Assembly (NCBI GenBank): GCA_009837355.1 | Contig: VXTR01000082.1 | Coordinates: 1-64,000 of the forward strand | DNA from: Chloroflexota bacterium | Lineage (GTDB): Bacteria > Chloroflexota > Dehalococcoidia > Lucifugimonadales > UBA3495 | Length of the DNA stretch: 64,000 nucleotides | Direction: 5' to 3' | In this document: piece by piece, positions 1 to 64,000 of the stretch | How the letters are laid out: each line of letters starts with the position of its first letter | How positions within the stretch are numbered: position 1 is the first letter of the stretch | Program-made: the position numbers and the translations under genes | The notes under the pieces: model-generated | What the model saw: the letters and a program-made list of their open reading frames with translations, nothing else | What the model was told of the DNA's origin: nothing | Database searches by the model: none

Positions 1-92
1 GGAACTGGAAACACCTGAACCCGGTGGGATCAATCAACCCCGTCGAAGAACTCAAACGCATCCGCGAACTCAAACGCATCCGCGGCCCCTAG
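1..92 (+). CDS. C-terminal tail of an unidentified upstream protein
   Basis: The reading frame that begins at base 3 is open to a TAG at 90-92 and gives about 29 residues ending KRIRELKRIRGP. The last part contains a perfect 18-base tandem duplication, so ELKRIR occurs twice just before the stop. Only the tail is in the window and I cannot name the protein. Coding is inferred from the open frame and its position just upstream of the rny promoter. Confidence 0.4.
   Translation, partial: NWKHLNPVGSINPVEELKRIRELKRIRGP
48..83 (+). repeat. 18-bp perfect tandem duplication
   Basis: Two adjacent copies of GAACTCAAACGCATCCGC (48-65 and 66-83). They stay in frame and duplicate the hexapeptide ELKRIR at the extreme C-terminus of the upstream protein. 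This looks like a recent slippage event. Confidence 0.8.
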
Positions 93-127
93 TCCAATCC
101 TCTTGCCCTGGTCCGCCGCCCCCTTTC

Positions 128-156
128 TTGACTTTACCCGGCCCCGACACTAGGAT
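128..156 (+). promoter_or_regulatory. Probable promoter of the rny operon
   Basis: A -35 like TTGACT (128-133) is followed after exactly 17 bases by TAGGAT (151-156). It lies 53 bases before the rny start codon. Both hexamers are close to the housekeeping consensus. This is inferred from sequence only. Confidence 0.5.
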
Positions 157-209
157 TAACCTAGGGCAAAAATATCCCGGGCATTGCCCGGACGGACTCA
201 GGAGGTTCC

Positions 210-1742
210 ATGACAACCATCATACTGTCCGTCCTGGCGGTCGCAGGGTTTGCAACAGGCATAGCAGCGGTGGTTTGGCTGCTGCTATCTACCAGAAAAG
301 ACGGCAATAAACTGCAGCGCAGCCGAGAGGAGGCTGCCGACACCATCTCTCAGGCCGAGGAGGAAAAGCGCGCCATCCTGCTCCAAGCGCAGGAAGAGGC
401 CATCAAAATCCGCGAGGCCGGAGACCAGGAAATCAAAGAACAACGTCGCGAACTCAACCGCATGGAGCGCCGCTACATCCAGCGGGAAGAACAACTCGAC
501 CACAAATCCGAATCATTGGAAAACCTGGAAGCCGAACTGGTCCGGCGCGAGTCCGATGCCGAGTCCGCCCTCCAGGAAGCCGATGAAATCAAACACCAGC
601 ACACGCGTGAGCTCGAGCGAATCGCATCGCTTACCACCGATCAAGCCCGCTCTATCGTGTTCAAACGCGGCGAGGAGGAGGCAACCCACGAACTGTCCCG
701 CCGCTACTACGAGCTGGAGAAGGAACACCAAACCCGGGCCGATGAAAACGCCCGTCGCATCCTTACCCTCGCCATCAATCGCCTCGCTACCGATGTAGTG
801 TCGGAAAGCACCACTTCTGTTGTTTCCCTGCCCAACGATGAGATGAAAGGCCGTCTCATCGGCCGCGAAGGACGTAACATCAGGGCTATCGAAGCCCGCA
901 CTGGCGTCGAAATCGTCGTTGACGACACGCCGGGCATCGTAACCATATCCTGCTTTGACCCGGTCCGCCGGGAAATCGCCAAGCTGGCCCTCACCCAGCT
1001 GGTCAAAGACGGGCGCATCCAACCCGCCCGCATCGAGGAGAGTGTCAAACGCGCCACCCGCGACATCGACGAAATCATCTGGCGCGCCGGCGAAGAAGCC
1101 ACCTTCGAAGTCGGCGTCAGCGGTCTTGACCCCGAGCTCATTCGACTGCTCGGTCGCCTCAAGTACCGCTACAGCTACGGTGAAAACGTCCTCACCCACT
1201 CCATCGAGGTCGGACTCCTCGCCGGTATGCTCGCCTCCGAAGTCGGTGCCGACGTGCAGATTGCCACCACCGGCGGCCTGCTCCACGACATCGGCAAAGC
1301 CATGACCCACGAAATCAAGGGGCCTCACGCCGAAATCGGCTACGATCTCACCACTCGCAGCGGTGTGCCCTCCCTGATTACCAACTGCGTCCTCGAACAC
1401 CACGACGACGACCATTCCAGCATCGAGTCGTTCCTCGTCGCTGCCGCCGATGGCATCAGCGCCGCCCGCCCGGGCGCGCGCCGGGAGTCCATGGAGCAAT
1501 ACACTCGCCGCCTGCGTGAGCTGGAGGAAACGGCTTACAGCTTCGGCGGCGTGCAGCGCGCCTTCGCCATTCAGGCCGGCCGCGAAGTCCGTGTCATGGT
1601 CAGCCCCGAGGACGTGGACGACGTGGCCTGCGCCACGCTCGCTCGCGACATCGCCGGCAAGGTTTCCAGGGATCTCCAGTACCCGGGCCAAATCAAGGTT
1701 ACCGTTATCCGCGAAACCCGCGAGGAAAGCATCGCCAAATAA
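210..1742 (+). CDS. rny: Ribonuclease Y
   Basis: Endoribonuclease Y, a membrane-anchored enzyme that starts mRNA turnover. At 510 residues it has the usual family length and full architecture: an N-terminal membrane helix (about 3-27), a long charged coiled coil (about 35-190), a KH domain with GRLIGREGRN (214-223), and an HD domain with the His-Asp pair in LLHDIGK (359-360) plus a preceding TH at 329-330. The start is fixed by AGGAGG at 200-205, four bases before ATG. The stop is one base from the ymdB start, so the two are very likely cotranscribed. The rny-ymdB pairing is widely conserved in bacteria. Confidence 0.97.
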   Translation: MTTIILSVLAVAGFATGIAAVVWLLLSTRKDGNKLQRSREEAADTISQAEEEKRAILLQAQEEAIKIREAGDQEIKEQRRELNRMERRYIQREEQLDHKSESLENLEAELVRRESDAESALQEADEIKHQHTRELERIASLTTDQARSIVFKRGEEEATHELSRRYYELEKEHQTRADENARRILTLAINRLATDVVSESTTSVVSLPNDEMKGRLIGREGRNIRAIEARTGVEIVVDDTPGIVTISCFDPVRREIAKLALTQLVKDGRIQPARIEESVKRATRDIDEIIWRAGEEATFEVGVSGLDPELIRLLGRLKYRYSYGENVLTHSIEVGLLAGMLASEVGADVQIATTGGLLHDIGKAMTHEIKGPHAEIGYDLTTRSGVPSLITNCVLEHHDDDHSSIESFLVAAADGISAARPGARRESMEQYTRRLRELEETAYSFGGVQRAFAIQAGREVRVMVSPEDVDDVACATLARDIAGKVSRDLQYPGQIKVTVIRETREESIAK

Positions 1743-1743
1743 T

Positions 1744-2520
1744 ATGCGCGTCCTGATGATTGGCGACATCATCGGCAAGCCGGGCCGGCAAACGCTGGCC
1801 CGGCTCCTGCCGGCTCTCCGCCGCGAACTCGACGTTGACCTCGTAACCGCCAACGCCGAAAACACCGCCGGCGGTTTCGGACTCACCCCCAAGACCGCCC
1901 GCAACCTCCTCGACGCCGGCGTTGACGTTATGACCTCCGGCAACCACATCTGGGATAAGAAAGACATCATCCCCCACATGGACGAATTCCCACTGCTCCG
2001 TCCCGCTAACTACTACGGCGCACCGGGACGCGGCTGGCTGATGCACGGCGACGTCATGGTGCTCAACCTCCAGGGCCGCACCTTCATGCCCGCCAATATC
2101 GACTGCCCTTTCCGCGAAGCCGACCAACGCCTTGCCGAAGCCGACGCCCAATTGGGCCACCCGCCGCCGGTGGTGCTGGTCGATTTCCACGCCGAAGCCA
2201 CCTCCGAAAAGCAGAGCCTCGGCTGGTATCTCGATGGCCGCGTTAGCGCCGTCGTCGGCACCCATACCCACGTCGCCACCGCCGACGCCCGCCTGCTCCC
2301 CTCCGGTACCGCCTACGTCAGCGACTTGGGTATGACCGGCCCCCAGGACTCGGTAATCGGCACCGAAACCGCCCCCGTCCTCGAACGCTTCCGCACCGGC
2401 CTCCCCCAGCGCTTCAAGCCCGCCGAAGGCCCCTGCATCCTCAACTCTGTGCTCATCGACATCGATCCTCAAACCGGCCACGCCACCGACATCGTCCGCA
2501 TCGACCGCACCGTTGACTGA
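1744..2520 (+). CDS. ymdB: YmdB-type metallophosphoesterase
   Basis: Member of the TIGR00282/YmdB calcineurin-like family, dimetal phosphodiesterases that hydrolyse 2',3'-cyclic nucleotides in studied members. The 258-residue protein carries the metal-site motifs in order: GD (7-8), NAEN (37-40), GNHIWD (66-71), DFHAE (147-151) and GTHTHV (172-177). A longer in-frame reading from 1450 overlaps rny and is not credible. ATG 1744 gives the canonical N-terminus MRVLMIGDI. It begins one base after the rny stop, so translation is probably coupled. Confidence 0.95.
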   Translation: MRVLMIGDIIGKPGRQTLARLLPALRRELDVDLVTANAENTAGGFGLTPKTARNLLDAGVDVMTSGNHIWDKKDIIPHMDEFPLLRPANYYGAPGRGWLMHGDVMVLNLQGRTFMPANIDCPFREADQRLAEADAQLGHPPPVVLVDFHAEATSEKQSLGWYLDGRVSAVVGTHTHVATADARLLPSGTAYVSDLGMTGPQDSVIGTETAPVLERFRTGLPQRFKPAEGPCILNSVLIDIDPQTGHATDIVRIDRTVD

Positions 2521-2539
2521 GCCGTCCTTGCCCTTATTT

Positions 2540-2566
2540 CGTCATTCCGGCGAAAGCCGGAATCCA
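2540..2566. repeat. Intergenic palindrome, CGTCATTCC family
   Basis: A near-perfect inverted repeat of form CGTCATTCCGGC...GCCGGAATCCA with a short AAA-type loop. The same element recurs at 3684-3710, 11438-11464 and 59798-59824, always between genes. It can form a strong hairpin but lacks a U-tract. It is REP-like rather than a classical terminator. Confidence 0.85.
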
Positions 2567-2628
2567 AGACCGGCCAAACGGTAAAATCCTGTTCATCCTG
2601 TAGATCCATGTATAAAACTCGGAGCCCC

Positions 2629-3501
2629 ATGTCCATCACCGTTGATCTCCATACCCACACCACCGCCTCCGACGGCCGCTTGACCCCCACCGAACTGGTC
2701 CAGCTCACCGCCTCCAAGGGCATCCGCACCCTTGCCGTCAGCGACCACGACACCACCGACGGTCTGGCCGAAGCCCAGCGCGCCGTGAATCAAATCCCCG
2801 GTATGCGCCTCCTCCCCGGTATCGAACTCAGCTGCGACGTTCCCGGCGGCGAAGTCCATATGCTCGGCTACTTCATGGACACCGGCGACCCCGACTTCCA
2901 GGAAACCCTGTCCGTATTCCGCCAGGGCCGCTTGGAGCGCGGCGAAGGCATGGTCCGCAAGCTCGCCGAATTCGGCCTGCACATCGAATGGGAGCGCGTC
3001 CTCGAAATCGCCGGCGACGCTTCCATCGGGCGTCCCCACGTCGCCCAGGCTCTGGTCGAAGCCGGCTACTTCTCCGAACCCTCCGAGGCGTTTCAGGAAT
3101 ACCTGGGACGCAACGGCAAAGCCTACGTCGAACGCGCCAAACTGACCCCTGTCGACGCCATAAAAATGCTCAACGACATCGGCGGTGTGGCCGTCTTCGC
3201 CCACCCCTGGTTCGAGCGACGCGGCGGCGAACCCGAACCCGAGCAGTCCCTCATTGAAACCGTCGAGGAACTCAAGGCCGCCGGCCTCCACGGCATGGAA
3301 GTCCACTACGCAATGTACGACCAACAAACCGTCGATTGGCTCGCCGACGTCGCCCGCGCCTACGACCTCATTCCCTGCGGCGGCAGCGACTACCACCACA
3401 GCGGCAACTCCCGCGAGCCGCTCCCCGGCGTCAACGGCCCGCCCCGCGAGACCGTAGAACGCCTGGAAGCCGCCGCCCGCCAACTCGCCGCCGCCCTCTA
3501 G
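2629..3501 (+). CDS. PHP-domain phosphoesterase (TrpH/YciV-like)
   Basis: A 290-residue PHP-fold metal-dependent phosphoesterase. Characterised relatives in this family are 3',5'-nucleotide bisphosphate phosphatases or 5'-3' exoribonucleases. The metal motifs are intact: DLHTHTTASDG (6-16), SDHDTTDG (38-45), PGIELS (63-68), FAHPWF (near 190) and GGSDYHH (near 251). I chose ATG 2629 because GGAG lies five bases upstream (2621-2624). ATG 2608 in the same frame has no such site. It follows ymdB after one palindromic repeat and may be part of the same RNA or nucleotide turnover operon. The exact substrate cannot be told from sequence. Confidence 0.88.
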   Translation: MSITVDLHTHTTASDGRLTPTELVQLTASKGIRTLAVSDHDTTDGLAEAQRAVNQIPGMRLLPGIELSCDVPGGEVHMLGYFMDTGDPDFQETLSVFRQGRLERGEGMVRKLAEFGLHIEWERVLEIAGDASIGRPHVAQALVEAGYFSEPSEAFQEYLGRNGKAYVERAKLTPVDAIKMLNDIGGVAVFAHPWFERRGGEPEPEQSLIETVEELKAAGLHGMEVHYAMYDQQTVDWLADVARAYDLIPCGGSDYHHSGNSREPLPGVNGPPRETVERLEAAARQLAAAL

Positions 3502-3540
3502 CCTGCCACTCCTGCCCGCTCATCTACCGTTCCCAACCGC

Positions 3541-3565
3541 TCGTCCTGAGCCTGCCGAAGGACCG
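3541..3565. repeat. TCCTGAGCCTGCCGAAGGA palindromic element
   Basis: An imperfect inverted repeat (GTCCT...AGGAC) with core GAGCCTGCCGAA. A relative with core GAGCCTGTCGAA lies at about 51704-51728. It sits directly before the 3562-3710 repeat array, with which it shares its last bases. Confidence 0.6.
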
Positions 3566-3710
3566 CCATTCCCGCCTCCACTCCTTTCACTCGCATCCCC
3601 ACCGTCATTCCCGCCTCCACTCCTTTCACTCGCATCCCCGACCGTCATTCCCGTATCCCCGACCGTCATTCCGGTACCCCCACCGTCATTCCGGCGAAAG
3701 CCGGAATCCA
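3562..3710 (+). repeat. Degenerate tandem array ending in a CGTCATTCC palindrome
   Basis: Five units each start with ACCGYCATTCC. The first two (3562-3600 and 3601-3640) are 39-40 bases and nearly identical. The next two (3641-3661, 3662-3681) are truncated to about 20 bases. The last (3682-3710) is a complete palindromic element ending GCCGGAATCCA. It fills most of the 246-base gap between the PHP gene and plsY. I see no coding capacity of interest in it. Confidence 0.75.
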
Positions 3711-3747
3711 GAAACCTCAACCATAAGCGCCGGTCGCCTGATTATCC

Positions 3748-4461
3748 ATGCCCGCCCCACTCCTCACCATCATCCTCCTCTGGGCCGTCGCCTACCTCAT
3801 CGGCGCAATCCCCATATCTTACCTGCTGGGCCAAGCCTTCGGCGGCATCGACCTGCGACGCCACGGCAGCGGCAACGTCGGCGGCAGCAACCTCGCCAGC
3901 CAGATCGGCAAACGCTGGTTCCCTGCCATCATCGCCATCGACCTCACCCGCGGCGCCGCTCCCATCCTGGCCGGCCACTACGCGTTGGGACTCAACGAAC
4001 ATCCCTGGCTGCTGATGCTAACGCCTCTGTTCACCCTGGCCGGCAACGCCTGGTCGCCCTTCCTCCGCTTCACCGGAGGCCGCAGCGTCGGCGTCTGGGC
4101 CGGCGGACTTACCGGCATCTCACCGCCGCTGTTCCTCGCCGCCCTGCTGACCTACTTGTGCGCCTGGTTCGCCACCCGTCGCTCGGCCGAATCGCTGCTC
4201 GCGGTAATGCTTCTGCTTCCGCTGGTATGCCTGGCCTGGCCCGAGGGCTGGATGCTGGTAGTTTCGCCGCCGCAATACGCCGTGTATGCTGCCGCCGGCG
4301 TTGCGCTCATCCTGCTCAAACGCCTGGTGTCCAACGGCGGCCCCCTGCCGGCAGACCTGCCCCGTCGCTCAGTGATCCTCAACCGCCTGCTGCGGGACCG
4401 CGACATCGCCGACCGCCGGCAATGGCTCGCCCGCGTGGGCGACCGCCCCCGGGAATTCTGA
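3748..4461 (+). CDS. plsY: Divergent PlsY-type glycerol-3-phosphate acyltransferase
   Basis: A 237-residue multi-pass membrane protein of the PlsY family, which acylates glycerol-3-phosphate from acyl-phosphate in phospholipid synthesis. The first motif reads GSGNVGGSN (40-48) where canonical PlsY has GSGNxGATN. The second reads GNAWSPFLRFTGGRS (99-113), so the usual GH has become GN and GGKG has become GGRS. There is a hydrophilic C-terminal extension of roughly 30 residues. A more canonical paralogue lies at 28411-29139, so this copy may have a changed substrate. Its stop overlaps the next start (TGATG). No clear ribosome site is visible. Confidence 0.8.
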   Translation: MPAPLLTIILLWAVAYLIGAIPISYLLGQAFGGIDLRRHGSGNVGGSNLASQIGKRWFPAIIAIDLTRGAAPILAGHYALGLNEHPWLLMLTPLFTLAGNAWSPFLRFTGGRSVGVWAGGLTGISPPLFLAALLTYLCAWFATRRSAESLLAVMLLLPLVCLAWPEGWMLVVSPPQYAVYAAAGVALILLKRLVSNGGPLPADLPRRSVILNRLLRDRDIADRRQWLARVGDRPREF

Positions 4462-4964
4462 TGGCTGAACCCCAAACCGACCCCCCATCCATCACCTGCT
4501 ACTGGCATCCGGAGGTGCCTACCGGCCTTTCCTGTAGCCAGTGCCGACGCCCCATCTGCACCCAGTGCCTGGTGCAGGTTCCCGTCGGCATCCGCTGCCG
4601 GGAGTGCGGGCGCGCCCAACCTCTGCCCACCTTCGATGTCCGTCCCGCTAACTACGCCCGGGCTGCGGTGGTAGCCGCCATCGTCACCGTCGCCGGGATT
4701 GTCCTCACCGTCCTCCTCGCCCTGTTCCTCGGCGGCCTGGCCTTCGTCATTATGCCGCTGGGCGTAGGCTACGTCGCCGGCGAGCTTATCAGCCGGGTCG
4801 TCAACCTCAAGCGCAGCCGAGGCTTGATGTACATTGCCGGCGGCGTCGTAGTGATGACCATCCTCGTATCCCTGTTCCTGCTCGACTTCCGGCTTTTGGG
4901 TCTCTGGGGCATTCTCGCCACGGTGGGCGGCGTGCTCATTGCCATCGCCCGCGTCCGCCTCTAA
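4461..4964 (+). CDS. Zinc-ribbon (B-box-like) membrane protein
   Basis: A 167-residue protein. The N-terminus has a Cys/His-rich module: CYWHPEVPTGLSC, SQCRRPICTQC and GIRCREC (about 13-53). This is the small zinc-binding domain often placed before rhomboid proteases or other membrane domains. It is followed by about four hydrophobic helices (about 67-165). There is no rhomboid GxSG motif, so it is not a protease on this evidence. The ATG overlaps the plsY stop, so the two are translationally coupled. Function unknown. Confidence 0.75.
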   Translation: MAEPQTDPPSITCYWHPEVPTGLSCSQCRRPICTQCLVQVPVGIRCRECGRAQPLPTFDVRPANYARAAVVAAIVTVAGIVLTVLLALFLGGLAFVIMPLGVGYVAGELISRVVNLKRSRGLMYIAGGVVVMTILVSLFLLDFRLLGLWGILATVGGVLIAIARVRL

Positions 4965-4975
4965 CCCCGACCGAC

Positions 4976-6184
4976 TTAGATGACCCTCGCCGCCCGCAGC
5001 AGTCCCAACTCACGTATTGTGAGGCCCAGTTCACCACACAGAATTTCAACGTTGTGCTCGCCCAGGCGGGGCGCCGGGCGCTCCGATGCCATGGCGTTTT
5101 CTCCGTCGATGAAGAATCCCGAACCGGGGTATTTCAACGGGCCGGCGCCGGCGTGGTCCATCTCGACGAAAAACCCTCTCTCCTCCAGGTGCGGCGATTC
5201 CACTACCTGCTGCGGCGTCTGAACCAGCCCTACGACGAGGCCCCGGGCCATGCTCTCTCGCATCAAGTCCAGGTTGCTCCACTGGGCCAGCTTGGGGGCC
5301 ACCAGTCTGTGAAGCTCCTCCCAGTGCTCCATCCGGCCGGCGCGTGACGCGAACTTGGAGTCCAGCAGCCCCGGTTCTTCCAGAAACTCGGCCCACGCCT
5401 CCATGGGACGGCCGCCGGTGCCGGCCGTGGTCAGGGTTACCTCTCCGTCCAGGGTGGGCAGGTGCATCCCGTCCATTACGTTGCCGTCGCTGCCGCCCCG
5501 GTGAGGGTTGCGTCCGGTGTAGGTGTAAGGGTGAATCAGCCCCGAAGGGGTGCTGACGGCGGCCTCCATAGTCGAGACATCGATGTGCGTGCCTTTTCCC
5601 GACTGCTCCCGCCGCAATAGGGCCGCCATTACCGCCACCGCCCCATTGCGCGCGGCGGTAATCTCCATCTGCTGCAGGGCCGTGCCCATGGGCGGTTGGC
5701 TGGCCGAGCCGGTTACCGCGTAAAGGTATCCCCCCATGGCCTGAGCCACCAGATCATCGCCCTGGTAGTCGGCATACGGCCCGTCCTGACCAAAGTAGGT
5801 GATGGAAACCAGGATCAGGCCGGGGTTGGATTGGGACAGCAATTCATAACCCAATCCCAGTTCCGCCAGCCTCCCCGGAGCATAGCTGTCAATAATAATG
5901 TCCGCAGCGGTGGCCAGTCGCTCGAAAAGCTCCCGGCCTTCTGCCTGCTCCACGTCCAGCGTGATGCCCCGCTTGTTAGTATTGAAAGCAAGATAGGAGG
6001 TCCCCCGGTCGGGATGGGGAACCTCGTCAAGAAAGGGCGGCTCATGGCGGGCTTGGTCGCCCCAGCCGGGCGGCTCAACCTTGATGGTGTCCGCGCCCTG
6101 GTCTGCCAACAGCTTGGCGCAATAGGCGCCGGAGGGCCGGTTGGTCAGTTCCAGTACGCGCAGTTCCGAAAGTATTCCGGGCAT
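4976..6184 (-). CDS. CaiB/BaiF family CoA-transferase (variant active site)
   Basis: A 402-residue type III CoA-transferase, which moves CoA between carboxylic acids. The N-terminus (VLELTNRPSGAYCAKLLADQGAD, then IKVEPPGWGD) and the segment RREQSGKGTHIDVS are typical. In this family a catalytic Asp precedes the helix that ends in the AALL-R-tG-G motif. By my alignment that position here is Glu (QMEITAARNG) rather than Asp. GGAG lies just upstream of the start. It follows a second CaiB gene on the same strand, separated by about 29 bases, so the pair is probably one operon. Substrate unknown. Confidence 0.9.
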   Translation of the reverse strand: MPGILSELRVLELTNRPSGAYCAKLLADQGADTIKVEPPGWGDQARHEPPFLDEVPHPDRGTSYLAFNTNKRGITLDVEQAEGRELFERLATAADIIIDSYAPGRLAELGLGYELLSQSNPGLILVSITYFGQDGPYADYQGDDLVAQAMGGYLYAVTGSASQPPMGTALQQMEITAARNGAVAVMAALLRREQSGKGTHIDVSTMEAAVSTPSGLIHPYTYTGRNPHRGGSDGNVMDGMHLPTLDGEVTLTTAGTGGRPMEAWAEFLEEPGLLDSKFASRAGRMEHWEELHRLVAPKLAQWSNLDLMRESMARGLVVGLVQTPQQVVESPHLEERGFFVEMDHAGAGPLKYPGSGFFIDGENAMASERPAPRLGEHNVEILCGELGLTIRELGLLRAARVI

Positions 6185-6213
6185 GGTCGCTCCAATAATT
6201 GCCTATCCAGGAA

Positions 6214-7473
6214 TTACGGCCTTGGTTCGTCGGGCCGGGGCGCGCCAAAAACCACCCCTTCGGATTCCAGTTCCCCTATTTCCGCCGGCGACAACCCGGC
6301 CAGCTCCGCCAGTATCGCCGCGTTGTCCTGTCCCAAACCTGCGACCTTCGCAATTGACATGGGATTGCCGGGATCTCTATAAGGGCGCCCTGCGAAAAAA
6401 CGGGACCCAACGGCCGGGGCCTGGGGGTTGGAGAACTCCCACATATAACCGCGTTCCCGCAGATGAGGGTCGTTTAACAAATCCTGGGCGGTCATCGCCG
6501 ATCCGGCGGCGATTCCCAGTTCCTGCAACCTCCGTGCCAGCTCCAGGTCGTCATGCTGGGAGGTCCAGCTGCCGATTAACTCGTCCAGTTCATGGCGGTG
6601 GTGCCAGCGGGCTAAAGCGGTACCGAATTTGGCTCCCTCGGCCCACTGGGGCCCGCCCATCGCTCTCTTCAGCGATTCCCATTCCGTGCCGGACGACACG
6701 ACAATAACTATCCAACGATCGTCGCCCCTGGCCGGATACACATTGTGCGGCGCTTTCCACCAGTGGGCGCAGCCCAAACGATCCCGTGTTATGCCCCGTT
6801 GCGCCTCCAGGATGGCCGGTCCCACTGCCGAGACCCCGGTTTCCAGCATGGTGAGGTCAACCCGCATACCCTGGCCCGTCCTGGCGCGCTGGTACAGGGC
6901 CAGCAGGAGGGCGTAGGCCACGTTGTTGCCTACGGAATGGTCCATGTAGTTGGGACTGGCCCGTTGGGAAGGGCCGCCCTCGTAGCCGGTCAGGTAGGAC
7001 AAGCCACAGGCCGCGTCAACGGTGCGGGCCCGAGAGCCGGCCCGCCGCCAGGGTCCGGTGTAACCGTAGGCGGTACTGCTGAGCGTAATGATGCGGGGGT
7101 TGACTGCGGAGAGGCTCTCATGGTCGAACCCGAACCGCTGCATGGTGCCGGGACGGAAGTTGTCGGTAACGATGTCAGCCTTCTCCACCAACTTGAGAAA
7201 GATTTCTTTCCCCTTTGGGTTGGTAACGTCCATGCACAGGCTGCGCTTGTTGCGAGCGCCGTAATAGACCATGTTGCCGGCTTCGTTCCACCACTCTTCA
7301 CCCGGAGTTCCTCCAGGGAATGGGCCGACTTTGCGGTCCTGCAGGTGGTCGGGGCTTTCGACGCGGATGACATCTGCGCCCAGGTCTGCAAGGAATCCCG
7401 TCCCCCACGGCAGCGCATGTACCTGCTCCAGGGTAAGGACTCTAATTCCGTAGAGAATTCCCTGCTCCGCCAT
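6214..7473 (-). CDS. CaiB/BaiF family CoA-transferase
   Basis: A 419-residue type III CoA-transferase. Family signatures are GIRVLTLEQVHALPWGTGFLADLGADVIRVESP near the N-terminus, NPKGKEIFLKLVEKADIVTDNFRPG, and the candidate catalytic Asp in YMDHSVGNN. The sequence RARTGQGMRVDLTMLETG follows. AGGAGG lies ten bases before the ATG. With the neighbouring CaiB gene it may form a heteromeric or paired activation step for an organic acid. No linked dehydrogenase reveals the substrate. Confidence 0.92.
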   Translation of the reverse strand: MAEQGILYGIRVLTLEQVHALPWGTGFLADLGADVIRVESPDHLQDRKVGPFPGGTPGEEWWNEAGNMVYYGARNKRSLCMDVTNPKGKEIFLKLVEKADIVTDNFRPGTMQRFGFDHESLSAVNPRIITLSSTAYGYTGPWRRAGSRARTVDAACGLSYLTGYEGGPSQRASPNYMDHSVGNNVAYALLLALYQRARTGQGMRVDLTMLETGVSAVGPAILEAQRGITRDRLGCAHWWKAPHNVYPARGDDRWIVIVVSSGTEWESLKRAMGGPQWAEGAKFGTALARWHHRHELDELIGSWTSQHDDLELARRLQELGIAAGSAMTAQDLLNDPHLRERGYMWEFSNPQAPAVGSRFFAGRPYRDPGNPMSIAKVAGLGQDNAAILAELAGLSPAEIGELESEGVVFGAPRPDEPRP

Positions 7474-7561
7474 TCCCCCCGGACCTCCTTTTGCCGCTGC
7501 TGCGCCGAAGCGTTTGACCGGCCCAATGATAGTCCAGACCGGAAACCAAGTCCACTTGGGC

Positions 7562-7616
7562 CGTCATTCCCGCGCAGGGCCTGCCCCGTACTTGACCCGG
7601 GGCGGGGGGAATCCAT
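7562..7616. repeat. CGTCATTCC-bracketed intergenic element, GC-rich variant
   Basis: It starts CGTCATTCCCGCG and ends GGGGAATCCATCC, with a GC-rich palindromic interior around CTTGACCCGGGG. The outer arms match those of the 27-bp family but the interior is longer. It lies in the 156-base gap between a CaiB gene and recX. Confidence 0.65.
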
Positions 7617-7629
7617 CCATCAACGTATG

Positions 7630-8121
7630 TTAGCCGTTCCCCGGCCCATAATCCTGCCACAGCCGCGCTACGGTATCCCGAGTTACGCCACTGGCAAAAC
7701 CCCGCCGCCGCAGGTAGTCCCACATCTTGCGACGGAATGTCCCGTGGGGCATATCGCCCCGTTCCAGCCACCGTTGCGCCCGCCGTTCGCCGGCCCGGTA
7801 TGCGCCGTCGGCTTCGTCCAGCCCCTCAAGTGTGGCATCGATGATGCTGTTCGCCACCCCCTTGGCCCGCAGCTCCCGACGTAGCGCAAAGGCTCCCCTG
7901 GGCTTCCGCCGTTCCCTGTTGTCCCGCCAGCGCCGGGCGAAATCCTCATCATCCAGGTAGCCGTAGCGGTTCAGCGACGCCAGCACTTGTTCAACGACGG
8001 GCTGGGAAAACTCCTTCCCAACCCGTCGTCGTACTTCGGTCACCGACCGTTGGCGGAAGCTGACGTAGCGCAGGGCCACCTGCAGTGCCCGCGCATAGTC
8101 GTCAGACTCGGACGCTTCCAT
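7630..8121 (-). CDS. recX: Regulatory protein RecX
   Basis: A 163-residue RecX homologue, a small helical protein that binds RecA filaments and limits recombinase activity. Family features are ALRYVSFRQRSVTEVRRRV near the N-terminus and the RYGYLDDEDFARRWRDNRERRKPRG segment, followed by two more three-helix repeats. The ATG shares one base with the recA stop (ATGA), so it is coupled to recA. The length is typical. Confidence 0.93.
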   Translation of the reverse strand: MEASESDDYARALQVALRYVSFRQRSVTEVRRRVGKEFSQPVVEQVLASLNRYGYLDDEDFARRWRDNRERRKPRGAFALRRELRAKGVANSIIDATLEGLDEADGAYRAGERRAQRWLERGDMPHGTFRRKMWDYLRRRGFASGVTRDTVARLWQDYGPGNG

Positions 8122-9236
8122 CAGTTCAGGCTTACCCCTCCGGCGCCGGCGATGTGAGGTGCCCCGCCGTTGGCTGAGGCCATCCCGTAGCCGTTGACCA
8201 GGTCGTCCGCCAGCGTTTCATCCGGCTCGTCTTCGCCGCGAATCAGCGCTTCGATTGTGCCCGCCATTTCGGGATTCTCGCTCAGGAACACCTTGGAGTT
8301 CTCTCGTCCCTGCCCCAGGCGAGTTTCGCCGTAGGAGTAGAATGAACCGGCTTTCTTGATGATGCCCTGGTTCACGCCGATGTCCAGCAGGTCGCCCATC
8401 TTGCTGATGCCCTGGTTGAACATAATGTCAAACTCAGCCACCCGGAACGGCGCCGCCACCTTGTTCTTCACGATGCGCGCCCGCACCCGGCTGCCGATGA
8501 TTTCCGAACCTTGCTTCAGTGATTCGCTGCGCCGCAGGTCTATCCTCACCGAGCTGTAGAACTTCAGCGCCCGTCCGCCCGGCGTTACCTCCGGACTGCC
8601 GTAGCTGATGCCGATTTTCTCGCGAATCTGGTTGATGAACACTACCGCAGTACGGGAACGGTTAATGGTCGATGTCAGCTTGCGCAGCGCCTGCGACATC
8701 AGCCGCGCCTGCATCCCTACGTGAATGTCCCCCATATCGCCCTCAATTTCTGCCTGGGGAACCAGGGCGGCCACGCTGTCAATCACTACCGAGTCAACGG
8801 CGCCGCTGCTCACCAGCTTCTCGGTGATGTCCAGCGCCTGCTCCGCCGAGTCCGGCTGAGAAATCAACAGATTGTCCAGGTCCAGCCCGCAGTTGGCAGC
8901 ATATTGCGGATCCAGCGCGTGCTCAGCGTCAATGTAGGCCGCTAGCCCACCCTGTTTCTGGGTCTCGGTCATAATGTGAATCGCCAGCGTAGACTTTCCC
9001 GCCGACTCGCCGCCGTAGATTTCAGTTACCCGGCCCCGGGGCAGCCCGCCTACGCCCAGCGCCAGGTCCAGGGACAGCGACCCCGTGGGAATGACGTTGG
9101 TTATCAGGTGCGCCACCTGCTCGTCGCCCCGCATCACGGCGCCTTTGCCGTGGTCTTTCTCAATGCGGCCCAGCGCGATTTCCAGGGCGGCCAGCTTGTC
9201 CTTGTCCAAGTTCAGGGTTTCCGGGTTGATTGCCAT
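8121..9236 (-). CDS. recA: Recombinase RecA
   Basis: A 371-residue RecA, the homologous recombination ATPase and SOS co-protease. Walker B (VVIDSVAAL), loop L1 (EIEGDMGD) and loop L2 ([18 protein letters not shown]) are canonical. The Walker A is unusual: GGESAGKST (75-83) instead of the near-universal GPESSGKTT. The key Lys and hydroxyl residue remain, so activity is expected. No intein is present. It is followed by overlapping recX and preceded by a promoter with a LexA-like site (9335-9363). Confidence 0.98.
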
Positions 9237-9278
9237 CTTTTACCTCGTACACTCGCTGCCAATTTCGCCCTTCACATC

Positions 9279-9305
9279 CGTCACTCCCGCGCAAGCGAGA
9301 ATCCA
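9279..9305. repeat. CGTCATTCC-family intergenic element, CGCGCAAGCGAG variant
   Basis: It reads CGTCACTCCCGCG...GCGAGAATCCA. The same variant lies at 35142-35171. It sits inside the recA leader, so if transcribed it would fold in the recA 5' UTR. Confidence 0.7.
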
Positions 9306-9334
9306 GGGGGAGGGCTGTATTTCATTCGCAACCG

Positions 9335-9363
9335 ATATTAGCACGTGCGTTCCGGCAAAGCAA
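9335..9363 (-). promoter_or_regulatory. recA promoter with LexA-like site
   Basis: On the minus strand, TTGCTT (9358-9363) is followed by 17 bases and then TAATAT (9335-9340), which has the extended TGC directly before it. Inside the spacer is GAACGCACGTGC (9341-9352). It matches the Gram-positive-type SOS box GAAC-N4-GTTC at seven of eight positions. This placement is what one expects for LexA control of recA. It is inferred from sequence only. Confidence 0.5.
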
Positions 9364-9426
9364 CACCCCTGCTGTCATCATTTTCCAGGTTGTTGAACGG
9401 GGCCCACGGCCCCGCTGTCAGAAGTC

Positions 9427-9657
9427 TCAAAACCCGCCTTCAAAACCTATGGTAACGGTGCCGTTCTCTACGATTATCGGCGTTATTCGCTCCCCGCCCG
9501 ACAGCTCCAGCAGTGCCGGAATCTGGTCCGGCTGCTTGGACACGTCAATCTCCGTATAAGGCACGCGCTGACGCCGGTAGTGCATCTTGGCCTGAGCTGA
9601 AAAAGGGCAGTCCGGGTGCGTGTAAAGAGTGATTTCAGTCTGCTCTGCGGTGGTCAA
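9427..9657 (-). CDS. Small glutaredoxin-like protein
   Basis: A 76-residue thioredoxin-fold protein with a monothiol-type CPFS motif in LYTHPDCPFSAQAKMHY, followed by the cis-Pro region GGERITPIIV and a glycine-rich tail. I place the start at TTG 9657, because AGGAG lies about six bases upstream. A reading from TTG 9696 has no such site. It probably acts in thiol-disulfide exchange in the cytosol. The partner is unknown and the neighbours (recA, moxR) give no hint. Confidence 0.8.
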   Translation of the reverse strand: MTTAEQTEITLYTHPDCPFSAQAKMHYRRQRVPYTEIDVSKQPDQIPALLELSGGERITPIIVENGTVTIGFEGGF

Positions 9658-9748
9658 AACAATCTCCTGAGCCGGGCCGTTTCCCGATTTTGCCAATAGC
9701 GTTGCCCAATTGTACGTACCGCCGCCCCATTGCGCAACGCCGGGCCCA

Positions 9749-10702
9749 TCACACCGGCACCGGCTGTGCTTCCAGCAGCTCCGCTATCACCGATTCCTGC
9801 GTCCGTTCCCGCAGTCGCGCCATGCTTTTCAAGATGATGCGATGCGCCAGGGCCGGCACGGCCAGAGCCTTGATGTCGTCCGGCGTAACGTACTCCTGTC
9901 CTCTGATGCCGGCCAATGCCTGGGCGCAGCGATACAGCCCCAGCGTGGCTCTCGGGCTGGCTCCCAGCTCAACGTCGGGATGCTCGCGGGTGGCGCGAAT
10001 CAGCCCCACCAGGTACAACCGCAGCGCCGGGCTGATGTAAATCCGCCGCACCAGGTTCTGGATGTTGAGCACTTCGTCCGCGGAGGCCACCGCCTGCAGC
10101 GAACCCAACGGATCGGCGTCCTCAAATCGCTCCAGCATGGCGTCTTCGTCGTCCTCCGATGGATAGCCCAGGCTGACCCGCATCAGGAAGCGGTCAATTT
10201 GAGCTTCCGGCAAGGGAAACGTCCCTTCCAGTTCAATCGGGTTTTGAGTTGCCAGCACCAGGAACGGCGTCGGCAGCCGCACCGTGTCCTGGTCAACTGT
10301 AACCTGCCGCTCCGCCATGGCTTCCAGCAGCGCCGATTGCGTCCGCGGCGTGGCCCGGTTGATTTCGTCCGCCAGCACCACCTGCGCGATGACTGGCCCG
10401 GGCCGGAACTCAAATTGCCCGCTGCGCTGGTTGTAGTAGTTGATCCCCGTAATGTCCGACGGCATCAGGTCCGGCGTGAACTGGATGCGCCGGAACTCGC
10501 AGTCCAGCGAGTAGGACAGCGACCGTGCCAGCGTGGTCTTCCCGATGCCCGGCACGTCCTCAATCAGGATGTGTCCCGCGCTGAACAGCGCCGCCAGCGT
10601 GAACTCAATCACCTCATCCTTGCCGACAATCGCCAACTGGATGTTCTCCCGGATGGCCCTGGCCGTATCCGCGATGCGCTGCGTTTCCGATGCCGTTGTC
10701 AA
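9749..10702 (-). CDS. MoxR family AAA+ ATPase
   Basis: A 317-residue MoxR-type AAA+ chaperone. Walker A is GIGKT (52-56), Walker B is the VLADEINRA segment, and the sensor region reads [23 protein letters not shown]. MoxR proteins help assemble or activate metal enzymes and VWA-protein complexes. No VWA or DUF58 partner is adjacent here, unlike the second MoxR at 27371. The start is TTG 10702, which overlaps the TGA of the nucleotidyltransferase (TTGA). Translation is therefore probably coupled. Confidence 0.93.
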   Translation of the reverse strand: MTTASETQRIADTARAIRENIQLAIVGKDEVIEFTLAALFSAGHILIEDVPGIGKTTLARSLSYSLDCEFRRIQFTPDLMPSDITGINYYNQRSGQFEFRPGPVIAQVVLADEINRATPRTQSALLEAMAERQVTVDQDTVRLPTPFLVLATQNPIELEGTFPLPEAQIDRFLMRVSLGYPSEDDEDAMLERFEDADPLGSLQAVASADEVLNIQNLVRRIYISPALRLYLVGLIRATREHPDVELGASPRATLGLYRCAQALAGIRGQEYVTPDDIKALAVPALAHRIILKSMARLRERTQESVIAELLEAQPVPV

Positions 10703-11424
10703 AGTGTCGCTCCAAGTACTGCCAGCTTGCTCTCCAGATGTTCGGCCGCTTCCCTCAGGTCTTTCGGCGAGTCCACACTGCGCCAGAACTCTTGCGACAG
10801 CACCGCCGACATCCGCCCCGTCGCCGCCAGCGCCGGGAACGTCGTCACTTCATGGTCGCCGACTTCCGGCAGCAAGGCCTGTATGTCGGGACTCAAGACA
10901 TACACGCCGCCGTTGATGGCATGGGGCAGCATCGCCTTCTCCCGGAACCCGCTCACTAGGCCGGTCCCGTCGGTGTCCACGATGCCGTAAGGACTGGCCA
11001 TGGGCACCGTCAGTATGCTGGCGCAGTGCGTCGGGTTTGTCGCCCTGCGTCGCTGATAATCCGTCAGCAGCTCCGCAAGGTCGGCGTCGGTGACAACGTC
11101 CCCGTTGGTGGCAATCACAGGTTCGCCGCCGCCGGAGAGCATGGCCATCCCCTGTCTCAGCGCGCCGCCCCGGCCCAACGGCGTTCGTTCATGGCTGTAA
11201 TGGGCGCGGATGCCAAACGCGCTGCCATCCCCGAAATAGTCCGCCACCATCTCCCCCAGGTAACCCACCAGGAACACCACGTCCGTAACCCCGGCATCCC
11301 GCAGCCGGATTACCTGGTGCCACAGGATGGGCCGGCCGTTCAGTTCCACCATCGGTTTCGGCATGGCGTCGGTGAGAGGCCGCAACCGTTCGCCTTTGCC
11401 GCCGGCCAGAATCAAAGCATGCAT
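10699..11424 (-). CDS. Sugar-phosphate nucleotidyltransferase
   Basis: A 241-residue member of the NTP_transferase family (glucose-1-phosphate thymidylyltransferase or mannose-1-phosphate guanylyltransferase type). The nucleotide-binding signature LILAGGKGERLRPLT leads the protein, followed by PKPMVELNGRPIL and the metal-binding NGDVV. It lacks the C-terminal left-handed beta helix of longer relatives. It would make an NDP-sugar for surface glycans. The sugar and base cannot be called. It overlaps the moxR start. Confidence 0.88.
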   Translation of the reverse strand: MHALILAGGKGERLRPLTDAMPKPMVELNGRPILWHQVIRLRDAGVTDVVFLVGYLGEMVADYFGDGSAFGIRAHYSHERTPLGRGGALRQGMAMLSGGGEPVIATNGDVVTDADLAELLTDYQRRRATNPTHCASILTVPMASPYGIVDTDGTGLVSGFREKAMLPHAINGGVYVLSPDIQALLPEVGDHEVTTFPALAATGRMSAVLSQEFWRSVDSPKDLREAAEHLESKLAVLGATL

Positions 11425-11437
11425 TTGCCCTTTACAC

Positions 11438-11464
11438 CGTCATTCCGGCGAAAGCCGGAATCCA
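11438..11464. repeat. Intergenic palindrome, CGTCATTCC family
   Basis: Copy identical in its core to 2540-2566 and 3684-3710. It lies between the TRAP large permease and the nucleotidyltransferase, just upstream of the latter on the minus strand. Confidence 0.85.
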
Positions 11465-11485
11465 TATCCCCTGCCGGAGATAACC

Positions 11486-13168
11486 TTACTGATATGCCCG
11501 TGGCCGGAACTCCGACGAGCAGTAGCGTATGTTGTCCCAGAGCCCCACAGCGTCCCGTTCAATGTTGGCAAACTGCAGGAACTCTCGGCTGGGGACGTCG
11601 TAGATGATACACGGCGCCCACAGCGCAATGTCCGGGAATATGAACAGTAACCCAATCACCAAGGCCATACAACCCATAAAGGGCATTACCCCGATGTACA
11701 CGTCCGTAATCGTGCTTTCTCGTAACGTCTCCTGCGCCGCTGCCGTTTGTTCCGCCATTTGCGCGTCCACATCCTGCCTTACTCCGTGCAGGATGTAAAG
11801 GTTGATGCCCTCCGGCGGGCTGATTAACGCCGCTTCCACCAGAATCACCATGATGATGCCGAACCACACCAGGTCCACGCCCACTGCCTCCAGCGACGGT
11901 GTCAGAATCGGGATGGTGGTCACCAGCATGGCGAAGCTTTCCATGAAAGTGCCCAGCAGCAGGTAGAAGAAAACCAGGATGATGACGAACTGCAGCGCGT
12001 TAAGATTCAGGCCGGTAATCCACTCGGAAATATCATGGGAAATGCCCAGCCGCGCAAAAGCGAAGCTCAGTGTGAATGCAGCCATCACGATGAGCATAAT
12101 CATGGAAGACGTGCGCACCGTGGAGATGATGGCGTCCAGCAACATCACCTTGACGCTGCGGATGGATTCGCCCCAGCTGGCATATATGCCCTGCTGCCTC
12201 TTGTACAACTCGTTGGTCACCGCCACCAACAACGCGCCGACCACGCCCAGCGCTGCCGCTTCCGTCGGCGTCGCCCACCCGGTGTAGATGGAGCCAAGCA
12301 CCACCACTATGATGATGAGCACTGGAATAATGGCCAGCAGGCCAATTACTGCCTCTTTCAGCATCCGCAGCCACTCCGCTGTTGCTTCGCCATAGGAAAG
12401 CGTGGAACGTCCCCGACGGTAAGCCGCGCGCTCAGTGGCATCGGTCAGCCCCGCTTCGGTAGCCTGTTCCTGCTGCAACGCTTCCAATTGTTCCTCGGAG
12501 TAACGTCTGATCCCGATGCCGTTGAACCAGGCCCGATACAGGCGGCGCACTTCCTCGTCCATCGGCGCCGTGCCAGGTATCAGCACTGAGGTTGCTGCCA
12601 TCATCCCTATCATGGTGAAAGCCAGCAGGAATCCCGGCAAAAAGCCCGCCATGTACAGCCGACCAACTGATTCCTCCACCAGCACGCCGAAGATAATCAG
12701 CCCGATGCTGGGCGGAATCAGGATGCCCAGCGTGCCGCCGGCTGCCAGCGATCCGATGACCAGCCGCTCGCTGTACCCTCGCTGCCGGAAGGAAGGCAGC
12801 GACACCCTGCTGATGGTGGCCGAAGTCGCCACGCTGGAACCCGAGCAGGCGGCGAACACCGCGCACGACGCAATGTTGGTGTGCAGCAGTCCGCCCGGCA
12901 GGAACACCAGCCAGCGCGATAACGCCCCGTACATCCGCTCCCCCATCCCCGAACGCAGCATCAGCTCGCCCATCAGCAGGAACAGCGGCACCGCCACCAG
13001 GATGAAGAGCCGGTTGGTTTCCCACGCCTTGCTCCCCATGACATTCCACAGCGGGGCATCGGAGAATACCTGCATCATCACCAGCGACAGCACCCCCAAA
13101 GCGCCGGCCACGTATAGCCCGATCAGGAAGAAAACTCCCATCATGCTGAATGCGGTGATGATTGCCAT
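11486..13168 (-). CDS. dctM: TRAP transporter large permease (DctM-like)
   Basis: Large membrane subunit of a tripartite ATP-independent periplasmic transporter, which imports organic acids with a cation gradient. It has about twelve or more hydrophobic helices and the family sequence ACSGSSVATSATISRVSLP followed by GSLAAGGTLGILIPPS. A hydrophilic insert of about 85 residues between membrane segments is longer than usual. I start at ATG 13168 because GGAGG lies ten bases upstream. ATG 13210 has no ribosome site. It is the last gene of dctP-dctQ-dctM. Confidence 0.92.
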   Translation of the reverse strand: MAIITAFSMMGVFFLIGLYVAGALGVLSLVMMQVFSDAPLWNVMGSKAWETNRLFILVAVPLFLLMGELMLRSGMGERMYGALSRWLVFLPGGLLHTNIASCAVFAACSGSSVATSATISRVSLPSFRQRGYSERLVIGSLAAGGTLGILIPPSIGLIIFGVLVEESVGRLYMAGFLPGFLLAFTMIGMMAATSVLIPGTAPMDEEVRRLYRAWFNGIGIRRYSEEQLEALQQEQATEAGLTDATERAAYRRGRSTLSYGEATAEWLRMLKEAVIGLLAIIPVLIIIVVVLGSIYTGWATPTEAAALGVVGALLVAVTNELYKRQQGIYASWGESIRSVKVMLLDAIISTVRTSSMIMLIVMAAFTLSFAFARLGISHDISEWITGLNLNALQFVIILVFFYLLLGTFMESFAMLVTTIPILTPSLEAVGVDLVWFGIIMVILVEAALISPPEGINLYILHGVRQDVDAQMAEQTAAAQETLRESTITDVYIGVMPFMGCMALVIGLLFIFPDIALWAPCIIYDVPSREFLQFANIERDAVGLWDNIRYCSSEFRPRAYQ

Positions 13169-13239
13169 GATGTTAAAGCCTCCGCGACGCGAGGCCGGCG
13201 ATAAGGTCATTTGAAGGGGTGCCGTGTCGCCCGTAAAGT

Positions 13240-13989
13240 TCAGTCCTGCTGAACCCCGCAGCTTTCTTCCCCCTCAATCTGAACGGCCGGAGCCAAATCG
13301 GCCGCGTCACCCCCGTTGCGAGTGTGCCAGATTTCCAGCAGTCCACGGGCGATCATGCTGAGCATCCACTGCAACGACGTGAAGGCCAGCATGGTGAAAC
13401 CGACGGCAACGATTATCTGGAACATCCAGAGCTCCGGGAGGTAGTCGCCGTATAAGTAGGTGTTTTCTAATGCGGGAGCACAGGCCTGGGCTAGACGTTC
13501 CGGGTCATCTTCCCCCAACAGGCGCATAGCGAAACGGTCTGCGCCGCTGGACGGGAATTGCGGCGCGGCGCGTATGCAGTAGGATTGCACCACTTCTCTC
13601 CATGAATACCAGGCAGTAACCCCTCCAAAGAATCCCACCGAACCCAACGCCAGCCAGTCGGCAACCGAGCGTAGATAGGGGTGTATGCGGGAGAACAGCG
13701 GCAGCAAAACGTCAATCCGCACGTGGGAACCGGTGCGCAGCGAATAGGAAAATGCCCAGGTGCCGGCGAAGGCGAGAACGTACCCGCCCACCAGCTCTTG
13801 GTTCCCCAGCGACGGCCCGCCCAGCTTGCGAACTATGACCTGGTAGGTGATGTAAACGCCTAACAGCAGCAGGAGGGTGCCGCAAATGTATCCGAACGCC
13901 CGATATACGTAGTCCAGACCGCCGTCAATCTTGTAAATGAGCCGCGTCAGCGTTACCGGGGTAGGGGGTGTCGTGGCTTGCGTGGTCAA
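13240..13989 (-). CDS. dctQ: TRAP transporter small permease (DctQ-like)
   Basis: A 249-residue four-helix protein of the TRAP small subunit family, with the conserved NQELVGGYVLAFAGTWAFSYSLRTGSHVRIDVL region. An extra hydrophilic loop of about 60 residues before the last helix makes it longer than typical DctQ. The start is TTG 13989 with AGAGG seven bases upstream. It lies between dctP (gap 30) and dctM (gap 71), so it is one operon. Confidence 0.88.
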   Translation of the reverse strand: MTTQATTPPTPVTLTRLIYKIDGGLDYVYRAFGYICGTLLLLLGVYITYQVIVRKLGGPSLGNQELVGGYVLAFAGTWAFSYSLRTGSHVRIDVLLPLFSRIHPYLRSVADWLALGSVGFFGGVTAWYSWREVVQSYCIRAAPQFPSSGADRFAMRLLGEDDPERLAQACAPALENTYLYGDYLPELWMFQIIVAVGFTMLAFTSLQWMLSMIARGLLEIWHTRNGGDAADLAPAVQIEGEESCGVQQD

Positions 13990-14019
13990 CTGTAGCCTCT
14001 GTGCGATGAAGCCGCCCGG

Positions 14020-15129
14020 CTAATTGATAACTTCCGACTGCCCGTCGGCGCCCACGCGAATGCCGGTGATGGGGGCGACTTTTTCGTTGTAAATCTGCAC
14101 CGCGTCACTGTTCGGGCCGCCGGTGCGCTTGACCCAGTTGGGCAGAACAACTTCCAGCGCCACTTCGCGCATCTTGGCCTCAACCTCGTCGCTGAAAGGG
14201 CGGTGAATCATTCCTGATTCCACGTTTGCCGTCACACTGTACGCGTTCCACTCATCAACGAGAGCCTTGCGAGCTAGTTCATCGTACTCCCGCCCGACTT
14301 CTAGGGTAATCTGCTGGATGTCCGGCGGCAGCCGATTCCAGGCGTCTCTGCTCATTATGAAGTAAGCCACTCCCACGGAACCGGTGATGGGGCCGTAGAG
14401 GTAGTCGGTCACTTCGTACAAACGCTGGCTGTGGCCCTGCTCTCCGCCGGTCACGGCGCCGTCCAGTACGCCCCGCTCTAGGGCCGGATAAACGTCCGCA
14501 AAGGCCATGAATTGGCCTTCTGCACCCAGGCCGGACAGCAGATCGCCCAGGATGGTGCTGTGCTGACGAATTTTCTTGTTCTTGAACTGGTCCAGCACGT
14601 CCAGTTCTTCCCGGCTGAAGATGAACTGGCTGGGATAATATTGGCGTATGATTGGCTGCCCGCCGGTAGCTTCCTGCAACGCCGTTACCAGGTCTTCGTG
14701 GATGGCGTCGGCCAGTTGCAACTGTGCCTCTTGGCTGGGCAGCAGACCCCACAGATTTGAAACGTCCAGCAGGGGCAAGTCTCCTGCCACGTACCCGCTA
14801 TAGACTTCGCTGGCTTCTAAGGCATTGTCCTTAACGATGCGCAACGTGTCTCCGCCGCTGATGCCGAGCTCAAGGAATGAGGAGAGGGTGAAGTGTAGCT
14901 GACCGTTAGTGCGTTTCGCTGCTTCAGGAATGAAGAAGGAGTTGACCAACTCGCAGCCGGCTACGTTCCGGTTGATGCACACCAGTTGGAACTCGAAAGT
15001 CTCACCTTCGCCGCTGCCGCCGCAAGCAGCCCCAACCGCCAGCAGCAGAGCAATGGCGGTAATGGCGACTGCAAAGCGCCAGGAGCGGATGATAAAACAG
15101 CCTGGACTCAATTTCCTTGAATTGAACAT
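14020..15129 (-). CDS. dctP: TRAP transporter substrate-binding lipoprotein (DctP-like)
   Basis: A 369-residue extracytoplasmic solute-binding protein of the DctP family. It begins with a lipoprotein signal: basic N-terminus, hydrophobic FAVAITAIALLLAVG, then lipobox AVGAAC. The ligand-binding Arg expected in KNKKIRQHS is present, and DGAVTGGEQG is typical. The start is taken at ATG 15129 rather than 15180, since it places the signal peptide correctly and has a GGGAAG-like site upstream. The ligand is probably a carboxylate, perhaps linked to the divergent catabolic genes. Confidence 0.9.
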   Translation of the reverse strand: MFNSRKLSPGCFIIRSWRFAVAITAIALLLAVGAACGGSGEGETFEFQLVCINRNVAGCELVNSFFIPEAAKRTNGQLHFTLSSFLELGISGGDTLRIVKDNALEASEVYSGYVAGDLPLLDVSNLWGLLPSQEAQLQLADAIHEDLVTALQEATGGQPIIRQYYPSQFIFSREELDVLDQFKNKKIRQHSTILGDLLSGLGAEGQFMAFADVYPALERGVLDGAVTGGEQGHSQRLYEVTDYLYGPITGSVGVAYFIMSRDAWNRLPPDIQQITLEVGREYDELARKALVDEWNAYSVTANVESGMIHRPFSDEVEAKMREVALEVVLPNWVKRTGGPNSDAVQIYNEKVAPITGIRVGADGQSEVIN

Positions 15130-15442
15130 AGGCTTCCCATCCCTCACACCGGCAGCTCTTTGCCCACTACACGGCGACAACCTGCAAATTGTAGCGTCTT
15201 CTATCTGGGCATTCTGATTGGCGGCATACGCTAACAGCTGGCCGGCGCAGTGTCAACGACTCCGCCAGCCCTGGCCGCCGCTCCCGAATCTCACCCGCTA
15301 TTCGCCGGCTGTCGGGGATCGAGAACCTGCCTCTTGCTCGCCCTGTGCTATAATCCCGTAGGCCCGGTGATGGGGACGGCTCCCCCGCGGCCCGCGCCGT
15401 GATATTGCAAAGCATCGGTATTTTGTGAGGAGGAATACAGCC
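15130..15442. other. Divergent control region between TRAP and catabolic genes
   Basis: A 313-base gap. It holds a possible dctP -10 on the minus strand (TACAAT, 15193-15188) and a clear extended -10 for the plus-strand genes (TGC-TATAAT, 15346-15354). I see no ORF, tRNA or strong terminator. A shared regulator binding here would couple uptake to breakdown, but no operator could be recognised. Confidence 0.5.
15346..15354 (+). promoter_or_regulatory. Extended -10 promoter of the catabolic cluster
   Basis: TGC-TATAAT, a perfect -10 with the extended TGN element. There is no good -35 at the usual distance. It lies 88 bases before the chosen start at 15443. Confidence 0.5.
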
Positions 15443-16237
15443 TTGACTACTCCTAATGAACGTCTGCAGGCGGGTATCGGGATGCGCCGCACGATGTCCG
15501 GGGGCGATAACTCCCATTTGGCCCTGCCCGGTGTTGACCAGCTGGCTCCGGACCTCAAACGCATCATCGACGAAGCCCTGTTCGGCACCATCTGGACACG
15601 GCCCGGACTGGACCTGAAGCAGCGCTGCATCGCCACTATTTCGGCGCTGATGACCCAGGGAGAGCTCAACCTGCTGCGCCGGCACATCGTCCGCGCGCTC
15701 AACGTAGGGCTGACGCCGAACCAGGTGGTGGAAATTTTCTTCCAGTCCACCTTCTACATCGGCGTGCCGGCCGTTGAATCGGGCCTCCGCCTCACCAAAG
15801 ACATCCTCGAAGAACTCGGTATCGAATACGAGCCGACTTTGGAATACGACCCCAATATGCACGCTGACGAACGCTTCGCCCTGGGCCAGGAACTGCACCG
15901 CCATCACATGGGCAGCACTCCTGACACCGGCGCCGACGCCAACAGCCCCGAAGCGCAACTGGAGCGTATCGTTGACGAGTATAACTGGGGTGCCATTTAC
16001 AGCCGCTCGCTCCTCGACGACAAGGAACGCGCTATTATTTCCCTGGCCGCCCTGACCAGCATGGGCGTGTACGACGCGCAAATGCGCCGCCGTATCCGTG
16101 GCGCGGTTGGCGTCGGCCTTGCTCCCGAAGAAATTATGGAGATTTTCATACACCTCTCCATGTATGGCGGATATGTGAATGCCCGCACGGCAATGCGCAT
16201 CGCTCGATCCGTTTTCAACGAGCTCGGCATCGGTTAG
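15443..16237 (+). CDS. Double-domain carboxymuconolactone decarboxylase-like protein
   Basis: A 264-residue protein made of two CMD/AhpD-fold domains. Domain 1 (about 30-125) contains LDLKQRCIATISAL, HIVRALNVGLTPNQVVEIF and ESGLRLTKDILEELG. Domain 2 (about 165-264) contains LDDKERAIISLAAL, RIRGAVGVGLAPEEIMEIF and TAMRIARSVFNELG. Neither has the CxxC of AhpD peroxidases, so a decarboxylase or hydrolase-like role in aromatic acid breakdown is more likely. The TTG start is set by AGGAGG at 15429-15434. It is the first gene of a plus-strand run. Confidence 0.85.
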   Translation: MTTPNERLQAGIGMRRTMSGGDNSHLALPGVDQLAPDLKRIIDEALFGTIWTRPGLDLKQRCIATISALMTQGELNLLRRHIVRALNVGLTPNQVVEIFFQSTFYIGVPAVESGLRLTKDILEELGIEYEPTLEYDPNMHADERFALGQELHRHHMGSTPDTGADANSPEAQLERIVDEYNWGAIYSRSLLDDKERAIISLAALTSMGVYDAQMRRRIRGAVGVGLAPEEIMEIFIHLSMYGGYVNARTAMRIARSVFNELGIG

Positions 16238-16279
16238 CCGGCCTCGCTATTGCCGCACTCGCAACTGCAGGGGGACAAG

Positions 16280-17074
16280 ATGCAACTGCGCCTGGACGAC
16301 GGCTGCGATCTGTTCTACGCCATCGACGACTTCACCGACCCCTGGACGCAGCCGGAAACCGTGGTAATGCACCACGGCATGGCCAAAAACCACAAGATGT
16401 GGTTCGGGTGGGTACCCATCATCGCCCGTCATTACCGGGTCATTCGGCTGGATATGCGTGGAATGGGGCAATCTTCCGTTCCCGAACCGGGCTATCCTTG
16501 GTCAGTGGACAACTTCGCCCGAGACCTGGCCGAGTTCGTTGACAAGCTGGGATTGGAAAAGTTCCACCTCATCGGCGAAACCGTCGGCGGCAGCATCTCA
16601 ATGCGCTATGCCACCATGCACCAGGAGCGCCTCCTCTCCCTGACCGCCTGCACTTCGCCCACCAGTTTCAACGACGCCCATCACGCCCAGTCGGCAGTGC
16701 AGATTGAACAGGAAGGCATCGGTGCCTGGGTGGAAAACAGCATCGGCCGCCGCCTTGACCCGCAAATAGTTGACCCGGCCTATACCCGTTGGTACGCCGA
16801 ACAGATGAAGGCAACCGCGCCTCACGTCGTCGCCGGCTTCCAGGCCCAGGCCTCCGGAGACCTGCGCCCTCTGCTCAAAGACGTGCAAACCCCGGTGCTT
16901 ATCATCGCGGCTGCTGCCCTGCGTGAGGAAGTGCTGGGCGATTTCCGCGGCGCCGCCGATGTCTTCCCCAACGGGCGCGCCGTCGTATTCCCCGGCGTGT
17001 CCGGTTTCGTGCAGCACATCCTGCCGGTACCCTGCGCCCGCGTATGGCTGGACTTTGCCCGCAGCCTCGGCTAG
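16280..17074 (+). CDS. Alpha/beta hydrolase with Thr at the nucleophile position
   Basis: A 264-residue alpha/beta-hydrolase fold protein. It has the oxyanion region HHGMAKNHKMW and the RLDMRGMGQSS strand. The nucleophile elbow reads GETVGG where Ser is expected in GxSxG. A late His (GFVQHILP) is in the right place. Thr as nucleophile would be unusual, so it may be a weak or altered enzyme. ATG 16280 is preceded by GGGGG. It lies 42 bases after the CMD gene, so an enol-lactone hydrolase partner role is a fair guess. Confidence 0.85.
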   Translation: MQLRLDDGCDLFYAIDDFTDPWTQPETVVMHHGMAKNHKMWFGWVPIIARHYRVIRLDMRGMGQSSVPEPGYPWSVDNFARDLAEFVDKLGLEKFHLIGETVGGSISMRYATMHQERLLSLTACTSPTSFNDAHHAQSAVQIEQEGIGAWVENSIGRRLDPQIVDPAYTRWYAEQMKATAPHVVAGFQAQASGDLRPLLKDVQTPVLIIAAAALREEVLGDFRGAADVFPNGRAVVFPGVSGFVQHILPVPCARVWLDFARSLG

Positions 17075-17088
17075 GTGTCTCGCTTCCC

Positions 17089-17853
17089 ATGGCCGACCGT
17101 GCCGGCGCCACAAGTGGGAGGAGGAAGATAAGGCGAGGATGCAGAGCTGGTGGCTCAAACCGGCGTCGCAGCCTGTTGCGCCGGTGGCGCCTGTCCTCGC
17201 TGCTCTTCTTCCGCCGCCACGTCCGCGACGCACACGGCCGTTATCACGCCGGTTTCTGGGCCCACCTGGTAGCCCGGGGCGAGCTGCAAATACTGCCTCG
17301 GCGATTCGGACGGCGTACCCACCTTTCCCCCTTCGTAGAGCTATACAACGTACAGTTTTTCCGACTCGCCAGGAAATACCTGCTCCAATCGTTGCTGGCA
17401 GCGGGGGCGATGCTGGCCGTGCTTACCCTGGTGGACTCCATTGCGGACGCGGCGCTGGCGGCGGGGTTGGCTTCCAGTGTTTTCATCGTTGCCATGACCC
17501 CCGGCGCCCGGCGCGCCGACTTGCGCCACCTGATTGGCGGACACCTGCTCGGCCTTGCCGTCGGCGTCCTGGTGGCTCTGATCCTGTTTCATTCGCTTCT
17601 GCCGCCCCTGGTTCTGGGACCGGATGGCGTATCCAACTGGTGGGTCAACATTATCGCCGCTTTGGCTGTGGGCGTGGTTATCTTGATGATGGCCATAACC
17701 GACACCGACCATCCGCCGGCCGCGGCGACCACCCTGGGATTCGCCCTGCGCGACCTGGACTGGACTCTGGTGTTGCTCTTCGCGGCGGCCGTCCTGGCCC
17801 TGGCCGGCTTGAAGCTGCTGATGCGCCGTTGGCTCAGCGACCTCATCGAGTAA
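17089..17853 (+). CDS. HPP-family membrane protein
   Basis: A 254-residue protein with a basic N-terminal segment (about 90 residues) followed by four hydrophobic helices. The signature DTDHPPAAATTLG places it in the HPP family of small integral membrane proteins, some of which are linked to nitrite transport in plastids and cyanobacteria. It lies 14 bases after the hydrolase, so it is in the same operon. The ribosome site at ATG 17089 is weak and the true start could be further downstream. The transported substrate, if any, is unknown. Confidence 0.8.
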   Translation: MADRAGATSGRRKIRRGCRAGGSNRRRSLLRRWRLSSLLFFRRHVRDAHGRYHAGFWAHLVARGELQILPRRFGRRTHLSPFVELYNVQFFRLARKYLLQSLLAAGAMLAVLTLVDSIADAALAAGLASSVFIVAMTPGARRADLRHLIGGHLLGLAVGVLVALILFHSLLPPLVLGPDGVSNWWVNIIAALAVGVVILMMAITDTDHPPAAATTLGFALRDLDWTLVLLFAAAVLALAGLKLLMRRWLSDLIE

Positions 17854-17897
17854 TATCACCTCCCATCCCCCGATCTGATCCATAAGGAAGGTATGCA

Positions 17898-19310
17898 ATG
17901 CCAGACTCCCTTTCCCGTCAGCTGGCCCGCTGGGCCGTCAACTTGAATGCTGGCGACCTGCCGCCGGCGGTCGTGGACAAAATGCAAACCTCCCTGCTCC
18001 ATGCTGCGGTGGTGGCCATCGTCGGCGCGGACACACATCACGGCAAGGCCGCGGTTGACCTGACCTTGGCCGAAGAGTACATGACCGGCGGCGCGACCAT
18101 ACTGGCCAACGGCGGACGGGCCACCCGTTGCGGAGCTGCCTTTGCCAACAGCAAACTGATGCACGCCACCAACCAGGCCGATTCCTACCGGATGCTCACT
18201 CACCCCGGCCCGTGCGTGATACCGGCCGCGCTGGCTTCGGCGCAGTTGGGCGATGCGTCCGGAGCGCAGCTCATTACGGCCATGGCCGCCGGCTACGAAA
18301 TAGAGTCCCGCATTGCCGGCGATTTCATTGCGTCAACCCAGGCCCGGGGATTCCGCTCCAGCCCGATTTACGGAACCCTGGGCGCAGCGGTGGCCACTGG
18401 CAAGCTGCTCGGCTTGACCGAAGACCAGATGGTTACCGCCATTGCCCTGGCCTGCACCTTCACTGCCGGAACCAACGAAGGCCCCCGTTCCGGTGGGCGT
18501 GAGATGATGTTCCACGAACCGCAGTCCACCCGCAGCGGCGTCATGGCCGCTCTGTTGGCCCGAGAGGACGTGCGCGGTTCCGAGGAGGCCCTGGAAGGCC
18601 CCGCCGGGTTCTACAACGCATTCACGGGAAACAACCGGGGCGAGCTGTCCTACGTGTTCACCGGCCCCCAGCAGGTGAGCTTCAACCCGGTTACCGAAGG
18701 ATTGAGCAGCCGCTGGGAACTGCTCCACACCGTCCTGAAGATATATCCCACGGCCGGCTACAACTGCCCGATTATCGACCTGATGACCGACATCCGCCGC
18801 GCCCACAACTTGAACATCGACGAGATTGAGAAGATCACCATTGACATGAACTGGCTGGAAACCCTTTACCCTTCTCCGGCCTTCCCCAACCCTTCCCGCG
18901 GGCAGGCCGTCATCGGCAGCACCCATTACTTCGCCGCCTACGTCGCCGTCAACGGCTCCTATCCGCCCCTGCGGACCCGCATCGACCCCGGCGACGACAC
19001 CCCGGCGGCGACTGCGGAAAATCACGACGCAGTGCTGCGCCTGATGCACAAGGTCGAGACGGTGGGCCACCAAGACCGTCGGGCCTTTGCGCCACGCATC
19101 ACCATCGAGATGGCCGGCGGCACTGCCTATCAGGGCGAATATCAGGGCACGGAATTGGAGTGGGGACTGGACACCGAAGCGGAGCGGTTGCGCCCGCTGT
19201 TTCCGCAAATCCAATGGCCAGCAGACAAACTGGAAGGCATCATCAACGCTGCGCAGGACATCTGGAACGCTGCCAACGTCAACGAGCTGATAACTGCGGC
19301 CACGCCATGA
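17898..19310 (+). CDS. MmgE/PrpD family protein
   Basis: A 470-residue MmgE/PrpD-fold protein. The family includes 2-methylcitrate dehydratase and also decarboxylases and isomerases such as aconitate decarboxylase. The N-terminal helical domain starts SLSRQLARWAVNLNAGDLP. The motif CGAAFANSKLMHATNQADSY replaces the GxxNGxxxHxxDxDD form of true PrpD, so the substrate is likely different. AGGAAGG lies close to the ATG. Placed after CMD, hydrolase and HPP genes, it probably acts on a tricarboxylic or unsaturated acid. Confidence 0.88.
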   Translation: MPDSLSRQLARWAVNLNAGDLPPAVVDKMQTSLLHAAVVAIVGADTHHGKAAVDLTLAEEYMTGGATILANGGRATRCGAAFANSKLMHATNQADSYRMLTHPGPCVIPAALASAQLGDASGAQLITAMAAGYEIESRIAGDFIASTQARGFRSSPIYGTLGAAVATGKLLGLTEDQMVTAIALACTFTAGTNEGPRSGGREMMFHEPQSTRSGVMAALLAREDVRGSEEALEGPAGFYNAFTGNNRGELSYVFTGPQQVSFNPVTEGLSSRWELLHTVLKIYPTAGYNCPIIDLMTDIRRAHNLNIDEIEKITIDMNWLETLYPSPAFPNPSRGQAVIGSTHYFAAYVAVNGSYPPLRTRIDPGDDTPAATAENHDAVLRLMHKVETVGHQDRRAFAPRITIEMAGGTAYQGEYQGTELEWGLDTEAERLRPLFPQIQWPADKLEGIINAAQDIWNAANVNELITAATP

Positions 19311-19365
19311 CATTCCCCGTTCTAAATCCCTGAACGGATACCAACCGCATAAGAGGAGCAAGAAT

Positions 19366-20160
19366 ATGCTGCCAGGACTGGAAGGCAAAGCCGCACTGGT
19401 TACGGGCGGTAGTAAAGGCATTGGCAAAGCCATCGCCTACGCGCTGGCCCGAGAGGGCTGCGCCGTCGCCATCTGCGCCCGCGGCGAGGCTGGCCTGCAA
19501 GCCGCTGCCGCCGAAATCGGCGACGCTACCGGCGCCCGCGTAATTCCCATACGGGCCGACATGACGGAACCGGAAGACATCATCAACCTGGTCCGTGAGA
19601 CGGTAGCCGGCCTGGGCCGGCTGGACATCCTCGTCAACAACGCCGTCAACAGCACCAGCGACCGGGCCAGCCAAATCCCGGACGACGTAATTCTGAACCA
19701 CATCACCACCAAGGTGATGGGCTACATCCGCTGCGCCCGCGAGTCCGTGCCCCACATGGCCGCCGCTGGCGGCGGCCGCATTATCAACATCTGCGGGATG
19801 GCGGCGCGCAATTCCAGTCCCACCAATCCCGGCTCAGGTGTTACCAACTCGGCCATGTCAAACTATTCCAAGGCCCTCTCCGACGACGTGGCCGGCGACG
19901 GCATCCTGGTCAATTGCATCCACCCCGGCAGTACCCGCACCGAGCGTTACATGGGATTGGTGGAGGAGAGGGCCGCCCGCAGCGGAATTACCCCTGATGC
20001 TGAACTGGCCCAATCCGTTGCCGAGATCCCCATCGGTAGGATGATTGAGCCGGACGACATCGCCAACCTCACGGCGTTCCTCTGCTCAGACCTGGCATCC
20101 GCGATTACCGGCCAGGCCATCGCCGTTGACGGTGGCGGCGGACGTGGTGTCCACTTCTAG
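19366..20160 (+). CDS. SDR family oxidoreductase
   Basis: A 264-residue classical short-chain dehydrogenase. The cofactor motif TGGSKGIGKA follows the N-terminus, NNAVN is present, and the C-terminal AITGQAIAVDGGGG is typical. The active-site Tyr-x3-Lys is YSKAL in NYSKALSDD, so the usual YxxxK appears as YSKAL with K two residues after Tyr. This is atypical and worth checking. GAGGAG (19352-19357) sets the start. It ends the plus-strand catabolic run. Confidence 0.88.
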   Translation: MLPGLEGKAALVTGGSKGIGKAIAYALAREGCAVAICARGEAGLQAAAAEIGDATGARVIPIRADMTEPEDIINLVRETVAGLGRLDILVNNAVNSTSDRASQIPDDVILNHITTKVMGYIRCARESVPHMAAAGGGRIINICGMAARNSSPTNPGSGVTNSAMSNYSKALSDDVAGDGILVNCIHPGSTRTERYMGLVEERAARSGITPDAELAQSVAEIPIGRMIEPDDIANLTAFLCSDLASAITGQAIAVDGGGGRGVHF

Positions 20161-20169
20161 ACCTGATGC

Positions 20170-20222
20170 TCCCTTTCCCTCGCGGGCGGAACGTCCGCCT
20201 CTGGCGGAAGGGGGCTGGGGTA
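20170..20222. repeat. Nested-hairpin intergenic repeat (CCCTTTCCC...GGCGGAAGGGGG)
   Basis: It contains GGCGGA-ACG-TCCGCC flanked by arms CCCTTTCCCTCG and GGCGGAAGGGGGC. A related element lies at 30837-30885. It lies between converging genes and may serve as a bidirectional terminator, but there is no U-tract. Confidence 0.55.
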
Positions 20223-20242
20223 ATGGGACGTCCCCGGCGATG

Positions 20243-20743
20243 CTAACTCAGGCCTAACTCTCCCATGGCCTCGGCGAAATTCCCATCCAGGATGTACACG
20301 TCTTCAACCTTGTCGTAGGTGAGCGGACGGGGCAGGTTGACATCGCCCCGGCGTCGCTTCAGCCGGTTCAGGCTGTGGCCTTGGCTGGACAGCGAGCCGG
20401 AAAGCTCGCGCTGGGAAAGTTGCAACGTGTGCATCAGTTGGGCCCGTTTCTGAACGTGATTGGGAGACCGGGAAACCCTGACCATCGCTTGGCGCGCCGT
20501 GTCTGACAGGTTGCGCCAGAAGGTATGAACGTAGCTGGAGTTCCAGACCGTTTCCCCGTGCCCCGGTTCCGCTTCGGCTGCGGTTGTCGGACTCTCCGGC
20601 TGGGCTTGGGATTCTGGCTCATCCTCCGCGGGATTGGCGGTATTCCGGGCGCCGTTCGTCGAGGTAGCGTATCCGGCCATGCCCTGCAGGGTCGCCATCA
20701 CCTCGTCAATATCACCTTCGATTGTAACCGTTACCTTTGCCAA
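20243..20743 (-). CDS. Unknown protein with HTH-like C-terminal domain
   Basis: 166 residues, not matched to a named family. Three parts are visible: an N-terminal strand-helix (MAKVTVTIEGDIDEVMATLQGMAG), a low-complexity acidic Pro/Glu/Ala linker (about 30-65), and a C-terminal domain rich in Arg and Gln. The C-terminal pattern, a helix ending LSQRELSGSLSSQGHSLNRLKRR, resembles a winged-helix recognition unit. The start is TTG 20743 with AGGAG seven bases upstream. A DNA-binding role is only inference. Confidence 0.7.
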   Translation of the reverse strand: MAKVTVTIEGDIDEVMATLQGMAGYATSTNGARNTANPAEDEPESQAQPESPTTAAEAEPGHGETVWNSSYVHTFWRNLSDTARQAMVRVSRSPNHVQKRAQLMHTLQLSQRELSGSLSSQGHSLNRLKRRRGDVNLPRPLTYDKVEDVYILDGNFAEAMGELGLS

Positions 20744-20838
20744 AACATCACTCCTGTCGCCCGAATGCTACGCTTCGGAACGCCGTCCTGCGGGCAGTGA
20801 GCATCAATTGCTGACATACCATAACACAAAGCCGGTTC

Positions 20839-21816
20839 TCATTGTCGCATCGCAGCCTGCAGCGCTGCCTCCAGTGCAGTCGGCGGCACGTACTGCTCAA
20901 ACCGGGCCGCAATCCGTCCGTCGCTGCCCACCACAAACGTCCAGGGTTCCGACACCAGACCCCATTCGGACACTGCCGGAACCAACTCCCGCGCCGGATT
21001 CCCCGGGTCAATCAGGTGCGGGTCGCGATAGACCTCCACGTGAACGAAATTGGCTTGCCCGTGATACTTTCGAGCCAGGACCGACAAGTCGGATACCTGC
21101 GGTCCGCAGGTTGCCGAAACGCAGAATGACGGCGTGGCAAAGCCGATGACCGCCGGCTTGCCGGCCCCCACGGCCTCGGCAACCGACAGCTGGTACAGCG
21201 CCGGGTCCGGCTCCGGGCTGCTGCTGATGGTGCGCAGTTCGTCGGTATCGGCAACGGTCGGCGTGTCCGATAACGGTGCCGCGTCCCCGATGAACGGCGC
21301 CGAATGTTCGGCGGCCACGGACACCACCGCCCCTATCGTGAGCGTTTCTCCATCATCGTGTTCAAAGCTTGCGTGCAGTTCCCAAATCCCGGCGGTATCG
21401 CCGGTAGCGGTGCCGGCCTGGTCAAAGGAAACGTTGGCGATGAAAACCCCGCGCCGTCCCTCGGGCGGCCAGGGCAGAAATTCGGCGGCGGCCCGGTGGC
21501 GAACCTCGCCCGTCGGCGCGCCCGGTTCGTAATACACGGCCCGCAGTTCTACCGTATCGGGACGGACCGGCATATACTCCCGGTCAACCAACCCGAAGGA
21601 CACCCGGTTTTCCCCCACTGCCAGGTCGCTGTTGCTGACCACCAGGCTAACCGGCGGCCCTCCGGCCGGCTGCGCCAGCGGGTCGTTGACGGCCGGCGGC
21701 GCGGCACAGGCCAGAATGCCGATACTCGCCAAAGCCAGCAGCCAGCCCAGGGCCGTGGAGATTCGACGGGCGTAATTGCGCGGTTGCCACATGAAAGGTT
21801 GGATTCCCGCCTGCAT
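20839..21816 (-). CDS. Thioredoxin-fold lipoprotein
   Basis: A 325-residue exported protein. It has a signal helix ending in lipobox ILAC (near 36-39), a beta-rich central part (about 55-175) that looks like an immunoglobulin-like or FixH-like domain, and a C-terminal thioredoxin-like domain. That domain has PAVIGFATPSFCVSATCGPQ, two Cys spaced by five residues rather than CxxC. The tail EWGLVSEPWTFVVGSDG is a typical thioredoxin cis-Pro region. Likely a cell-surface redox or copper-handling protein. Exact role unknown. Confidence 0.78.
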   Translation of the reverse strand: MQAGIQPFMWQPRNYARRISTALGWLLALASIGILACAAPPAVNDPLAQPAGGPPVSLVVSNSDLAVGENRVSFGLVDREYMPVRPDTVELRAVYYEPGAPTGEVRHRAAAEFLPWPPEGRRGVFIANVSFDQAGTATGDTAGIWELHASFEHDDGETLTIGAVVSVAAEHSAPFIGDAAPLSDTPTVADTDELRTISSSPEPDPALYQLSVAEAVGAGKPAVIGFATPSFCVSATCGPQVSDLSVLARKYHGQANFVHVEVYRDPHLIDPGNPARELVPAVSEWGLVSEPWTFVVGSDGRIAARFEQYVPPTALEAALQAAMRQ

Positions 21817-21826
21817 GGTCTATAAT
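21799..21826 (+). promoter_or_regulatory. Probable promoter of the LLM monooxygenase
   Basis: TTGGAT (21799-21804), 16 bases, then a perfect TATAAT (21821-21826), which is 56 bases before the chosen start. It overlaps the first codons of the divergent lipoprotein gene. Confidence 0.5.
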
Positions 21827-21881
21827 CATCATACACTAAGTCGTTCAATGCTCCCGGCGCCACATGGTCAGTGAGGTCAAA

Positions 21882-22922
21882 ATGCGGTTCGGTTCGTTCG
21901 TCTTCCCCGTCAGCCACCATCCTGAAAACGACTCGGCGGTCATCGACAGCACCCTCGACGAGATACTGCTGGCCGAGCAAATCGGTATGCACTCAGTGTG
22001 GCTCACCGAGCACCACTTTGACGGCGCCGCCGCCCACGCCGACCCCCTGGTGCTGGGCGCCGCCATCGCCGCCCGAACCCAGCGGCTCAGGATAGGCTTT
22101 GCCGTCGTGGAGCTGGCCTTCCACCATCCCGTCCGGCTGGCCATCCAGACTTCCCTGCTGGACAACCTCAGCCACGGACGCCTTATCATGGGCATCGGGC
22201 GTGGCTCCGCCTACAACCACTACGAATACATCGGGTTCGGCATCACCATGGAGGAAGGCATCGCTCGCTTGGACGAAGCCGAGCAGTTGCTGGTCAAAGC
22301 GTGGACCGGCGAGCCACTGGAGCACAACGGCGAATTCTGGGACGTGAAGTTTCCCCAGTTGCGCCCCCGTCCCTACCAGCAACCCCATCCGCCTCTGATA
22401 CGAGCCTGCATCAGCGAGGCCTCTACCATCAACATGGCCAAAATCGGACGGCCGGTGATGATTGGCATTCAGACGCTCGAAACTCTTAGCAGCCGGCTGG
22501 AACGTTACGAAGCAACCATGCTGGACGCCGGGTTCACCGAAGCTGATACCGAAGCGACTTTGAATCAATGCTGGGCCTCTCGCGACCTGTTCGTTGCCGA
22601 CAGCTACGATGAAGCCTATGAAATCGCGGCGGCCGGCTTCGAACGCGAACGGACCCACTTCCGCCAGGCTCGCGAACTTTACAACCCCGGCGGGTTCCCT
22701 CCTCCGGACCCCAACCGTCCCCTGCCTGCCGGCGAAGTCCTGGAACATTCCTTCATCATGGGCACGCCGTCCCAGGTGGCCGAGCAGGTCGCCGCAATGC
22801 GCGACGTCGGCGTGCGCAACCTGATGCTGAAGCTGAACGTGGGCGAAATGGACACTCACAAGGTGCAAAAGTCAATGCGGCTCCTCGGCGAGAAAGTGAT
22901 GCCGCACTTCACCGGGGATTAG
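21882..22922 (+). CDS. Luciferase-like (LLM class) flavin monooxygenase
   Basis: A 346-residue FMN or F420-dependent monooxygenase of the bacterial luciferase fold. It has the typical start MRFGSFVFP, then LAEQIGMHSVWLTEHHF, and MGIGRGSAYNHYEYIGF in the flavin phosphate region. I use ATG 21882 because GTGAGGT lies four bases upstream. Its 3' end overlaps the convergent MGMT gene by four bases. A second LLM enzyme is at 39809. SAR202 genomes are known for many such paralogues. Substrate unknown. Confidence 0.92.
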   Translation: MRFGSFVFPVSHHPENDSAVIDSTLDEILLAEQIGMHSVWLTEHHFDGAAAHADPLVLGAAIAARTQRLRIGFAVVELAFHHPVRLAIQTSLLDNLSHGRLIMGIGRGSAYNHYEYIGFGITMEEGIARLDEAEQLLVKAWTGEPLEHNGEFWDVKFPQLRPRPYQQPHPPLIRACISEASTINMAKIGRPVMIGIQTLETLSSRLERYEATMLDAGFTEADTEATLNQCWASRDLFVADSYDEAYEIAAAGFERERTHFRQARELYNPGGFPPPDPNRPLPAGEVLEHSFIMGTPSQVAEQVAAMRDVGVRNLMLKLNVGEMDTHKVQKSMRLLGEKVMPHFTGD

Positions 22923-23446
22923 AACAGCGGCCGCTGCTGCCGCTCCATCTCCAGCAGGCGCGCCTTTACGCCCAATCCGCCGCCGCCATAGCCGTGCAAA
23001 CCGCCGCCGCTGCCCACCACCCGATGGCAGGGAATCACCAGCGGCAGTGGATTCTTCGCCATCGCCTGCCCGGCGGCCCGCGACGCCTTGGGATTGCCGG
23101 CCGCGTCGGCCAGCCATTGGTAGGAGCGGGTTTCCCCGGGCGGAATGCCCCGACAGGCTTGCCACGCCGCCGCGAAGAACGGCGACGGGTCGGTCAGCTC
23201 TACTTTGACGCCTTCCAACGCCGTCATGTCCCCGGCAAAATAGGCGTCGAAAGCGGCCAGTGCGTCAGCGAATGCGGCGGGACTCTCCGCAGCGGATTGC
23301 GCCGAATTGCCCAGGCCGGCCAACGCGTCCACCGGGTCCGGCTGCAGGCTGATGCGCCTCAATCCCTTCTCAGTCCCCAGCAGGGCCAGCCAGCCCACAG
23401 GACATTCGCGCAAGCAGTAAAACACTTCGCTATCAGTCATATTCAC
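22919..23446 (-). CDS. ogt: Methylated-DNA--protein-cysteine methyltransferase
   Basis: A 175-residue O6-alkylguanine-DNA alkyltransferase, which removes alkyl groups from guanine by a suicide reaction. The active-site motif is IPCHRV with Cys140. The DNA-binding segment (IPPGETRSYQWLADAAGNPKASRAAGQAMAKNPLP) is complete. No Ada regulatory domain is attached. It converges on the LLM gene with a four-base overlap and lies just upstream of the transglutaminase gene. Confidence 0.95.
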   Translation of the reverse strand: MNMTDSEVFYCLRECPVGWLALLGTEKGLRRISLQPDPVDALAGLGNSAQSAAESPAAFADALAAFDAYFAGDMTALEGVKVELTDPSPFFAAAWQACRGIPPGETRSYQWLADAAGNPKASRAAGQAMAKNPLPLVIPCHRVVGSGGGLHGYGGGGLGVKARLLEMERQQRPLF

Positions 23447-23464
23447 CGCTCATAAAGCCCGCCG

Positions 23465-26047
23465 TCAGACCTCCCGACGTCGCAGCGCGTGCAGCGCCAG
23501 AGGGAAGCGCAATGTACGCCAGGCTTCTGCTATGCCATCCTCGGCGGCTGCGTCCGTCGTGTGGTCGGAATAGGCCCGACGAGCCGTGCCGTCAACCGCT
23601 GAGCGGCCGGCGTAGGTGCAAAGCGCGTAGGCGTTGATTATGCGCAGCACCGAGGCCCGTTGTTCCGGCAGCGCGCCGGCAAGAATTGCTCCCCACTGGT
23701 GCGGCGTCTGGTGTGCGGAAGGCGCCAGCGATGCCAGCCCACCCAGGCGGCGCAGCCTCCGGTAAGCGGACATCGGGTCGCCGGGCGTTGCCAGCAGCAG
23801 ACGCCACGCCGTCCATCCCGCCGTTGCCAGCAGCAGCGCGGTGGTCCCGATGCCAAGGGCCCAGGGCAGCGCTTCTCGGGCGGTGCTCTGCCAGCGGGCT
23901 GCTAGGCCGTCCGCCGGCCTGATTTCGTCGGCGCTCAATTGCGCGTCCAGCTCTTCGCAGTCCTCTTCAATTTCGCAGGGCAGCTCCCCGGTCTCGGCGG
24001 CGCTGGCAATGAGGCCGGCGCGTCTCGCCTGCTCCTCGGGAGGAATCACGATGGGTATCTGCTTGCCCGGTGTCGGCTCAAAGGGAATCCAGCCGTAGCC
24101 GGGAAAATAGACCTCGCTCCAGCCGTGACTGTGATGGTCCGACACCAGGTAAAGGTTGCCGCCGTCAATCAGTTTCCCGGTGGTGTAGCCCGTAGTCATC
24201 CGGGCGGGCACCCCAAGACTGCGCATCAGGACGGTCATCGCCGAGCCGAAGTATTCGCTGTAACCCTGTCGACTCTCAAACAGGAAGTGGTCAACGCCGT
24301 CCACGCCGAAGGGCGGCGGGTCAATCGACAGGTTGTAGGTGAGACTGGTTTTCAACCAGCTTTCCACCGCTTTGGCCTGGTCATAAGGATTGTCCAGGCC
24401 GGCGGTGATGTCCTGAGCCAGTGCCTGCACCCGGGGCGGCATATCAGCCGGCAGTTGTGCGTAGCGCGTCCACACCCACGGAGCATAGTCCCGTCCCGCG
24501 GAACGCAGGTCGTCGGGTTCGGCTGAAGACACGGAGGTGGTAAGCTGATAGGGTTCGCCGGCATCGGCGTTGCCGCCGGCGGCACGCACTGCCAGCACGT
24601 CGGGTTCGGCCGGCACAATTTCAGCCAGCACCGCATTGACCACGCGCCCCTCTTCATCCCTCTCCACGGTCTCCAGCACAAAGTTGGACGGAATGGCGGA
24701 AGCGATGGCCCCTTCGGATGCGAAAGTGTCGGCGGCAACGGCGGAGCGCACGCCATCCACGGCCTGCCGCAGGGTCTTCGGCAGCTCGCCCGTCGCTGCG
24801 CCCAGGTGAGGGTCGATTACGTAGCGGGGCGAATCGAAGGTTTCGATCCGAACGTCCCGGTTGGCGCCGATGGCCTGGCCGCCGGCGAAAAGACTGCGGC
24901 TGTCGTACCTGGGAATTACTTCAAAGGTTACGTTGAACCGTTCCTGCTGGAGGCTGGCCGCGTTGTGCTCGGGTTGCCAGCCCGGTTCTTTGAGCACGGT
25001 TCCCTCGGATAGCCACCCTTCGTGGGTGTAGGTGGCGTAAGAGCGAGCCTTCCAATACAGAGGAACGGTGGAATTGACCTGTAGTACGGGAGTGTCGGTT
25101 GGGTTGATGGTGCCCTGGAAAGCCAGCGCGTCGCCCCAGATGCGATAGGGCAGCGGGCGACGGGCCGGCAAGCCGGCGAAGAGACGGTTGAAGTCCTCTT
25201 CCCAGTGAACCAGGGGCGAGCGAGTGAAGTTGTAAAAGGAATTGGCCGGCGCCCATTGCCCTCCGGTTGGAATCAAAAAGGCGATGAGCAAAGCCACAAA
25301 AGCCACCGCGGACGTGTCGCTGATGGTAAGGATACCCAGATGCCCGTCGTACACCCGTCCCTCTGCGTCCCAGCGCTGCCGCGCCCGCACCGATTGCACC
25401 CAGCCCACCAGCAGCAACCCGGTGAACAGGTATATGCCCAGATACACGCTGGCCTGCTCGGGCAGGAAAGTGAGGTTGGACAGCAAGCCCAGCGCGCCCA
25501 GCGCAAAAACGCCCCAGAAGTTGCGGTAGCGGAAAAACACCCAACCGGCCAGAAACCCGGATAGCCACGAGGCAATCATCAGCCCGGTGGCGAAAGGCAG
25601 TGGGTCAACGCTGATGCCCTCGCTGCGCGCTGCCAGCAACCAGTCGCCCAGCCGGCTGAACAGTTCGGCCGAAGAGCTGATGAGTAGTTCTTCCGGAGCC
25701 GCGGCCGTCAGCTGCCAGATAATCACGCCGGCTCCGATCAGCAGGCCAACTGGCAGCAGCGCAGCCGTCCATAGCGGCACGCGGGTCAAAACCAGGGCCG
25801 CCAGCACGGCCAGTACCATCACCAGCGCCAGCGGAGGAGTTGGCGCCCAGTCTGCCACCTCCACCGACCAGACTACGATGACCATGTTAATCGTCAGCAA
25901 ACCGGCGGCGATCCAACCGTCGGGCGGCCTCAGGGCCAGCGTCAGACCCAGCAGCCGATGGCCCAGCGCAGCTGTGCCGCCCGGCAAAACCCCACCGTCC
26001 GGAGCCGGCTGAATCACTACGGGCCTGGGTGAAGTTACCGTTGCCAT
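23465..26047 (-). CDS. TgpA-like transglutaminase membrane protein (Ser in place of Cys)
   Basis: An 860-residue protein with an N-terminal block of six or more membrane helices (about 35-270), an extracytoplasmic transglutaminase-like domain (about 510-670), one more helix (about 725) and a C-terminal DUF4129-like segment. The catalytic region reads RQGYSEYFGSAM where family members have GxCexfAsA, so the nucleophilic Cys is Ser (codon AGC). The His region HGWSEVYFPGYGWIPFEPTPG is kept, with Glu for the usual Asp. It is last in the set MoxR-DUF58-transglutaminase, which is widely conserved. Confidence 0.9.
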   Translation of the reverse strand: MATVTSPRPVVIQPAPDGGVLPGGTAALGHRLLGLTLALRPPDGWIAAGLLTINMVIVVWSVEVADWAPTPPLALVMVLAVLAALVLTRVPLWTAALLPVGLLIGAGVIIWQLTAAAPEELLISSSAELFSRLGDWLLAARSEGISVDPLPFATGLMIASWLSGFLAGWVFFRYRNFWGVFALGALGLLSNLTFLPEQASVYLGIYLFTGLLLVGWVQSVRARQRWDAEGRVYDGHLGILTISDTSAVAFVALLIAFLIPTGGQWAPANSFYNFTRSPLVHWEEDFNRLFAGLPARRPLPYRIWGDALAFQGTINPTDTPVLQVNSTVPLYWKARSYATYTHEGWLSEGTVLKEPGWQPEHNAASLQQERFNVTFEVIPRYDSRSLFAGGQAIGANRDVRIETFDSPRYVIDPHLGAATGELPKTLRQAVDGVRSAVAADTFASEGAIASAIPSNFVLETVERDEEGRVVNAVLAEIVPAEPDVLAVRAAGGNADAGEPYQLTTSVSSAEPDDLRSAGRDYAPWVWTRYAQLPADMPPRVQALAQDITAGLDNPYDQAKAVESWLKTSLTYNLSIDPPPFGVDGVDHFLFESRQGYSEYFGSAMTVLMRSLGVPARMTTGYTTGKLIDGGNLYLVSDHHSHGWSEVYFPGYGWIPFEPTPGKQIPIVIPPEEQARRAGLIASAAETGELPCEIEEDCEELDAQLSADEIRPADGLAARWQSTAREALPWALGIGTTALLLATAGWTAWRLLLATPGDPMSAYRRLRRLGGLASLAPSAHQTPHQWGAILAGALPEQRASVLRIINAYALCTYAGRSAVDGTARRAYSDHTTDAAAEDGIAEAWRTLRFPLALHALRRREV

Positions 26048-26054
26048 AACGCAA

Positions 26055-27356
26055 TCATACTATGGCCGGTTCCGCCGGGCTACGGGTGGCTGTGCTTCCG
26101 TCCCCGGCCCGCTCCGTTCGCCCGGCCAGGGGATGAGAAAGCGCATGGTTGATGTCTTCACCCCGTCGCACCAGGTACACCGGGATGCCGTGCTGCGCCA
26201 GGTAGTCGGCGGTAACCTGCCCCGTGGTGCCGGGAGCGGCCCCCGAATCGTCGGCGACAAAAGAAGAGGGGTCTATGTAACATACTGCTACGTTAATGCC
26301 CTGCCGACGCAGGCCCACCAGCGAATAGGTCCACTCCGGCCGGCGCGACGGGGTGATCACCATCAGGGTGTTGAACCCGGACAAATGCGGGCGCAGGTCC
26401 AGGATGAACCGTTCCAACGGCAGGGCTCCGTCGGCATGAACCCCGGCCAGGGTTTCCATCAGCATACCCAGTTGCGCCGGACGCCGGTCGGGTTTCAGCA
26501 TCCACAAGTTCGCGGCGTTGGCGGCCAAACCCGCCGGCACTGCTGTTTCGTCCCAATGCTGCACCAGCGACGCCGCCACCGTTACGGCCAGTTCTTCGGT
26601 GTTGTCCGGCGCCGCGCCGACGTGTGAGCGCCTTTCCATGTCTAGAACCGCCCATGCCTGCGCCGATACCCCGATGTCGAACTCTTTCACCATCAGGCGG
26701 TTCATCCTGGCTGTGTAGGGCCAGTGGATGCGGCGAACGCTATCGCCATCGGCATAATCCCGCACGGTGGACGATTCCGGCGTAATGGCCTGGGTGCGAC
26801 GGGAAAATACGCTGTCGCTGGGCAGGTTGGCGAAGCGACGGTCCAGGTCCGGCAGCGGCACGGTTTGCGGCAGCACGGTGTAGGGCTGGCCGTCCAGGAA
26901 AGTTCGGTCAATCCGGAACAGCCCGAAGGGGTCCCTGGCGGTAACCCGAAGCCTCCCGGTGCGATATATTCCCCGCCGGGAAAGGTAGGTCGCAATGCGG
27001 AAAGAACGCACCTGTCCCCTCACCAGCGCGACGGTGCGCCCCCCCGGCTCCGGCAAGTCGGTGTCCTCAACTACTTCCAGCCAGGACTTGGGCATCCGGC
27101 TGCGGTTCACCAGCTGGATTTGACCTTCCAGGTAATCGCCAACTTGGCCCCGCCTACCCAGCCGCATCAGCCGCACGTCCAGACCTCGCAGGTTCAGCCA
27201 GGCCCAGCCGTACCCGATGACCACCAGCAGCAGCAGCGTGAACAACAGCCGGTAGAAAAAGGGAAACCCGGTGCCCAGCGAATAGAACAGCACTGCCAGG
27301 ATCAGCAGGCTGAACAATATCTTGCGCCGGTGTTGGCTGATTAGCGACCTTATCAT
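26055..27356 (-). CDS. DUF58 domain membrane protein
   Basis: A 433-residue protein with two N-terminal helices (about 13-50) and the DUF58 signature (STVRDYADGDSVRRIHWPYTAR) followed by a VWA-like region. DUF58 proteins are usually encoded with a MoxR ATPase and a transglutaminase-like protein, as here: eight bases to the transglutaminase, fifteen to moxR. The complex probably acts at the membrane or cell envelope. The molecular function is not established. Confidence 0.92.
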   Translation of the reverse strand: MIRSLISQHRRKILFSLLILAVLFYSLGTGFPFFYRLLFTLLLLVVIGYGWAWLNLRGLDVRLMRLGRRGQVGDYLEGQIQLVNRSRMPKSWLEVVEDTDLPEPGGRTVALVRGQVRSFRIATYLSRRGIYRTGRLRVTARDPFGLFRIDRTFLDGQPYTVLPQTVPLPDLDRRFANLPSDSVFSRRTQAITPESSTVRDYADGDSVRRIHWPYTARMNRLMVKEFDIGVSAQAWAVLDMERRSHVGAAPDNTEELAVTVAASLVQHWDETAVPAGLAANAANLWMLKPDRRPAQLGMLMETLAGVHADGALPLERFILDLRPHLSGFNTLMVITPSRRPEWTYSLVGLRRQGINVAVCYIDPSSFVADDSGAAPGTTGQVTADYLAQHGIPVYLVRRGEDINHALSHPLAGRTERAGDGSTATRSPAEPAIV

Positions 27357-27370
27357 GGCAACACGCCGGC

Positions 27371-28360
27371 CTACCTCGCCCCCGGCACTGGCACCGTGTC
27401 CAGCAGTTCCGCCACCAGCCGCTCCGGGCGCACCCCGCGCATCCGGGCCGCCGGCGTCAGCACGATGCGGTGCGATAGCACCCCGACCGCCAACTCCTTG
27501 ATGTCGTCGGGCAGCACGTAGTCCCGGCCCCGGATCAGCGCCAGCGCTCGCCCGGTGCGGAACAGCCCCAGCGATGCCCGCGGGGACGCTCCCAAAGCCG
27601 CGTCCGGGTGCGAGCGAGTGGCCTCGGCCAGCGTCACCAGGTACTCCCGCACCAGGTCGTCCACGTACACCGACCGCGCTTCCTGCTGCAACTGCAGCAC
27701 GTCCTCCGGAGACGCAATCGGCTGGAGTTCGTTAATGGGGTGCGAGTGTTCCTGCTGGGCGATGATGGTCATTTCCTCATCGAACCGCGGATAGCCGATG
27801 TTCACGCGCATCAGGAAGCGGTCCAGCTGCGCTTCCGGCAGAGGGAACGTTCCCTCGTACTCAATGGAGTTCTGCGTCGCGATGACCAGGAAGGGCGGCG
27901 TCAGCAGATGGCTTTCCCCGTCCACGGTTACCTGCCGCTCCTCCATGGCTTCCAGCAGCGCCGACTGTGTTTTTGGCGTAGCGCGGTTGATTTCGTCCGC
28001 CAGCACCAGCTGCGCGAAGATCGGCCCGGAGCGGAAGCTGAACTCCCCGTCGGCCTGGTTATACACCGACACCCCGGTGACGTCGCTGGGCAGCATATCC
28101 GGCGTGAACTGGATGCGTGAAAAAGAGCCCCCGATAGACACGGCCAGCGCTCGCGCCAACATCGTTTTGCCCACGCCGGGCACGTCTTCCACCAGGATGT
28201 GCCCCTCGGCGATAAACGCCGCCAACGCCTGCTCAATGGCGTCGTTCTTGCCGACGATGACCGTGGCGACGTTATCGGCAATGCGCCGAGCCACGGCAGT
28301 CGCCGCAGCCACCCCCGGGGATATGCCGGCGTCGGATAGGATCGTTGCGGTATTCTGCAC
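27371..28360 (-). CDS. MoxR family AAA+ ATPase (DUF58 partner)
   Basis: A 329-residue MoxR ATPase. Walker A is GVGKT (62-66), Walker B is VLADEINRA, and [23 protein letters not shown] follows. The start is GTG 28360 with GGAG upstream. It is the first gene of the MoxR-DUF58-transglutaminase operon and presumably remodels its partners. It is close in sequence to the MoxR at 9749, which stands without partners. Confidence 0.94.
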
Positions 28361-28410
28361 GAGCGGACTCCAACTGTAACAGTGTGTTCCGCCAGTTTAG
28401 CACAGGTTAT

Positions 28411-29139
28411 CTAGCGGTTCCGCAACCCCGGCATCCCTACCCGCCGCTCGGTTCCGTTAATGATGCGCCGTATGTTGTCCCGATGCTGCCAGATGATAAT
28501 CCCGCCGCCAACAAAGGCATACAGCGTGTAAATCTCGTGCTGCTGCGCCAGCAGCGTCAACCCCAGGCTGATGATGGCCACCGCTGCGGTTCCCGTGATG
28601 CTCCCCAGCGACAGGTAGCGGCTGGACAGTGTTACTACCAGGAACAGCCCGCACCCGGCCAGCGTCACCCACGGGGCCATTACCGACATCCCCCCCAATC
28701 CCGGCATGATGCCGCGCCCGCCCCGGAACCTCAGGAACACCGGCCAGTTGTGCCCACAGAGCACGGCCAGCGCCGCTGCCGCCTCCGCTGCCCCGGCGCC
28801 GATGACCTGCCGGGCCAGCAGCACGGCGATTATCGCCTTGCCCGCGTCCAGAACGAACACCAGCGTCGCCGCCTTGCCGCCGGCCGTCCGCAGAATGTTG
28901 GACATCCCTGTGCGCCCGCTGCCAAAGTCCCTGATGTCCTCGCCCATGGTTAGGTTCACCAGTACGTACCCCCAGGACAGGGAGCCAAACAGGTAGCAAG
29001 CCGCCACCAGCGCCGCGTACCGGCCGGCTACCGGCATCTGCGACCCCACGGCCAGCAGAACGATGCCCACTGCCACCAGCAGGGGCGCGGCTGCCAGCAT
29101 CGCCAGGCTGGCCCGACTCGCCCGGCGCAGCGGCGTCAT
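28411..29139 (-). CDS. plsY: PlsY-type glycerol-3-phosphate acyltransferase
   Basis: A 242-residue multi-pass protein, the more canonical of the two PlsY homologues. It has GSGRTGMSN (74-82), DAGK (98-101) and GHNWPVFLRFRGGRG (129-143), with the conserved His and Gly-rich loop retained. An N-terminal hydrophobic extension precedes the usual first helix. Its ATG overlaps the der stop (ATGA). The der-plsY order is common in Chloroflexota and some Gram-positives as far as I recall. Confidence 0.9.
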   Translation of the reverse strand: MTPLRRASRASLAMLAAAPLLVAVGIVLLAVGSQMPVAGRYAALVAACYLFGSLSWGYVLVNLTMGEDIRDFGSGRTGMSNILRTAGGKAATLVFVLDAGKAIIAVLLARQVIGAGAAEAAAALAVLCGHNWPVFLRFRGGRGIMPGLGGMSVMAPWVTLAGCGLFLVVTLSSRYLSLGSITGTAAVAIISLGLTLLAQQHEIYTLYAFVGGGIIIWQHRDNIRRIINGTERRVGMPGLRNR

Positions 29140-30758
29140 CGCCGGGATTCGCGCCGGCGCGCCGTGCTCGACCCCGGCGACCGGACACCGGCCCGTGCCG
29201 GCCGCGGTTCCCGTTCGGGCCGGAATATCAGCCGCAGATGCGTCCGGTCAAACCCGAACTTCTCTCGTATTCGGTTTTCGAGGTAACGGTGGTACGAGAA
29301 ATGCACCAGCTTGGGGTCGTTCACGCTGAACGCAAACGTCGGCGGGTTCACGCCCACCTGCCGCACCCGTCGAATCCGCAGACGGTTGCGTATGTTCCCC
29401 CGCTGCGACGGCGGCGTATGCGTCGAAACCGCGTCCGCCAGCAGGTATTGCAGCTCCCGGTATGGCACCCGCTTTTGCCGCTCCTCCCACAGCGATATGG
29501 CCGTGTCCAGCAGCTCGTCAATGCCCTCCCCGGTCAGCGCCGAGGTGAAGCACACCGGCACGTATGACATGAAGTGCAGCCGCTCCTGGACCCGGTGCAG
29601 GCTCCGTTCCATGCGAAAGCGGTTGCGGTTCACCAGGTCCCACTTGTTCACCGCCACGATCAGCCCCCGGTTCGTGTCCCACGCCAACCCCGCTATGTGC
29701 GCGTCCTGCGCCGTGGCCAGTTCCGTGGCGTCGGTTACCAGTATTACCATGTCGCTGCGATGCACCGCGTTCACCGCCCGCAGCACGCTGTACCGCTCAA
29801 TCCCACGTTCAACCTGCCCGGGACGGCGGATGCCGGCGGTGTCCACCAGTGTCACCGAATGGCCGCGGTAGGTGATTTCCGTGTCCAGCGCGTCCCGCGT
29901 CGTGCCGGCCACCGGGCTGACGATGCTGCGCTCCTGCCCGATGATGGTGTTGGTCAGCAGCGACTTGCCCACGTTGGTGCGGCCCACGATGGCCAGCCGC
30001 ATTTCCGTGGGCATGGCAATCTCAGGCTCGTCGTCATCACCGGCCTCGGCCTCATCGTCGGGCCATCCCTCCATCTCGCCATCCGACCCGTCCGACGCCT
30101 CGTCCCACAGGTCCGCCAACTCCGGCGATGGCAGCAGCTCCACCATGCGCTCCAGCAGGTCGTAGATGCCGTAATTGTGGTACGCCGATATGAACGCCGT
30201 TTCATTGATTCCCAGCCCGTAGAACTCGGCGGCGGCCATTTCCCGGTTGTCGTTGTCCACCTTGTTCACCGCCAGCACCACCGGCTTGTCGGTGCGCCGT
30301 AGCCGTTGCGCCACCGCCTCGTCCGTCGCCGTCAGCCCCTGGATGGCGTCGGTGATGAACACGATGACGTCCGCCGCCCCCATCGCCATGTCTGCCTGCT
30401 GCTGCACCCGTTGCGGTATGTGTCCTTCCGGGTCATCCTCCAGTCCACCGGTGTCCACCAGCAGGAAAGAGCGGCCTTTCCACGAGGCCCGGGAAATCAG
30501 CCGGTCCCGCGTGGTTCCCGCTACCTCCGACACTATGGCGTGCCGCCGCGACAGTATCCGGTTGAACAGCGACGACTTCCCCACGTTGGGCCGCCCGATG
30601 ATTGCCACCATCGGCACGGATTCAACTACCGCGCTGCGCCGAGCCTGCGGCTCCGCTTCCATCCCGCCATCAACCTCAGTTGCCTCGGCCTCCGTTTCGG
30701 AGTCAATGTCAACCGTACTCGAAGTGCCCGTAATTTGTTCCATAGCATTCTCATTCAT
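29136..30758 (-). CDS. der: GTPase Der (EngA)
   Basis: A 540-residue double-GTPase required for late 50S ribosome assembly. The two G domains carry GRPNVGKS (55-62) and GRTNVGKS (about 258-265), each with DTGG or DTAG and NKVD or NKWD motifs, followed by a KH-like domain. Two parts are longer than usual: an acidic N-terminal extension of about 45 residues, and an acidic linker (about 220-250) between the G domains. Neither disrupts the domains. It is the first gene of the der-plsY pair. Confidence 0.97.
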   Translation of the reverse strand: MNENAMEQITGTSSTVDIDSETEAEATEVDGGMEAEPQARRSAVVESVPMVAIIGRPNVGKSSLFNRILSRRHAIVSEVAGTTRDRLISRASWKGRSFLLVDTGGLEDDPEGHIPQRVQQQADMAMGAADVIVFITDAIQGLTATDEAVAQRLRRTDKPVVLAVNKVDNDNREMAAAEFYGLGINETAFISAYHNYGIYDLLERMVELLPSPELADLWDEASDGSDGEMEGWPDDEAEAGDDDEPEIAMPTEMRLAIVGRTNVGKSLLTNTIIGQERSIVSPVAGTTRDALDTEITYRGHSVTLVDTAGIRRPGQVERGIERYSVLRAVNAVHRSDMVILVTDATELATAQDAHIAGLAWDTNRGLIVAVNKWDLVNRNRFRMERSLHRVQERLHFMSYVPVCFTSALTGEGIDELLDTAISLWEERQKRVPYRELQYLLADAVSTHTPPSQRGNIRNRLRIRRVRQVGVNPPTFAFSVNDPKLVHFSYHRYLENRIREKFGFDRTHLRLIFRPEREPRPARAGVRSPGSSTARRRESRR

Positions 30759-30836
30759 AGCGGTAATAACCTACTATCGCCGCCTAACTCCGTCAACCGC
30801 TGAGCCTTACCAGACCGGGTCTTTCGATTATCCGGG

Positions 30837-30885
30837 AAGGCCTCTCTCGCTTGATGGGCGGGATGCCCCTCTGGCGAAAGGCCGC
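30837..30885. repeat. Nested-hairpin intergenic repeat, second copy
   Basis: Related to 20170-20222: an arm with CCTCTCTCGC, the inner GGGCGGGATGCCC, and GGCGAAAGGCC. It shares the CCTCTGGCG-type core with the first copy. Confidence 0.5.
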
Positions 30886-30900
30886 GATTCTTACCCCCGC

Positions 30901-30951
30901 TGTCATGCCCGCGCCCCACCCGTCATGCTGGACTTGATCCGGCATCCAGGG
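30901..30951. repeat. GTCATGCTGGACTTGATCC-type intergenic element
   Basis: Inverted arms CTGGA...TCCAG enclose CTTGATCCGGCA, preceded by GTCATGCCCGCG. It carries the same GTCAT-start and ATCCAGG-end as the CGTCATTCC family and looks like a long-interior member of it. Confidence 0.55.
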
Positions 30952-31024
30952 GCCGGGCGGGGCCGCAACTCCAATCTTGCCAATCCCCAAAACCCTGATT
31001 CCGAAAATCGCTGACGCCGACCTA

Positions 31025-31053
31025 TTGACAATAAGCGAACAAACGTTCACAAT
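31025..31053 (+). promoter_or_regulatory. SOS-type promoter with perfect GAAC-N4-GTTC box
   Basis: A perfect -35 TTGACA (31025-31030), a 17-base spacer, then CACAAT (31048-31053). The box GAACAAACGTTC (31037-31048) fills the end of the spacer. This is the LexA/DinR operator form of Gram-positive-type SOS systems, preceded by the extra C of the consensus. The first recognised gene downstream is selB, about 475 bases away. What it drives is unknown. Confidence 0.55.
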
Positions 31054-31526
31054 GACCTTACACGCGTGAATCATCGGTATCCCACAGCCTGCAACGAGGT
31101 AATCAGAACCTACCATCACCCGGTTAGTTCGGTCGTCAACGGCCACAACCGTCAGCATCTCCAAATCGCAAGACCCTCGACCAACGGAGCTTGTTCCAGC
31201 GCGCTACCCACTGCGGCGTGTACGGCTAACTACATGACCCGTGCGAACTCAACGGTGGCTAATCGTTCCTTGCGTACCACCCCCGGCCGTGGGGCTGACA
31301 ACGACCACCTTACCTCTAGCAGGCTGCCCAACCTACCGAAAACCGAAATCAAGAAATCCCAAATCCAACAACCTGCCGAAACCAGCCCAAAGGGGCCAAC
31401 CGAAATGAACACCACGAAACGAACTCCCCCATCCTGAGGACGCTCCCGGCGAACAGAGCAAGGCAGCGCCGAAAATATGGTATCGTGTACCCGTTCTGCC
31501 GCGCCAAACCCGCAGGTCCCACTCCT

Positions 31527-33392
31527 ATGTACGTCATCGGCACCGCCGGCCACGTTGACCACGGCAAGTCGACCCTGGTCAAGGCCCTCACCGACATCGA
31601 CCCCGATCGTCTCCCGGAGGAAAAAGAACGGGAGATGACCGTTGACCTCGGCTTTGCCTGGATGACCCTCCCCAGCGGACGGGAAATCAGCATCGTCGAT
31701 GTCCCCGGCCACGAACGCTTCATCAAGAATATGCTCGCTGGCGTCGGCGCCATCGACCTGGCCATGCTCATCGTCGCCGCCGACGAAAGCGTGATGCCCC
31801 AGACCCGTGAGCACTTGGCCATCCTTGACCTGCTCCGCATCCGCCGGGGCCTGGTCGTCATCACCAAGACCGACCTCGTGGACGACGAACTGGTCGAGCT
31901 GGTCAAGGCCGAGGTCGAGCACACCCTCGCCGGCACCGCCTTCGACGGCTGCGATATGGTCCCCGTCTCCGCCTACACCGGCGCCGGTATCGACGACCTC
32001 AAAACTGCCATCGACGGAATCTTGTACGATACCGAAACCCGTCGCGACCTGGGCCGCCCTCGCCTGCCCGTTGACCGCTGCTTTACCGTCAGCGGATTCG
32101 GCACCGTGGTAACCGGCACCCTCATTGATGGCTCGGTAGCCGTCGGTCAGCAAATCGAGCTGGCCCCCTCCGGCCGGCAGGCCCGCATCCGCGGCTTGCA
32201 GAGCCACAAGTCCCGCCTCGATTCCGCCGCGCCGGGCGTCCGCCTGGCCCTCAACCTCTCCGGCATCTCCCGCGACGATGTGCTCCGCGGCGAAGTCCTC
32301 ACCAACCCCGGCTGGCTGCGACCCACCCGCCGCTTCGACGCCAACCTACGCATGGTCAAAGGCGCGCCCCACGCCCTCAAGCATAACGAAGGTGTAACCT
32401 TTCACCTCTTCACCGCCGAAACCACCGGCCGCGTCCGCCTGCTGGACGCCGACCGCCTGCAGCCCGGCAGCGAGGGCTGGGTTCAGGTCCTCCTTGACGA
32501 GCCGCTGCCCATGGTCAAGGGCGACTTTTTCGTGTTGCGCTCCTCCGAAGACACCCTGGGCGGCGGCCAAATTGCCGACCCCAACCCGGCCCGCCGCCAT
32601 CGCCGTTTCGCCCCCGAGGTTCTGGAACGCCTGACTATGCTCGACGCCGGCGCCAGCGAAGACGTGATCTTCACCATCGCCGACCAGATGGGCCCCTGCG
32701 ATTTGCAGACCCTTTCCCAACGCTCCAACCTTTCCCAGGCCGAGGTGCTGGAGCGCCTGGGCACTCTGGCCGAGGCCGGCGAGATTGTGCAGCTGGGCGA
32801 AATGGGCCTACAGAACGACGCCGTCGTCTATTCCCGCCGCGGCTGGGACATCGTCCGCAATCAGGCCCAGGTCGCGTTGCAGGGCTATCACAATCAATAT
32901 CCGCTGCGACGGGGTGCGCCCCCGCAGGAACTGCGCAGCCGGCTCAAGGTCTCCCAGCCGGTCTATCTGCGCGCCGCCGCCCGCCTCGCCGATGAGGGCG
33001 TGCTGGTTGACGATGCCGGATTGATGCGCACTCCCGACCACACCGTGGCCTTGACCGAAAGCCAGCAGAGCGATGTTGCCGAGTACTTGTCAACGCTGTC
33101 CGCCGACCCGTGGGCTCCCCCCACCGACCGCCCCGTTGACCCGGAACTGTTGGCTTACCTGCAGGAACGGGGCGACGTGGTGAAAGTCAACGAAACCGTG
33201 ATCTTCACCTCGGCTGCCTACGAAGACATGGAGGCCAGAATCGTAGCCCATCTCCAGCAAAACGGCAGCGTAACCGTGGCCGACGCCCGCACCATCTTCG
33301 GCACCAGCCGGAAATACGTCCTGCCCCTGTTGGAATACCTCGACCGTCAGCGCGTCACCCGGCGAGTTGGCGACGAGCGCGTCCTGCGGTAG
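31527..33392 (+). CDS. selB: Selenocysteine-specific elongation factor SelB
   Basis: A 621-residue translation GTPase that delivers selenocysteinyl-tRNA to UGA codons with a SECIS hairpin. GHVDHGKST (8-16) opens the G domain, followed by [12 protein letters not shown] (switch II) and TKTDLVDD. Beta-barrel domains and then C-terminal winged-helix domains follow, as in SelB and unlike EF-Tu. ATG 31527 gives the canonical [14 protein letters not shown]; the longer GTG 31485 reading is not supported. selA and selC are not in the window. A nurA gene follows after four bases. Confidence 0.95.
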
Positions 33393-33396
33393 CGTA

Positions 33397-34623
33397 ATGG
33401 CGCTGGACTTCAGCCAGACTACCCATCAACTCTTGGCGGCTATGGACGGCGTCGTCAGCGCCACCCGTTCCCGCCGCCAGCGCTTCGCCGACACCATCGA
33501 CCGCGCCTGGGCCGTCTCGTCCGACGAAGCCGCCCGCCGAACCTCGGCCTCTGGGCGTCGTCCTTTCATCGTCGCCAGAACCGGCCCGGAGGGTCTGCTG
33601 GACACCATCCCGCCGCCCGACGTTCCACATCGTTGGACCGCCCTCTCGGTGGACGGTTCTCACATTGACGTTGACCGTCACCTGCCCCTGCCCTGCTACC
33701 TCATCAACATGGGTGGCTGCGTCATCACCTACGGCCCCGGCCCTGATTGTCAAGTATTCACCGAACCCCACCTCGCCGTTGACGACGCCGACCTGTACCT
33801 GCGTCCCGCCGCCGGCTCCCGCGATGAAACCCTTATCTCAGGCCAGCTCCTCGGCGCTCTGCGTACCGTGCAAGAAGTCGAGCGATTGGCCGACGCCGTG
33901 GACGCTCTACCCGACGATATGCCCGCCCTGGCCCTGCTGGACGGCACGCTGGCCTTCTGGGACTTGCAGCGCGGCAACTATCCTCCGTACGTCAGCGAAA
34001 TGCTCATTGACCAACGCCTCCGCAAAGCCCTTGCGCGCCTGCGCGCCGCGTCTGAGGGTGGACGTCCGCTGGTGATGGCGGCCTACACCTCCCGTCCCAG
34101 AACCACCGAGGTGGCCGGCGCGTCGCGCGTCGCCCTCTGCGGCAGCGACGTCGCCGAATGTACCCGCCGTTGCAGCGCGCGCCGCTCCGACCTGATACAG
34201 TGCGACACCGCCGCCGGCTTTGATGACCGGGAACTCTTTGAAGCTGTGCTGGAACCGGGCCACCGCTCGCCGTTGTACCAATCCGGGCGGCTGTCATCCC
34301 GCTTCGCCGTCGGCATGGAGCTGGGCGAAGAATGGAGCCATTTCTACTACCTGCACAGCGGAACCGAAGTGGCCCGCGTCGAAGTCCCCGACTGGGTATC
34401 TGCTGATTCTCAACTGCTCTCACTCAGCCACGCTATGCTGGCCAAACAGTGCGAATTGGGCTTCGGCTACCCCGTTGCCATATCCGAGGCCCACGAGCAG
34501 GCCGTGATTACCGGACACGACCGCGCCGAGTTCCGCAAGCTGGCTCTGCTGCTGCTGCAACAGCAAGGCCTCCCCACCGACGAATCTGCCAAGTCGGTAT
34601 CCAAACGCCGGCCGTGGCTGTAA
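33397..34623 (+). CDS. nurA: NurA-like nuclease domain protein
   Basis: A 408-residue protein with NurA-domain features: SVDGSHIDVDRH (first Asp), LALLDGTLAFWD (second acidic site) and ISEAHEQAVITGHDR near the C-terminus. NurA is a 5'-3' nuclease that works with the HerA ATPase in DNA end resection. No herA is next to it. ATG 33397 lies five bases after the selB stop, so it is in the same operon. The family call is from motifs seen by eye. Confidence 0.78.
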   Translation: MALDFSQTTHQLLAAMDGVVSATRSRRQRFADTIDRAWAVSSDEAARRTSASGRRPFIVARTGPEGLLDTIPPPDVPHRWTALSVDGSHIDVDRHLPLPCYLINMGGCVITYGPGPDCQVFTEPHLAVDDADLYLRPAAGSRDETLISGQLLGALRTVQEVERLADAVDALPDDMPALALLDGTLAFWDLQRGNYPPYVSEMLIDQRLRKALARLRAASEGGRPLVMAAYTSRPRTTEVAGASRVALCGSDVAECTRRCSARRSDLIQCDTAAGFDDRELFEAVLEPGHRSPLYQSGRLSSRFAVGMELGEEWSHFYYLHSGTEVARVEVPDWVSADSQLLSLSHAMLAKQCELGFGYPVAISEAHEQAVITGHDRAEFRKLALLLLQQQGLPTDESAKSVSKRRPWL

Positions 34624-34643
34624 AAATACAAGGAGGAACTTTC

Positions 34644-35129
34644 ATGGGAGAATTGAACGACCTGGCCGCATCCGTAGCGGCAATCCTCAAAGAACGCGGT
34701 GACACCATCGCCGTCGCCGAATCATCCTGCGGTGGCCTGATTTCCGCCGCCCTGGTATCTATCCCCGGAGCGTCCGCTTATTACGTGGGCGGCTCGGTGG
34801 TCTATACCCGCACGGCCCAGCAGGGACTGCTCCACGTTCCCGATTCCGCCATGGAGGGCCATCGCGCCAGCACCGAATACTACGCCCTCCTCAACGCCCG
34901 AACCTCCCGCGAGATTATGGGCACCACTTGGGCGTTGGCGGAAACCGGCGCCAGTGGCCCCACCGGCAACCGCTACGGCGACAACTACGGACACGCCTGC
35001 TTCGGCGTAGCCGGCCCGGCGGAACGCTCCCAGACGCTGGAAACCGGCAGCCCCGACCGGGAGGCCAACATGTGGGTCTTCGCCCGCACCGCTCTCGCCT
35101 TGCTGGAAGACGCCCTCAAGGCTGCGTAA
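34644..35129 (+). CDS. pncC: CinA C-terminal domain protein (nicotinamide-nucleotide amidase)
   Basis: A 161-residue stand-alone CinA C-terminal domain. Relatives deamidate nicotinamide mononucleotide for NAD recycling. The signature AESSCGGLISAALVSIPGAS is followed by YVGGSVVYT and ETGASGPTG. AGGAGG (34631-34636) seven bases before the ATG excludes the longer in-frame reading from 34449. It is the third gene of the selB-nurA-cinA run. Confidence 0.9.
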   Translation: MGELNDLAASVAAILKERGDTIAVAESSCGGLISAALVSIPGASAYYVGGSVVYTRTAQQGLLHVPDSAMEGHRASTEYYALLNARTSREIMGTTWALAETGASGPTGNRYGDNYGHACFGVAGPAERSQTLETGSPDREANMWVFARTALALLEDALKAA

Positions 35130-35141
35130 TATTACAAAGTA

Positions 35142-35171
35142 CTGCCATTCCCGCGCAGGCGAGAATCCAGA
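35142..35171. repeat. CGTCATTCC-family element, CGCGCAGGCGAG variant
   Basis: CATTCCCGCGCAGGCGAG followed by AATCCAGA, close to 9279-9305. It lies between convergent genes and overlaps none of their codons. Confidence 0.7.
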
Positions 35172-35172
35172 C

Positions 35173-36450
35173 TCACCGTTCCCCGCTCTCCAATAGGGCG
35201 GTCAGGTCCTCTGCGCTGGTGATTTGAGCCGTGGCGCGAAGAAACTCCTCGAGCGAGGAACTGCGCCGCCGCAGTTCCTTCATCTGCTCGCCTATAATGT
35301 TCACGCCGGCCGCGCCCGTCGTGGCATAAGTGCCGTGGAAGGCGAAATATGCCTGGTTGAGCTTGCGGATGGCGTATCCCTCTGACACAAAAATCAGCCT
35401 CCGCTCCTCCATGTACGCCTCGGCCCCGGCAACATCGCCCGCCGCCAACAGTTCGTCAACCCGTACTCGTGTGGCGCGCATTTCCGCCTGTAAGTCGAAA
35501 CGGGCCGGCTTGCTCGGAGCGGTATGCTCCTCGGCGGTAGGCCCATGATAAGGATGTGCCGGTGGTTGCGGCTCCGTTCCTTCCAGCCGATGCCGGGCCA
35601 GCTGTCCAATTTCAATGCCTGCGATGGTAGCGACGGTTTCGTTGAGGGTCGCCAACTCTCCGCTCTCAAAGTACCGGCGTCCCAGCGGTCGGAACCACAG
35701 CCAGTGATGCACCCACTCGTGGGCGATGGTTTCCAGGGCGAAATCCAGTCCCACGTCGCTCCTGGCAATCGACGGGTAAAAAGCGATGCCGCCCGTATTC
35801 ACTACCAATGCCGACCAATCGGTGGACGTTTCTACCTTGCTCTCAATTTGCTCCCGCTCGTCCCCAGCCAGCTCAGCCTTTAGCACTGTGCCGTCCAACC
35901 GCTCAATGCGCTCCCGAGGTGACAAAACCAGTACCGTAGGTGACCCCGTAAGCACGGTGTCCACCGGAGGGAACACTCCGGGCCGGCCGCCAAACCCCAG
36001 TTCCTGCAACGTGTCCGCAACCGCAGATTCCAGCGTTTCCTCAACATCTCCACGCAGCTCGGCTAGGGAATGCGCCAGCGATGTCCGGATTTGCCGAAGT
36101 TGCGCGATTTCCCGCGCGGTTTTAGGCAACGCTGGACGTTCCGCCTCCAGCCGAATCAGCCTCCGCTCCGTTTCGGCCAGCTGTCGGCCCGCCTCAAAGT
36201 ACAGCTCGGCTTCCTCCCGGCGCCGGCTGCCCTCGCTGTCTGTGGAGCTTCCCGGGAGTACGCCAATAGCCTGTCTCACCCACTTATCGGGCAGGTTGGC
36301 CAGTTCCCAGCTGACCACACTGAACTGGTATGGGGCGGTGGCTCGGTCTACGTCGTTGGGCCGATAATCGTCGCCGTAGAGTATCAGCAGACCCAGGATG
36401 CACCATGCGTACAGCCGCCATCGGAATATCTTCCTCTGTCTGGTAACCAT
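35173..36450 (-). CDS. Membrane-anchored putative zinc metallopeptidase
   Basis: 425 residues, no family recognised. An N-terminal signal anchor (about 11-26) precedes a long charged, partly coiled region (about 75-150). Next comes ETIAHEWVHHWLWFRP, an HExxH zinc motif (near 240), followed about 20 residues later by LNETVATIAG, whose Glu could be a third ligand as in gluzincins. The C-terminal third is helical and ends charged. The topology puts the zinc site outside the cytoplasm. It is convergent with cinA. A protease role is inference. Confidence 0.75.
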   Translation of the reverse strand: MVTRQRKIFRWRLYAWCILGLLILYGDDYRPNDVDRATAPYQFSVVSWELANLPDKWVRQAIGVLPGSSTDSEGSRRREEAELYFEAGRQLAETERRLIRLEAERPALPKTAREIAQLRQIRTSLAHSLAELRGDVEETLESAVADTLQELGFGGRPGVFPPVDTVLTGSPTVLVLSPRERIERLDGTVLKAELAGDEREQIESKVETSTDWSALVVNTGGIAFYPSIARSDVGLDFALETIAHEWVHHWLWFRPLGRRYFESGELATLNETVATIAGIEIGQLARHRLEGTEPQPPAHPYHGPTAEEHTAPSKPARFDLQAEMRATRVRVDELLAAGDVAGAEAYMEERRLIFVSEGYAIRKLNQAYFAFHGTYATTGAAGVNIIGEQMKELRRRSSSLEEFLRATAQITSAEDLTALLESGER

Positions 36451-36481
36451 TGTTCGTGCTCGGCGCAGCAGCCACCCCTTA

Positions 36482-36490
36482 TGCTACAAT
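36482..36490 (+). promoter_or_regulatory. Extended -10 promoter (TGC-TACAAT)
   Basis: TGC (36482-36484) directly before TACAAT (36485-36490), about 51 bases before the small gene at 36541. The same form recurs at other genes in the window. Confidence 0.45.
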
Positions 36491-36540
36491 TCCGGTGCAA
36501 AAGTTAGCAAGGATTCTCCCGATACAAGGAACACCACACG

Positions 36541-36840
36541 ATGACTACCATCACTGCCCAGGCCAGCGAAGACGACTTTGAAAAAGTAGAGCAGCAAATC
36601 GACTGGATTGAACGGCTGGAAGGCATCAGGGCCCAGCGCGATAAAGAGTTGGCCGTGCGGGAAACCTTGGGCTATGTGGAACGGCTCCGGGCGACGATTA
36701 CGGCCTTGGCCGGCGATACCCCTCCCGCGCAGATTGCGGCCCGCCACGGCGGTGAAGTCGCTGCCATCGTCAACAGCCTCACCGATTCCGACGATGTTGA
36801 CCCCTGGACGGATTACCTGCTCCCGGCCCTCGTTTCTTGA
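36541..36840 (+). CDS. Small hypothetical protein, acidic and helical
   Basis: 99 residues, unrecognised. It is mostly helical and charged, with an N-terminal acidic helix (EDDFEKVEQQIDWIERL) and a middle helix (ELAVRETLGYVERLRATITAL). There is no signal peptide and no cysteine. It sits at the head of the MaoC-SDR-LLM run with its own promoter, 81 bases before the first MaoC gene. A coding gene is supported by position and codon-like composition only. Confidence 0.6.
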   Translation: MTTITAQASEDDFEKVEQQIDWIERLEGIRAQRDKELAVRETLGYVERLRATITALAGDTPPAQIAARHGGEVAAIVNSLTDSDDVDPWTDYLLPALVS

Positions 36841-36921
36841 CACTGGCCCGGCGTCGTAACATAATCGTTCTCGCTTGATTTTGCGGCGTCGACTCTCGAC
36901 GCATAACGCAGGAGGTTTGCA

Positions 36922-37368
36922 TTGTCCAGCGATTCCTTTACCCTCACCGATGAAATGCGGGAACAAACCATCGGCGTGGAAAGCGAGCCGACCTCCATGG
37001 CCATTGAGCAGGGACATATCGCACGCTTCGCCGAAGCCATCGGCGACGACAACCCCGCGTACACAGTAGGAACTCCCGAATCCGGCGGCATCGTCGCCCC
37101 GCCTACGTTCCTGCGCGCCATGCGCGGCATCCGGCCCATCCTGCCCTTTGAAGCCCCCTTCACTCGCCTGCTCGACGGCGGCAGCGATTGGGAATACTTT
37201 GAGCCCGTGCGCCCCGGCGATACCATCACCGCCGTGGGCCGCATCGAAGACATCCGAGAGCGTAACGGCAGCATCGGACAGATGCTCATTTCCACCATCA
37301 AAATCACCTATCGCAACCAGCACGACGCAGTAGTTGCTACCCAGACCAGCACGTCCATACGCTACTGA
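36922..37368 (+). CDS. MaoC/FAS1-type dehydratase N-terminal domain protein
   Basis: A 148-residue hot-dog-fold protein like the N-terminal half of fatty-acid or hydroxyacyl-CoA hydratases. Family features are SMAIEQGHIARFAEAIGDDNPAYT and GGIVAPPTFLRAM, followed by GSDWEYFEPVRPGDTITAVGRI. The start is TTG 36922 with AGGAGG just upstream. It pairs with the next gene, which carries the complementary hot-dog half. Together they likely form a hydratase for an enoyl-CoA. Confidence 0.85.
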   Translation: MSSDSFTLTDEMREQTIGVESEPTSMAIEQGHIARFAEAIGDDNPAYTVGTPESGGIVAPPTFLRAMRGIRPILPFEAPFTRLLDGGSDWEYFEPVRPGDTITAVGRIEDIRERNGSIGQMLISTIKITYRNQHDAVVATQTSTSIRY

Positions 37369-37413
37369 CCGTTAGCGGTTCAGCGTCGTAACCAATTGCA
37401 CCGGGAGATTACC

Positions 37414-37845
37414 ATGGGTCAACAGATTTACTTTGAAGATGTCGCCGAGGGTATGGATCTGCCCGTCGAGGTACGCAACCCCACGCCGCGCCAACTAGTC
37501 CAGTACGCCGGCGCATCTGGCGACTTTTACGAAATCCACTACGACAGGAACTTCGCCCAGAGTACCGGGCTGAAAGACATCATCATTCACGGCGCGCTTA
37601 AGAACGCCATGCTGGGCGCTTACGTAACCGGATGGGCCGGCCCCGCCGGCGAACTGCGCCGTCTAACCGTGCAGTATCGCGGCATGGACTACCCTGACGA
37701 GCCCATCACCGCTAAAGGCCACGTCAGCCGCGTCTATCAGGAAGGCAGCCGAAACCTGGTGGACTGCACCATCTGGCTCGAAAATCCCGAAGGTCAGCAA
37801 ACCACTCCCGGCACGGCCACCGTCGCACTGCCCAGTCGCGGCTAA
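37414..37845 (+). CDS. MaoC-like dehydratase
   Basis: A 143-residue hot-dog-fold protein with the hydratase core DFYEIHYDRNFAQSTGLKDIIIHGALKNAM, where the Asp and His of the R-hydratase motif are visible. GGGAG lies six bases before ATG 37414, which favours this start over 37396. It is the second half of the split hydratase pair, followed by two SDR genes that could oxidise the hydroxyacyl product. Confidence 0.9.
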   Translation: MGQQIYFEDVAEGMDLPVEVRNPTPRQLVQYAGASGDFYEIHYDRNFAQSTGLKDIIIHGALKNAMLGAYVTGWAGPAGELRRLTVQYRGMDYPDEPITAKGHVSRVYQEGSRNLVDCTIWLENPEGQQTTPGTATVALPSRG

Positions 37846-37883
37846 GAGCCTCGAACCGTCATTACAGAAAGGACTCAATCACA

Positions 37884-38819
37884 ATGCCCAATAATCTGGA
37901 AGGAAAGGTAGCCATCGTCACCGGTGCCGGACGCGGCATCGGTCGCGGCGTCGCCAAACTGATGGCTGAAGAAGGTGCCAGCGTCGTCGTCTGCGACTTG
38001 GGCGGCAACGTAGACGGCTCCGGCCAGGACGTTTCCGTAGCCCAGCAGGTAGTGAACGATATTACCCAGGCCGGCGGCAAAGCCGTAGCCTGCACCGAGT
38101 CTGTCGTCTCCATGGAAGGCGGCGAAAAAATCATTCAGACCGCCATCGATAACTTTGGCCGCCTGGACATCGTGGTAACCTGCGCCGGCATCCTCCGCGA
38201 CCGCATGGTCTTCAATATGACCGAGCAGGAATGGGACGATGTTATCGCCGTTCACCTCAAGGGCACCTTCACCGTGGTCAAGCACGCCTGCATCCTCTTC
38301 CGCCAGCAGCGTTCTGGCCGCGTGATCACCTTCTCCAGCGAGTCCGGCCTCGTTGGCAACAGCGGCCAGGCCAACTACGGTGCCGCCAAGAGCGGCATCG
38401 TCGGTTTCACCAAAGTCGTCGCCAAGGATATGGGGCGCTACGGCGTAACCGCCAACTCCATCGCCCCCCGGGCCACCACACGTATGATTGCCGCCATACC
38501 CGACTCTGCCGCTGAAATCCGCGCCCGCGGCGGCGTCGCTTCCCTCTCCGGCGACGGAACCGACGCCGGCAACATACGCGACCTGGACCCGGACGGCATC
38601 GCACCCTTCGTCTGCTACCTCGCTTCCGACTACGCATCCAACATCAACGGCCAGACTTTCCTGGTTTATGGCGACACCATCTCCCTGGTCTCCCAGCCTC
38701 GCCCTGAACGGGCCATATGGACCGAAACCGGCCACTGGGAAATGGACGAAATTTCGGAACGCGCCCGCAACTACCTGACTGCCGGCATCGCCAATCCTGC
38801 GCCGCCCCAACAACGCTAA
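37884..38819 (+). CDS. SDR family oxidoreductase, copy 1 of a tandem pair
   Basis: A 311-residue short-chain dehydrogenase related to the dehydrogenase domain of peroxisomal multifunctional enzyme. It has TGAGRGIGRG for the cofactor, VTCAGILRDRMVFNMTEQEWDDVIAVHLKG, a catalytic Ser region (ITFSSESGL), YGAAKSG (Tyr-x3-Lys) and a longer C-terminal tail. It is strongly similar to the next gene over most of its length. A likely role is 3-hydroxyacyl-CoA oxidation after the MaoC pair. Confidence 0.93.
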   Translation: MPNNLEGKVAIVTGAGRGIGRGVAKLMAEEGASVVVCDLGGNVDGSGQDVSVAQQVVNDITQAGGKAVACTESVVSMEGGEKIIQTAIDNFGRLDIVVTCAGILRDRMVFNMTEQEWDDVIAVHLKGTFTVVKHACILFRQQRSGRVITFSSESGLVGNSGQANYGAAKSGIVGFTKVVAKDMGRYGVTANSIAPRATTRMIAAIPDSAAEIRARGGVASLSGDGTDAGNIRDLDPDGIAPFVCYLASDYASNINGQTFLVYGDTISLVSQPRPERAIWTETGHWEMDEISERARNYLTAGIANPAPPQQR

Positions 38820-38832
38820 CGCCCACGCCCCT

Positions 38833-38859
38833 CGTCATTCCAGATTTCACTGGAATCCC
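38833..38859. repeat. CGTCATTCC-family palindrome, TCCAG variant
   Basis: CGTCATTCCAG...CTGGAATCCC with a short loop. It sits in the 62-base gap between the two tandem SDR genes, just upstream of the second gene's start. Confidence 0.75.
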
Positions 38860-38881
38860 TTACCCTCAAGGAAACAAAACC

Positions 38882-39793
38882 ATGCCCCTACTGCAAGACA
38901 AAGTAGCAATCGTAACTGGCGCCGGCCGCGGCATTGGCCGTGGCGTCGCCAAGCTGATGGCTCAGGAAGGCGCCAGTGTCGTCGTTTGCGACTTGGGCGT
39001 TAACGTTGACGGCTCCGGCGCCGACGTGTCCGTCGCCCAGCAGGTCGTCAACGAAATCAAGGAGGACGGCGGTAACGCCGTCGCCTGCACCGAATCCGTC
39101 GCCACCATGGCCGGCGGCGAGAAAATCGTCCAGACCGCCGTGGACAATTTCGGCAAGCTGGACATCGTGGTTACCGTCGCCGGCATCCTCCGCGACCGCA
39201 TGGTCTTCAATATGTCCGAGCAAGAGTGGGACGACGTTATCGCCGTTCACCTCAAGGGCACCTTCACCGTCGTGAAGCACGCCAGTATCCTGTTCCGCCA
39301 GCAGCGTTCGGGCCGCATCATTACCTTCAGCAGCACCTCAGGGCTCTACGGTAATAGCGGCCAGGCTAACTACGGCGCCGCCAAAGACGGCATCGCCGGC
39401 TTCACCCGCGTCTGCGCCCGCGACCTGGGACGCTACGGTGTAACCGCCAACTCCATCTCGCCGTCAGCCAGCACCCGTATGACCACCAGCGTACCTGACG
39501 AAGCCCGCGCTCTGCGCTCCGCTCGCGGCATCGCCGCCGGCGGCGGCCTGCGTGGCGATGCTGAAGACGTAGCGCCTATGGTCACCTGGCTTGCTTCCGA
39601 CGAAGCGGCCCACGTTAACGGCCACGTGTTCCACGTAACCGGCGGGCTGGTAACTTTGCTCAACGAACCGGAGCCCATCAAGTCCATCCGCAAGCAGGGC
39701 CGCTGGACCGTTGACGAACTGGCCGGCGTATTCCCCGCCACCATCGGCATCGAGCTGTACAACCCCGCCCCGGCCCCGCCTCCTACCGCTTAG
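38882..39793 (+). CDS. SDR family oxidoreductase, copy 2 of a tandem pair
   Basis: A 303-residue protein closely similar to copy 1: the same TGAGRGIGRG, GILRDRMVFNM, EQEWDDVIAVHLKG and YGAAK segments in the same order. It differs at the C-terminus, including a Gly-rich stretch RGIAAGGGLRGDAEDV. ATG 38882 is used because the longer reading from 38717 runs back into copy 1. The pair is a tandem duplication that may serve two substrates or two steps. Confidence 0.93.
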   Translation: MPLLQDKVAIVTGAGRGIGRGVAKLMAQEGASVVVCDLGVNVDGSGADVSVAQQVVNEIKEDGGNAVACTESVATMAGGEKIVQTAVDNFGKLDIVVTVAGILRDRMVFNMSEQEWDDVIAVHLKGTFTVVKHASILFRQQRSGRIITFSSTSGLYGNSGQANYGAAKDGIAGFTRVCARDLGRYGVTANSISPSASTRMTTSVPDEARALRSARGIAAGGGLRGDAEDVAPMVTWLASDEAAHVNGHVFHVTGGLVTLLNEPEPIKSIRKQGRWTVDELAGVFPATIGIELYNPAPAPPPTA

Positions 39794-39808
39794 AAAGGAC
39801 ACCAAACT

Positions 39809-40963
39809 ATGTTCAAAAGTTTCAGCGCATCCTACGCCGGCCACGTCGTGGACGATAACCTCGGCCTTGACGGCACCCCCGCCAACGACCGCTGGTATTC
39901 CAACGAGGAACTGGCCGGCGCCTTCGACTGGGCCCTTGACATCTCCAAGCATCTGGAAGCCCATGGCTACGACGAGTTCTGGATGGCCGAGCACCACTTC
40001 CAGCCCGAGGGCTACGAGTGCATCCCCAACCTGATAATGCTCGGGCTGTACCTGGCCTGCAACACCCAGCGCCTGAAGTACGGCTGCGGCTTCAACATCA
40101 CCCCCATGTGGCATCCCTTGCGTCTCGCCGAAGACTTCGCCATGGCCGATATCCTTTCCGGCGGACGTATCATCTTCGGTGTCGGGCGTGGCTACCACTC
40201 CCGCGAAGTCGAAACCTTCGGCTCACCCATGTTCGACGGCGACGCCAACCGCGAAATGTTTGAAGAGCAGGTGGAGGTGATGGTCAAGGCCTTCAGCCAG
40301 GAAGCTTTCTCCCACCAGGGCAAGCATTATCAAATCCCGGCCAATGTGCCCTACCGTGGCTACACCTTGGAAAAGCTCAGCTTGGTGCCCCGGCCTATGC
40401 AGGACCCCGTGGAAATCTGGCAACCCCTGGTGTCCGGCAACCCCAAGGGTGTGGACTTTATGGCCCGCATCGGCATCAAGGCCATGGTCGCCAATACCCC
40501 CGAGCCGGCCCGACACGAACGGCTCACCATGTACCAGCAGGCCGCCGCCAACCACGGCCGCGAGCTGGCTTTGGGCGAGGACATCGCCCTGGGCTACCGC
40601 TTCTTCCTGGGCAAGAACCGGGAGGAGGCTATCAAAGAGGCCAAGCCTTACTTCGAGGAAGCCATGAAGTTCGCTGCTCCTCTGGGCCTGATGGCCATGC
40701 AGCCGGAACAGATTGAAGCCGTAGCCAACCCCGGCCTGCGCCGCGGCGTCCAGTTGCCCACCCTTGAGGGCGCGGTCGAGAGTGGCGCCTGGCTTTGCGG
40801 CTCGGCCGATGACATTATCAACAGCCTGAAAGAGGACGAAGCCCGCTACCCCGGCGTTGAGCGTATCAACCTGGGTTCCGTGATGGGAATGCCGCGGGAG
40901 GTCTTTAAAGACCAACTGGCCCGCTTCGCGCAGGACGTAATGCCCGCTTTCAACGACAGTTAG
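39809..40963 (+). CDS. Luciferase-like (LLM class) flavin monooxygenase
   Basis: A 384-residue member of the bacterial luciferase family. It has YDEFWMAEHHFQPEGYECIPN, then TPMWHPLRLAEDFAMADILSGGRIIFGVGRGYHSRE, which is the flavin-binding region. GAAAGGA lies before the ATG. It follows the MaoC-SDR genes after 15 bases, so the operon may finish breakdown of a cyclic or branched acyl compound. It ends before a terminator-like hairpin at 40988. Confidence 0.93.
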   Translation: MFKSFSASYAGHVVDDNLGLDGTPANDRWYSNEELAGAFDWALDISKHLEAHGYDEFWMAEHHFQPEGYECIPNLIMLGLYLACNTQRLKYGCGFNITPMWHPLRLAEDFAMADILSGGRIIFGVGRGYHSREVETFGSPMFDGDANREMFEEQVEVMVKAFSQEAFSHQGKHYQIPANVPYRGYTLEKLSLVPRPMQDPVEIWQPLVSGNPKGVDFMARIGIKAMVANTPEPARHERLTMYQQAAANHGRELALGEDIALGYRFFLGKNREEAIKEAKPYFEEAMKFAAPLGLMAMQPEQIEAVANPGLRRGVQLPTLEGAVESGAWLCGSADDIINSLKEDEARYPGVERINLGSVMGMPREVFKDQLARFAQDVMPAFNDS

Positions 40964-40987
40964 GTCCCGCTTCCCACCGAACGCAAA

Positions 40988-41014
40988 GGGGCGGGTGTCA
41001 AAACCCGCCCTTAT
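40988..41014 (+). terminator. Hairpin after the LLM gene
   Basis: GGGCGGGT (40989-40996) pairs with ACCCGCCC (41003-41010), loop GTCAAA, followed by TTAT. It is an eight-base GC-rich stem with a weak U-run and lies between convergent genes, so it may act in both directions. A related element is at 54136-54163. Confidence 0.55.
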
Positions 41015-41029
41015 GCAGTGCTTACTTGT

Positions 41030-41557
41030 CTAGCGTTCCACTGGATACTCCGGATGGGTGTACCAGTAGTAGCTCCACGCCCCCTGCGCGCCGCGCACGA
41101 ACAGGAACAGCAGCAGCAGGTACATCCCTACCCAGACTGCTCCTCTAACGTCAAAGTGCAACGGTTCCAGCCGCGTCAGCGCGATGACGCGGGCCACCAG
41201 GAACACCGCCGGCAGCAGCAGCCCGGCCAGCCTCAGGCGAAAGTTCAGCCCCACGCCGAGCATCCCAATCAAAAAGCCTTCTACCCCATGGTAGATGATG
41301 ATGCGCGCCGGGACTGGCGGGTCCGCCTCCCCTGCGCCGCTCACCTCGGGCGGAATGACGGATGCCACCAGCCACACCAGCAGTAAGCCGGTGTTCCATA
41401 CCCACCAGCCTAGCGCCGCCAGCCATGCCCATCGCATCCACCGCCGTGCCTGACGCAGGTCGGATGCTGCAAACCTGCCATACCACCCCGACGGGCGAGG
41501 GTAAGCGTCTTCCTCCGCCGGCGAATCCGCGCTGCGCTCCGACGATTCCGGACCCAT
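41030..41557 (-). CDS. Small multi-pass membrane protein, unknown
   Basis: A 175-residue protein. A hydrophilic N-terminus (about 35 residues) precedes four hydrophobic helices, with WWVWNTGLLLVWLVASVIPP as the first strong one. There is no recognised family. ATG 41557 gives a plausible N-terminus; a longer reading overlaps the next gene upstream. It belongs with the small gene at 41581 and DoxX in one short minus-strand run. Confidence 0.65.
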   Translation of the reverse strand: MGPESSERSADSPAEEDAYPRPSGWYGRFAASDLRQARRWMRWAWLAALGWWVWNTGLLLVWLVASVIPPEVSGAGEADPPVPARIIIYHGVEGFLIGMLGVGLNFRLRLAGLLLPAVFLVARVIALTRLEPLHFDVRGAVWVGMYLLLLFLFVRGAQGAWSYYWYTHPEYPVER

Positions 41558-41580
41558 CACGGGGTATTGTCCCGAGTGTG

Positions 41581-41811
41581 CTATGCGTCTTCGTCCAGCA
41601 GAGGTAACGTCGTCCAGGTTACCTCGTCCGGGTTGGTGGAGAGGCCTTGTTCGCCTACCATCCGGCGCAAGTCCAGCAGTGTGGCGTTGACCTCTCCGGT
41701 AACCTTCTGCCATTCCGGCTCCGGCGGGAACCAGTAAGGTGAATTGATGCGGACGACCTGGTTCTGCTCGGCGTTGTAATAGATGCCGAAGCGGGCGGCT
41801 TGTTGCTGCAT
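41581..41811 (-). CDS. Small hypothetical protein
   Basis: 76 residues, not recognised. It contains aromatic-rich SPYWFPPEPEWQKVTGEVNATLLDLRR. No signal, no cysteine and no known motif. It lies between DoxX and the membrane protein with short gaps, which is the main support for it being a gene. Confidence 0.55.
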   Translation of the reverse strand: MQQQAARFGIYYNAEQNQVVRINSPYWFPPEPEWQKVTGEVNATLLDLRRMVGEQGLSTNPDEVTWTTLPLLDEDA

Positions 41812-41875
41812 AGTTGGCGCTCTTTGCCCGGCGTTATACTCTGACGCCGGACGTGTGGGTGAAGTTTGAGTGTCG

Positions 41876-42346
41876 TTACAGAATTTCCTTTTTGAGAATC
41901 ATGCGTTCCAGTCCATACCTACGGCTCCCCATGACTCCAATGATGCCGGCAATGGTGAACCAGAGGATGGGCACTTCGCCGCCATGGGCGCCGAACCCTC
42001 CTGTGGGGAACAGATGCGGGGCGCCGGCTCCGTTGCCGAAGTGCACGTCGAAGTATGCAACTACCATCACCACGCACAGCGCGCCGGCTCCTAGCCTGGT
42101 GAATATGCCGGAGGCGATGAGCAGCGCTGAGATGAACTCGACCCAGCCGGCCACATCAACCTTCCAGCCCAGCGGATGATCAGCGGGGAAACCCCACATC
42201 AGGAAAGCCTTTTGCGCTCCGTGCAGTGCTACGATAAAGGCAAAGAGCAGTCGGAAAACCAGGTAAAACTCGTCAGTGTACCGGGCCAGGAACTGCCCGA
42301 AAATGGGCCTGTCCTGCTCCCCGGATTGAGATGCGTTTGTGGCCAT
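41876..42346 (-). CDS. DoxX family membrane protein
   Basis: A 156-residue four-helix protein of the DoxX/DoxD group. RLLFAFIVALHGAQKAFLMWGFP is the first helix with the family's HGxxK-like turn, followed by GWVEFISALLIASGIFTRLGA. GGAGGAG just upstream sets ATG 42346; the GTG at 42361 lies inside that site. DoxX proteins are linked to quinone or thiosulfate oxidation, or to redox complexes, but the role here is not clear. Confidence 0.88.
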   Translation of the reverse strand: MATNASQSGEQDRPIFGQFLARYTDEFYLVFRLLFAFIVALHGAQKAFLMWGFPADHPLGWKVDVAGWVEFISALLIASGIFTRLGAGALCVVMVVAYFDVHFGNGAGAPHLFPTGGFGAHGGEVPILWFTIAGIIGVMGSRRYGLERMILKKEIL

Positions 42347-42434
42347 TACGCTCTCCTCCACAATTGAAATTTGCGCTCGGCTTTTTGAGCCGGCCCAACT
42401 GTGGCGGCACTATATTACAGATAGCCCTTTAACG

Positions 42435-43721
42435 CTAGCGAATTACCCGGTCGATGGCAATAGTTTCGTCACGGCTGGGGCCGGTGGAGATAATCTGAGC
42501 TTCGCAGCCCACCAGCTCCTCTATCCGGCGAACGTAAGCGAGCGCGTCGGCCGGCAGTTGTTCCACCTCGGTGACACTGGCAGTCGGCTCTTGCCATCCG
42601 GGCATAGTTTCGTAGATGGGCTCACACCTTTCCAGAAGTGTGGTGTTGGCAGGAAATCTGCCCAGTTCAGCCCCATCCACTTGGTAACCCACGCAGATCT
42701 TCACCTCGTCCATGCCGTCCAGAATGTCCAACCTGGTCAGCACCATGCCGGTGTATCCGTTAACTTGGCGGCTGTACTTGCCGGCAACAGCGTCAAACCA
42801 TCCGACCCGCCGGGCGCGCCCGGTAGTAGTGCCGTACTCGTGAGCCTTCTCACGCAGCTCATCTCCGGCCTGGCCCAGCATCTCCGTGGGCATTGGCCCG
42901 CCGCCCACGCGAGTGGAATAAGCCTTGAAAACGCCTACCACACCTTTGATGGATTGGGGGTTAATGCCCAGTCCCGTGACGGCGCCGCCGATGGACGGCG
43001 ACGACGACGTAACATAAGGATATGAACCGTGGTCGATATCCAGCAGTGTGCCTTGCGCTCCCTCCAATAAAACGCGCTTCCCCTGATCCAGCAGGTCCTG
43101 CACCATCTGCTCGGTGGCGCACACCTGAGGCTCCAATTGCTTGGCCCACGCCTGGCAACGCGCCAGCACCTGATCACCGTCCATCGGCTCGCTACCGTAC
43201 ACGCCAGCGATGATGCGGTTCTTCATCGCCACGGCGTTCCTCACTTTCTCCGGAAGATGTTTGCTGTCCAGGAGGTCGCCCACTCGGATACCGTCCCGGG
43301 AGACCTTGTCAACGTAAGCGGGGCCGATGCCTTGTCCCGTGGTGCCGATGGCGCCGCGGCCCCGGGCCTGTTCCTGCAGCTCGTCCAGCAGGATGTGATA
43401 GGGCATAATCACGTGCGCCCGGTCGCTGACAAAAAGGCGGCTCGTATCAATGCCCCGCTCCTGCAGTCCGTCGATCTCTCCCAGCAAGACGTCGGGATTC
43501 ACAACCACGCCATTGCCGATGATTCCGGTGACGCCGGGCCAGCAGATGCCCGAAGGCACTAGGTGGAGCTGAAACTCGCCGCGTTCGTTGACCACAGTGT
43601 GGCCGGCGTTATTGCCCCCGGCATAACGCACCACGGAATCGCACTGCCCGGCAAGGTAGTCGATGACTTTACCCTTGCCCTCGTCGCCCCATTGTCCTCC
43701 GATTACGGCGTAAGCCGGCAT
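42435..43721 (-). CDS. purA: Adenylosuccinate synthetase
   Basis: A 428-residue PurA that converts IMP and Asp to adenylosuccinate with GTP, the first step to AMP. It starts MPAYAVIGGQWGDEGKGKVIDYLAGQ with the P-loop at 12-18. HTVVNERGEFQLHLVPSG, the IMP-binding segment, and TTTGRARRVGWFDAVA follow. The length is normal. ATG 43721 is chosen over an ORF extension to 43928. GGGAG is near it. Its own promoter with extended -10 lies at 43839-43831. Confidence 0.97.
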   Translation of the reverse strand: MPAYAVIGGQWGDEGKGKVIDYLAGQCDSVVRYAGGNNAGHTVVNERGEFQLHLVPSGICWPGVTGIIGNGVVVNPDVLLGEIDGLQERGIDTSRLFVSDRAHVIMPYHILLDELQEQARGRGAIGTTGQGIGPAYVDKVSRDGIRVGDLLDSKHLPEKVRNAVAMKNRIIAGVYGSEPMDGDQVLARCQAWAKQLEPQVCATEQMVQDLLDQGKRVLLEGAQGTLLDIDHGSYPYVTSSSPSIGGAVTGLGINPQSIKGVVGVFKAYSTRVGGGPMPTEMLGQAGDELREKAHEYGTTTGRARRVGWFDAVAGKYSRQVNGYTGMVLTRLDILDGMDEVKICVGYQVDGAELGRFPANTTLLERCEPIYETMPGWQEPTASVTEVEQLPADALAYVRRIEELVGCEAQIISTGPSRDETIAIDRVIR

Positions 43722-43830
43722 TATGCTTCGCTCCCAAATTCTCAGAACTAACCGAAAAAGCGCCCCCGCAGACTCGAGACTGCGGCGGCCAATTCGCCCG
43801 AATGCGGTACGGCAGTACGGTTGCTTGCCG

Positions 43831-43839
43831 ATTATAGCA
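43831..43839 (-). promoter_or_regulatory. purA promoter, extended -10 (TGC-TATAAT)
   Basis: On the minus strand TGC (43839-43837) precedes a perfect TATAAT (43836-43831), 110 bases before the purA ATG. A TTGCCG at a 15-base spacing could be the -35. Confidence 0.5.
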
Positions 43840-43934
43840 GAAACCGATTGTCGGCAACAGAACCCGAAGCAAATCATGCTGTAACCGAAATCGCCCCAGC
43901 GCAGCGGATTGCGTGTCGCAGAGCACATCCGCTA

Positions 43935-43963
43935 TTGCGATGCGCTCTGCCCTCTGCTACAAT
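43935..43963 (+). promoter_or_regulatory. pepP promoter
   Basis: TTGCGA (43935-43940), a 17-base spacer, then TACAAT (43958-43963) with TGC before it. It lies 45 bases before ATG 44008. It is among the best-formed promoters in the window. Confidence 0.55.
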
Positions 43964-44007
43964 CGCTGGCGGTCAACTATACTGAACCTGTTCTGAGACC
44001 CTTTCAG

Positions 44008-45336
44008 ATGAGCGCTGACCTCCTGGCAACGCAACCTCAAGAGTTCCGTTCCCGTCGCCGTCGCTTGATGGATTCCCTGACGGGTGGCGCCATCGTTATC
44101 ACCGCAGGGCACGAATCTCCCCGCAACAACGACGTTGACCACCAGTACCGGCAGTTGTCCTCTTTCTGGTATCTGACCGGCTTTGACGAACCCGACGCCG
44201 TAGCCGTACTGCGCCCCGATTCCGATACACCCTACACGCTGTTCGTCCGTCCCTACGACCCCACCTTTGAGATTTGGGTCGGTCGGCGCGCCGGTGTTCA
44301 GGGAGCAGTCGGCCCTCTGGAAGCCAACGCCGCCTACCCGTTGGAACAGTTGGACGCCCAACTGCCTGAGTTGCTGGCCGATTACGAAACCATCTACTAC
44401 GCCCTGGGCAGCGACGACCGTGTTGACGGTATCATCTCCGGGTTGGTCAATCGCCGCCGCAGCCTGGCTCAGCGCGGTGCGAAAGCCGTCCGCCGCATTG
44501 AAGACCCCACGTCTCAAGTTGACCTGATGCGCCAGGTGAAGACCGACGAAGAGATTGCACTACTACAGCGCGCCATCGACATCACCGCCCACGGATTCGA
44601 CGCCGCCATGCGCACTGCCGCCCCTGGCGTCAACGAATACGAAGTTCAGGCGGCCCTGGAACAACCCTTCCGGCGCCTCGGCTCTCCCCGCAACGGCTAT
44701 CCCTCCATCGTCGCCGGCGGGGCCAACGCCTGCGTCCTCCACTACATCCGCAACGATGAAGTCCTCGGCCCAGATGACCTGCTGCTCATCGACGCCGGCG
44801 CCGAATACGGCTACTACACCGCCGACGTCACCCGAACCTGGCCGGTTTCCGGCAAGTTCACGCCGCCTCAGCGGGAAATTTACGATATCGTTCTGGACGC
44901 CCAGAAGCAGACCATCGCCGCCGTCAAGCCCGGCGCCGGTTTTGACGATGTGCACCGGGTCGCTACTCGCGCCCTGATTCGCGGCTTACTGGACTTGGGC
45001 ATCATGGAAGGCGAAGTTGAGCAGATTCTCAGCGATGCCGCCTACCGCGACTACTATATGCACGGCACCTCCCACTGGCTCGGCCTCGACGTGCATGACT
45101 GCGGACCCTATCGCAACGACAAAGGCCAAATCCGTCTGCGTCCGGGAATGGTGCTCACCATAGAGCCGGGCCTCTATTTCGGTCCCCAGGCCAGGCAAAC
45201 GCCGGAGCCCTATCGAGGCATCGGCATCCGCATCGAAGATGACGTCCTCGTTACCGAAGACGGCTGCCGCGTCCTTTCCCAAGCTATCCCCAAGGAACCC
45301 GACGAACTGGAAGCCATCGTTTCCGAATCGCGCTGA
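44008..45336 (+). CDS. pepP: Xaa-Pro aminopeptidase (aminopeptidase P)
   Basis: A 442-residue M24B peptidase that cleaves an N-terminal residue before Pro. The N-terminal AMP_N domain holds NNDVDHQYRQLSSFWYLTGF. The catalytic pita-bread domain has all five ligands: IDAGAEYGYYTADVTRTWP (two Asp), HGTSHWLGLDVHD (His), TIEPGLYF (Glu) and RIEDDVLVTEDG (Glu). ATG 44008 is chosen over 43909 because the promoter lies between them. A strong terminator follows. Confidence 0.95.
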   Translation: MSADLLATQPQEFRSRRRRLMDSLTGGAIVITAGHESPRNNDVDHQYRQLSSFWYLTGFDEPDAVAVLRPDSDTPYTLFVRPYDPTFEIWVGRRAGVQGAVGPLEANAAYPLEQLDAQLPELLADYETIYYALGSDDRVDGIISGLVNRRRSLAQRGAKAVRRIEDPTSQVDLMRQVKTDEEIALLQRAIDITAHGFDAAMRTAAPGVNEYEVQAALEQPFRRLGSPRNGYPSIVAGGANACVLHYIRNDEVLGPDDLLLIDAGAEYGYYTADVTRTWPVSGKFTPPQREIYDIVLDAQKQTIAAVKPGAGFDDVHRVATRALIRGLLDLGIMEGEVEQILSDAAYRDYYMHGTSHWLGLDVHDCGPYRNDKGQIRLRPGMVLTIEPGLYFGPQARQTPEPYRGIGIRIEDDVLVTEDGCRVLSQAIPKEPDELEAIVSESR

Positions 45337-45360
45337 GTCATGCGCCACTCGATGCTACGC

Positions 45361-45390
45361 AGCGAAGCGTTAGCGCTTCGCTCTTTTTTT
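45361..45390 (+). terminator. Rho-independent terminator after pepP
   Basis: AGCGAAGCG (45361-45369), loop TTAG, then CGCTTCGCT (45374-45382), followed by C and seven Ts. A textbook nine-base stem with U-tract. Confidence 0.92.
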
Positions 45391-45458
45391 GCCTGCCAGA
45401 CATGGCCTACGCTTCTGTCAAACCATGAGCCACGAAACCAACGATTCGAGGAGGATCG

Positions 45459-46517
45459 ATGAGTTCCCCTAATCCGCATGCCACCAAACCTATGCTAATG
45501 CGGCTGCTGATTTTGGCGGCAGTCGTAATCACCGCTATCGTGCTGCTAGCCGCAGCCTGTAGTCCCTCTGAAGAAACCACCGACCCAGGCAGGTACACCA
45601 GCCTATCCGGGGACATACCCATTGACGGCTCTTCAACGGTGTTCCCCATCACCGAGGCGGTTGCCGAGGAATTCGGCGACTTGACCGGCGGCAACGTCCG
45701 GGCAGTGGTGGGTATCTCCGGCACTGGTGGCGGCTTCAAGAAGTTCTGCGCCAACGATACCGTCATCTCCGACGCCTCCCGCCCCATCAAGCAGAAGGAA
45801 GTTGACCAGTGCGCGGCGGCCGGCATCGAGTACATCGAACTGCCCGTGGCCATCGACGGCCTTTCCGTCGTGGTCAACCCCGACAACGACTTTGTTGAGT
45901 GCCTCACCGTGGAGCAGCTCAACATGATTTGGAAGCCCGAATCCGAAGGCGTCGTCACCCACTGGAACCAGGTGGATCCGTCCTGGCCCAACGAAGAAAT
46001 CAAGATGTACGCCCCCGGCGTGGACTCCGGAACCTTTGACTACTTCACCGAAGCGATCAACGGCGATGGCGGCGTCTCTCGCGGCGACTTCGTGGCCTCC
46101 GAGGACGACAACGTGCTGGTGCAGGGCGTGTCCGGCGACCGGTACAGCATCGGCTACTTCGGCTACGCCTACTACGTGGAGAACCAGGACAAGGTCAAAG
46201 TCGTCGCCATTGACGGCGGCAACGGCTGCATCGCGCCGACGGATGACGCCATCAATAACGGATCCTATGCTCCGCTCAGCCGCCCGCTGTTCATCTACGT
46301 GCGGTCTGACGCAGCGCAGGAAGACCACATCGCTGAGTTCGTGCGCTACTACCTGAGCGATCATGGCCAGGAGTTGGCCGCCTCCGTGGGATACATCCCC
46401 TTCCCGCAAGAGGTCTATGACTTGGCATTGAACTTGTTCAATGCCGGTAGCACCGGCACCGTGTTCGGCGGCGAGAATGCCTATAAGGGCCCTGTCGCCG
46501 ACGGCCTCACCCGCTAA
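45459..46517 (+). CDS. pstS: Phosphate ABC transporter substrate-binding lipoprotein
   Basis: A 352-residue PstS-like phosphate-binding protein. A lipoprotein signal ([19 protein letters not shown]) is followed by [20 protein letters not shown] and [13 protein letters not shown], the phosphate-binding motifs. [14 protein letters not shown] is the second site. GAGGAGG (45448-45454) sets the start. No pstC, pstA, pstB or phoU follows, so it is an orphan in this window. It ends before a hairpin and is bounded by pepP's terminator, so it is monocistronic. Confidence 0.93.
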
Positions 46518-46540
46518 TCCACGGGTACATCCGGCCAAAC

Positions 46541-46568
46541 GTAGGGGCGAATGATTATTCGCCCCTAC
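46541..46568. terminator. 12-bp perfect palindrome after pstS
   Basis: GTAGGGGCGAAT (46541-46552), loop GATT, and ATTCGCCCCTAC (46557-46568). A very stable hairpin between convergent genes, likely to act as a bidirectional terminator. It shares the GTAGGGGCG end with 54136-54163. Confidence 0.65.
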
Positions 46569-46595
46569 CTGGTAAACGACTTGTAGGCTCGCCCT

Positions 46596-48053
46596 TTACT
46601 CCCGCTCCAGGAACTCCCGCACCTGCTCCATCAACGGCTCCCGGTCGTAGATGCTCAGCAGCAGCGACGCGTTCCGCATCCAGTCTCCCTGAAAATACCG
46701 CTCATAAAGCACTTGCCGGCCGCCGAACGAACTGCACGCCGCATCCCACGCCAGCCGAAACAGGCGTACCCGTTCCCGTGCCGTGGCCGTGTCGGTGTCC
46801 AGGTACGTATCCAGGATTTCACCCAGCGGCCCCTCGAAATCTCCCTCCGACGGCAGCGCCATCAGGCTGCTGGAACCGAGCAGCTGGATTATCTCCGCCA
46901 TCCGGGGATACATCTTGATGAACAGGTTGCGCGCCACGTTCAACGGCACCCGGTCGGGCAGCATCACGCCCCACTCGTCAATGGCCGCGTTGACCTCCGA
47001 TTGAGTCAGTAGCGCCTTGGTGACTTCCAGGTTCTCCACCAACTCCGCCAGCAGCCCCTGCACCTGCGGAATGTCGCCGCTGCCCAGGGTCTTCACCATC
47101 AGGCTGGCGATGCCCGCCACGAACTCGCACTTGGCCACGTTCTTGGTAACCACCTGGTGCCCGGTGTGCACATACTGTCCGGTAGCGTTGGACATATTGT
47201 TGCACTTGTGGCGGTCTCCGTACATGAACACCCGCTCCCAGGGCACCAGCACGTCGTCGAAATAAACGATGGCGTCCATCTCCTCAAAACGGGAACCCAG
47301 CGGATGATCAAAATGCGACTTGCCCAGGTCAAAGCTCTCCCGGCAGATGAATTTCAGCCCTTCGATGCCGCACGGTACGGCAAATGCGAAAGCGTACTTG
47401 TGAGCGTCCTCATCCCGCGCCAACAGCGACGACCGGGTGGGATAGACCATAATCTCATCCGAGAGCGGCCCCAGGGTCGCCAGCACTCGCGGCCCGCGAA
47501 TCACCAGCCCCGCATCGGTTTCCTTGGCCACGTGCAAGGCTACGTCCGTGCTGTAGTCCATCGACGTCGCCGACGGCGCCCGGTTACGCTGCAGGTTCAC
47601 CAGCGTATGTGTCATGCAGATGTCGTTCTCACGCACGTATTCGTAGTAGTCAATGACGTTCTGCTTGAACTCTGACCGGTTTTCCCCAAAGAAATCGCCG
47701 GCCGCCGCCATGGCCATGATGGTTACGTTCAGGAAGTCCGGCGTGCGGCCCATCATCCCGTAACTGGCGTGCGCCCACTGCGACATCATCCCCCGCCGCC
47801 GGGCCAAGTCGTCCGACGATTTCGGGATGATGAACGACAGCCCCACTGGATCGCCGGTGCTTGGCGAAGCATAGGTCATCTCGCAACCGGCCTGCCCGTC
47901 CTGTTGCATGTCGTACAACGCGGCGATGGAACGAGCCCCGTTGGCCAGACCCGGAAACTTGGTAACATCGTCGATGCGCCTGCCGTCCAGCCAGATTTCC
48001 CGCCGCTGGTCTTTCAATCCGGCCAGGTACTCAGCCCCGCTTCTAGCGGCCAT
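46596..48053 (-). CDS. 4-hydroxyphenylacetate 3-monooxygenase family protein (HpaB-like)
   Basis: A 485-residue protein of the HpaB/PvcC/4-hydroxybutyryl-CoA dehydratase superfamily, flavin enzymes with an acyl-CoA dehydrogenase-like fold. It has the aromatic-ring binding segment THTLVNLQRNRAPSA and FDDVLVPWERVFMYGD. AGGAGG seven bases upstream favours ATG 48053 over 48059. It could hydroxylate a phenolic acid with reduced FAD from a separate reductase, none of which is adjacent. The reaction is uncertain. Confidence 0.9.
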   Translation of the reverse strand: MAARSGAEYLAGLKDQRREIWLDGRRIDDVTKFPGLANGARSIAALYDMQQDGQAGCEMTYASPSTGDPVGLSFIIPKSSDDLARRRGMMSQWAHASYGMMGRTPDFLNVTIMAMAAAGDFFGENRSEFKQNVIDYYEYVRENDICMTHTLVNLQRNRAPSATSMDYSTDVALHVAKETDAGLVIRGPRVLATLGPLSDEIMVYPTRSSLLARDEDAHKYAFAFAVPCGIEGLKFICRESFDLGKSHFDHPLGSRFEEMDAIVYFDDVLVPWERVFMYGDRHKCNNMSNATGQYVHTGHQVVTKNVAKCEFVAGIASLMVKTLGSGDIPQVQGLLAELVENLEVTKALLTQSEVNAAIDEWGVMLPDRVPLNVARNLFIKMYPRMAEIIQLLGSSSLMALPSEGDFEGPLGEILDTYLDTDTATARERVRLFRLAWDAACSSFGGRQVLYERYFQGDWMRNASLLLSIYDREPLMEQVREFLERE

Positions 48054-48087
48054 ACTCAATCCTCCTTACATCGGGCCGGCCCGATGC

Positions 48088-48972
48088 TCAGCCGCCCAAA
48101 TACCGTTTCAGCCAACTGATCGCGTGCACGTTGAAATCTGCGCAAGGGCTGTGCGTCAGGTCGGGATACACCAGTAGGGACTTCTGCGCCTTGATGCGGT
48201 CGAAAACCGGCATAACGGTCTCGTAGGGGCAGGTGGTGTCGGCCATGCCGATGTTGACCAGTATTGGGCAGGTGATGGCGTCGGCAAGTGTCAGCGTGTC
48301 AAAGTACCACAGCGTTTCCAACATAATTTGGCGCTGCTCCGGATGCTCTTGGACGTAGCTTCGCAGCTCATGGTAAGGGCGTGTGTCGATGTCGATAGCC
48401 ACCGGGTAGTTGCACAAGAACGGTTCTTCGGCTACGGCGGCGGCCAAACGGTGGTCCAACGCTGCCGTCGCCAGCGTGAAACCGCCGCCTTGGCTCCGGC
48501 TCCACATCCCGATGCGATTGCCGTCCACTTCCTCGCGCTCGGCTAGAAAGTCCACACCCCGCACGCAGTCCATGTACGCGGCCCGGTAGTAGTACCTGTC
48601 CTTGTCGGTAACGTTGTGGGTCAGCTTGGTCGCGCCTGCCGGCAAGTCCCCCTCGGCGAGGCTCTCGCCTTGCGCCCACGGAAACAGGGTCAGTACGGCG
48701 AACCCGTGCATTACAACGTGGTAGGGAATCTCTTTGGCCCCGCCGTAGCCGGGCACCGCCAGCATAGCCGGAAACCTTCCCGAAGGCGGCGCGTGGCGCG
48801 GCACGGTGTAAAACGCGCGCAGTCGTTGGCCACCGTAGCCGTTCAATGCAACGTTCCACGTCTCGTACTCTCGTCCACTGCGTTCCGGGCATTCCGTCAG
48901 CGCAGCGTCAACGGGCGTTTCGTTCAGAATTGCGCGGGTGGCATTCCAAAAAACGCTGACTGCCTGGTCCAT
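48088..48972 (-). CDS. Acetyl xylan esterase-like alpha/beta hydrolase
   Basis: A 294-residue serine hydrolase of the AXE1 family. The nucleophile elbow is SRSQGGGF, with the Asp in NIGMADTTCPYETV and His in LTHSPCADFNVH. The oxyanion site VPGYGGAKE is present. GGGAGG and AGGAG lie upstream of the start. It lies 34 bases from the HpaB-like gene and is likely in the same operon. It may deacylate a substrate that the monooxygenase then handles. Confidence 0.87.
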   Translation of the reverse strand: MDQAVSVFWNATRAILNETPVDAALTECPERSGREYETWNVALNGYGGQRLRAFYTVPRHAPPSGRFPAMLAVPGYGGAKEIPYHVVMHGFAVLTLFPWAQGESLAEGDLPAGATKLTHNVTDKDRYYYRAAYMDCVRGVDFLAEREEVDGNRIGMWSRSQGGGFTLATAALDHRLAAAVAEEPFLCNYPVAIDIDTRPYHELRSYVQEHPEQRQIMLETLWYFDTLTLADAITCPILVNIGMADTTCPYETVMPVFDRIKAQKSLLVYPDLTHSPCADFNVHAISWLKRYLGG

Positions 48973-49004
48973 CTCCTGCCTCCCTTACTTTGCTGCCGTG
49001 TCAA

Positions 49005-50213
49005 TTAGATGGTATCACGGACGCCGCCCGCATCAACGGCAACGGTATCCATGAACTCGTAACCGTACTGCGACACCAGGAACGGAACGTACTCGTTCAC
49101 CAGTTTAATCACCTGCGGGCTGATGTGCGTCGGATTCTTCTGAAAATCGGCTATGGATGCCACGTACTCCTCCAGCCTCGGCTCAAAGCCATCGTAACCT
49201 TCCAGCCCCAATGCCTCATATATCAGGCGCACTTGGCCCATCTTATCCCGCTCCAGCTCTTCGTACCTCAACTCTACCAGTCGTCCCTCCGGTATCATCT
49301 CCCGCTGTTCCAGGTACGCCTCCGCCATGCGCCGATAGATTTTCACCTGGCGCAGCAGCAGTTCGTCAAAATCCACGCTCTGCAGCGCGTGCCAGCCGTT
49401 CATCAACCCCAGCAGGCGCACGTAAGAGCGCAGCGTGTCGTAGGGATTCCGCTGGAGATACACGAACCGGGCCTTAGGGAACAGTTTCAGCAGCGCCCCA
49501 ATTCGGCTTGTGTTGGAAGGCGATTTCAAAACCAGCGGCTTCCCGTCCATGTAAAAACTGGCCGCTTTGAGCAGCTTGATGTATTCCGCCTGCCAGCGCT
49601 CCCGATTTCGGCTGCTCAACCCGTCTCCAGGGAAAAGGTATTCCAGCGTTTCGTCAGCCGTGCGAGGAAAGTTCAACGACACGTACGGGCTGAGGCCGCT
49701 GGAGCACATCAGCGCGATTTCCTCCTCCTGCGGCATCGCCAAATCCACTGGAATGTTGTCCACTCCCCGGTCGACCGGCAGCCGGGACTCTATCATCCGC
49801 CGCACCCGCCGCTGCCCCGCCAGGAACACGTCGGGCAGCGCTGCTTGGTACGTGTTCACAAAACCCCATTGCGGGTCCATTGCCAACAGGTTGTGCAGCA
49901 GCGTCGTGCCGGAACGCCAGAACCCCAGCAGGAATATCGGCTCCGGGTGTATCTCGGCCTCGCGTATACGCCGTCCGTAGGCCACGCTCTGCCAGACTCT
50001 CAGCGGTGCAAATATGGTGTCGGCGGCCAGTAGGCCCAAATACCGAGGGATAAACCGCCGGTCAACACCGTAGCGAAACCCCAGGCGCAGGGCCAGCCCC
50101 AGCCGTCCGGTGGCCAGAAAGCTGTTGAACCCGGTACTGAACCCGGGCTTGTCGTACGCCCTCGCCGCCGGGTTATAGCCCCGACTGCCGGTCTGCGTCC
50201 TGCTCGTGGTCAT
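49005..50213 (-). CDS. Sulfotransferase family protein
   Basis: A 402-residue PAPS-dependent sulfotransferase. The 5'-phosphosulfate-binding loop is LLGFWRSGTTLLHNLL (about 93-108), and the 3'-phosphate site is YLQRNPYDTLRSY (near 258). A hydrophobic N-terminal stretch of about 60 residues could be a membrane-association segment. It heads the minus-strand run with the esterase and HpaB-like genes. The acceptor substrate is not visible from sequence. Confidence 0.9.
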   Translation of the reverse strand: MTTSRTQTGSRGYNPAARAYDKPGFSTGFNSFLATGRLGLALRLGFRYGVDRRFIPRYLGLLAADTIFAPLRVWQSVAYGRRIREAEIHPEPIFLLGFWRSGTTLLHNLLAMDPQWGFVNTYQAALPDVFLAGQRRVRRMIESRLPVDRGVDNIPVDLAMPQEEEIALMCSSGLSPYVSLNFPRTADETLEYLFPGDGLSSRNRERWQAEYIKLLKAASFYMDGKPLVLKSPSNTSRIGALLKLFPKARFVYLQRNPYDTLRSYVRLLGLMNGWHALQSVDFDELLLRQVKIYRRMAEAYLEQREMIPEGRLVELRYEELERDKMGQVRLIYEALGLEGYDGFEPRLEEYVASIADFQKNPTHISPQVIKLVNEYVPFLVSQYGYEFMDTVAVDAGGVRDTI

Positions 50214-50389
50214 TTTGATGCTTCATCCCGGCTTAAAAATTGCTCCGCATTATAACGCAGCCCATTTTCATAGTCCGCTACGCTGTCAACACGGCCAATC
50301 CCGTCGCTCAAACGCAAGCGCCCCTGTGTTACGTCGGTGTAAAATCCCCCCGGCGCGGTCCCGTCCGCCGCCGACAAGAGAGGTTTTCA

Positions 50390-51691
50390 TTGGCAGTTTC
50401 CGCCGGCCGGCCGCCCTCGCCCATGATGGAGGTTCTCCGGAACCCCCTTTTCCGAGCTATCTGGTACGTCGTCAACGTGGTCGAGGTAACCCGCTGGATG
50501 GAGCTGCTGGTCACCAGCGTCCTGGTCTATTCGCTCACCGATTCCTCCCTCATGCTGGGGCTGGTGCTTGCCTTTGAAAACATCCCCCGGCCCTTTTTCT
50601 CCCCTTTCACCGGCATCATCGCCGACCGCTTTGACCGCAAGAAGATTTGGGTCAGCGCTCTGGCCATCAAGTGGGCCGCCGGAATCGCCATCTTTTTGCT
50701 GCTGGCTTTCGGATACATCGCCGCGTGGCACGTTTTCTTCTCTATGTTCCTGCAGGGGGTCAGCCGTGCCCTGGAGGATCCGGCCCGGCGCACCGCCGTG
50801 TACGACATCGTCGGCGAGCGGCGAGTGGTCAACGCCCTGTCCATCGACTCCATCAGTATGACCATGGGCCGGATGTTCGGCCCATTCGCCGGCGGGTTCC
50901 TGGTCGAGCATGTCGGCTACTACTGGCCTCACTACGCCGGCTACGTGTGGGCCTATGCTGCCGTGGTGTCCCTCCATTCTGTGGCGATGCTGTTGGCCCT
51001 GCGCGTTCGGATTCCCCGGGTAGAGCGGGAATGGCGCGCCGAGCCAATCTGGAACAGCCTGGGCGACGTGGTGCGCGAAGCGTTCAATCACCGGCAGCTC
51101 ATCGGAATGCTGTTCATCACCATAATGATTAACGCCATGGCCTTCCCGGCCCGTCAATTCGTGCCCGCCATCGGGCGCGACTACCTCAGGGTCGGCGAAA
51201 CCTTGGTAGGCATCCTCGCCGCGTCCGAGGCATTGGGGCAACTGGTCATGGCCGGCATCCTGGCTTCAATTGGAACCATCCGATACCACGGACGTTACTT
51301 CGCTGCCGGAGCGTTCGCCGTCATGGTGACCTCGACTATATTCGCCTGGATCCCCTGGTATCCCGCCACGTTCGCGATCCTGGTCATCAGTGGCATCGGC
51401 CTGTCCTGTTTTGGCACCATGCAGAGCACCATCACCATGCGTTCTTCCCCACCAGAAATGCGCGGGCGGATGGTCGGCCTGATGAGCCTTTGCATCGGCA
51501 TCGGCACCCCGCCCGGTGTATTCATTATGGGTCTGCTCGGCGACGCCATCGGCATCCGGTGGTCCATTACTCTCAACGCGCTAACCTGCATCGCTGTCTC
51601 TCTACCGGCCCTGTTCCTAACTCCATTGATTACGCGGCCATCACCCCGCGCGCCCAGCGCCCCAACCACGGCTCGCGCCCGCCCATCCTGA
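50390..51691 (+). CDS. MFS transporter
   Basis: A 433-residue major facilitator with about twelve helices. The loop GIIADRFDRKKIWV (after helix 2) is the family GxxxDRxxRR motif. GRMFGPFAGGFLVE is typical of helix 5. It is most like the MFS_3 drug or siderophore exporters. I use TTG 50390, supported by AGAGAGG six bases upstream, rather than 50240. It is divergent from the sulfotransferase gene. Confidence 0.85.
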   Translation: MAVSAGRPPSPMMEVLRNPLFRAIWYVVNVVEVTRWMELLVTSVLVYSLTDSSLMLGLVLAFENIPRPFFSPFTGIIADRFDRKKIWVSALAIKWAAGIAIFLLLAFGYIAAWHVFFSMFLQGVSRALEDPARRTAVYDIVGERRVVNALSIDSISMTMGRMFGPFAGGFLVEHVGYYWPHYAGYVWAYAAVVSLHSVAMLLALRVRIPRVEREWRAEPIWNSLGDVVREAFNHRQLIGMLFITIMINAMAFPARQFVPAIGRDYLRVGETLVGILAASEALGQLVMAGILASIGTIRYHGRYFAAGAFAVMVTSTIFAWIPWYPATFAILVISGIGLSCFGTMQSTITMRSSPPEMRGRMVGLMSLCIGIGTPPGVFIMGLLGDAIGIRWSITLNALTCIAVSLPALFLTPLITRPSPRAPSAPTTARARPS

Positions 51692-51730
51692 GGTTCGAGT
51701 GCCCCGTTCGTGGTGAGCCTGTCGAACCAT
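51680..51730. repeat. GAGCCTGTCGAA intergenic element, overlaps MFS stop
   Basis: TTCGTGGTGAGCCTGTCGAA with a preceding CATCCTGAGGTTCGAG copy in the same style. It is related to 3541-3565. Its first bases contain the MFS stop codon, so the repeat may have supplied that stop. Confidence 0.6.
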
Positions 51731-51757
51731 CGGCTGATACCCACCCGTCGGAGGCTG

Positions 51758-51766
51758 TGCTAAAAT
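51758..51766 (+). promoter_or_regulatory. Extended -10 promoter (TGC-TAAAAT)
   Basis: TGC (51758-51760) then TAAAAT (51761-51766), 30 bases before ATG 51796. No clear -35. Confidence 0.45.
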
Positions 51767-51795
51767 CCCCGTGTTGCAACGAGGTTATTCGCCAA

Positions 51796-52653
51796 ATGCC
51801 CCCCAAATCCGCTGCTAAAACCCGCCGTCCGCGCCGCTCCAAAAAGCCAGGCGTCGCCATTCCCGACGCCATACGGCTGCTCACCGACGAGTACGGGCCG
51901 TTCGAGAATGAGCCGCGCCTTGACCCGGCCCACGAACTCACCTTCACCATCCTGTCCCAGCACACCTCCGACCGCAACTCCGAGCGGGCCTTCCGCAGCC
52001 TCATGCACCGCTTCGGCGACCTCTACGCCGTGGCCAACGCCGACGTGGACGATATTGAACAGGCCATCGCCAGCGGCGGACTGGCCAAAATCAAGGCCCC
52101 CCGTATCAAGACCGTCCTCAACCGCATCCTGGAACTCAACGACGGTTCCCTCGACCTGTCATTCCTGGGTGAAATGCCCATGAACGACGCCCGTACTTGG
52201 CTCCGGCAACTCCCCGGCATCGGCCCCAAGTCGGCCGGCATCATCCTCAGCTTCTCCCTGGGCATGCCTGCCATGGCCGTGGACACCCACATCTACCGGG
52301 TCAGCCAGCGCCTGGGGTTCATCGGCCCCAAAGTCAACGCCGACAAAGCCCACGAGATTCTGGAGGCCGCCATGCCTCCCGAGGACGTGTACCCGTTCCA
52401 CGCCGCTTTGATTACCCACGGGCGTCAGGTGTGCAAGGCCCAGCGTCCCCTGTGCGGCGCATGCGTCGTCAGCTATGGATGCCCCTCTCGCGACGAAAAG
52501 GCGATTCGGCAGGCGGCCAGCGACGACGCCTCCGACAACATCTCAGCCGACACCGACCGGCCCGACGGCCAGGCTCCCGGACGTAGGCGACGACGTGGCA
52601 CAACTGCCACCCCCGTCCCTCACACCCAAGTCGTTAAGGAGCTTCAACCGTGA
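51796..52653 (+). CDS. nth: Endonuclease III-like DNA glycosylase
   Basis: A 285-residue HhH-GPD glycosylase that removes oxidised bases and nicks abasic sites. The helix-hairpin-helix LPGIGPKSAG holds the catalytic Lys, and AVDTHIYRV holds the Asp. The C-x6-C-x2-C-x5-C iron-sulfur loop is complete (VCKAQRPLCGACVVSYGC). A basic N-terminal extension and a low-complexity C-terminal tail of about 60 residues are extra. The GTG of argC overlaps its stop (GTGA), so the two are coupled. Confidence 0.93.
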   Translation: MPPKSAAKTRRPRRSKKPGVAIPDAIRLLTDEYGPFENEPRLDPAHELTFTILSQHTSDRNSERAFRSLMHRFGDLYAVANADVDDIEQAIASGGLAKIKAPRIKTVLNRILELNDGSLDLSFLGEMPMNDARTWLRQLPGIGPKSAGIILSFSLGMPAMAVDTHIYRVSQRLGFIGPKVNADKAHEILEAAMPPEDVYPFHAALITHGRQVCKAQRPLCGACVVSYGCPSRDEKAIRQAASDDASDNISADTDRPDGQAPGRRRRRGTTATPVPHTQVVKELQP

Positions 52654-53693
52654 AAGCCGGAAACCTCAAAGTTGGCATCATCAACGTAACCGGATATGCC
52701 GGGTGCGAACTGGTTCGCATCCTGCGCCACCACCCCGAAGTGGAAATCGCTTCCGTAACCGGACGCAGCGCCGCCGGCCAACCCCTGGGCCAGGTGTTCC
52801 CCCACCTGGACAATATGGAACTGGACATCACCGCCGAGCTTGGCGATGAGCTGGATTTGGTCTTCTCTGCGCTGCCCCACAAGGCCAGCGCCGAAGCCTG
52901 TATCCCCCTTTTGGGGCAGGGCGTCAAGGTCGTGGACATCTCCGCCGATTTCCGCCTCAAGCAGGCCGACGTCTATTCCCAGTGGTATGGCGTCGAACAT
53001 CCCGACCCTACCTATCTTGAAGAGGCCGTGTATGGCCTCACCGAGCTGAACCGCGAAGCCGTCGCCGACGCCCGCTTGGTCGCCAACCCCGGCTGCTATC
53101 CCAGCAGTGCCATCCTGGCCCTGGCCCCCGCCATCAAGCGCGGCCTCATCGGCAGCGACGTTATCGTGGACAGCAAATCCGGCGTATCCGGTGCCGGCCG
53201 CACCCTCAGCATGACCACCCACTTCTCCGAGGTCAACGAAAACGTGATGGCCTACTCCCTCGGCGGCCATCGCCACCTGCCCGAAATCAGCCAGGAACTG
53301 GACTCCATCGCCGATGCGCCGGTCAACCTCACCTTCCTCACCCATCTCATCCCCATGACCCGCGGCATCCTCAGCTCCTGCTACGCGCCGCTGCGTCCCG
53401 ATATCGCGCAGGACTCGGATGCCAACGACCGCATCCGCCAAATCTATCGGGATTTCTACGCCGACGACGCCTTCGTGCAGGTTACCGACGCCCCGCCGCA
53501 GACCAAGCAGACCCTCGGCAACAACCACTGCCTGATACACCCCGTCGTGGACCCTCGCACCAACCGCCTCATCGTCATCAGCTGCTTGGACAACTTGGTC
53601 AAAGGCGCCGCCGGCCAAGCTGTGCAGAACATGAACCTGATGTGCGGCTTCCCCGAAGAGATGTCCCTGGAGGCTCTGGCCGTATATCCGTAG
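52650..53693 (+). CDS. argC: N-acetyl-gamma-glutamyl-phosphate reductase
   Basis: A 347-residue ArgC, the third step of arginine synthesis (NADPH reduction of acetylglutamyl phosphate). The NADP loop VTGYAGCELVRIL, the catalytic Cys in VANPGCYPSS and the late His in NHCLIHPV are present. GTG 52650 overlaps the nth stop. The other arg genes are not in the window. It is followed by a tRNA. Confidence 0.96.
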   Translation: MKAGNLKVGIINVTGYAGCELVRILRHHPEVEIASVTGRSAAGQPLGQVFPHLDNMELDITAELGDELDLVFSALPHKASAEACIPLLGQGVKVVDISADFRLKQADVYSQWYGVEHPDPTYLEEAVYGLTELNREAVADARLVANPGCYPSSAILALAPAIKRGLIGSDVIVDSKSGVSGAGRTLSMTTHFSEVNENVMAYSLGGHRHLPEISQELDSIADAPVNLTFLTHLIPMTRGILSSCYAPLRPDIAQDSDANDRIRQIYRDFYADDAFVQVTDAPPQTKQTLGNNHCLIHPVVDPRTNRLIVISCLDNLVKGAAGQAVQNMNLMCGFPEEMSLEALAVYP

Positions 53694-53704
53694 CCGCCGC
53701 GGTG

Positions 53705-53713
53705 TGATAGAAT
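53705..53713 (+). promoter_or_regulatory. tRNA-Glu promoter, extended -10
   Basis: TGA (53705-53707) then TAGAAT (53708-53713), 28 bases before the tRNA 5' end. Confidence 0.4.
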
Positions 53714-53740
53714 ACCCGAGCGTCAAGTTTCGACGCCTTT

Positions 53741-53819
53741 GCCCCGGTCGTCTAGCCTGGTCAAGGACGCCACCCTTTCAAGGTGGAGATCATGGGATCG
53801 AAGCCCATCCGGGGTACCA
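53741..53819 (+). tRNA. tRNA-Glu (anticodon TTC)
   Basis: It folds as a full cloverleaf. The acceptor GCCCCGG pairs with CCGGGGT (53809-53815), then discriminator A and an encoded CCA (53817-53819). The anticodon stem is CCACC/GGTGG with loop CTTTCAA, so the anticodon is TTC. The T stem ATGGG/CCCAT is normal but the loop is ATCGAAG, giving A rather than T at position 54. A terminator follows at 53831. Confidence 0.9.
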
Positions 53820-53830
53820 GCAACTCAACG

Positions 53831-53856
53831 GCCCTCCGCCAACGCGGAGGGCTTTA
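53831..53856 (+). terminator. Terminator after tRNA-Glu
   Basis: GCCCTCCGC (53831-53839), loop CAAC, GCGGAGGGC (53844-53852), then TTTAT. A nine-base GC stem with a short T-run. Confidence 0.75.
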
Positions 53857-53922
53857 TGCTATTCTGTCGTCACCGACCTTACGCTGGCGGCCCACACCTT
53901 CTAACATCAGGAGCGAACCGAA

Positions 53923-54114
53923 ATGGCAGGAACCAAAACCGAGCTTACCGTTGACGTCAACGCCGAGCATATCGGCCTCATCAACACCTCTAAAGAGAAG
54001 TACGACATCGCCGACGAGGGCAAGGTCGTCCGCATTATCGTGGACTACCTCATTACCAACCCCGGCATCCACGATACCGTCTTCAAGGACGTCCGCTGCC
54101 TCCGCTGCGAGTAA
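53923..54114 (+). CDS. Small RHH-like protein with C-terminal CxxC
   Basis: 63 residues. A strand-like start (TELTVDVN) and two helices (AEHIGLINTSKEKYDI, EGKVVRIIVDYLI) suggest a ribbon-helix-helix or similar small DNA-binding fold. It ends in RCLRCE, a CxxC pair that could bind metal. AGGAG (53909-53913) ten bases before the ATG supports a real gene. No partner gene is adjacent. Function unknown. Confidence 0.72.
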   Translation: MAGTKTELTVDVNAEHIGLINTSKEKYDIADEGKVVRIIVDYLITNPGIHDTVFKDVRCLRCE

Positions 54115-54135
54115 CCGGACATCGCGCAGCCAACG

Positions 54136-54163
54136 GTAGGGGCGGGCTGGAAACCCGCCCTAC
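54136..54163. terminator. GTAGGGGCG-family hairpin between convergent genes
   Basis: GTAGGG(G)CGGG pairs with CCCGCCCTAC (54154-54163) with a loop CTGGAAA and one bulged G. It resembles 46541-46568 and 40988-41014 and lies between convergent genes. Confidence 0.55.
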
Positions 54164-54165
54164 TG

Positions 54166-54594
54166 CTACTCCGCGGTGTGCTTCACCGCTTCCAGCGCCA
54201 GGTAGTACCCGTACACGCCGAACCCATAGACGCAACCCTTGCTCACCGGCAGCACCGCCGAAACCGTGCCCCGCGCGGTGGGGTTGCTGGCATGCACCTC
54301 AATCACTGGCATGGGCACCTGCTGAATGGCGCCACGCAACGGGCCGGTGCCAGTGGTGTAGCCGGCCGGGTTAATCAGGCAGGCGTCGTACCCCTCTTCC
54401 CAGGCGTCGTACAGCGCGTTGACCACTTCGCCCTCGATATTTGAGTGAACGATTTTCACGTCAACGCCCAGGCTTTCCCCGTAGCCGCGAATCTGCTCGT
54501 TAATTTGGTCCAGCGTGTTCGGGCCGAACGTCTCAACCTGCACCTTCCCGCGCATATTCATGCCGGCGCCCTGAATTACCAGTACCTTCGTCAT
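54166..54594 (-). CDS. AroQ-like (type II dehydroquinase-like) protein, variant active site
   Basis: A 142-residue protein of the type II 3-dehydroquinate dehydratase fold. The scaffold motifs are present: VHSNIEGEVVNALYDA, INPAGYTTGTGPL and IEVHASNPTARG. The N-terminal loop, normally NLNxLGxREPxxYG with catalytic Arg and Tyr, reads GMNMRGKVQVETFG. So Arg appears lost and Tyr is Phe. It may not be a true dehydroquinase. The name AroQ should not be used without activity data. Confidence 0.82.
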   Translation of the reverse strand: MTKVLVIQGAGMNMRGKVQVETFGPNTLDQINEQIRGYGESLGVDVKIVHSNIEGEVVNALYDAWEEGYDACLINPAGYTTGTGPLRGAIQQVPMPVIEVHASNPTARGTVSAVLPVSKGCVYGFGVYGYYLALEAVKHTAE

Positions 54595-54611
54595 CCTTAG
54601 TCTCCTGCATT

Positions 54612-54650
54612 CCCCTCTCCCTCAAGGGAGAAGGCTGGGGTGGGGGTGAA
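54612..54650. repeat. CCCTCTCCC...GGTGGGGGTGA repeat
   Basis: CCCTCTCCCTCAAGGGAGAAGG then a TGGGGTGGGGGTGA tail. Same family as 57884-57921. It lies in the gap between the AroQ-like and protoglobin genes. Confidence 0.7.
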
Positions 54651-54656
54651 TCCTTG

Positions 54657-55295
54657 TCAATGGGCCTCAGGCGAACCGTTGCGCCGGTTGGGGTCGTGAG
54701 TCACGGTCATTCCCGGCTCGATTTCGTTTCCGTCGTCGTCCATCAGCGGCGCATCCGGACGCGGCGGTATCGGCGTTTCGGTTACGTAGCCGGCCAGCAA
54801 CACGTCCAGCTGCAACATCAGCATCTTGTTCCACGCAATCGCCGTCCGCATCGCCGCCGCCGAGTCGTTCATCTCCTCCGCCAGCGTGGAGGCAATCTGC
54901 GTCTGGATGAACGAAATGGTGCCCGTCATAAACCGGGCCGGTACCGAACCGTGTCGCCCGGCCGGCAGCGGCGGATTGCTGTGCACCACGCCCACCGCCA
55001 GCAGGAACACCGGAAACTGGTGGTCAATGCGAAACTCAATGCTGTTCCTCAACCACCGCGCCAGGCTGTGCTTGCGCCGGGTCAGCCGCGTTTCGTTCAC
55101 CTCGCCGTCCCGGGTCAGGAAGTAGCGAGCCGTCGCCGGAAAGGACAAAAAATGCTCATAGACGGCGGCGGCCAGGTCGTCGGCCCGGTCAATCAGCAGA
55201 GGCCCGCTGGCCCTGAGCAACTCCAGGTCATCCTCGGTGAAGCCCACGAAATCAGCCATTTGCTGCATCCGGGCCGGCCAGTCAAAAATCGTCAA
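54657..55295 (-). CDS. Protoglobin-domain heme protein
   Basis: A 212-residue protein of the protoglobin family (the sensor domain of globin-coupled sensors, found alone here). The heme-side segment FLLAVGVVHSNPPLPAGRHGSVPARFM matches the proximal His region of protoglobins. There is no output domain such as GGDEF or MCP, so it is a single-domain form, likely binding O2, NO or CO. The start is TTG 55295 with a GAGGG-like site upstream. Confidence 0.82.
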   Translation of the reverse strand: MTIFDWPARMQQMADFVGFTEDDLELLRASGPLLIDRADDLAAAVYEHFLSFPATARYFLTRDGEVNETRLTRRKHSLARWLRNSIEFRIDHQFPVFLLAVGVVHSNPPLPAGRHGSVPARFMTGTISFIQTQIASTLAEEMNDSAAAMRTAIAWNKMLMLQLDVLLAGYVTETPIPPRPDAPLMDDDGNEIEPGMTVTHDPNRRNGSPEAH

Positions 55296-55376
55296 GGGAC
55301 ACCCTCGTTGTGGCAGAGTGATTACGCCCTGACTATACCGCCCCGGCAGTAGCGCCGCAAGCCGATTTCCTCTCCC

Positions 55377-56261
55377 CTAGTCGCCGCCCCCGCGCTCCGC
55401 CCGCAAAAACTGCTCCAGCTCCATTACCAACTCGGCCGGGTTGGGCATTTCCTTGCTTTCGCTGGTCGCGTCGTAGCGCTCCTCCAGCGTGGTAATGTAC
55501 TTGCCCAACTGTTCGTCCTCGGCGATTACCTTTTCCACCTCATGGTCGAAGGTGTCGGCCATGCTGTACAACTTGGCCAGGTCTATCGGCAGGCCCAACA
55601 TATCCGACAGGCAGCGTGCCAACCCCAGGCTCACGCGGAAGTTGGGAGTGGCGTGCAGATAGTGCGCCACGTGCCCCCACAACGACGTATAGCTGATGCC
55701 ACGGGCCGCCAATGATTCGGATATTGGCAGCGTGATTCCCGAAGGCCCCTGGTAGTTCGAAGACCGCACGTTCCCCAGGTCAAAACCGGCCTGAACCTTG
55801 TGGTTGGTTGACGTACCCGTGAACCTTACGGACCTGGTATGCGGTACGGCGTCCAGCAGTGCGCCGATGTGCACCATCGATTTCACGCCGCAGCGCAGCG
55901 CCACTTCAGCCACCAGCGATGAAAAGGTGCGCCAGCGCAGATGCGGTTCCGTGCCCAGGTAAAAAATCGCCGGCGGAGCCGTTTCACTCCCCGGCCAGTG
56001 GTAAAACTCGTTGACTGGCCACTGGAGATGTCGCTTGCCGTCCTTGCTACGAGTGGAGCGCGGTCTCTCCTGGGCGAAGTTAAAAAACTCTTCGGGATCG
56101 ATTTCGGCGAACTTGACTGCGCTGAACGTGGTCAGCAGATAGTTCAGCGTGGCGGTTGCCGCGTCTCCGGCGTCTGGCCAGCCGCGGAAAGCCACCACCA
56201 TTCGCTCCACCGGCTGCTCCGGGAAATCTCCTACTATTAGGTAGTCGTCAAATTCGGGCAT
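55377..56261 (-). CDS. PAC2 family protein
   Basis: A 294-residue PAC2-domain protein (proteasome assembly chaperone-like, ATP-grasp neighbour family). VVAFRGWPDAGDAATATLNYL is the N-terminal signature and IHIGALLDAVPHTR-type segments follow. It is common near actinobacterial and Chloroflexota proteasome-like loci, but no proteasome genes are here. ATG 56261 is chosen over 56354 because the extension has no family match. It follows crcB by 89 bases. Confidence 0.85.
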   Translation of the reverse strand: MPEFDDYLIVGDFPEQPVERMVVAFRGWPDAGDAATATLNYLLTTFSAVKFAEIDPEEFFNFAQERPRSTRSKDGKRHLQWPVNEFYHWPGSETAPPAIFYLGTEPHLRWRTFSSLVAEVALRCGVKSMVHIGALLDAVPHTRSVRFTGTSTNHKVQAGFDLGNVRSSNYQGPSGITLPISESLAARGISYTSLWGHVAHYLHATPNFRVSLGLARCLSDMLGLPIDLAKLYSMADTFDHEVEKVIAEDEQLGKYITTLEERYDATSESKEMPNPAELVMELEQFLRAERGGGD

Positions 56262-56350
56262 TGTCGTTATCCACTGCCGATTACGGCGTGATTGGGGTGA
56301 ACATAACGCACGGCATTCTATCACCGTGTCCGGACGCTCGCAACGGAGCG

Positions 56351-56725
56351 TCAAACCGCCGCTCGCGCCGTCAGCACGCCCAGCCAGGCTGCCGCCAAGC
56401 CGATAACCAAGTTGGCGGCCAATGATACGCCGGCACGCCAGTACTCCCCGCCCGACAGCAACCGTACCCCGTCGTATGCCAAGGTAGAGAACGTCGTGAA
56501 TCCGCCCAGCAATCCAACGGTGGCCATCACCCGCAGCTCGGTGGGCAATCCGCTGCGTTCTATAAACGCGGTCGCTAGGAACCCTAGCGCAAAGGAACCG
56601 GCCACGTTCACCGCCAGCGTGCCCGCCACGGTGTCCGCGCCCAAATATTGCGCCGCCAACCGGTTCACGCCGTAGCGCAGCACCGAACCGATGGCGCCTC
56701 CCAGAGCAACCAGCAGCCAGACCAT
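56351..56725 (-). CDS. crcB: Fluoride channel CrcB (Fluc)
   Basis: A 124-residue Fluc-type fluoride exporter with four helices. GGAIGSVLRYGVNRL, NVAGSFALGF and GGFTTFSTLAYD are the conserved pore motifs. It works as an antiparallel dimer; one gene with dual topology is enough for the homodimer type. The ATG directly follows the TAG of the amine oxidase gene, so the two are coupled. I saw no fluoride riboswitch before the operon. Confidence 0.94.
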   Translation of the reverse strand: MVWLLVALGGAIGSVLRYGVNRLAAQYLGADTVAGTLAVNVAGSFALGFLATAFIERSGLPTELRVMATVGLLGGFTTFSTLAYDGVRLLSGGEYWRAGVSLAANLVIGLAAAWLGVLTARAAV

Positions 56726-57868
56726 CTATCCTGCCGCGCCGTCAAACCGGGAGAGTCGGAACAGCCCGATGTCGTGCTCCGTTGACCCATGCTCCGCCAG
56801 GTCGGCCATTATCTCGCCCACGACACTGCAGAACTTGAACCCGTGCCCGGAAAACCCCGCGGCCACCGACACCTGCGGATGCCCCGCCAGCGTGTCGATG
56901 ATGAAATGCTCGTCCGGCGTGTTGGTGAACATGCACGTTTTCAGCGCCAGCATCGGCCCAGCAGCCTCCGGGAAGTACCGTTCCGTGAACTGACGCAACG
57001 CCGCCTCGTCCCGCGCGTTCGGCTCCCGGTCCATCGTGTCCGGGTCAACCTGCTCGCGGAAATGGTTGAACATCCCCAGCTTGAAACCCGGTATGCCATA
57101 GGACGGGAACCCGTAGAACCGCCCCTCCTCAACCTCCATCCCGAACACCGGGAACGTCTCCGGCTTGAACAGCTCCGGACGGTACGGCGCAAACCAGCCC
57201 AGTACCTGCCGCTCCGGTACGGCGTGTTCCGCCACCGCCGGCGCAACCTTGCCGGCCCACGCGCCGGCGGTAACCACCAGCCGACGCGCCGTGTAGATAT
57301 CCTTGTCGGTGGTTACAATCACGCCGCCGCCGGCCGTCGGCTGCCAATCCACCGCCGCCTCGCGTCCATGCACCTCCGCGCCCATTTCCAGCGCTCCCGC
57401 CACGTGCGACACGATGCACCGTTCCGACAGCACGAATCCGCCCTGCTGCTCGTACAGCATCTCCGCGTCTTCCGGCAGCTGGTAGCCCGGCCATTCCCGG
57501 TTCACCTCCGGCCCGCTCAGCATCCGGTAGGGCAGGTGATGCTCCCGCACCGTCGCCAGCGAACCCTCCAACAGCTTGTTCGCGCCCACTCCACCGCGCA
57601 CGCACCCGGTGGTAACCAGCAGCTTCTCCCCGGCTACATTCTCCAGTTGATGCCAAAGCTCAAAGGCCCGGTACAAAAGCGGCACATACGAAGGGTCCTC
57701 ATGGTAAGCCAGCCGTATCATCCGGCTCACCCCGTGGGACGACCCCATCTCGTTGGGAATGTCGTACTGCTCCAACCCCAGCACGCGCCACCCCCGCCGC
57801 GCCAGGTGATACACCGCAGCGCTGCCCATGCCCCCAACCCCAATAACAATAGCGTCAAACTCTCTCAT
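56726..57868 (-). CDS. FAD-dependent N-methyl amino acid oxidase (SolA/sarcosine oxidase-like)
   Basis: A 380-residue monomeric sarcosine oxidase family enzyme. It oxidises secondary amines such as sarcosine or N-methyltryptophan to give H2O2, an aldehyde and an amine. The FAD-binding IVIGVGGMGSAAVYHLARRG is at the N-terminus and GSSHGVSRMIRLAYHED follows. The Cys for covalent FAD attachment is in LKTCMFTNTPDEHF. It is upstream of crcB and PAC2 in one run. Confidence 0.92.
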   Translation of the reverse strand: MREFDAIVIGVGGMGSAAVYHLARRGWRVLGLEQYDIPNEMGSSHGVSRMIRLAYHEDPSYVPLLYRAFELWHQLENVAGEKLLVTTGCVRGGVGANKLLEGSLATVREHHLPYRMLSGPEVNREWPGYQLPEDAEMLYEQQGGFVLSERCIVSHVAGALEMGAEVHGREAAVDWQPTAGGGVIVTTDKDIYTARRLVVTAGAWAGKVAPAVAEHAVPERQVLGWFAPYRPELFKPETFPVFGMEVEEGRFYGFPSYGIPGFKLGMFNHFREQVDPDTMDREPNARDEAALRQFTERYFPEAAGPMLALKTCMFTNTPDEHFIIDTLAGHPQVSVAAGFSGHGFKFCSVVGEIMADLAEHGSTEHDIGLFRLSRFDGAAG

Positions 57869-57883
57869 TAGACCTTTCCTTCT

Positions 57884-57921
57884 CCCCTCTCCCTCGATGG
57901 GAGAGGGTCAGGGTGAGGGTG
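57884..57921. repeat. CCCTCTCCC...GGGAGAGGG repeat
   Basis: Perfect nine-base arms CCCTCTCCC (57885-57893) and GGGAGAGGG (57899-57907), loop TCGAT, followed by TCAGGGTGAGGGTGA. A second copy is at 54612-54650. Confidence 0.8.
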
Positions 57922-57927
57922 AAAAAT

Positions 57928-58845
57928 CTACCCCCGCGGCAGCGGTGCCCCCGGCGTCGTCATTCGCAGCGAGTACACCGATGTCCGCGCTGTGAACAGC
58001 ATCGTCCTGAAGTCCGGCCCGCCGAAAGCGCAGTTCGCCGGTATCTCCGGCACCCGGATGATACCCAGATGCTCCCCGTCCGGCGCAAACACCCACACGC
58101 CGCCCGAGCCGGTGCAATACACCCGACCCTCGGCGTCCACCTTCATCCCGTCGGGCACCCCGTCCTCGGCCGACGCCATGCTCCCGAACACCCGGCTGTT
58201 GCTCAGTGACCCGTCGGACGCCACGTCGTAGGCCCGGATGTACTGGTTCTGCTTGACCTCGCCGCCCCAATACTGGTCGGCCGGTTCCCCCAACGCCCGC
58301 GTGTTGGACACGTACAGCACCGACTCGTCCGGCGAGAACGCAATCCCGTTGGGATAGTCAATGTCGGTAGCCTCAGCCGTAACCGTTCCATCGGGCAGGA
58401 TGCGCTGAACCAGCCCGGCAAACTCGATTTCCTGCTCCTCCGGCGGAACGCGCCCGCTTGGATTGGTGAAATAGATGCTGCCGTCGCTGCGGCAGATAAT
58501 ATCGTTGGGCCGATGCAGCCGCTTGCCGTCCCACCGGTCGGCCATCAGCGTGATGCTGCCGTCGTGCTCCATCCGGGTAATCCGGCGGTTGTCCCCCTCG
58601 CACATCAGCAGCCGACCCTGTAGGTCAAAGGTCATCCCGTTGGTGCCGCCGCTGGGCTCGCGGATGATATCCGGCGTTCCCCCGGCCGGAGACATCCGGT
58701 GTATCACCGGCGGCTCCCGCCGCAGGTCAACAAACAGCCAGTACCCATCCGGATGCCAAAGCGGCCCCTCGGTGAATACAAAATCCGTAGCCAACTGCTG
58801 CGCCTCTTGTCCCGATTCAACAATCCCTGCCAGGTATTCAGTCAT
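57928..58845 (-). CDS. SMP-30/gluconolactonase family protein
   Basis: A 305-residue six-bladed propeller of the SMP-30 lactonase family. The metal ligands can be traced in FTEGPLWHPDGYWLF (Glu), NGIAFSPDESVLYVSNT (Asn) and DGMKVDAEGRVYCTG (Asp). AGGAGA lies before the ATG. It would hydrolyse a sugar lactone. It lies 15 bases from the downstream end of the aminotransferase, in a run of metabolic genes. Confidence 0.92.
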   Translation of the reverse strand: MTEYLAGIVESGQEAQQLATDFVFTEGPLWHPDGYWLFVDLRREPPVIHRMSPAGGTPDIIREPSGGTNGMTFDLQGRLLMCEGDNRRITRMEHDGSITLMADRWDGKRLHRPNDIICRSDGSIYFTNPSGRVPPEEQEIEFAGLVQRILPDGTVTAEATDIDYPNGIAFSPDESVLYVSNTRALGEPADQYWGGEVKQNQYIRAYDVASDGSLSNSRVFGSMASAEDGVPDGMKVDAEGRVYCTGSGGVWVFAPDGEHLGIIRVPEIPANCAFGGPDFRTMLFTARTSVYSLRMTTPGAPLPRG

Positions 58846-58860
58846 GATGATCTCCTTTTG

Positions 58861-59772
58861 TTATCCCAGGTGCGCCAAATACTGCTCCGCAAAGTCCATC
58901 CCCACCAAATCGCTGAACGCCGTCATCAGCCGATGCGTCACCGGCCCCGGCACCTTGCCGTCCGCCACCGGCGACCCGTTCACTCCCGACACTGGACAGA
59001 TGCACAGGCTGGTCGAGGTCAAAAACGCCTCGTCCGCTGTGTACGCGTCGTACAAGTCAATGTCGCACTCCATCGTAGGTATCCCCAACCCCTGCGCCAA
59101 TTCCAGCGTCTGGTTCCGCGTTACGCCTTCCAGCACGTACTGCGACTTGGGCGTCATCGCCACGCCGTCCTTCACCAGGAACACATTGCTGCCGCGCCCC
59201 TCGGTCAGGTTGCCGAACTCGTCCAACAGGATGGCCCAGGCGTCCGGGTCTTCGCCGTGCGCCTCCAGCTCCCCCATGATGAGGTTCAGGTAATTGTGCG
59301 TCTTGGCCCGCGGACTTAAAAACCGCGGCGGCACCCGCGGCACCGACGGCGTGCTGATGCGCGCCCCGTCCCGGTACAAAGCCGCCCGCGCCGCAAAGGG
59401 TATGGCGTGGCTCTCAATGATGACGGTCGGCGTGATTCCACCCTGTCGGTTCGGCGCTTCCACGCCCCGGCTGATGCGCTGCATCACCCACATATCCTGC
59501 CCCGCCGGCAGCAGTGGATGGTTATGCGCCACCACCGCCTCCGTAATCTCGGCCATCTCCGCCTTGCTCATCCCCACGTCTATCCGCAGGTAGCGCAGCG
59601 AGTTGTACAGCCGGTCGATGTGCCGGTCCAGCCGGAATGTCTTGCCGCCGAAGGTTCGCGTCGCGTCAAACACCGCGTCGCCGTACAGAAACCCACGGTC
59701 GTAAATGGAAATCCCCACCTGGCTCGCCGGCTTCATCTCCCCGTTGTGATAAACCACCATTTCCTCTGCCAT
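58861..59772 (-). CDS. ilvE: Class IV aminotransferase (IlvE-like)
   Basis: A 303-residue PLP enzyme of the branched-chain or D-amino acid aminotransferase fold. YDRGFLYGDAVFDATRTF and RLDRHIDRLYNSL are typical N-terminal motifs. The PLP Lys lies in SPRAKTHNYLNLIMG, and LLDEFGNLTEGRGSNVFLV is the cofactor pocket. The substrate could be branched-chain, 4-amino-4-deoxychorismate or D-amino acids, so the IlvE symbol is provisional. Confidence 0.88.
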   Translation of the reverse strand: MAEEMVVYHNGEMKPASQVGISIYDRGFLYGDAVFDATRTFGGKTFRLDRHIDRLYNSLRYLRIDVGMSKAEMAEITEAVVAHNHPLLPAGQDMWVMQRISRGVEAPNRQGGITPTVIIESHAIPFAARAALYRDGARISTPSVPRVPPRFLSPRAKTHNYLNLIMGELEAHGEDPDAWAILLDEFGNLTEGRGSNVFLVKDGVAMTPKSQYVLEGVTRNQTLELAQGLGIPTMECDIDLYDAYTADEAFLTSTSLCICPVSGVNGSPVADGKVPGPVTHRLMTAFSDLVGMDFAEQYLAHLG

Positions 59773-59797
59773 CGCTGTAACCTCGATAAACCAGTTT

Positions 59798-59824
59798 CGT
59801 CATTCCGGCGGAAGCCGGAATCTA
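59798..59824. repeat. Intergenic palindrome, CGTCATTCC family, variant
   Basis: As at 2540-2566 but with GGCGGAAGCC in the loop and ending AATCTA. It lies in the 71-base gap between the aminotransferase and the dehydrogenase gene. Confidence 0.8.
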
Positions 59825-59843
59825 TCGCAGGGCAAGACTCGAC

Positions 59844-60743
59844 CTACTCCGCGTCAACCCGCCGTACCTGGAACCCGGCCTGTTCTTCCATCGGCAGCAC
59901 AATCGCCGCGCCGTCCATGTCGCCCAGTCCCTGTTCCGTAGCTTCGTAGAATAGCCGGTAGGCCAGATCGCCCCCCGGTATCGGCGTCTCCAAATCCCGC
60001 GCCATCTCCTGAATTAGCCCCAGGTCTTTCAGAAAGACGCGCAGTTGCGTCCTCACGCCCTCAAAATCCCGGTCCAGCATCGCCGGCGCGTTCCTTCCCA
60101 GGATGAAGCTCTGACCCCAACCCGAGTTGACCAGCTCAAACACCAGCGCCGGATCCGCCCCCGACTTCGCCGCCAGCAACATCGCCTCTGCTGCCGCCAC
60201 CTTGTGCACCCCCACCAGCAGCTGATTCACCAGCTTGGCCGCCGTGCCGGAGCCGGTCGGTCCCACGTGCCGCACCACCGCGCCCATCACGTCAAAGGCC
60301 GACGCCACCCGTTGGTACGCTTCCGTCGGGCCGCCCACCATGATGGTCAGCGTGCCGTCCGTCGCCCGCTCCGTGCCTCCGCTGATTGGCGCGTCCAGGA
60401 ACATCGCGCCCCGTTCCTCGGCAGCGGCGGCGCACGCTTTCGACGTTGCCGTCCCCACCGTGCTGTGGTCAACGATAACCTGACCCGGCCGGGCCTTGGG
60501 CAGCGCCTCCTCCAGCACCACCTGTTCGCACGTCGCCACGTCCGGCAAACACGCCAGCACCACGTCGCACTGCTCCATTATCTCGGCGGTGGACGCGGCG
60601 GCAGTGGCTCCGGCGTCGGCTATCTGCCGCACCTTCTCCTGGCTGCGGTTATGCACTGTCAGGTCGTATCCGGCCCGCAGCAGGTTGTACGACATGGGCA
60701 GGCCCATGCGCCCCAACCCGATAAAGCCAATCTTCTCGCTCAA
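59844..60743 (-). CDS. NAD-dependent beta-hydroxyacid dehydrogenase
   Basis: A 299-residue member of the 3-hydroxyisobutyrate dehydrogenase / tartronate semialdehyde reductase family. GFIGLGRMGLPMSYNLLRAGYDL is the dinucleotide fold, DAPISGGTERATDGTLTIMVGG is the substrate loop, and the catalytic Lys is in GSGTAAKLVNQLL. The start is TTG 60743 with GAGGAG upstream. It lies 12 bases from the PhnD-like gene. The substrate is unsettled. Confidence 0.92.
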   Translation of the reverse strand: MSEKIGFIGLGRMGLPMSYNLLRAGYDLTVHNRSQEKVRQIADAGATAAASTAEIMEQCDVVLACLPDVATCEQVVLEEALPKARPGQVIVDHSTVGTATSKACAAAAEERGAMFLDAPISGGTERATDGTLTIMVGGPTEAYQRVASAFDVMGAVVRHVGPTGSGTAAKLVNQLLVGVHKVAAAEAMLLAAKSGADPALVFELVNSGWGQSFILGRNAPAMLDRDFEGVRTQLRVFLKDLGLIQEMARDLETPIPGGDLAYRLFYEATEQGLGDMDGAAIVLPMEEQAGFQVRRVDAE

Positions 60744-60755
60744 TCCGTCAACTCC

Positions 60756-61547
60756 TCAGATAAGCCCTTCCGCCAGTGCCGCCGCTTCCACCAACTCCCA
60801 ACCGTCCTGGATGCCGGCGATCAGCCGCTCGCACGCCTCCGCCTCCAGCACCGCCCGCCCGGCCTCGTTGCCGTCGTCCACCGACACCAACGCCGCCGTC
60901 ACCCGCCCGGCCTCGTCGGCGTCCAGCTCGGGCCGCGCCGTGAAGCAGCAATGGCTGTACCCCGGGCTTGTCCAGAACACCCGCAACTGCCCGACGTCAA
61001 CACCGTGCTTGTCCGCCAGCGATTCCATCGCCCGCGCGCTGATGGCTCCGGCGTCGTAGGACTTATCCAACACCTGCAACGCCACGTCCACCTGGTCGTC
61101 GCCATGCTGCCGTGCGCGCTGGTCGTAAAAGTCGGCGGCGGCCAGCGACTGCGACGGACTAATACCCATGTCTTTCAGGAAATACACCGGTAGCAGCCCT
61201 GCCTCCACCGAGTTGCGCGCTCCGAAGGCGAACCGCGCCCCCACCAGGTCCTCCACCGTGTCTATCGCCGAATCCGCCCGCGTGATGAACCGGGTGGTGA
61301 ATCCTGCGTCAACGTCCCGCATTACCAATACCGGTGCGCCCTCCGGCAGTGCCCGCCGCATCTTCACGTGCGATAGCGGCCCGTTCCACGCCAGGTTGAT
61401 TTCTCCCCGCACGAACGCCTCTACCATCGCGTCGTAACCGGAATAAAGCACCCAGTCGTATTCAATCCCGCTCCTGCTGAAGACGGTTTCCAGCGCCTGG
61501 CACAACCGCAGATGCGCCGGCGAACCCGTCGCCCCTAACCGAATCAT
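60756..61547 (-). CDS. PhnD-like substrate-binding fold protein lacking a signal peptide
   Basis: A 263-residue protein of the phosphonate-type substrate-binding fold (PhnD/SsuA-like). It has LGATGSPAHLRLCQALETVF and DLVGARFAFGARNSVEAGLLPVYFLKDMGI, then a phosphonate-like TSPGYSHCCF. There is no signal peptide or lipobox; the protein begins at the mature fold. It may act inside the cell as a sensor or enzyme subunit, or the signal is missing. No ABC permease is adjacent. Confidence 0.8.
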   Translation of the reverse strand: MIRLGATGSPAHLRLCQALETVFSRSGIEYDWVLYSGYDAMVEAFVRGEINLAWNGPLSHVKMRRALPEGAPVLVMRDVDAGFTTRFITRADSAIDTVEDLVGARFAFGARNSVEAGLLPVYFLKDMGISPSQSLAAADFYDQRARQHGDDQVDVALQVLDKSYDAGAISARAMESLADKHGVDVGQLRVFWTSPGYSHCCFTARPELDADEAGRVTAALVSVDDGNEAGRAVLEAEACERLIAGIQDGWELVEAAALAEGLI

Positions 61548-61781
61548 GTCTTGTCTCCCGTTCAGCAGAGCGCAATGCCGGCCAATTCAGCCCCTCAACC
61601 CGATGCCGGCGCCAGTGTATCAGCCGACGCCACCACTGCCAACCGCAACCCCGACCCCAACGAAAACCCGAATCCAATCCCATCAAGCAACCCGCTCAAC
61701 CAATCATCGCAAGTTGCCGCCGCCGCCCCGTTGCGCTAACCTGTCCCGCGCTGGCCGGAAAACCGGCGGGAGGAAAAGTTC

Positions 61782-64000
61782 ATGGCCACTGTAATGGAAC
61801 GCAGGATTCGCGGCCGGGAGCGGCAGGACATCGCCGACGAACTCCGTCGCCGCGTGGACGGCGAAGTCCGCTTCGACCCCTACTCCCGCCTGCTCTACAG
61901 CACCGACGCCAGCATCTACCAGATGGAACCCGTCGGCGTCGTCATCCCCCGCAGCCCGGCCGACGTCCAGGCCGTGGTCGAGTTCGGCGCCAGGGAGAGA
62001 ATCCCCGTCCTCCCTCGCTCCGGCGGCACCAGCCTGGCCGGACAGACCGTCAACCACGCCATCGTCCTGGACTTCAGCAAGTACCTCAACAACGTGTTGC
62101 AGGTCAACGCCGAAGAGCAGTGGGCCCGCGTCCAGCCCGGCATCATCTTGGAACAGCTCACCCGTCAGGTCTCCTCCCACGGTTTGCAATACGCTCCCGA
62201 CCCGACCACGGCCAACCGCGCCTGCGTCGGCGGCGGCATCGGCAACAACACCTGCGGCGCCCATTCCGTCATCTACGGCAAGACCCTGGACCATATTCGT
62301 GAACTGGACGTGGTCCTGTCCGACGGTTCCACCGCCCACCTGGGTGAATTATCCCCCGCCGAGCTGGAATCCCGGCTCAGCGCCACCGGCCTGGAGGGCG
62401 ACATCTATCGCGGCGTCCTCCGCATCGCCCGCGAGCAGAAGGACGAGATCGACCGCACCTACGCCAAGATCCAGCGTCGCGTCAGCGGCTACAACCTCGA
62501 CGAGTTCATCCTGGACGACGGCCACCACCATCCGGTCAACCTCGCCCGCATGGTCGTCGGCTCCGAGGGCACCCTGTGCGTCGTCACCGAGGCCAAGGTC
62601 AACCTCGTCCCCCGTCCCACCATGACCTCCCTCTCCATCCTCCACTTCCGCACCATATTCGACGCCAGCGAAGCCACCACCCGCGTCCTCACCCACGACC
62701 CGTCGTCCATCGAACTCATCGACAAAATGGTGCTCGACCGCGGCCGCGAGGCCCTGGGCTCCTCCCGCAACCTCTCCTTCATCGAGGGCGACCCCGGCGC
62801 TATGCTCGTCGTCGAGTTCTACGGTGAATCCGAAGACGAGCTCGCCGCCCGCATGAGCGCGCTCAAAGCCGATATTGGCCTCGCCTACGCCTGCGTCAAC
62901 ATCCTCGACAGCGCCGGCCAGGCCGCCGTCTGGAACGTCCGCAAGGGCGGCCTCGGCCTGCTCATGAGCACCCGCGGCGACGCCAAACCTATCCCCTTCG
63001 TGGAAGACCCGGCCGTTGACCCCTCGGTGATGGGCGACTTCGTCCGCCGTTTTGACGAAATCGTCACCGAGCACGGCACCACCGCCGGCTACTACGGCCA
63101 CGCCTCCGTCGGTTGCCTCCACATCCGCCCGCTTATCAGCCTCAAAGACCAGGAGGGCATCAACAAGATGGTCTCCATCGGCGACGCTGTTTCCGACCTC
63201 ATCAAGGAGTTCGGCGGCTCCATGAGCGGCGAACACGGCGACGGCATCGTCCGCGGCGTCTGGACCCGCAAGATGTTCGGCGACCAAATCTACAACGCCT
63301 TCCGGGAACTCAAGCAAACCTGGGACCCCCAGGGCATCATGAACCCCGGCAAGATTATCGACACGCCACCCATGACCGAAAACCTCCGCTACGGCATGAC
63401 CTACCAGGCCGCCGAGCTCAACACCACCCTGGACTTCTCCCAGGACTTCGGCTTCGCCGGCGCCGTGGAAATGTGCAACGGCATGGGCGCCTGCCGCAAG
63501 CTGGACGGCTCAATGTGTCCGTCCTTCATGGCTACCCGCGATGAGGAGCACTCCACCCGGGGCCGCGCCAACCTGCTCCGCGCCGCCCTGTCGGGCCGGA
63601 TGCCCGAAGGCGCGGAAGGTTCCGTTACTGACGAGCGTTTGCATCAGGCTCTCGACCTTTGCTTGGAGTGCAAGGCGTGCAAGGCGGAGTGCGAGTCCGG
63701 CGTGGACATGGCCAAACTCAAGTACGAGTTCCTGAGCCACTACCACGAAAAGCATGGTGTGCCCCTGCGTTCCCGCCTCTTCGCCAACATCAACGGCTTG
63801 AACCGGCTGGGCAGCCGCTACGCTCCCTTCACTAACTGGCTGGCCGGAACCGCCCTCGGAAAAACAATGGCGTCAAAGTTCCTCGGCATCAGCCCGCAGC
63901 GCCAGCAGCCGGCCTTCGCCTCCCAGTCGCTGCCCGACTGGTTCGCTGCCCGCGGCAGCCACGCCGCCGACGCCAGGTACGGCGCCGTCGCCCTCTACAA
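61782..64000 (+). CDS. FAD-linked and Fe-S D-2-hydroxyacid dehydrogenase (GlcD/YdiJ-like), 3' partial
   Basis: About 739 codons are present and the frame runs off the window. The FAD domain has RSGGTSLAGQTVNHAIVLDFSKYL and VGGGIGNNTCGAHSVIYGKT. A C-terminal iron-sulfur part begins with EMCNGMGACRKLDGSMCPSF and has CLECKACKAEC, the CxxCxxCxxxC ligand set. This is the single-chain D-lactate or D-2-hydroxyglutarate dehydrogenase type. GGGAGGA before ATG 61782 sets the start. A small hairpin (61754-61767) lies just ahead of it. The missing end should carry the second cluster and CCG domain. Confidence 0.93.
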   Translation, partial: MATVMERRIRGRERQDIADELRRRVDGEVRFDPYSRLLYSTDASIYQMEPVGVVIPRSPADVQAVVEFGARERIPVLPRSGGTSLAGQTVNHAIVLDFSKYLNNVLQVNAEEQWARVQPGIILEQLTRQVSSHGLQYAPDPTTANRACVGGGIGNNTCGAHSVIYGKTLDHIRELDVVLSDGSTAHLGELSPAELESRLSATGLEGDIYRGVLRIAREQKDEIDRTYAKIQRRVSGYNLDEFILDDGHHHPVNLARMVVGSEGTLCVVTEAKVNLVPRPTMTSLSILHFRTIFDASEATTRVLTHDPSSIELIDKMVLDRGREALGSSRNLSFIEGDPGAMLVVEFYGESEDELAARMSALKADIGLAYACVNILDSAGQAAVWNVRKGGLGLLMSTRGDAKPIPFVEDPAVDPSVMGDFVRRFDEIVTEHGTTAGYYGHASVGCLHIRPLISLKDQEGINKMVSIGDAVSDLIKEFGGSMSGEHGDGIVRGVWTRKMFGDQIYNAFRELKQTWDPQGIMNPGKIIDTPPMTENLRYGMTYQAAELNTTLDFSQDFGFAGAVEMCNGMGACRKLDGSMCPSFMATRDEEHSTRGRANLLRAALSGRMPEGAEGSVTDERLHQALDLCLECKACKAECESGVDMAKLKYEFLSHYHEKHGVPLRSRLFANINGLNRLGSRYAPFTNWLAGTALGKTMASKFLGISPQRQQPAFASQSLPDWFAARGSHAADARYGAVALY

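What the first reader, a model, noticed from the sequence alone, without database searches (positions are those of the whole stretch)
31020..31065. Perfect SOS box in the large gap before selB with no recognised target gene
GAACAAACGTTC (31037-31048) matches GAAC-N4-GTTC exactly and sits in the spacer of a promoter with a perfect TTGACA -35. The nearest recognised gene in that direction is selB, about 475 bases away. The intervening DNA is lower in GC and contains a hairpin (31121-31151). This could drive an SOS-induced small RNA or a short peptide, or place selB-nurA-cinA under DNA-damage control. NurA as a DNA-end nuclease would fit the last option. The operator form is known for Gram-positive-type LexA; the target is inference.
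Basis: partly seen in the sequence, partly recalled or inferred. Interest (0 to 1): 0.55.

Follow-up and report, generated by a model that had tools for sequence, protein, structure and literature searches.

The report
SOS-box promoter of mobile structured RNA
The DNA-damage control site before selB belongs to one copy of a previously unlisted, many-copy family of structured RNA genes, some of which also carry a gene for a HEPN-fold protein; it is probably a damage-induced RNA element and not a switch for selB.

Summary
The site is real: GAACAAACGTTC at 31037-31048 lies in a TTGACA-17-CACAAT promoter. One such box in 64 kb is what chance gives, so significance comes from comparison. The order's lexA promoters carry the same kind of box beside the -10 element.

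The 31000-31437 stretch is one copy of a dispersed element: 24 core matches in this genome, 102 and 50 in two closed relatives, 12 of 14 genus genomes, none in 36 others of the family, controls zero. In 22 own-genome promoters the eight box letters are 95% identical pairwise, the central four 46%, the spacer 30%; 18 boxes are perfect.

The transcript is a structured RNA: at least six unrelated closing-stem sequences stay complementary, indels ignore reading frame, and Rfam has no family for it.

In related loci the RNA precedes a HEPN-fold protein gene (RNA core in 23 of 24 loci, shuffles 2.2). The window copy lacks that gene. In one relative, copies sit between IS256-type inverted repeats with 9-bp target duplications.

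SOS control of selB-nurA-cinA is not supported: 0 of 27 relatives have the box there.

The parts
31025..31030 (+). -35 hexamer TTGACA of the element's promoter
   Evidence: TTGACA in 21 of 22 own-genome copies listed (L104 has TTGACG)
31037..31048 (+). LexA-type operator GAACAAACGTTC
   Evidence: perfect in 18 of 22 own-genome copies; same kind of box in lexA promoters of the order
31048..31053 (+). -10 hexamer CACAAT (CATAAT or TATAAT in most other copies)
31085..31102 (+). 5' side of the closing stem: CAGCCTGC-aac-GAGGTAA
   Evidence: pairs with 31310-31326
31131..31136 (+). GGTCGT, pairs with ACGACC 31301-31306
31139..31144 (+). ACGGCC, could pair with GGCCGT 31285-31290, crossing the next helix (possible pseudoknot; inferred from the sequence, no covariation test)
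31151..31156 (+). GTCAGC, pairs with GCTGAC 31294-31299 (GTTAGC/GCTAAC in G011 copies)
31167..31171 (+). CGCAA of the conserved AAATCGCA, could pair with TTGCG 31270-31274
31270..31306 (+). conserved 3' core, TTGCGTACC..CCGGCCGTGGGGCTGACAACGACC
31310..31326 (+). 3' side of the closing stem: TTACCTC-ta-GCAGGCTG
31392..31437 (+). A/C-rich tail with AAAGGGG and a 10-codon ORF (31405-31437); in HEPN-bearing copies the protein gene starts about here
   Evidence: loss of the protein gene is inferred
9341..9352 (-). one-mismatch box GAACGCACGTGC upstream of recA (8121-9236, minus strand)

Best explanation
The site is a LexA operator in the promoter of one copy of a dispersed genetic element. The element makes a structured RNA of roughly 270 nt here (longer in other subtypes). 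When RecA inactivates LexA after DNA damage, this and about 20 similar promoters would fire together. In its fuller form the element is promoter, RNA, then a gene for a HEPN-fold protein; the window copy keeps only promoter and RNA. Shown here: the sequence, family, promoter layout, box conservation, stem complementarity and HEPN association. Inferred: LexA binding and damage induction. Least certain (about 0.35): the RNA binds and restrains, or guides, the HEPN protein, as ncRNA RCd22 does with AbiF in C. difficile, so that RNA-only copies act in trans on HEPN proteins made by the three full-length genes elsewhere in this genome.
For: Box in the order's lexA promoters: AAC-N4-GTT in 34 of 49 readable lexA upstream regions, no other spacing in more than 4 of 49; window box GAACAAACGTTC against own lexA box AAACAAACGTTG. 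Single LexA DNA-binding gene in the own genome. Dispersed family. Selection on the box: 22 own-genome promoters, box letters 0.95 pairwise identity, central four 0.46, spacer 0.30, 14 different centres, four spacings; 137 copies with 480 nt upstream have their best box at 0/1/2 mismatches in 27/98/12, shuffles 0.65/14.3/84.8. RNA: 115 of 135 copies have a perfect stem of 8 or more base pairs, 109 of 135 are reached by at most 2 of 100 shuffles, with at least six unrelated stem sequences; indels divisible by three 82 of 732, 0 of 84, 20 of 425. HEPN fold: 2hsb Z 17.1, rmsd 2.5, 122 residues. RNA core upstream of 23 of 24 protein loci, shuffles 2.15; box with at most one mismatch in 19 of 24, shuffles 5.15.
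Against: No LexA binding or expression data. The own lexA box differs from GAACN4GTTC at two positions. The window -10 (CACAAT) is weaker than in most copies. The window RNA alone folds no better than many shuffles (z -1.14, 28 of 200) and its own longest stem is reached by 4 of 100 shuffles. Copies within a genome are related, so counts are not independent events. Most HEPN-bearing loci have imperfect boxes; only 2 of 24 have an exact box in the promoter. R35-x3-H39 of alignment A1 is not the Rx4-6H spacing quoted in PMC3710099. Nothing shows that RNA and protein interact.
Confidence: 0.72

Rival explanations
1. The RNA is a cis-acting leader that controls translation or transcription of the HEPN gene; RNA-only copies such as the window's are by-products with no role of their own.
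For: The RNA sits directly before the protein gene with a Shine-Dalgarno-like AAGGAG just after the closing stem.
Against: RNA-only copies far outnumber protein copies and keep the box and the stems.
Confidence: 0.3
2. A miniature mobile element whose promoter and RNA are maintained only because copies are young; no cellular function in the window copy.
For: Inverted repeats and 9-bp duplications in G007: of 62 copies examined 31 have both repeats and 20 of these a 9-bp duplication with at most one mismatch; a 1068-bp IS with the same ends and an IS256/Mutator-type transposase.
Against: Within one genome spacers and box centres have diverged to 30% and 46% identity while the box stays at 95%; unrelated stems stay paired across species.
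Confidence: 0.2
3. The operator puts selB-nurA-cinA under DNA-damage control.
For: Same orientation, 478 bases upstream, no + strand terminator-like site found between; the second gene has a NurA domain, E 6.3e-18.
Against: 0 of 27 relatives have the box before selB; the gap is 168 bases without the element in G002; a GGTATCGT stretch near selB is shared with G002.
Confidence: 0.07
4. A regulator other than LexA, with a similar operator, binds here.
For: Relative G007 has three extra ORFs of 112-114 aa with a LexA-type DNA-binding domain.
Against: The own genome has one such gene, lexA itself, and lexA promoters carry the same kind of box in the same place.
Confidence: 0.06

Closest known systems
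AbiF_Cd with ncRNA RCd22, Clostridioides difficile (PMC12373285; abstract and passages read)
   Same: A noncoding RNA directly upstream of a HEPN-related protein gene, co-transcribed; the paper reports neutralisation by RNA-protein contact in cis and in trans.
   Different: The protein here is not Abi_2 by Pfam; the RNA is larger, closed by one long stem, and present in dozens of RNA-only copies; its promoter bears a LexA-type box, while the AbiF paper's main text has no mention of LexA or SOS.
Gram-positive-type SOS boxes (GAAC-N4-GTTC; recalled)
   Same: Operator sequence and overlap with the promoter.
   Different: The target is a repeated RNA element, not a repair gene.
SOS-induced toxin loci with small RNAs (SymE/SymR PMC1891008, DinQ/AgrB PMC3567139, TisB PMC2826370; search listing only)
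   Same: LexA-controlled locus with an RNA partner.
   Different: There the RNA is antisense to a toxin mRNA; here it is a structured RNA on the same strand as a HEPN gene.
PaREP1/HEPN-T proteins (PMC3710099; passages read)
   Same: HEPN fold; weak Pfam matches to HEPN (7 of 26, best 0.013) and PaREP1 (3 of 26, best 0.0024).
   Different: C-terminal HPxxCxxC tail and an upstream structured RNA, neither of which appears in the passages read.

Membership tests
LexA-regulated (SOS) promoter | GAAC-N4-GTTC palindrome | tested here: met
LexA-regulated (SOS) promoter | operator overlaps a sigma-70-type promoter | tested here: met
   same in 22 own-genome copies
LexA-regulated (SOS) promoter | same operator in the lexA promoter of the clade | tested here: met
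   AAC-N4-GTT in 34 of 49; exact GAACN4GTTC in 10 of 49; own lexA box has two mismatches
LexA-regulated (SOS) promoter | LexA binding and damage induction | not testable with these tools
   needs protein and RNA work
Type III-like toxin-antitoxin / AbiF | HEPN-fold protein | tested here: met
   (model of L197 protein)
Type III-like toxin-antitoxin / AbiF | Abi_2 protein family | tested here: not met
   Abi_2 not among the families matched at E <= 1 by 26 members
Type III-like toxin-antitoxin / AbiF | structured RNA directly upstream of the protein gene | tested here: met
   23 of 24 loci; the window copy itself has no protein gene
Type III-like toxin-antitoxin / AbiF | toxicity of the protein and neutralisation by the RNA | not testable with these tools
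   needs expression in a laboratory strain
Miniature inverted-repeat transposable element | terminal inverted repeats and target duplications | tested here: inconclusive
   met for many G007 copies; no ends identified for the window copy
Any Rfam 15 RNA family | covariance-model match at the gathering score | tested here: not met
   no match reached a gathering score
Canonical HEPN ribonuclease | Rx4-6H motif (as quoted in PMC3710099) | tested here: not met
   nearly invariant R35 and invariant H39 have three residues between them; other conserved basic residues remain

The most novel reading that the evidence does not exclude
A genus-wide, LexA-controlled RNA-HEPN system in which RNA-only copies have multiplied to about 100 per genome as mobile elements, each supplying the same damage-induced RNA in trans to a few HEPN effector genes: an SOS-triggered RNA-protein toxin-antitoxin-like or abortive-infection system whose RNA part has become a genomic parasite or a dosage device.
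Probability: 0.25. Interest if true: 0.85.

Novelty: new variant of a known kind. Interest (0 to 1): 0.7.

Why it matters
If right, DNA damage in these uncultured Dehalococcoidia would switch on dozens of copies of one structured RNA at once, together with HEPN proteins. It would tie the SOS response, mobile elements and RNA-controlled HEPN proteins together in one unit, add an RNA family that Rfam lacks, and give a testable case of an RNA spreading as repeats while keeping its operator.

Tried and rejected
SelB operon control: looked for the box upstream of selB in 30 loci; 28 had a readable start (L063 and L079 did not), one of them the own copy; 0 of the 27 others had it.

Bare-motif significance: the window count is at chance; genome-wide 56 against 21 for the reversed control, so the argument rests on the promoter pattern and on the family.

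Short peptide: the 10-codon ORF at 31405-31437 has no support beyond an SD-like AAAGGGG; copies differ there. Indels in the RNA ignore frame.

Arm-swapping control by duplex energy was badly designed: the arms were cut and GC-rich, and cross pairs reached -43.9 against a self mean of -31.1 (cross mean -21.4); discarded in favour of perfect-stem lengths with shuffles. In one search, 20 of 135 copies had stems under 8 pairs; several are wrongly anchored or false copies (for example L049, a lexA locus).

A two-sequence MAFFT alignment of the der-selB gap could not place the insertion; gap lengths came, where a der start was found in only 4 of 28 upstream regions (own, G002, G008, G010).

In one search the promoter pattern picked a wrong match for the window copy (its real promoter is exact), and 21 of 137 copies gave no promoter-plus-box match. 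Copies L240, L253, L294 (Clostridiaceae, Ralstonia and Desulfobacterales records) and duplicates of the window copy (L052, L082, L112) were dropped before counting.

Rfam weak hits are far below gathering scores. Solved-structure search by sequence gave only chance hits. Viral contigs: 0 exact matches to the RNA core. PADLOC and NCBIfam gave no convincing match to the protein. Eight literature searches returned no paper describing this element among the titles and abstract starts listed; most subscription papers are not held.

Full report
1. The observation. GAACAAACGTTC is at 31037-31048, between TTGACA (31025-31030) and CACAAT (31048-31053), spacer 17. A bare GAACN4GTTC in 64 kb is expected by chance (0.76). 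The own genome has 56 such sites against 21 for the reversed pattern, and 20 of the far stricter TTGACA-N2-9-GAACN4GTTC against 0.

2. Is it a LexA box in this clade? The genome has one LexA DNA-binding gene. Of 60 genomes (own and relatives), 55 have a LexA-type match. I read 50 upstream regions; 49 gave a LexA start (L015 did not). AAC-N4-GTT is in 34 of 49 and exact GAACN4GTTC in 10 of 49; no other spacing of AAC/GTT from 2 to 8 exceeds 4 of 49. The box mostly lies just after the -10 of a TTGACA promoter. Boxes chosen by similarity to GAACATACGTTC (so biased toward it) give GAAC in 48, 46, 49, 49 of 49 and GTT in 44, 47, 42 of 49. The own lexA has AAACAAACGTTG, sharing the ten central letters of the window box. 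recA, in this window, has GAACGCACGTGC upstream.

3. Not a selB operator. In 27 relatives with a readable selB start none has GAACN4GTTC upstream. The der-selB gap is 768 here, 168 in G002, and 807 and 805 in G008 and G010, which lack the RNA core there.

4. A dispersed element. BLAST of 30760-31526 gives 51 pieces in the own genome (40 of 56 candidates scored) and matches in 12 of 14 genus genomes. The 3' core pattern, one mismatch allowed, gives 24 in the own genome, 102 in G007, 50 in G003, matches in 12 of 14 genus genomes and 0 of 36 others of the family; reversed control 0 throughout.

5. The box is under selection. In 22 own-genome copies 18 boxes are perfect and 4 have one mismatch; pairwise identity is 0.95 for the eight box letters, 0.46 for the four between, 0.30 for the spacer; 14 different centres and four spacings occur. 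In 137 copies from all loci, best box mismatches are 0 in 27, 1 in 98, 2 in 12, against 0.65, 14.3 and 84.8 (3 mismatches: 37.2) in shuffles. Copies within a genome are related, so these are not independent.

6. A structured RNA. Upstream of AAATCGCA and downstream of the 3' core each subtype has a complementary pair with its own sequence: GCCAGAGGT/ACCTCTGGC (G007), AGCCTGCC/GGCAGGCT (G000), CGGAGATTCAA/TTGAATCTCCG (G003), GACCGGGTTTCAGG/CCTGAAACCCGGTC (second G007 type), TGCCAGAGCCG/CGGCTCTGGCA (G011), GAGGCAGGACTTC/GAAGTCCTGCCTC (G000:C72). 115 of 135 have 8 or more perfect pairs; 109 of 135 are reached by at most 2 of 100 shuffles. One search adds GACCAGGTTCCG-type stems in G004 and G011. 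The window copy's stem is CAGCCTGC-aac-GAGGTAA with TTACCTC-ta-GCAGGCTG and appears in its predicted minimum-energy and centroid folds, though its folding energy is ordinary (z -1.14). ACGGCC/GGCCGT crosses GTCAGC/GCTGAC, a possible pseudoknot. Gaps between copies are rarely multiples of three: 82 of 732, 0 of 84, 20 of 425. No Rfam family reaches its gathering score.

7. The protein partner. Some copies continue, after an AAGGAG, into an ORF. It has homologues in 14 of 14 genus genomes and marginal ones in 2 of 46 others; the profile reaches 29 of 147 genomes of the order, those outside the genus being weak matches mostly to the N-terminal 60-120 positions. The AlphaFold2 model (pLDDT 86.3) matches HEPN structures: 2hsb Z 17.1, rmsd 2.5, 122 residues; 1o3u 15.8; 1wol 14.9; unrelated helical rows lie lower. 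Pfam hits are weak. An RNA core lies within 620 nt upstream in 23 of 24 protein loci, shuffles 2.15. Full-length own-genome copies: C72, C33, C45; C33 and C45 have GTACATCCGTTC and GCACATCCGTTC in the promoter, C72 a poorer GAACGTATATCC.

8. Mobility. In G007 the copies lie between GGTAGCGTTCCGTTTYAGGTGGT repeats. Of 62 copies examined (G007, G003 and others) 31 have both repeats; 20 of these have a 9-bp duplication with at most one mismatch, e.g. GGCGATGTT. The repeat core (one mismatch allowed) occurs 173 times in G007, control 0; several pairs are exactly 1068 bp apart end to end and one such pair encloses a transposase matching Transposase_mut (2.5e-5) and IS256 (1.3e-9, under its cut-off). 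No such ends were found for the window copy.

9. Mechanism. Best reading: LexA represses all copies; damage releases RNA from many loci and HEPN protein from a few. AbiF with RCd22 (PMC12373285) is the nearest worked example: an upstream RNA restrains a toxic HEPN-related protein in cis and in trans. Whether that happens here is untested.

10. Novelty. The RNA is not in Rfam and eight searches of the held papers listed nothing on it. An RNA before a HEPN gene is known; LexA control, genus-wide RNA-only amplification and this RNA are the new parts.

Noticed in passing
30890-30986: A second, different dispersed repeat (GTCATGCTGGACTTGATCCGGCATCCAGG...) lies just upstream of the element; 88% match at G000:C39:19942-20041 and shorter pieces elsewhere.
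   Followed up: no
L196, L197, L198, L208, L219 (HEPN gene starts): Several HEPN genes show a good AAGGAG or AGGAGA but no ATG/GTG/TTG nearby; a shared ..CCATCGGAACCGT suggests a rare ATC start codon.
   Followed up: no
L053, L055, L057, L059 (der-selB region of relatives): Before selB relatives carry a gene (looks like DUF3800, recalled, untested) followed by a hairpin-bounded repeat GAGCCGGCTATCCGATTTTT...CCGGCTC, perhaps another RNA or mobile unit.
   Followed up: no
G007:C1:369523, 794193, 859555: Three ORFs of 112-114 aa with a LexA-type DNA-binding domain but too short for the protease part, besides a 219-aa lexA.
   Followed up: no
G007, e.g. C1:658616-658729 and 757392-757505: Mini-elements of about 114 bp with the same inverted repeats as the 1068-bp IS and the RNA elements.
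   Followed up: no
L240, L253, L294: Exact matches to the 3' core pattern in Clostridiaceae, Ralstonia and Desulfobacterales records; probably chance.
   Followed up: no
one hit per genome in G015, G016, G019, G021-G023, G027, G030, G032, G033, G035: Sister genera have a single TTGACA-N-GAACN4GTTC promoter with similar spacing, perhaps one conserved SOS gene.
   Followed up: no
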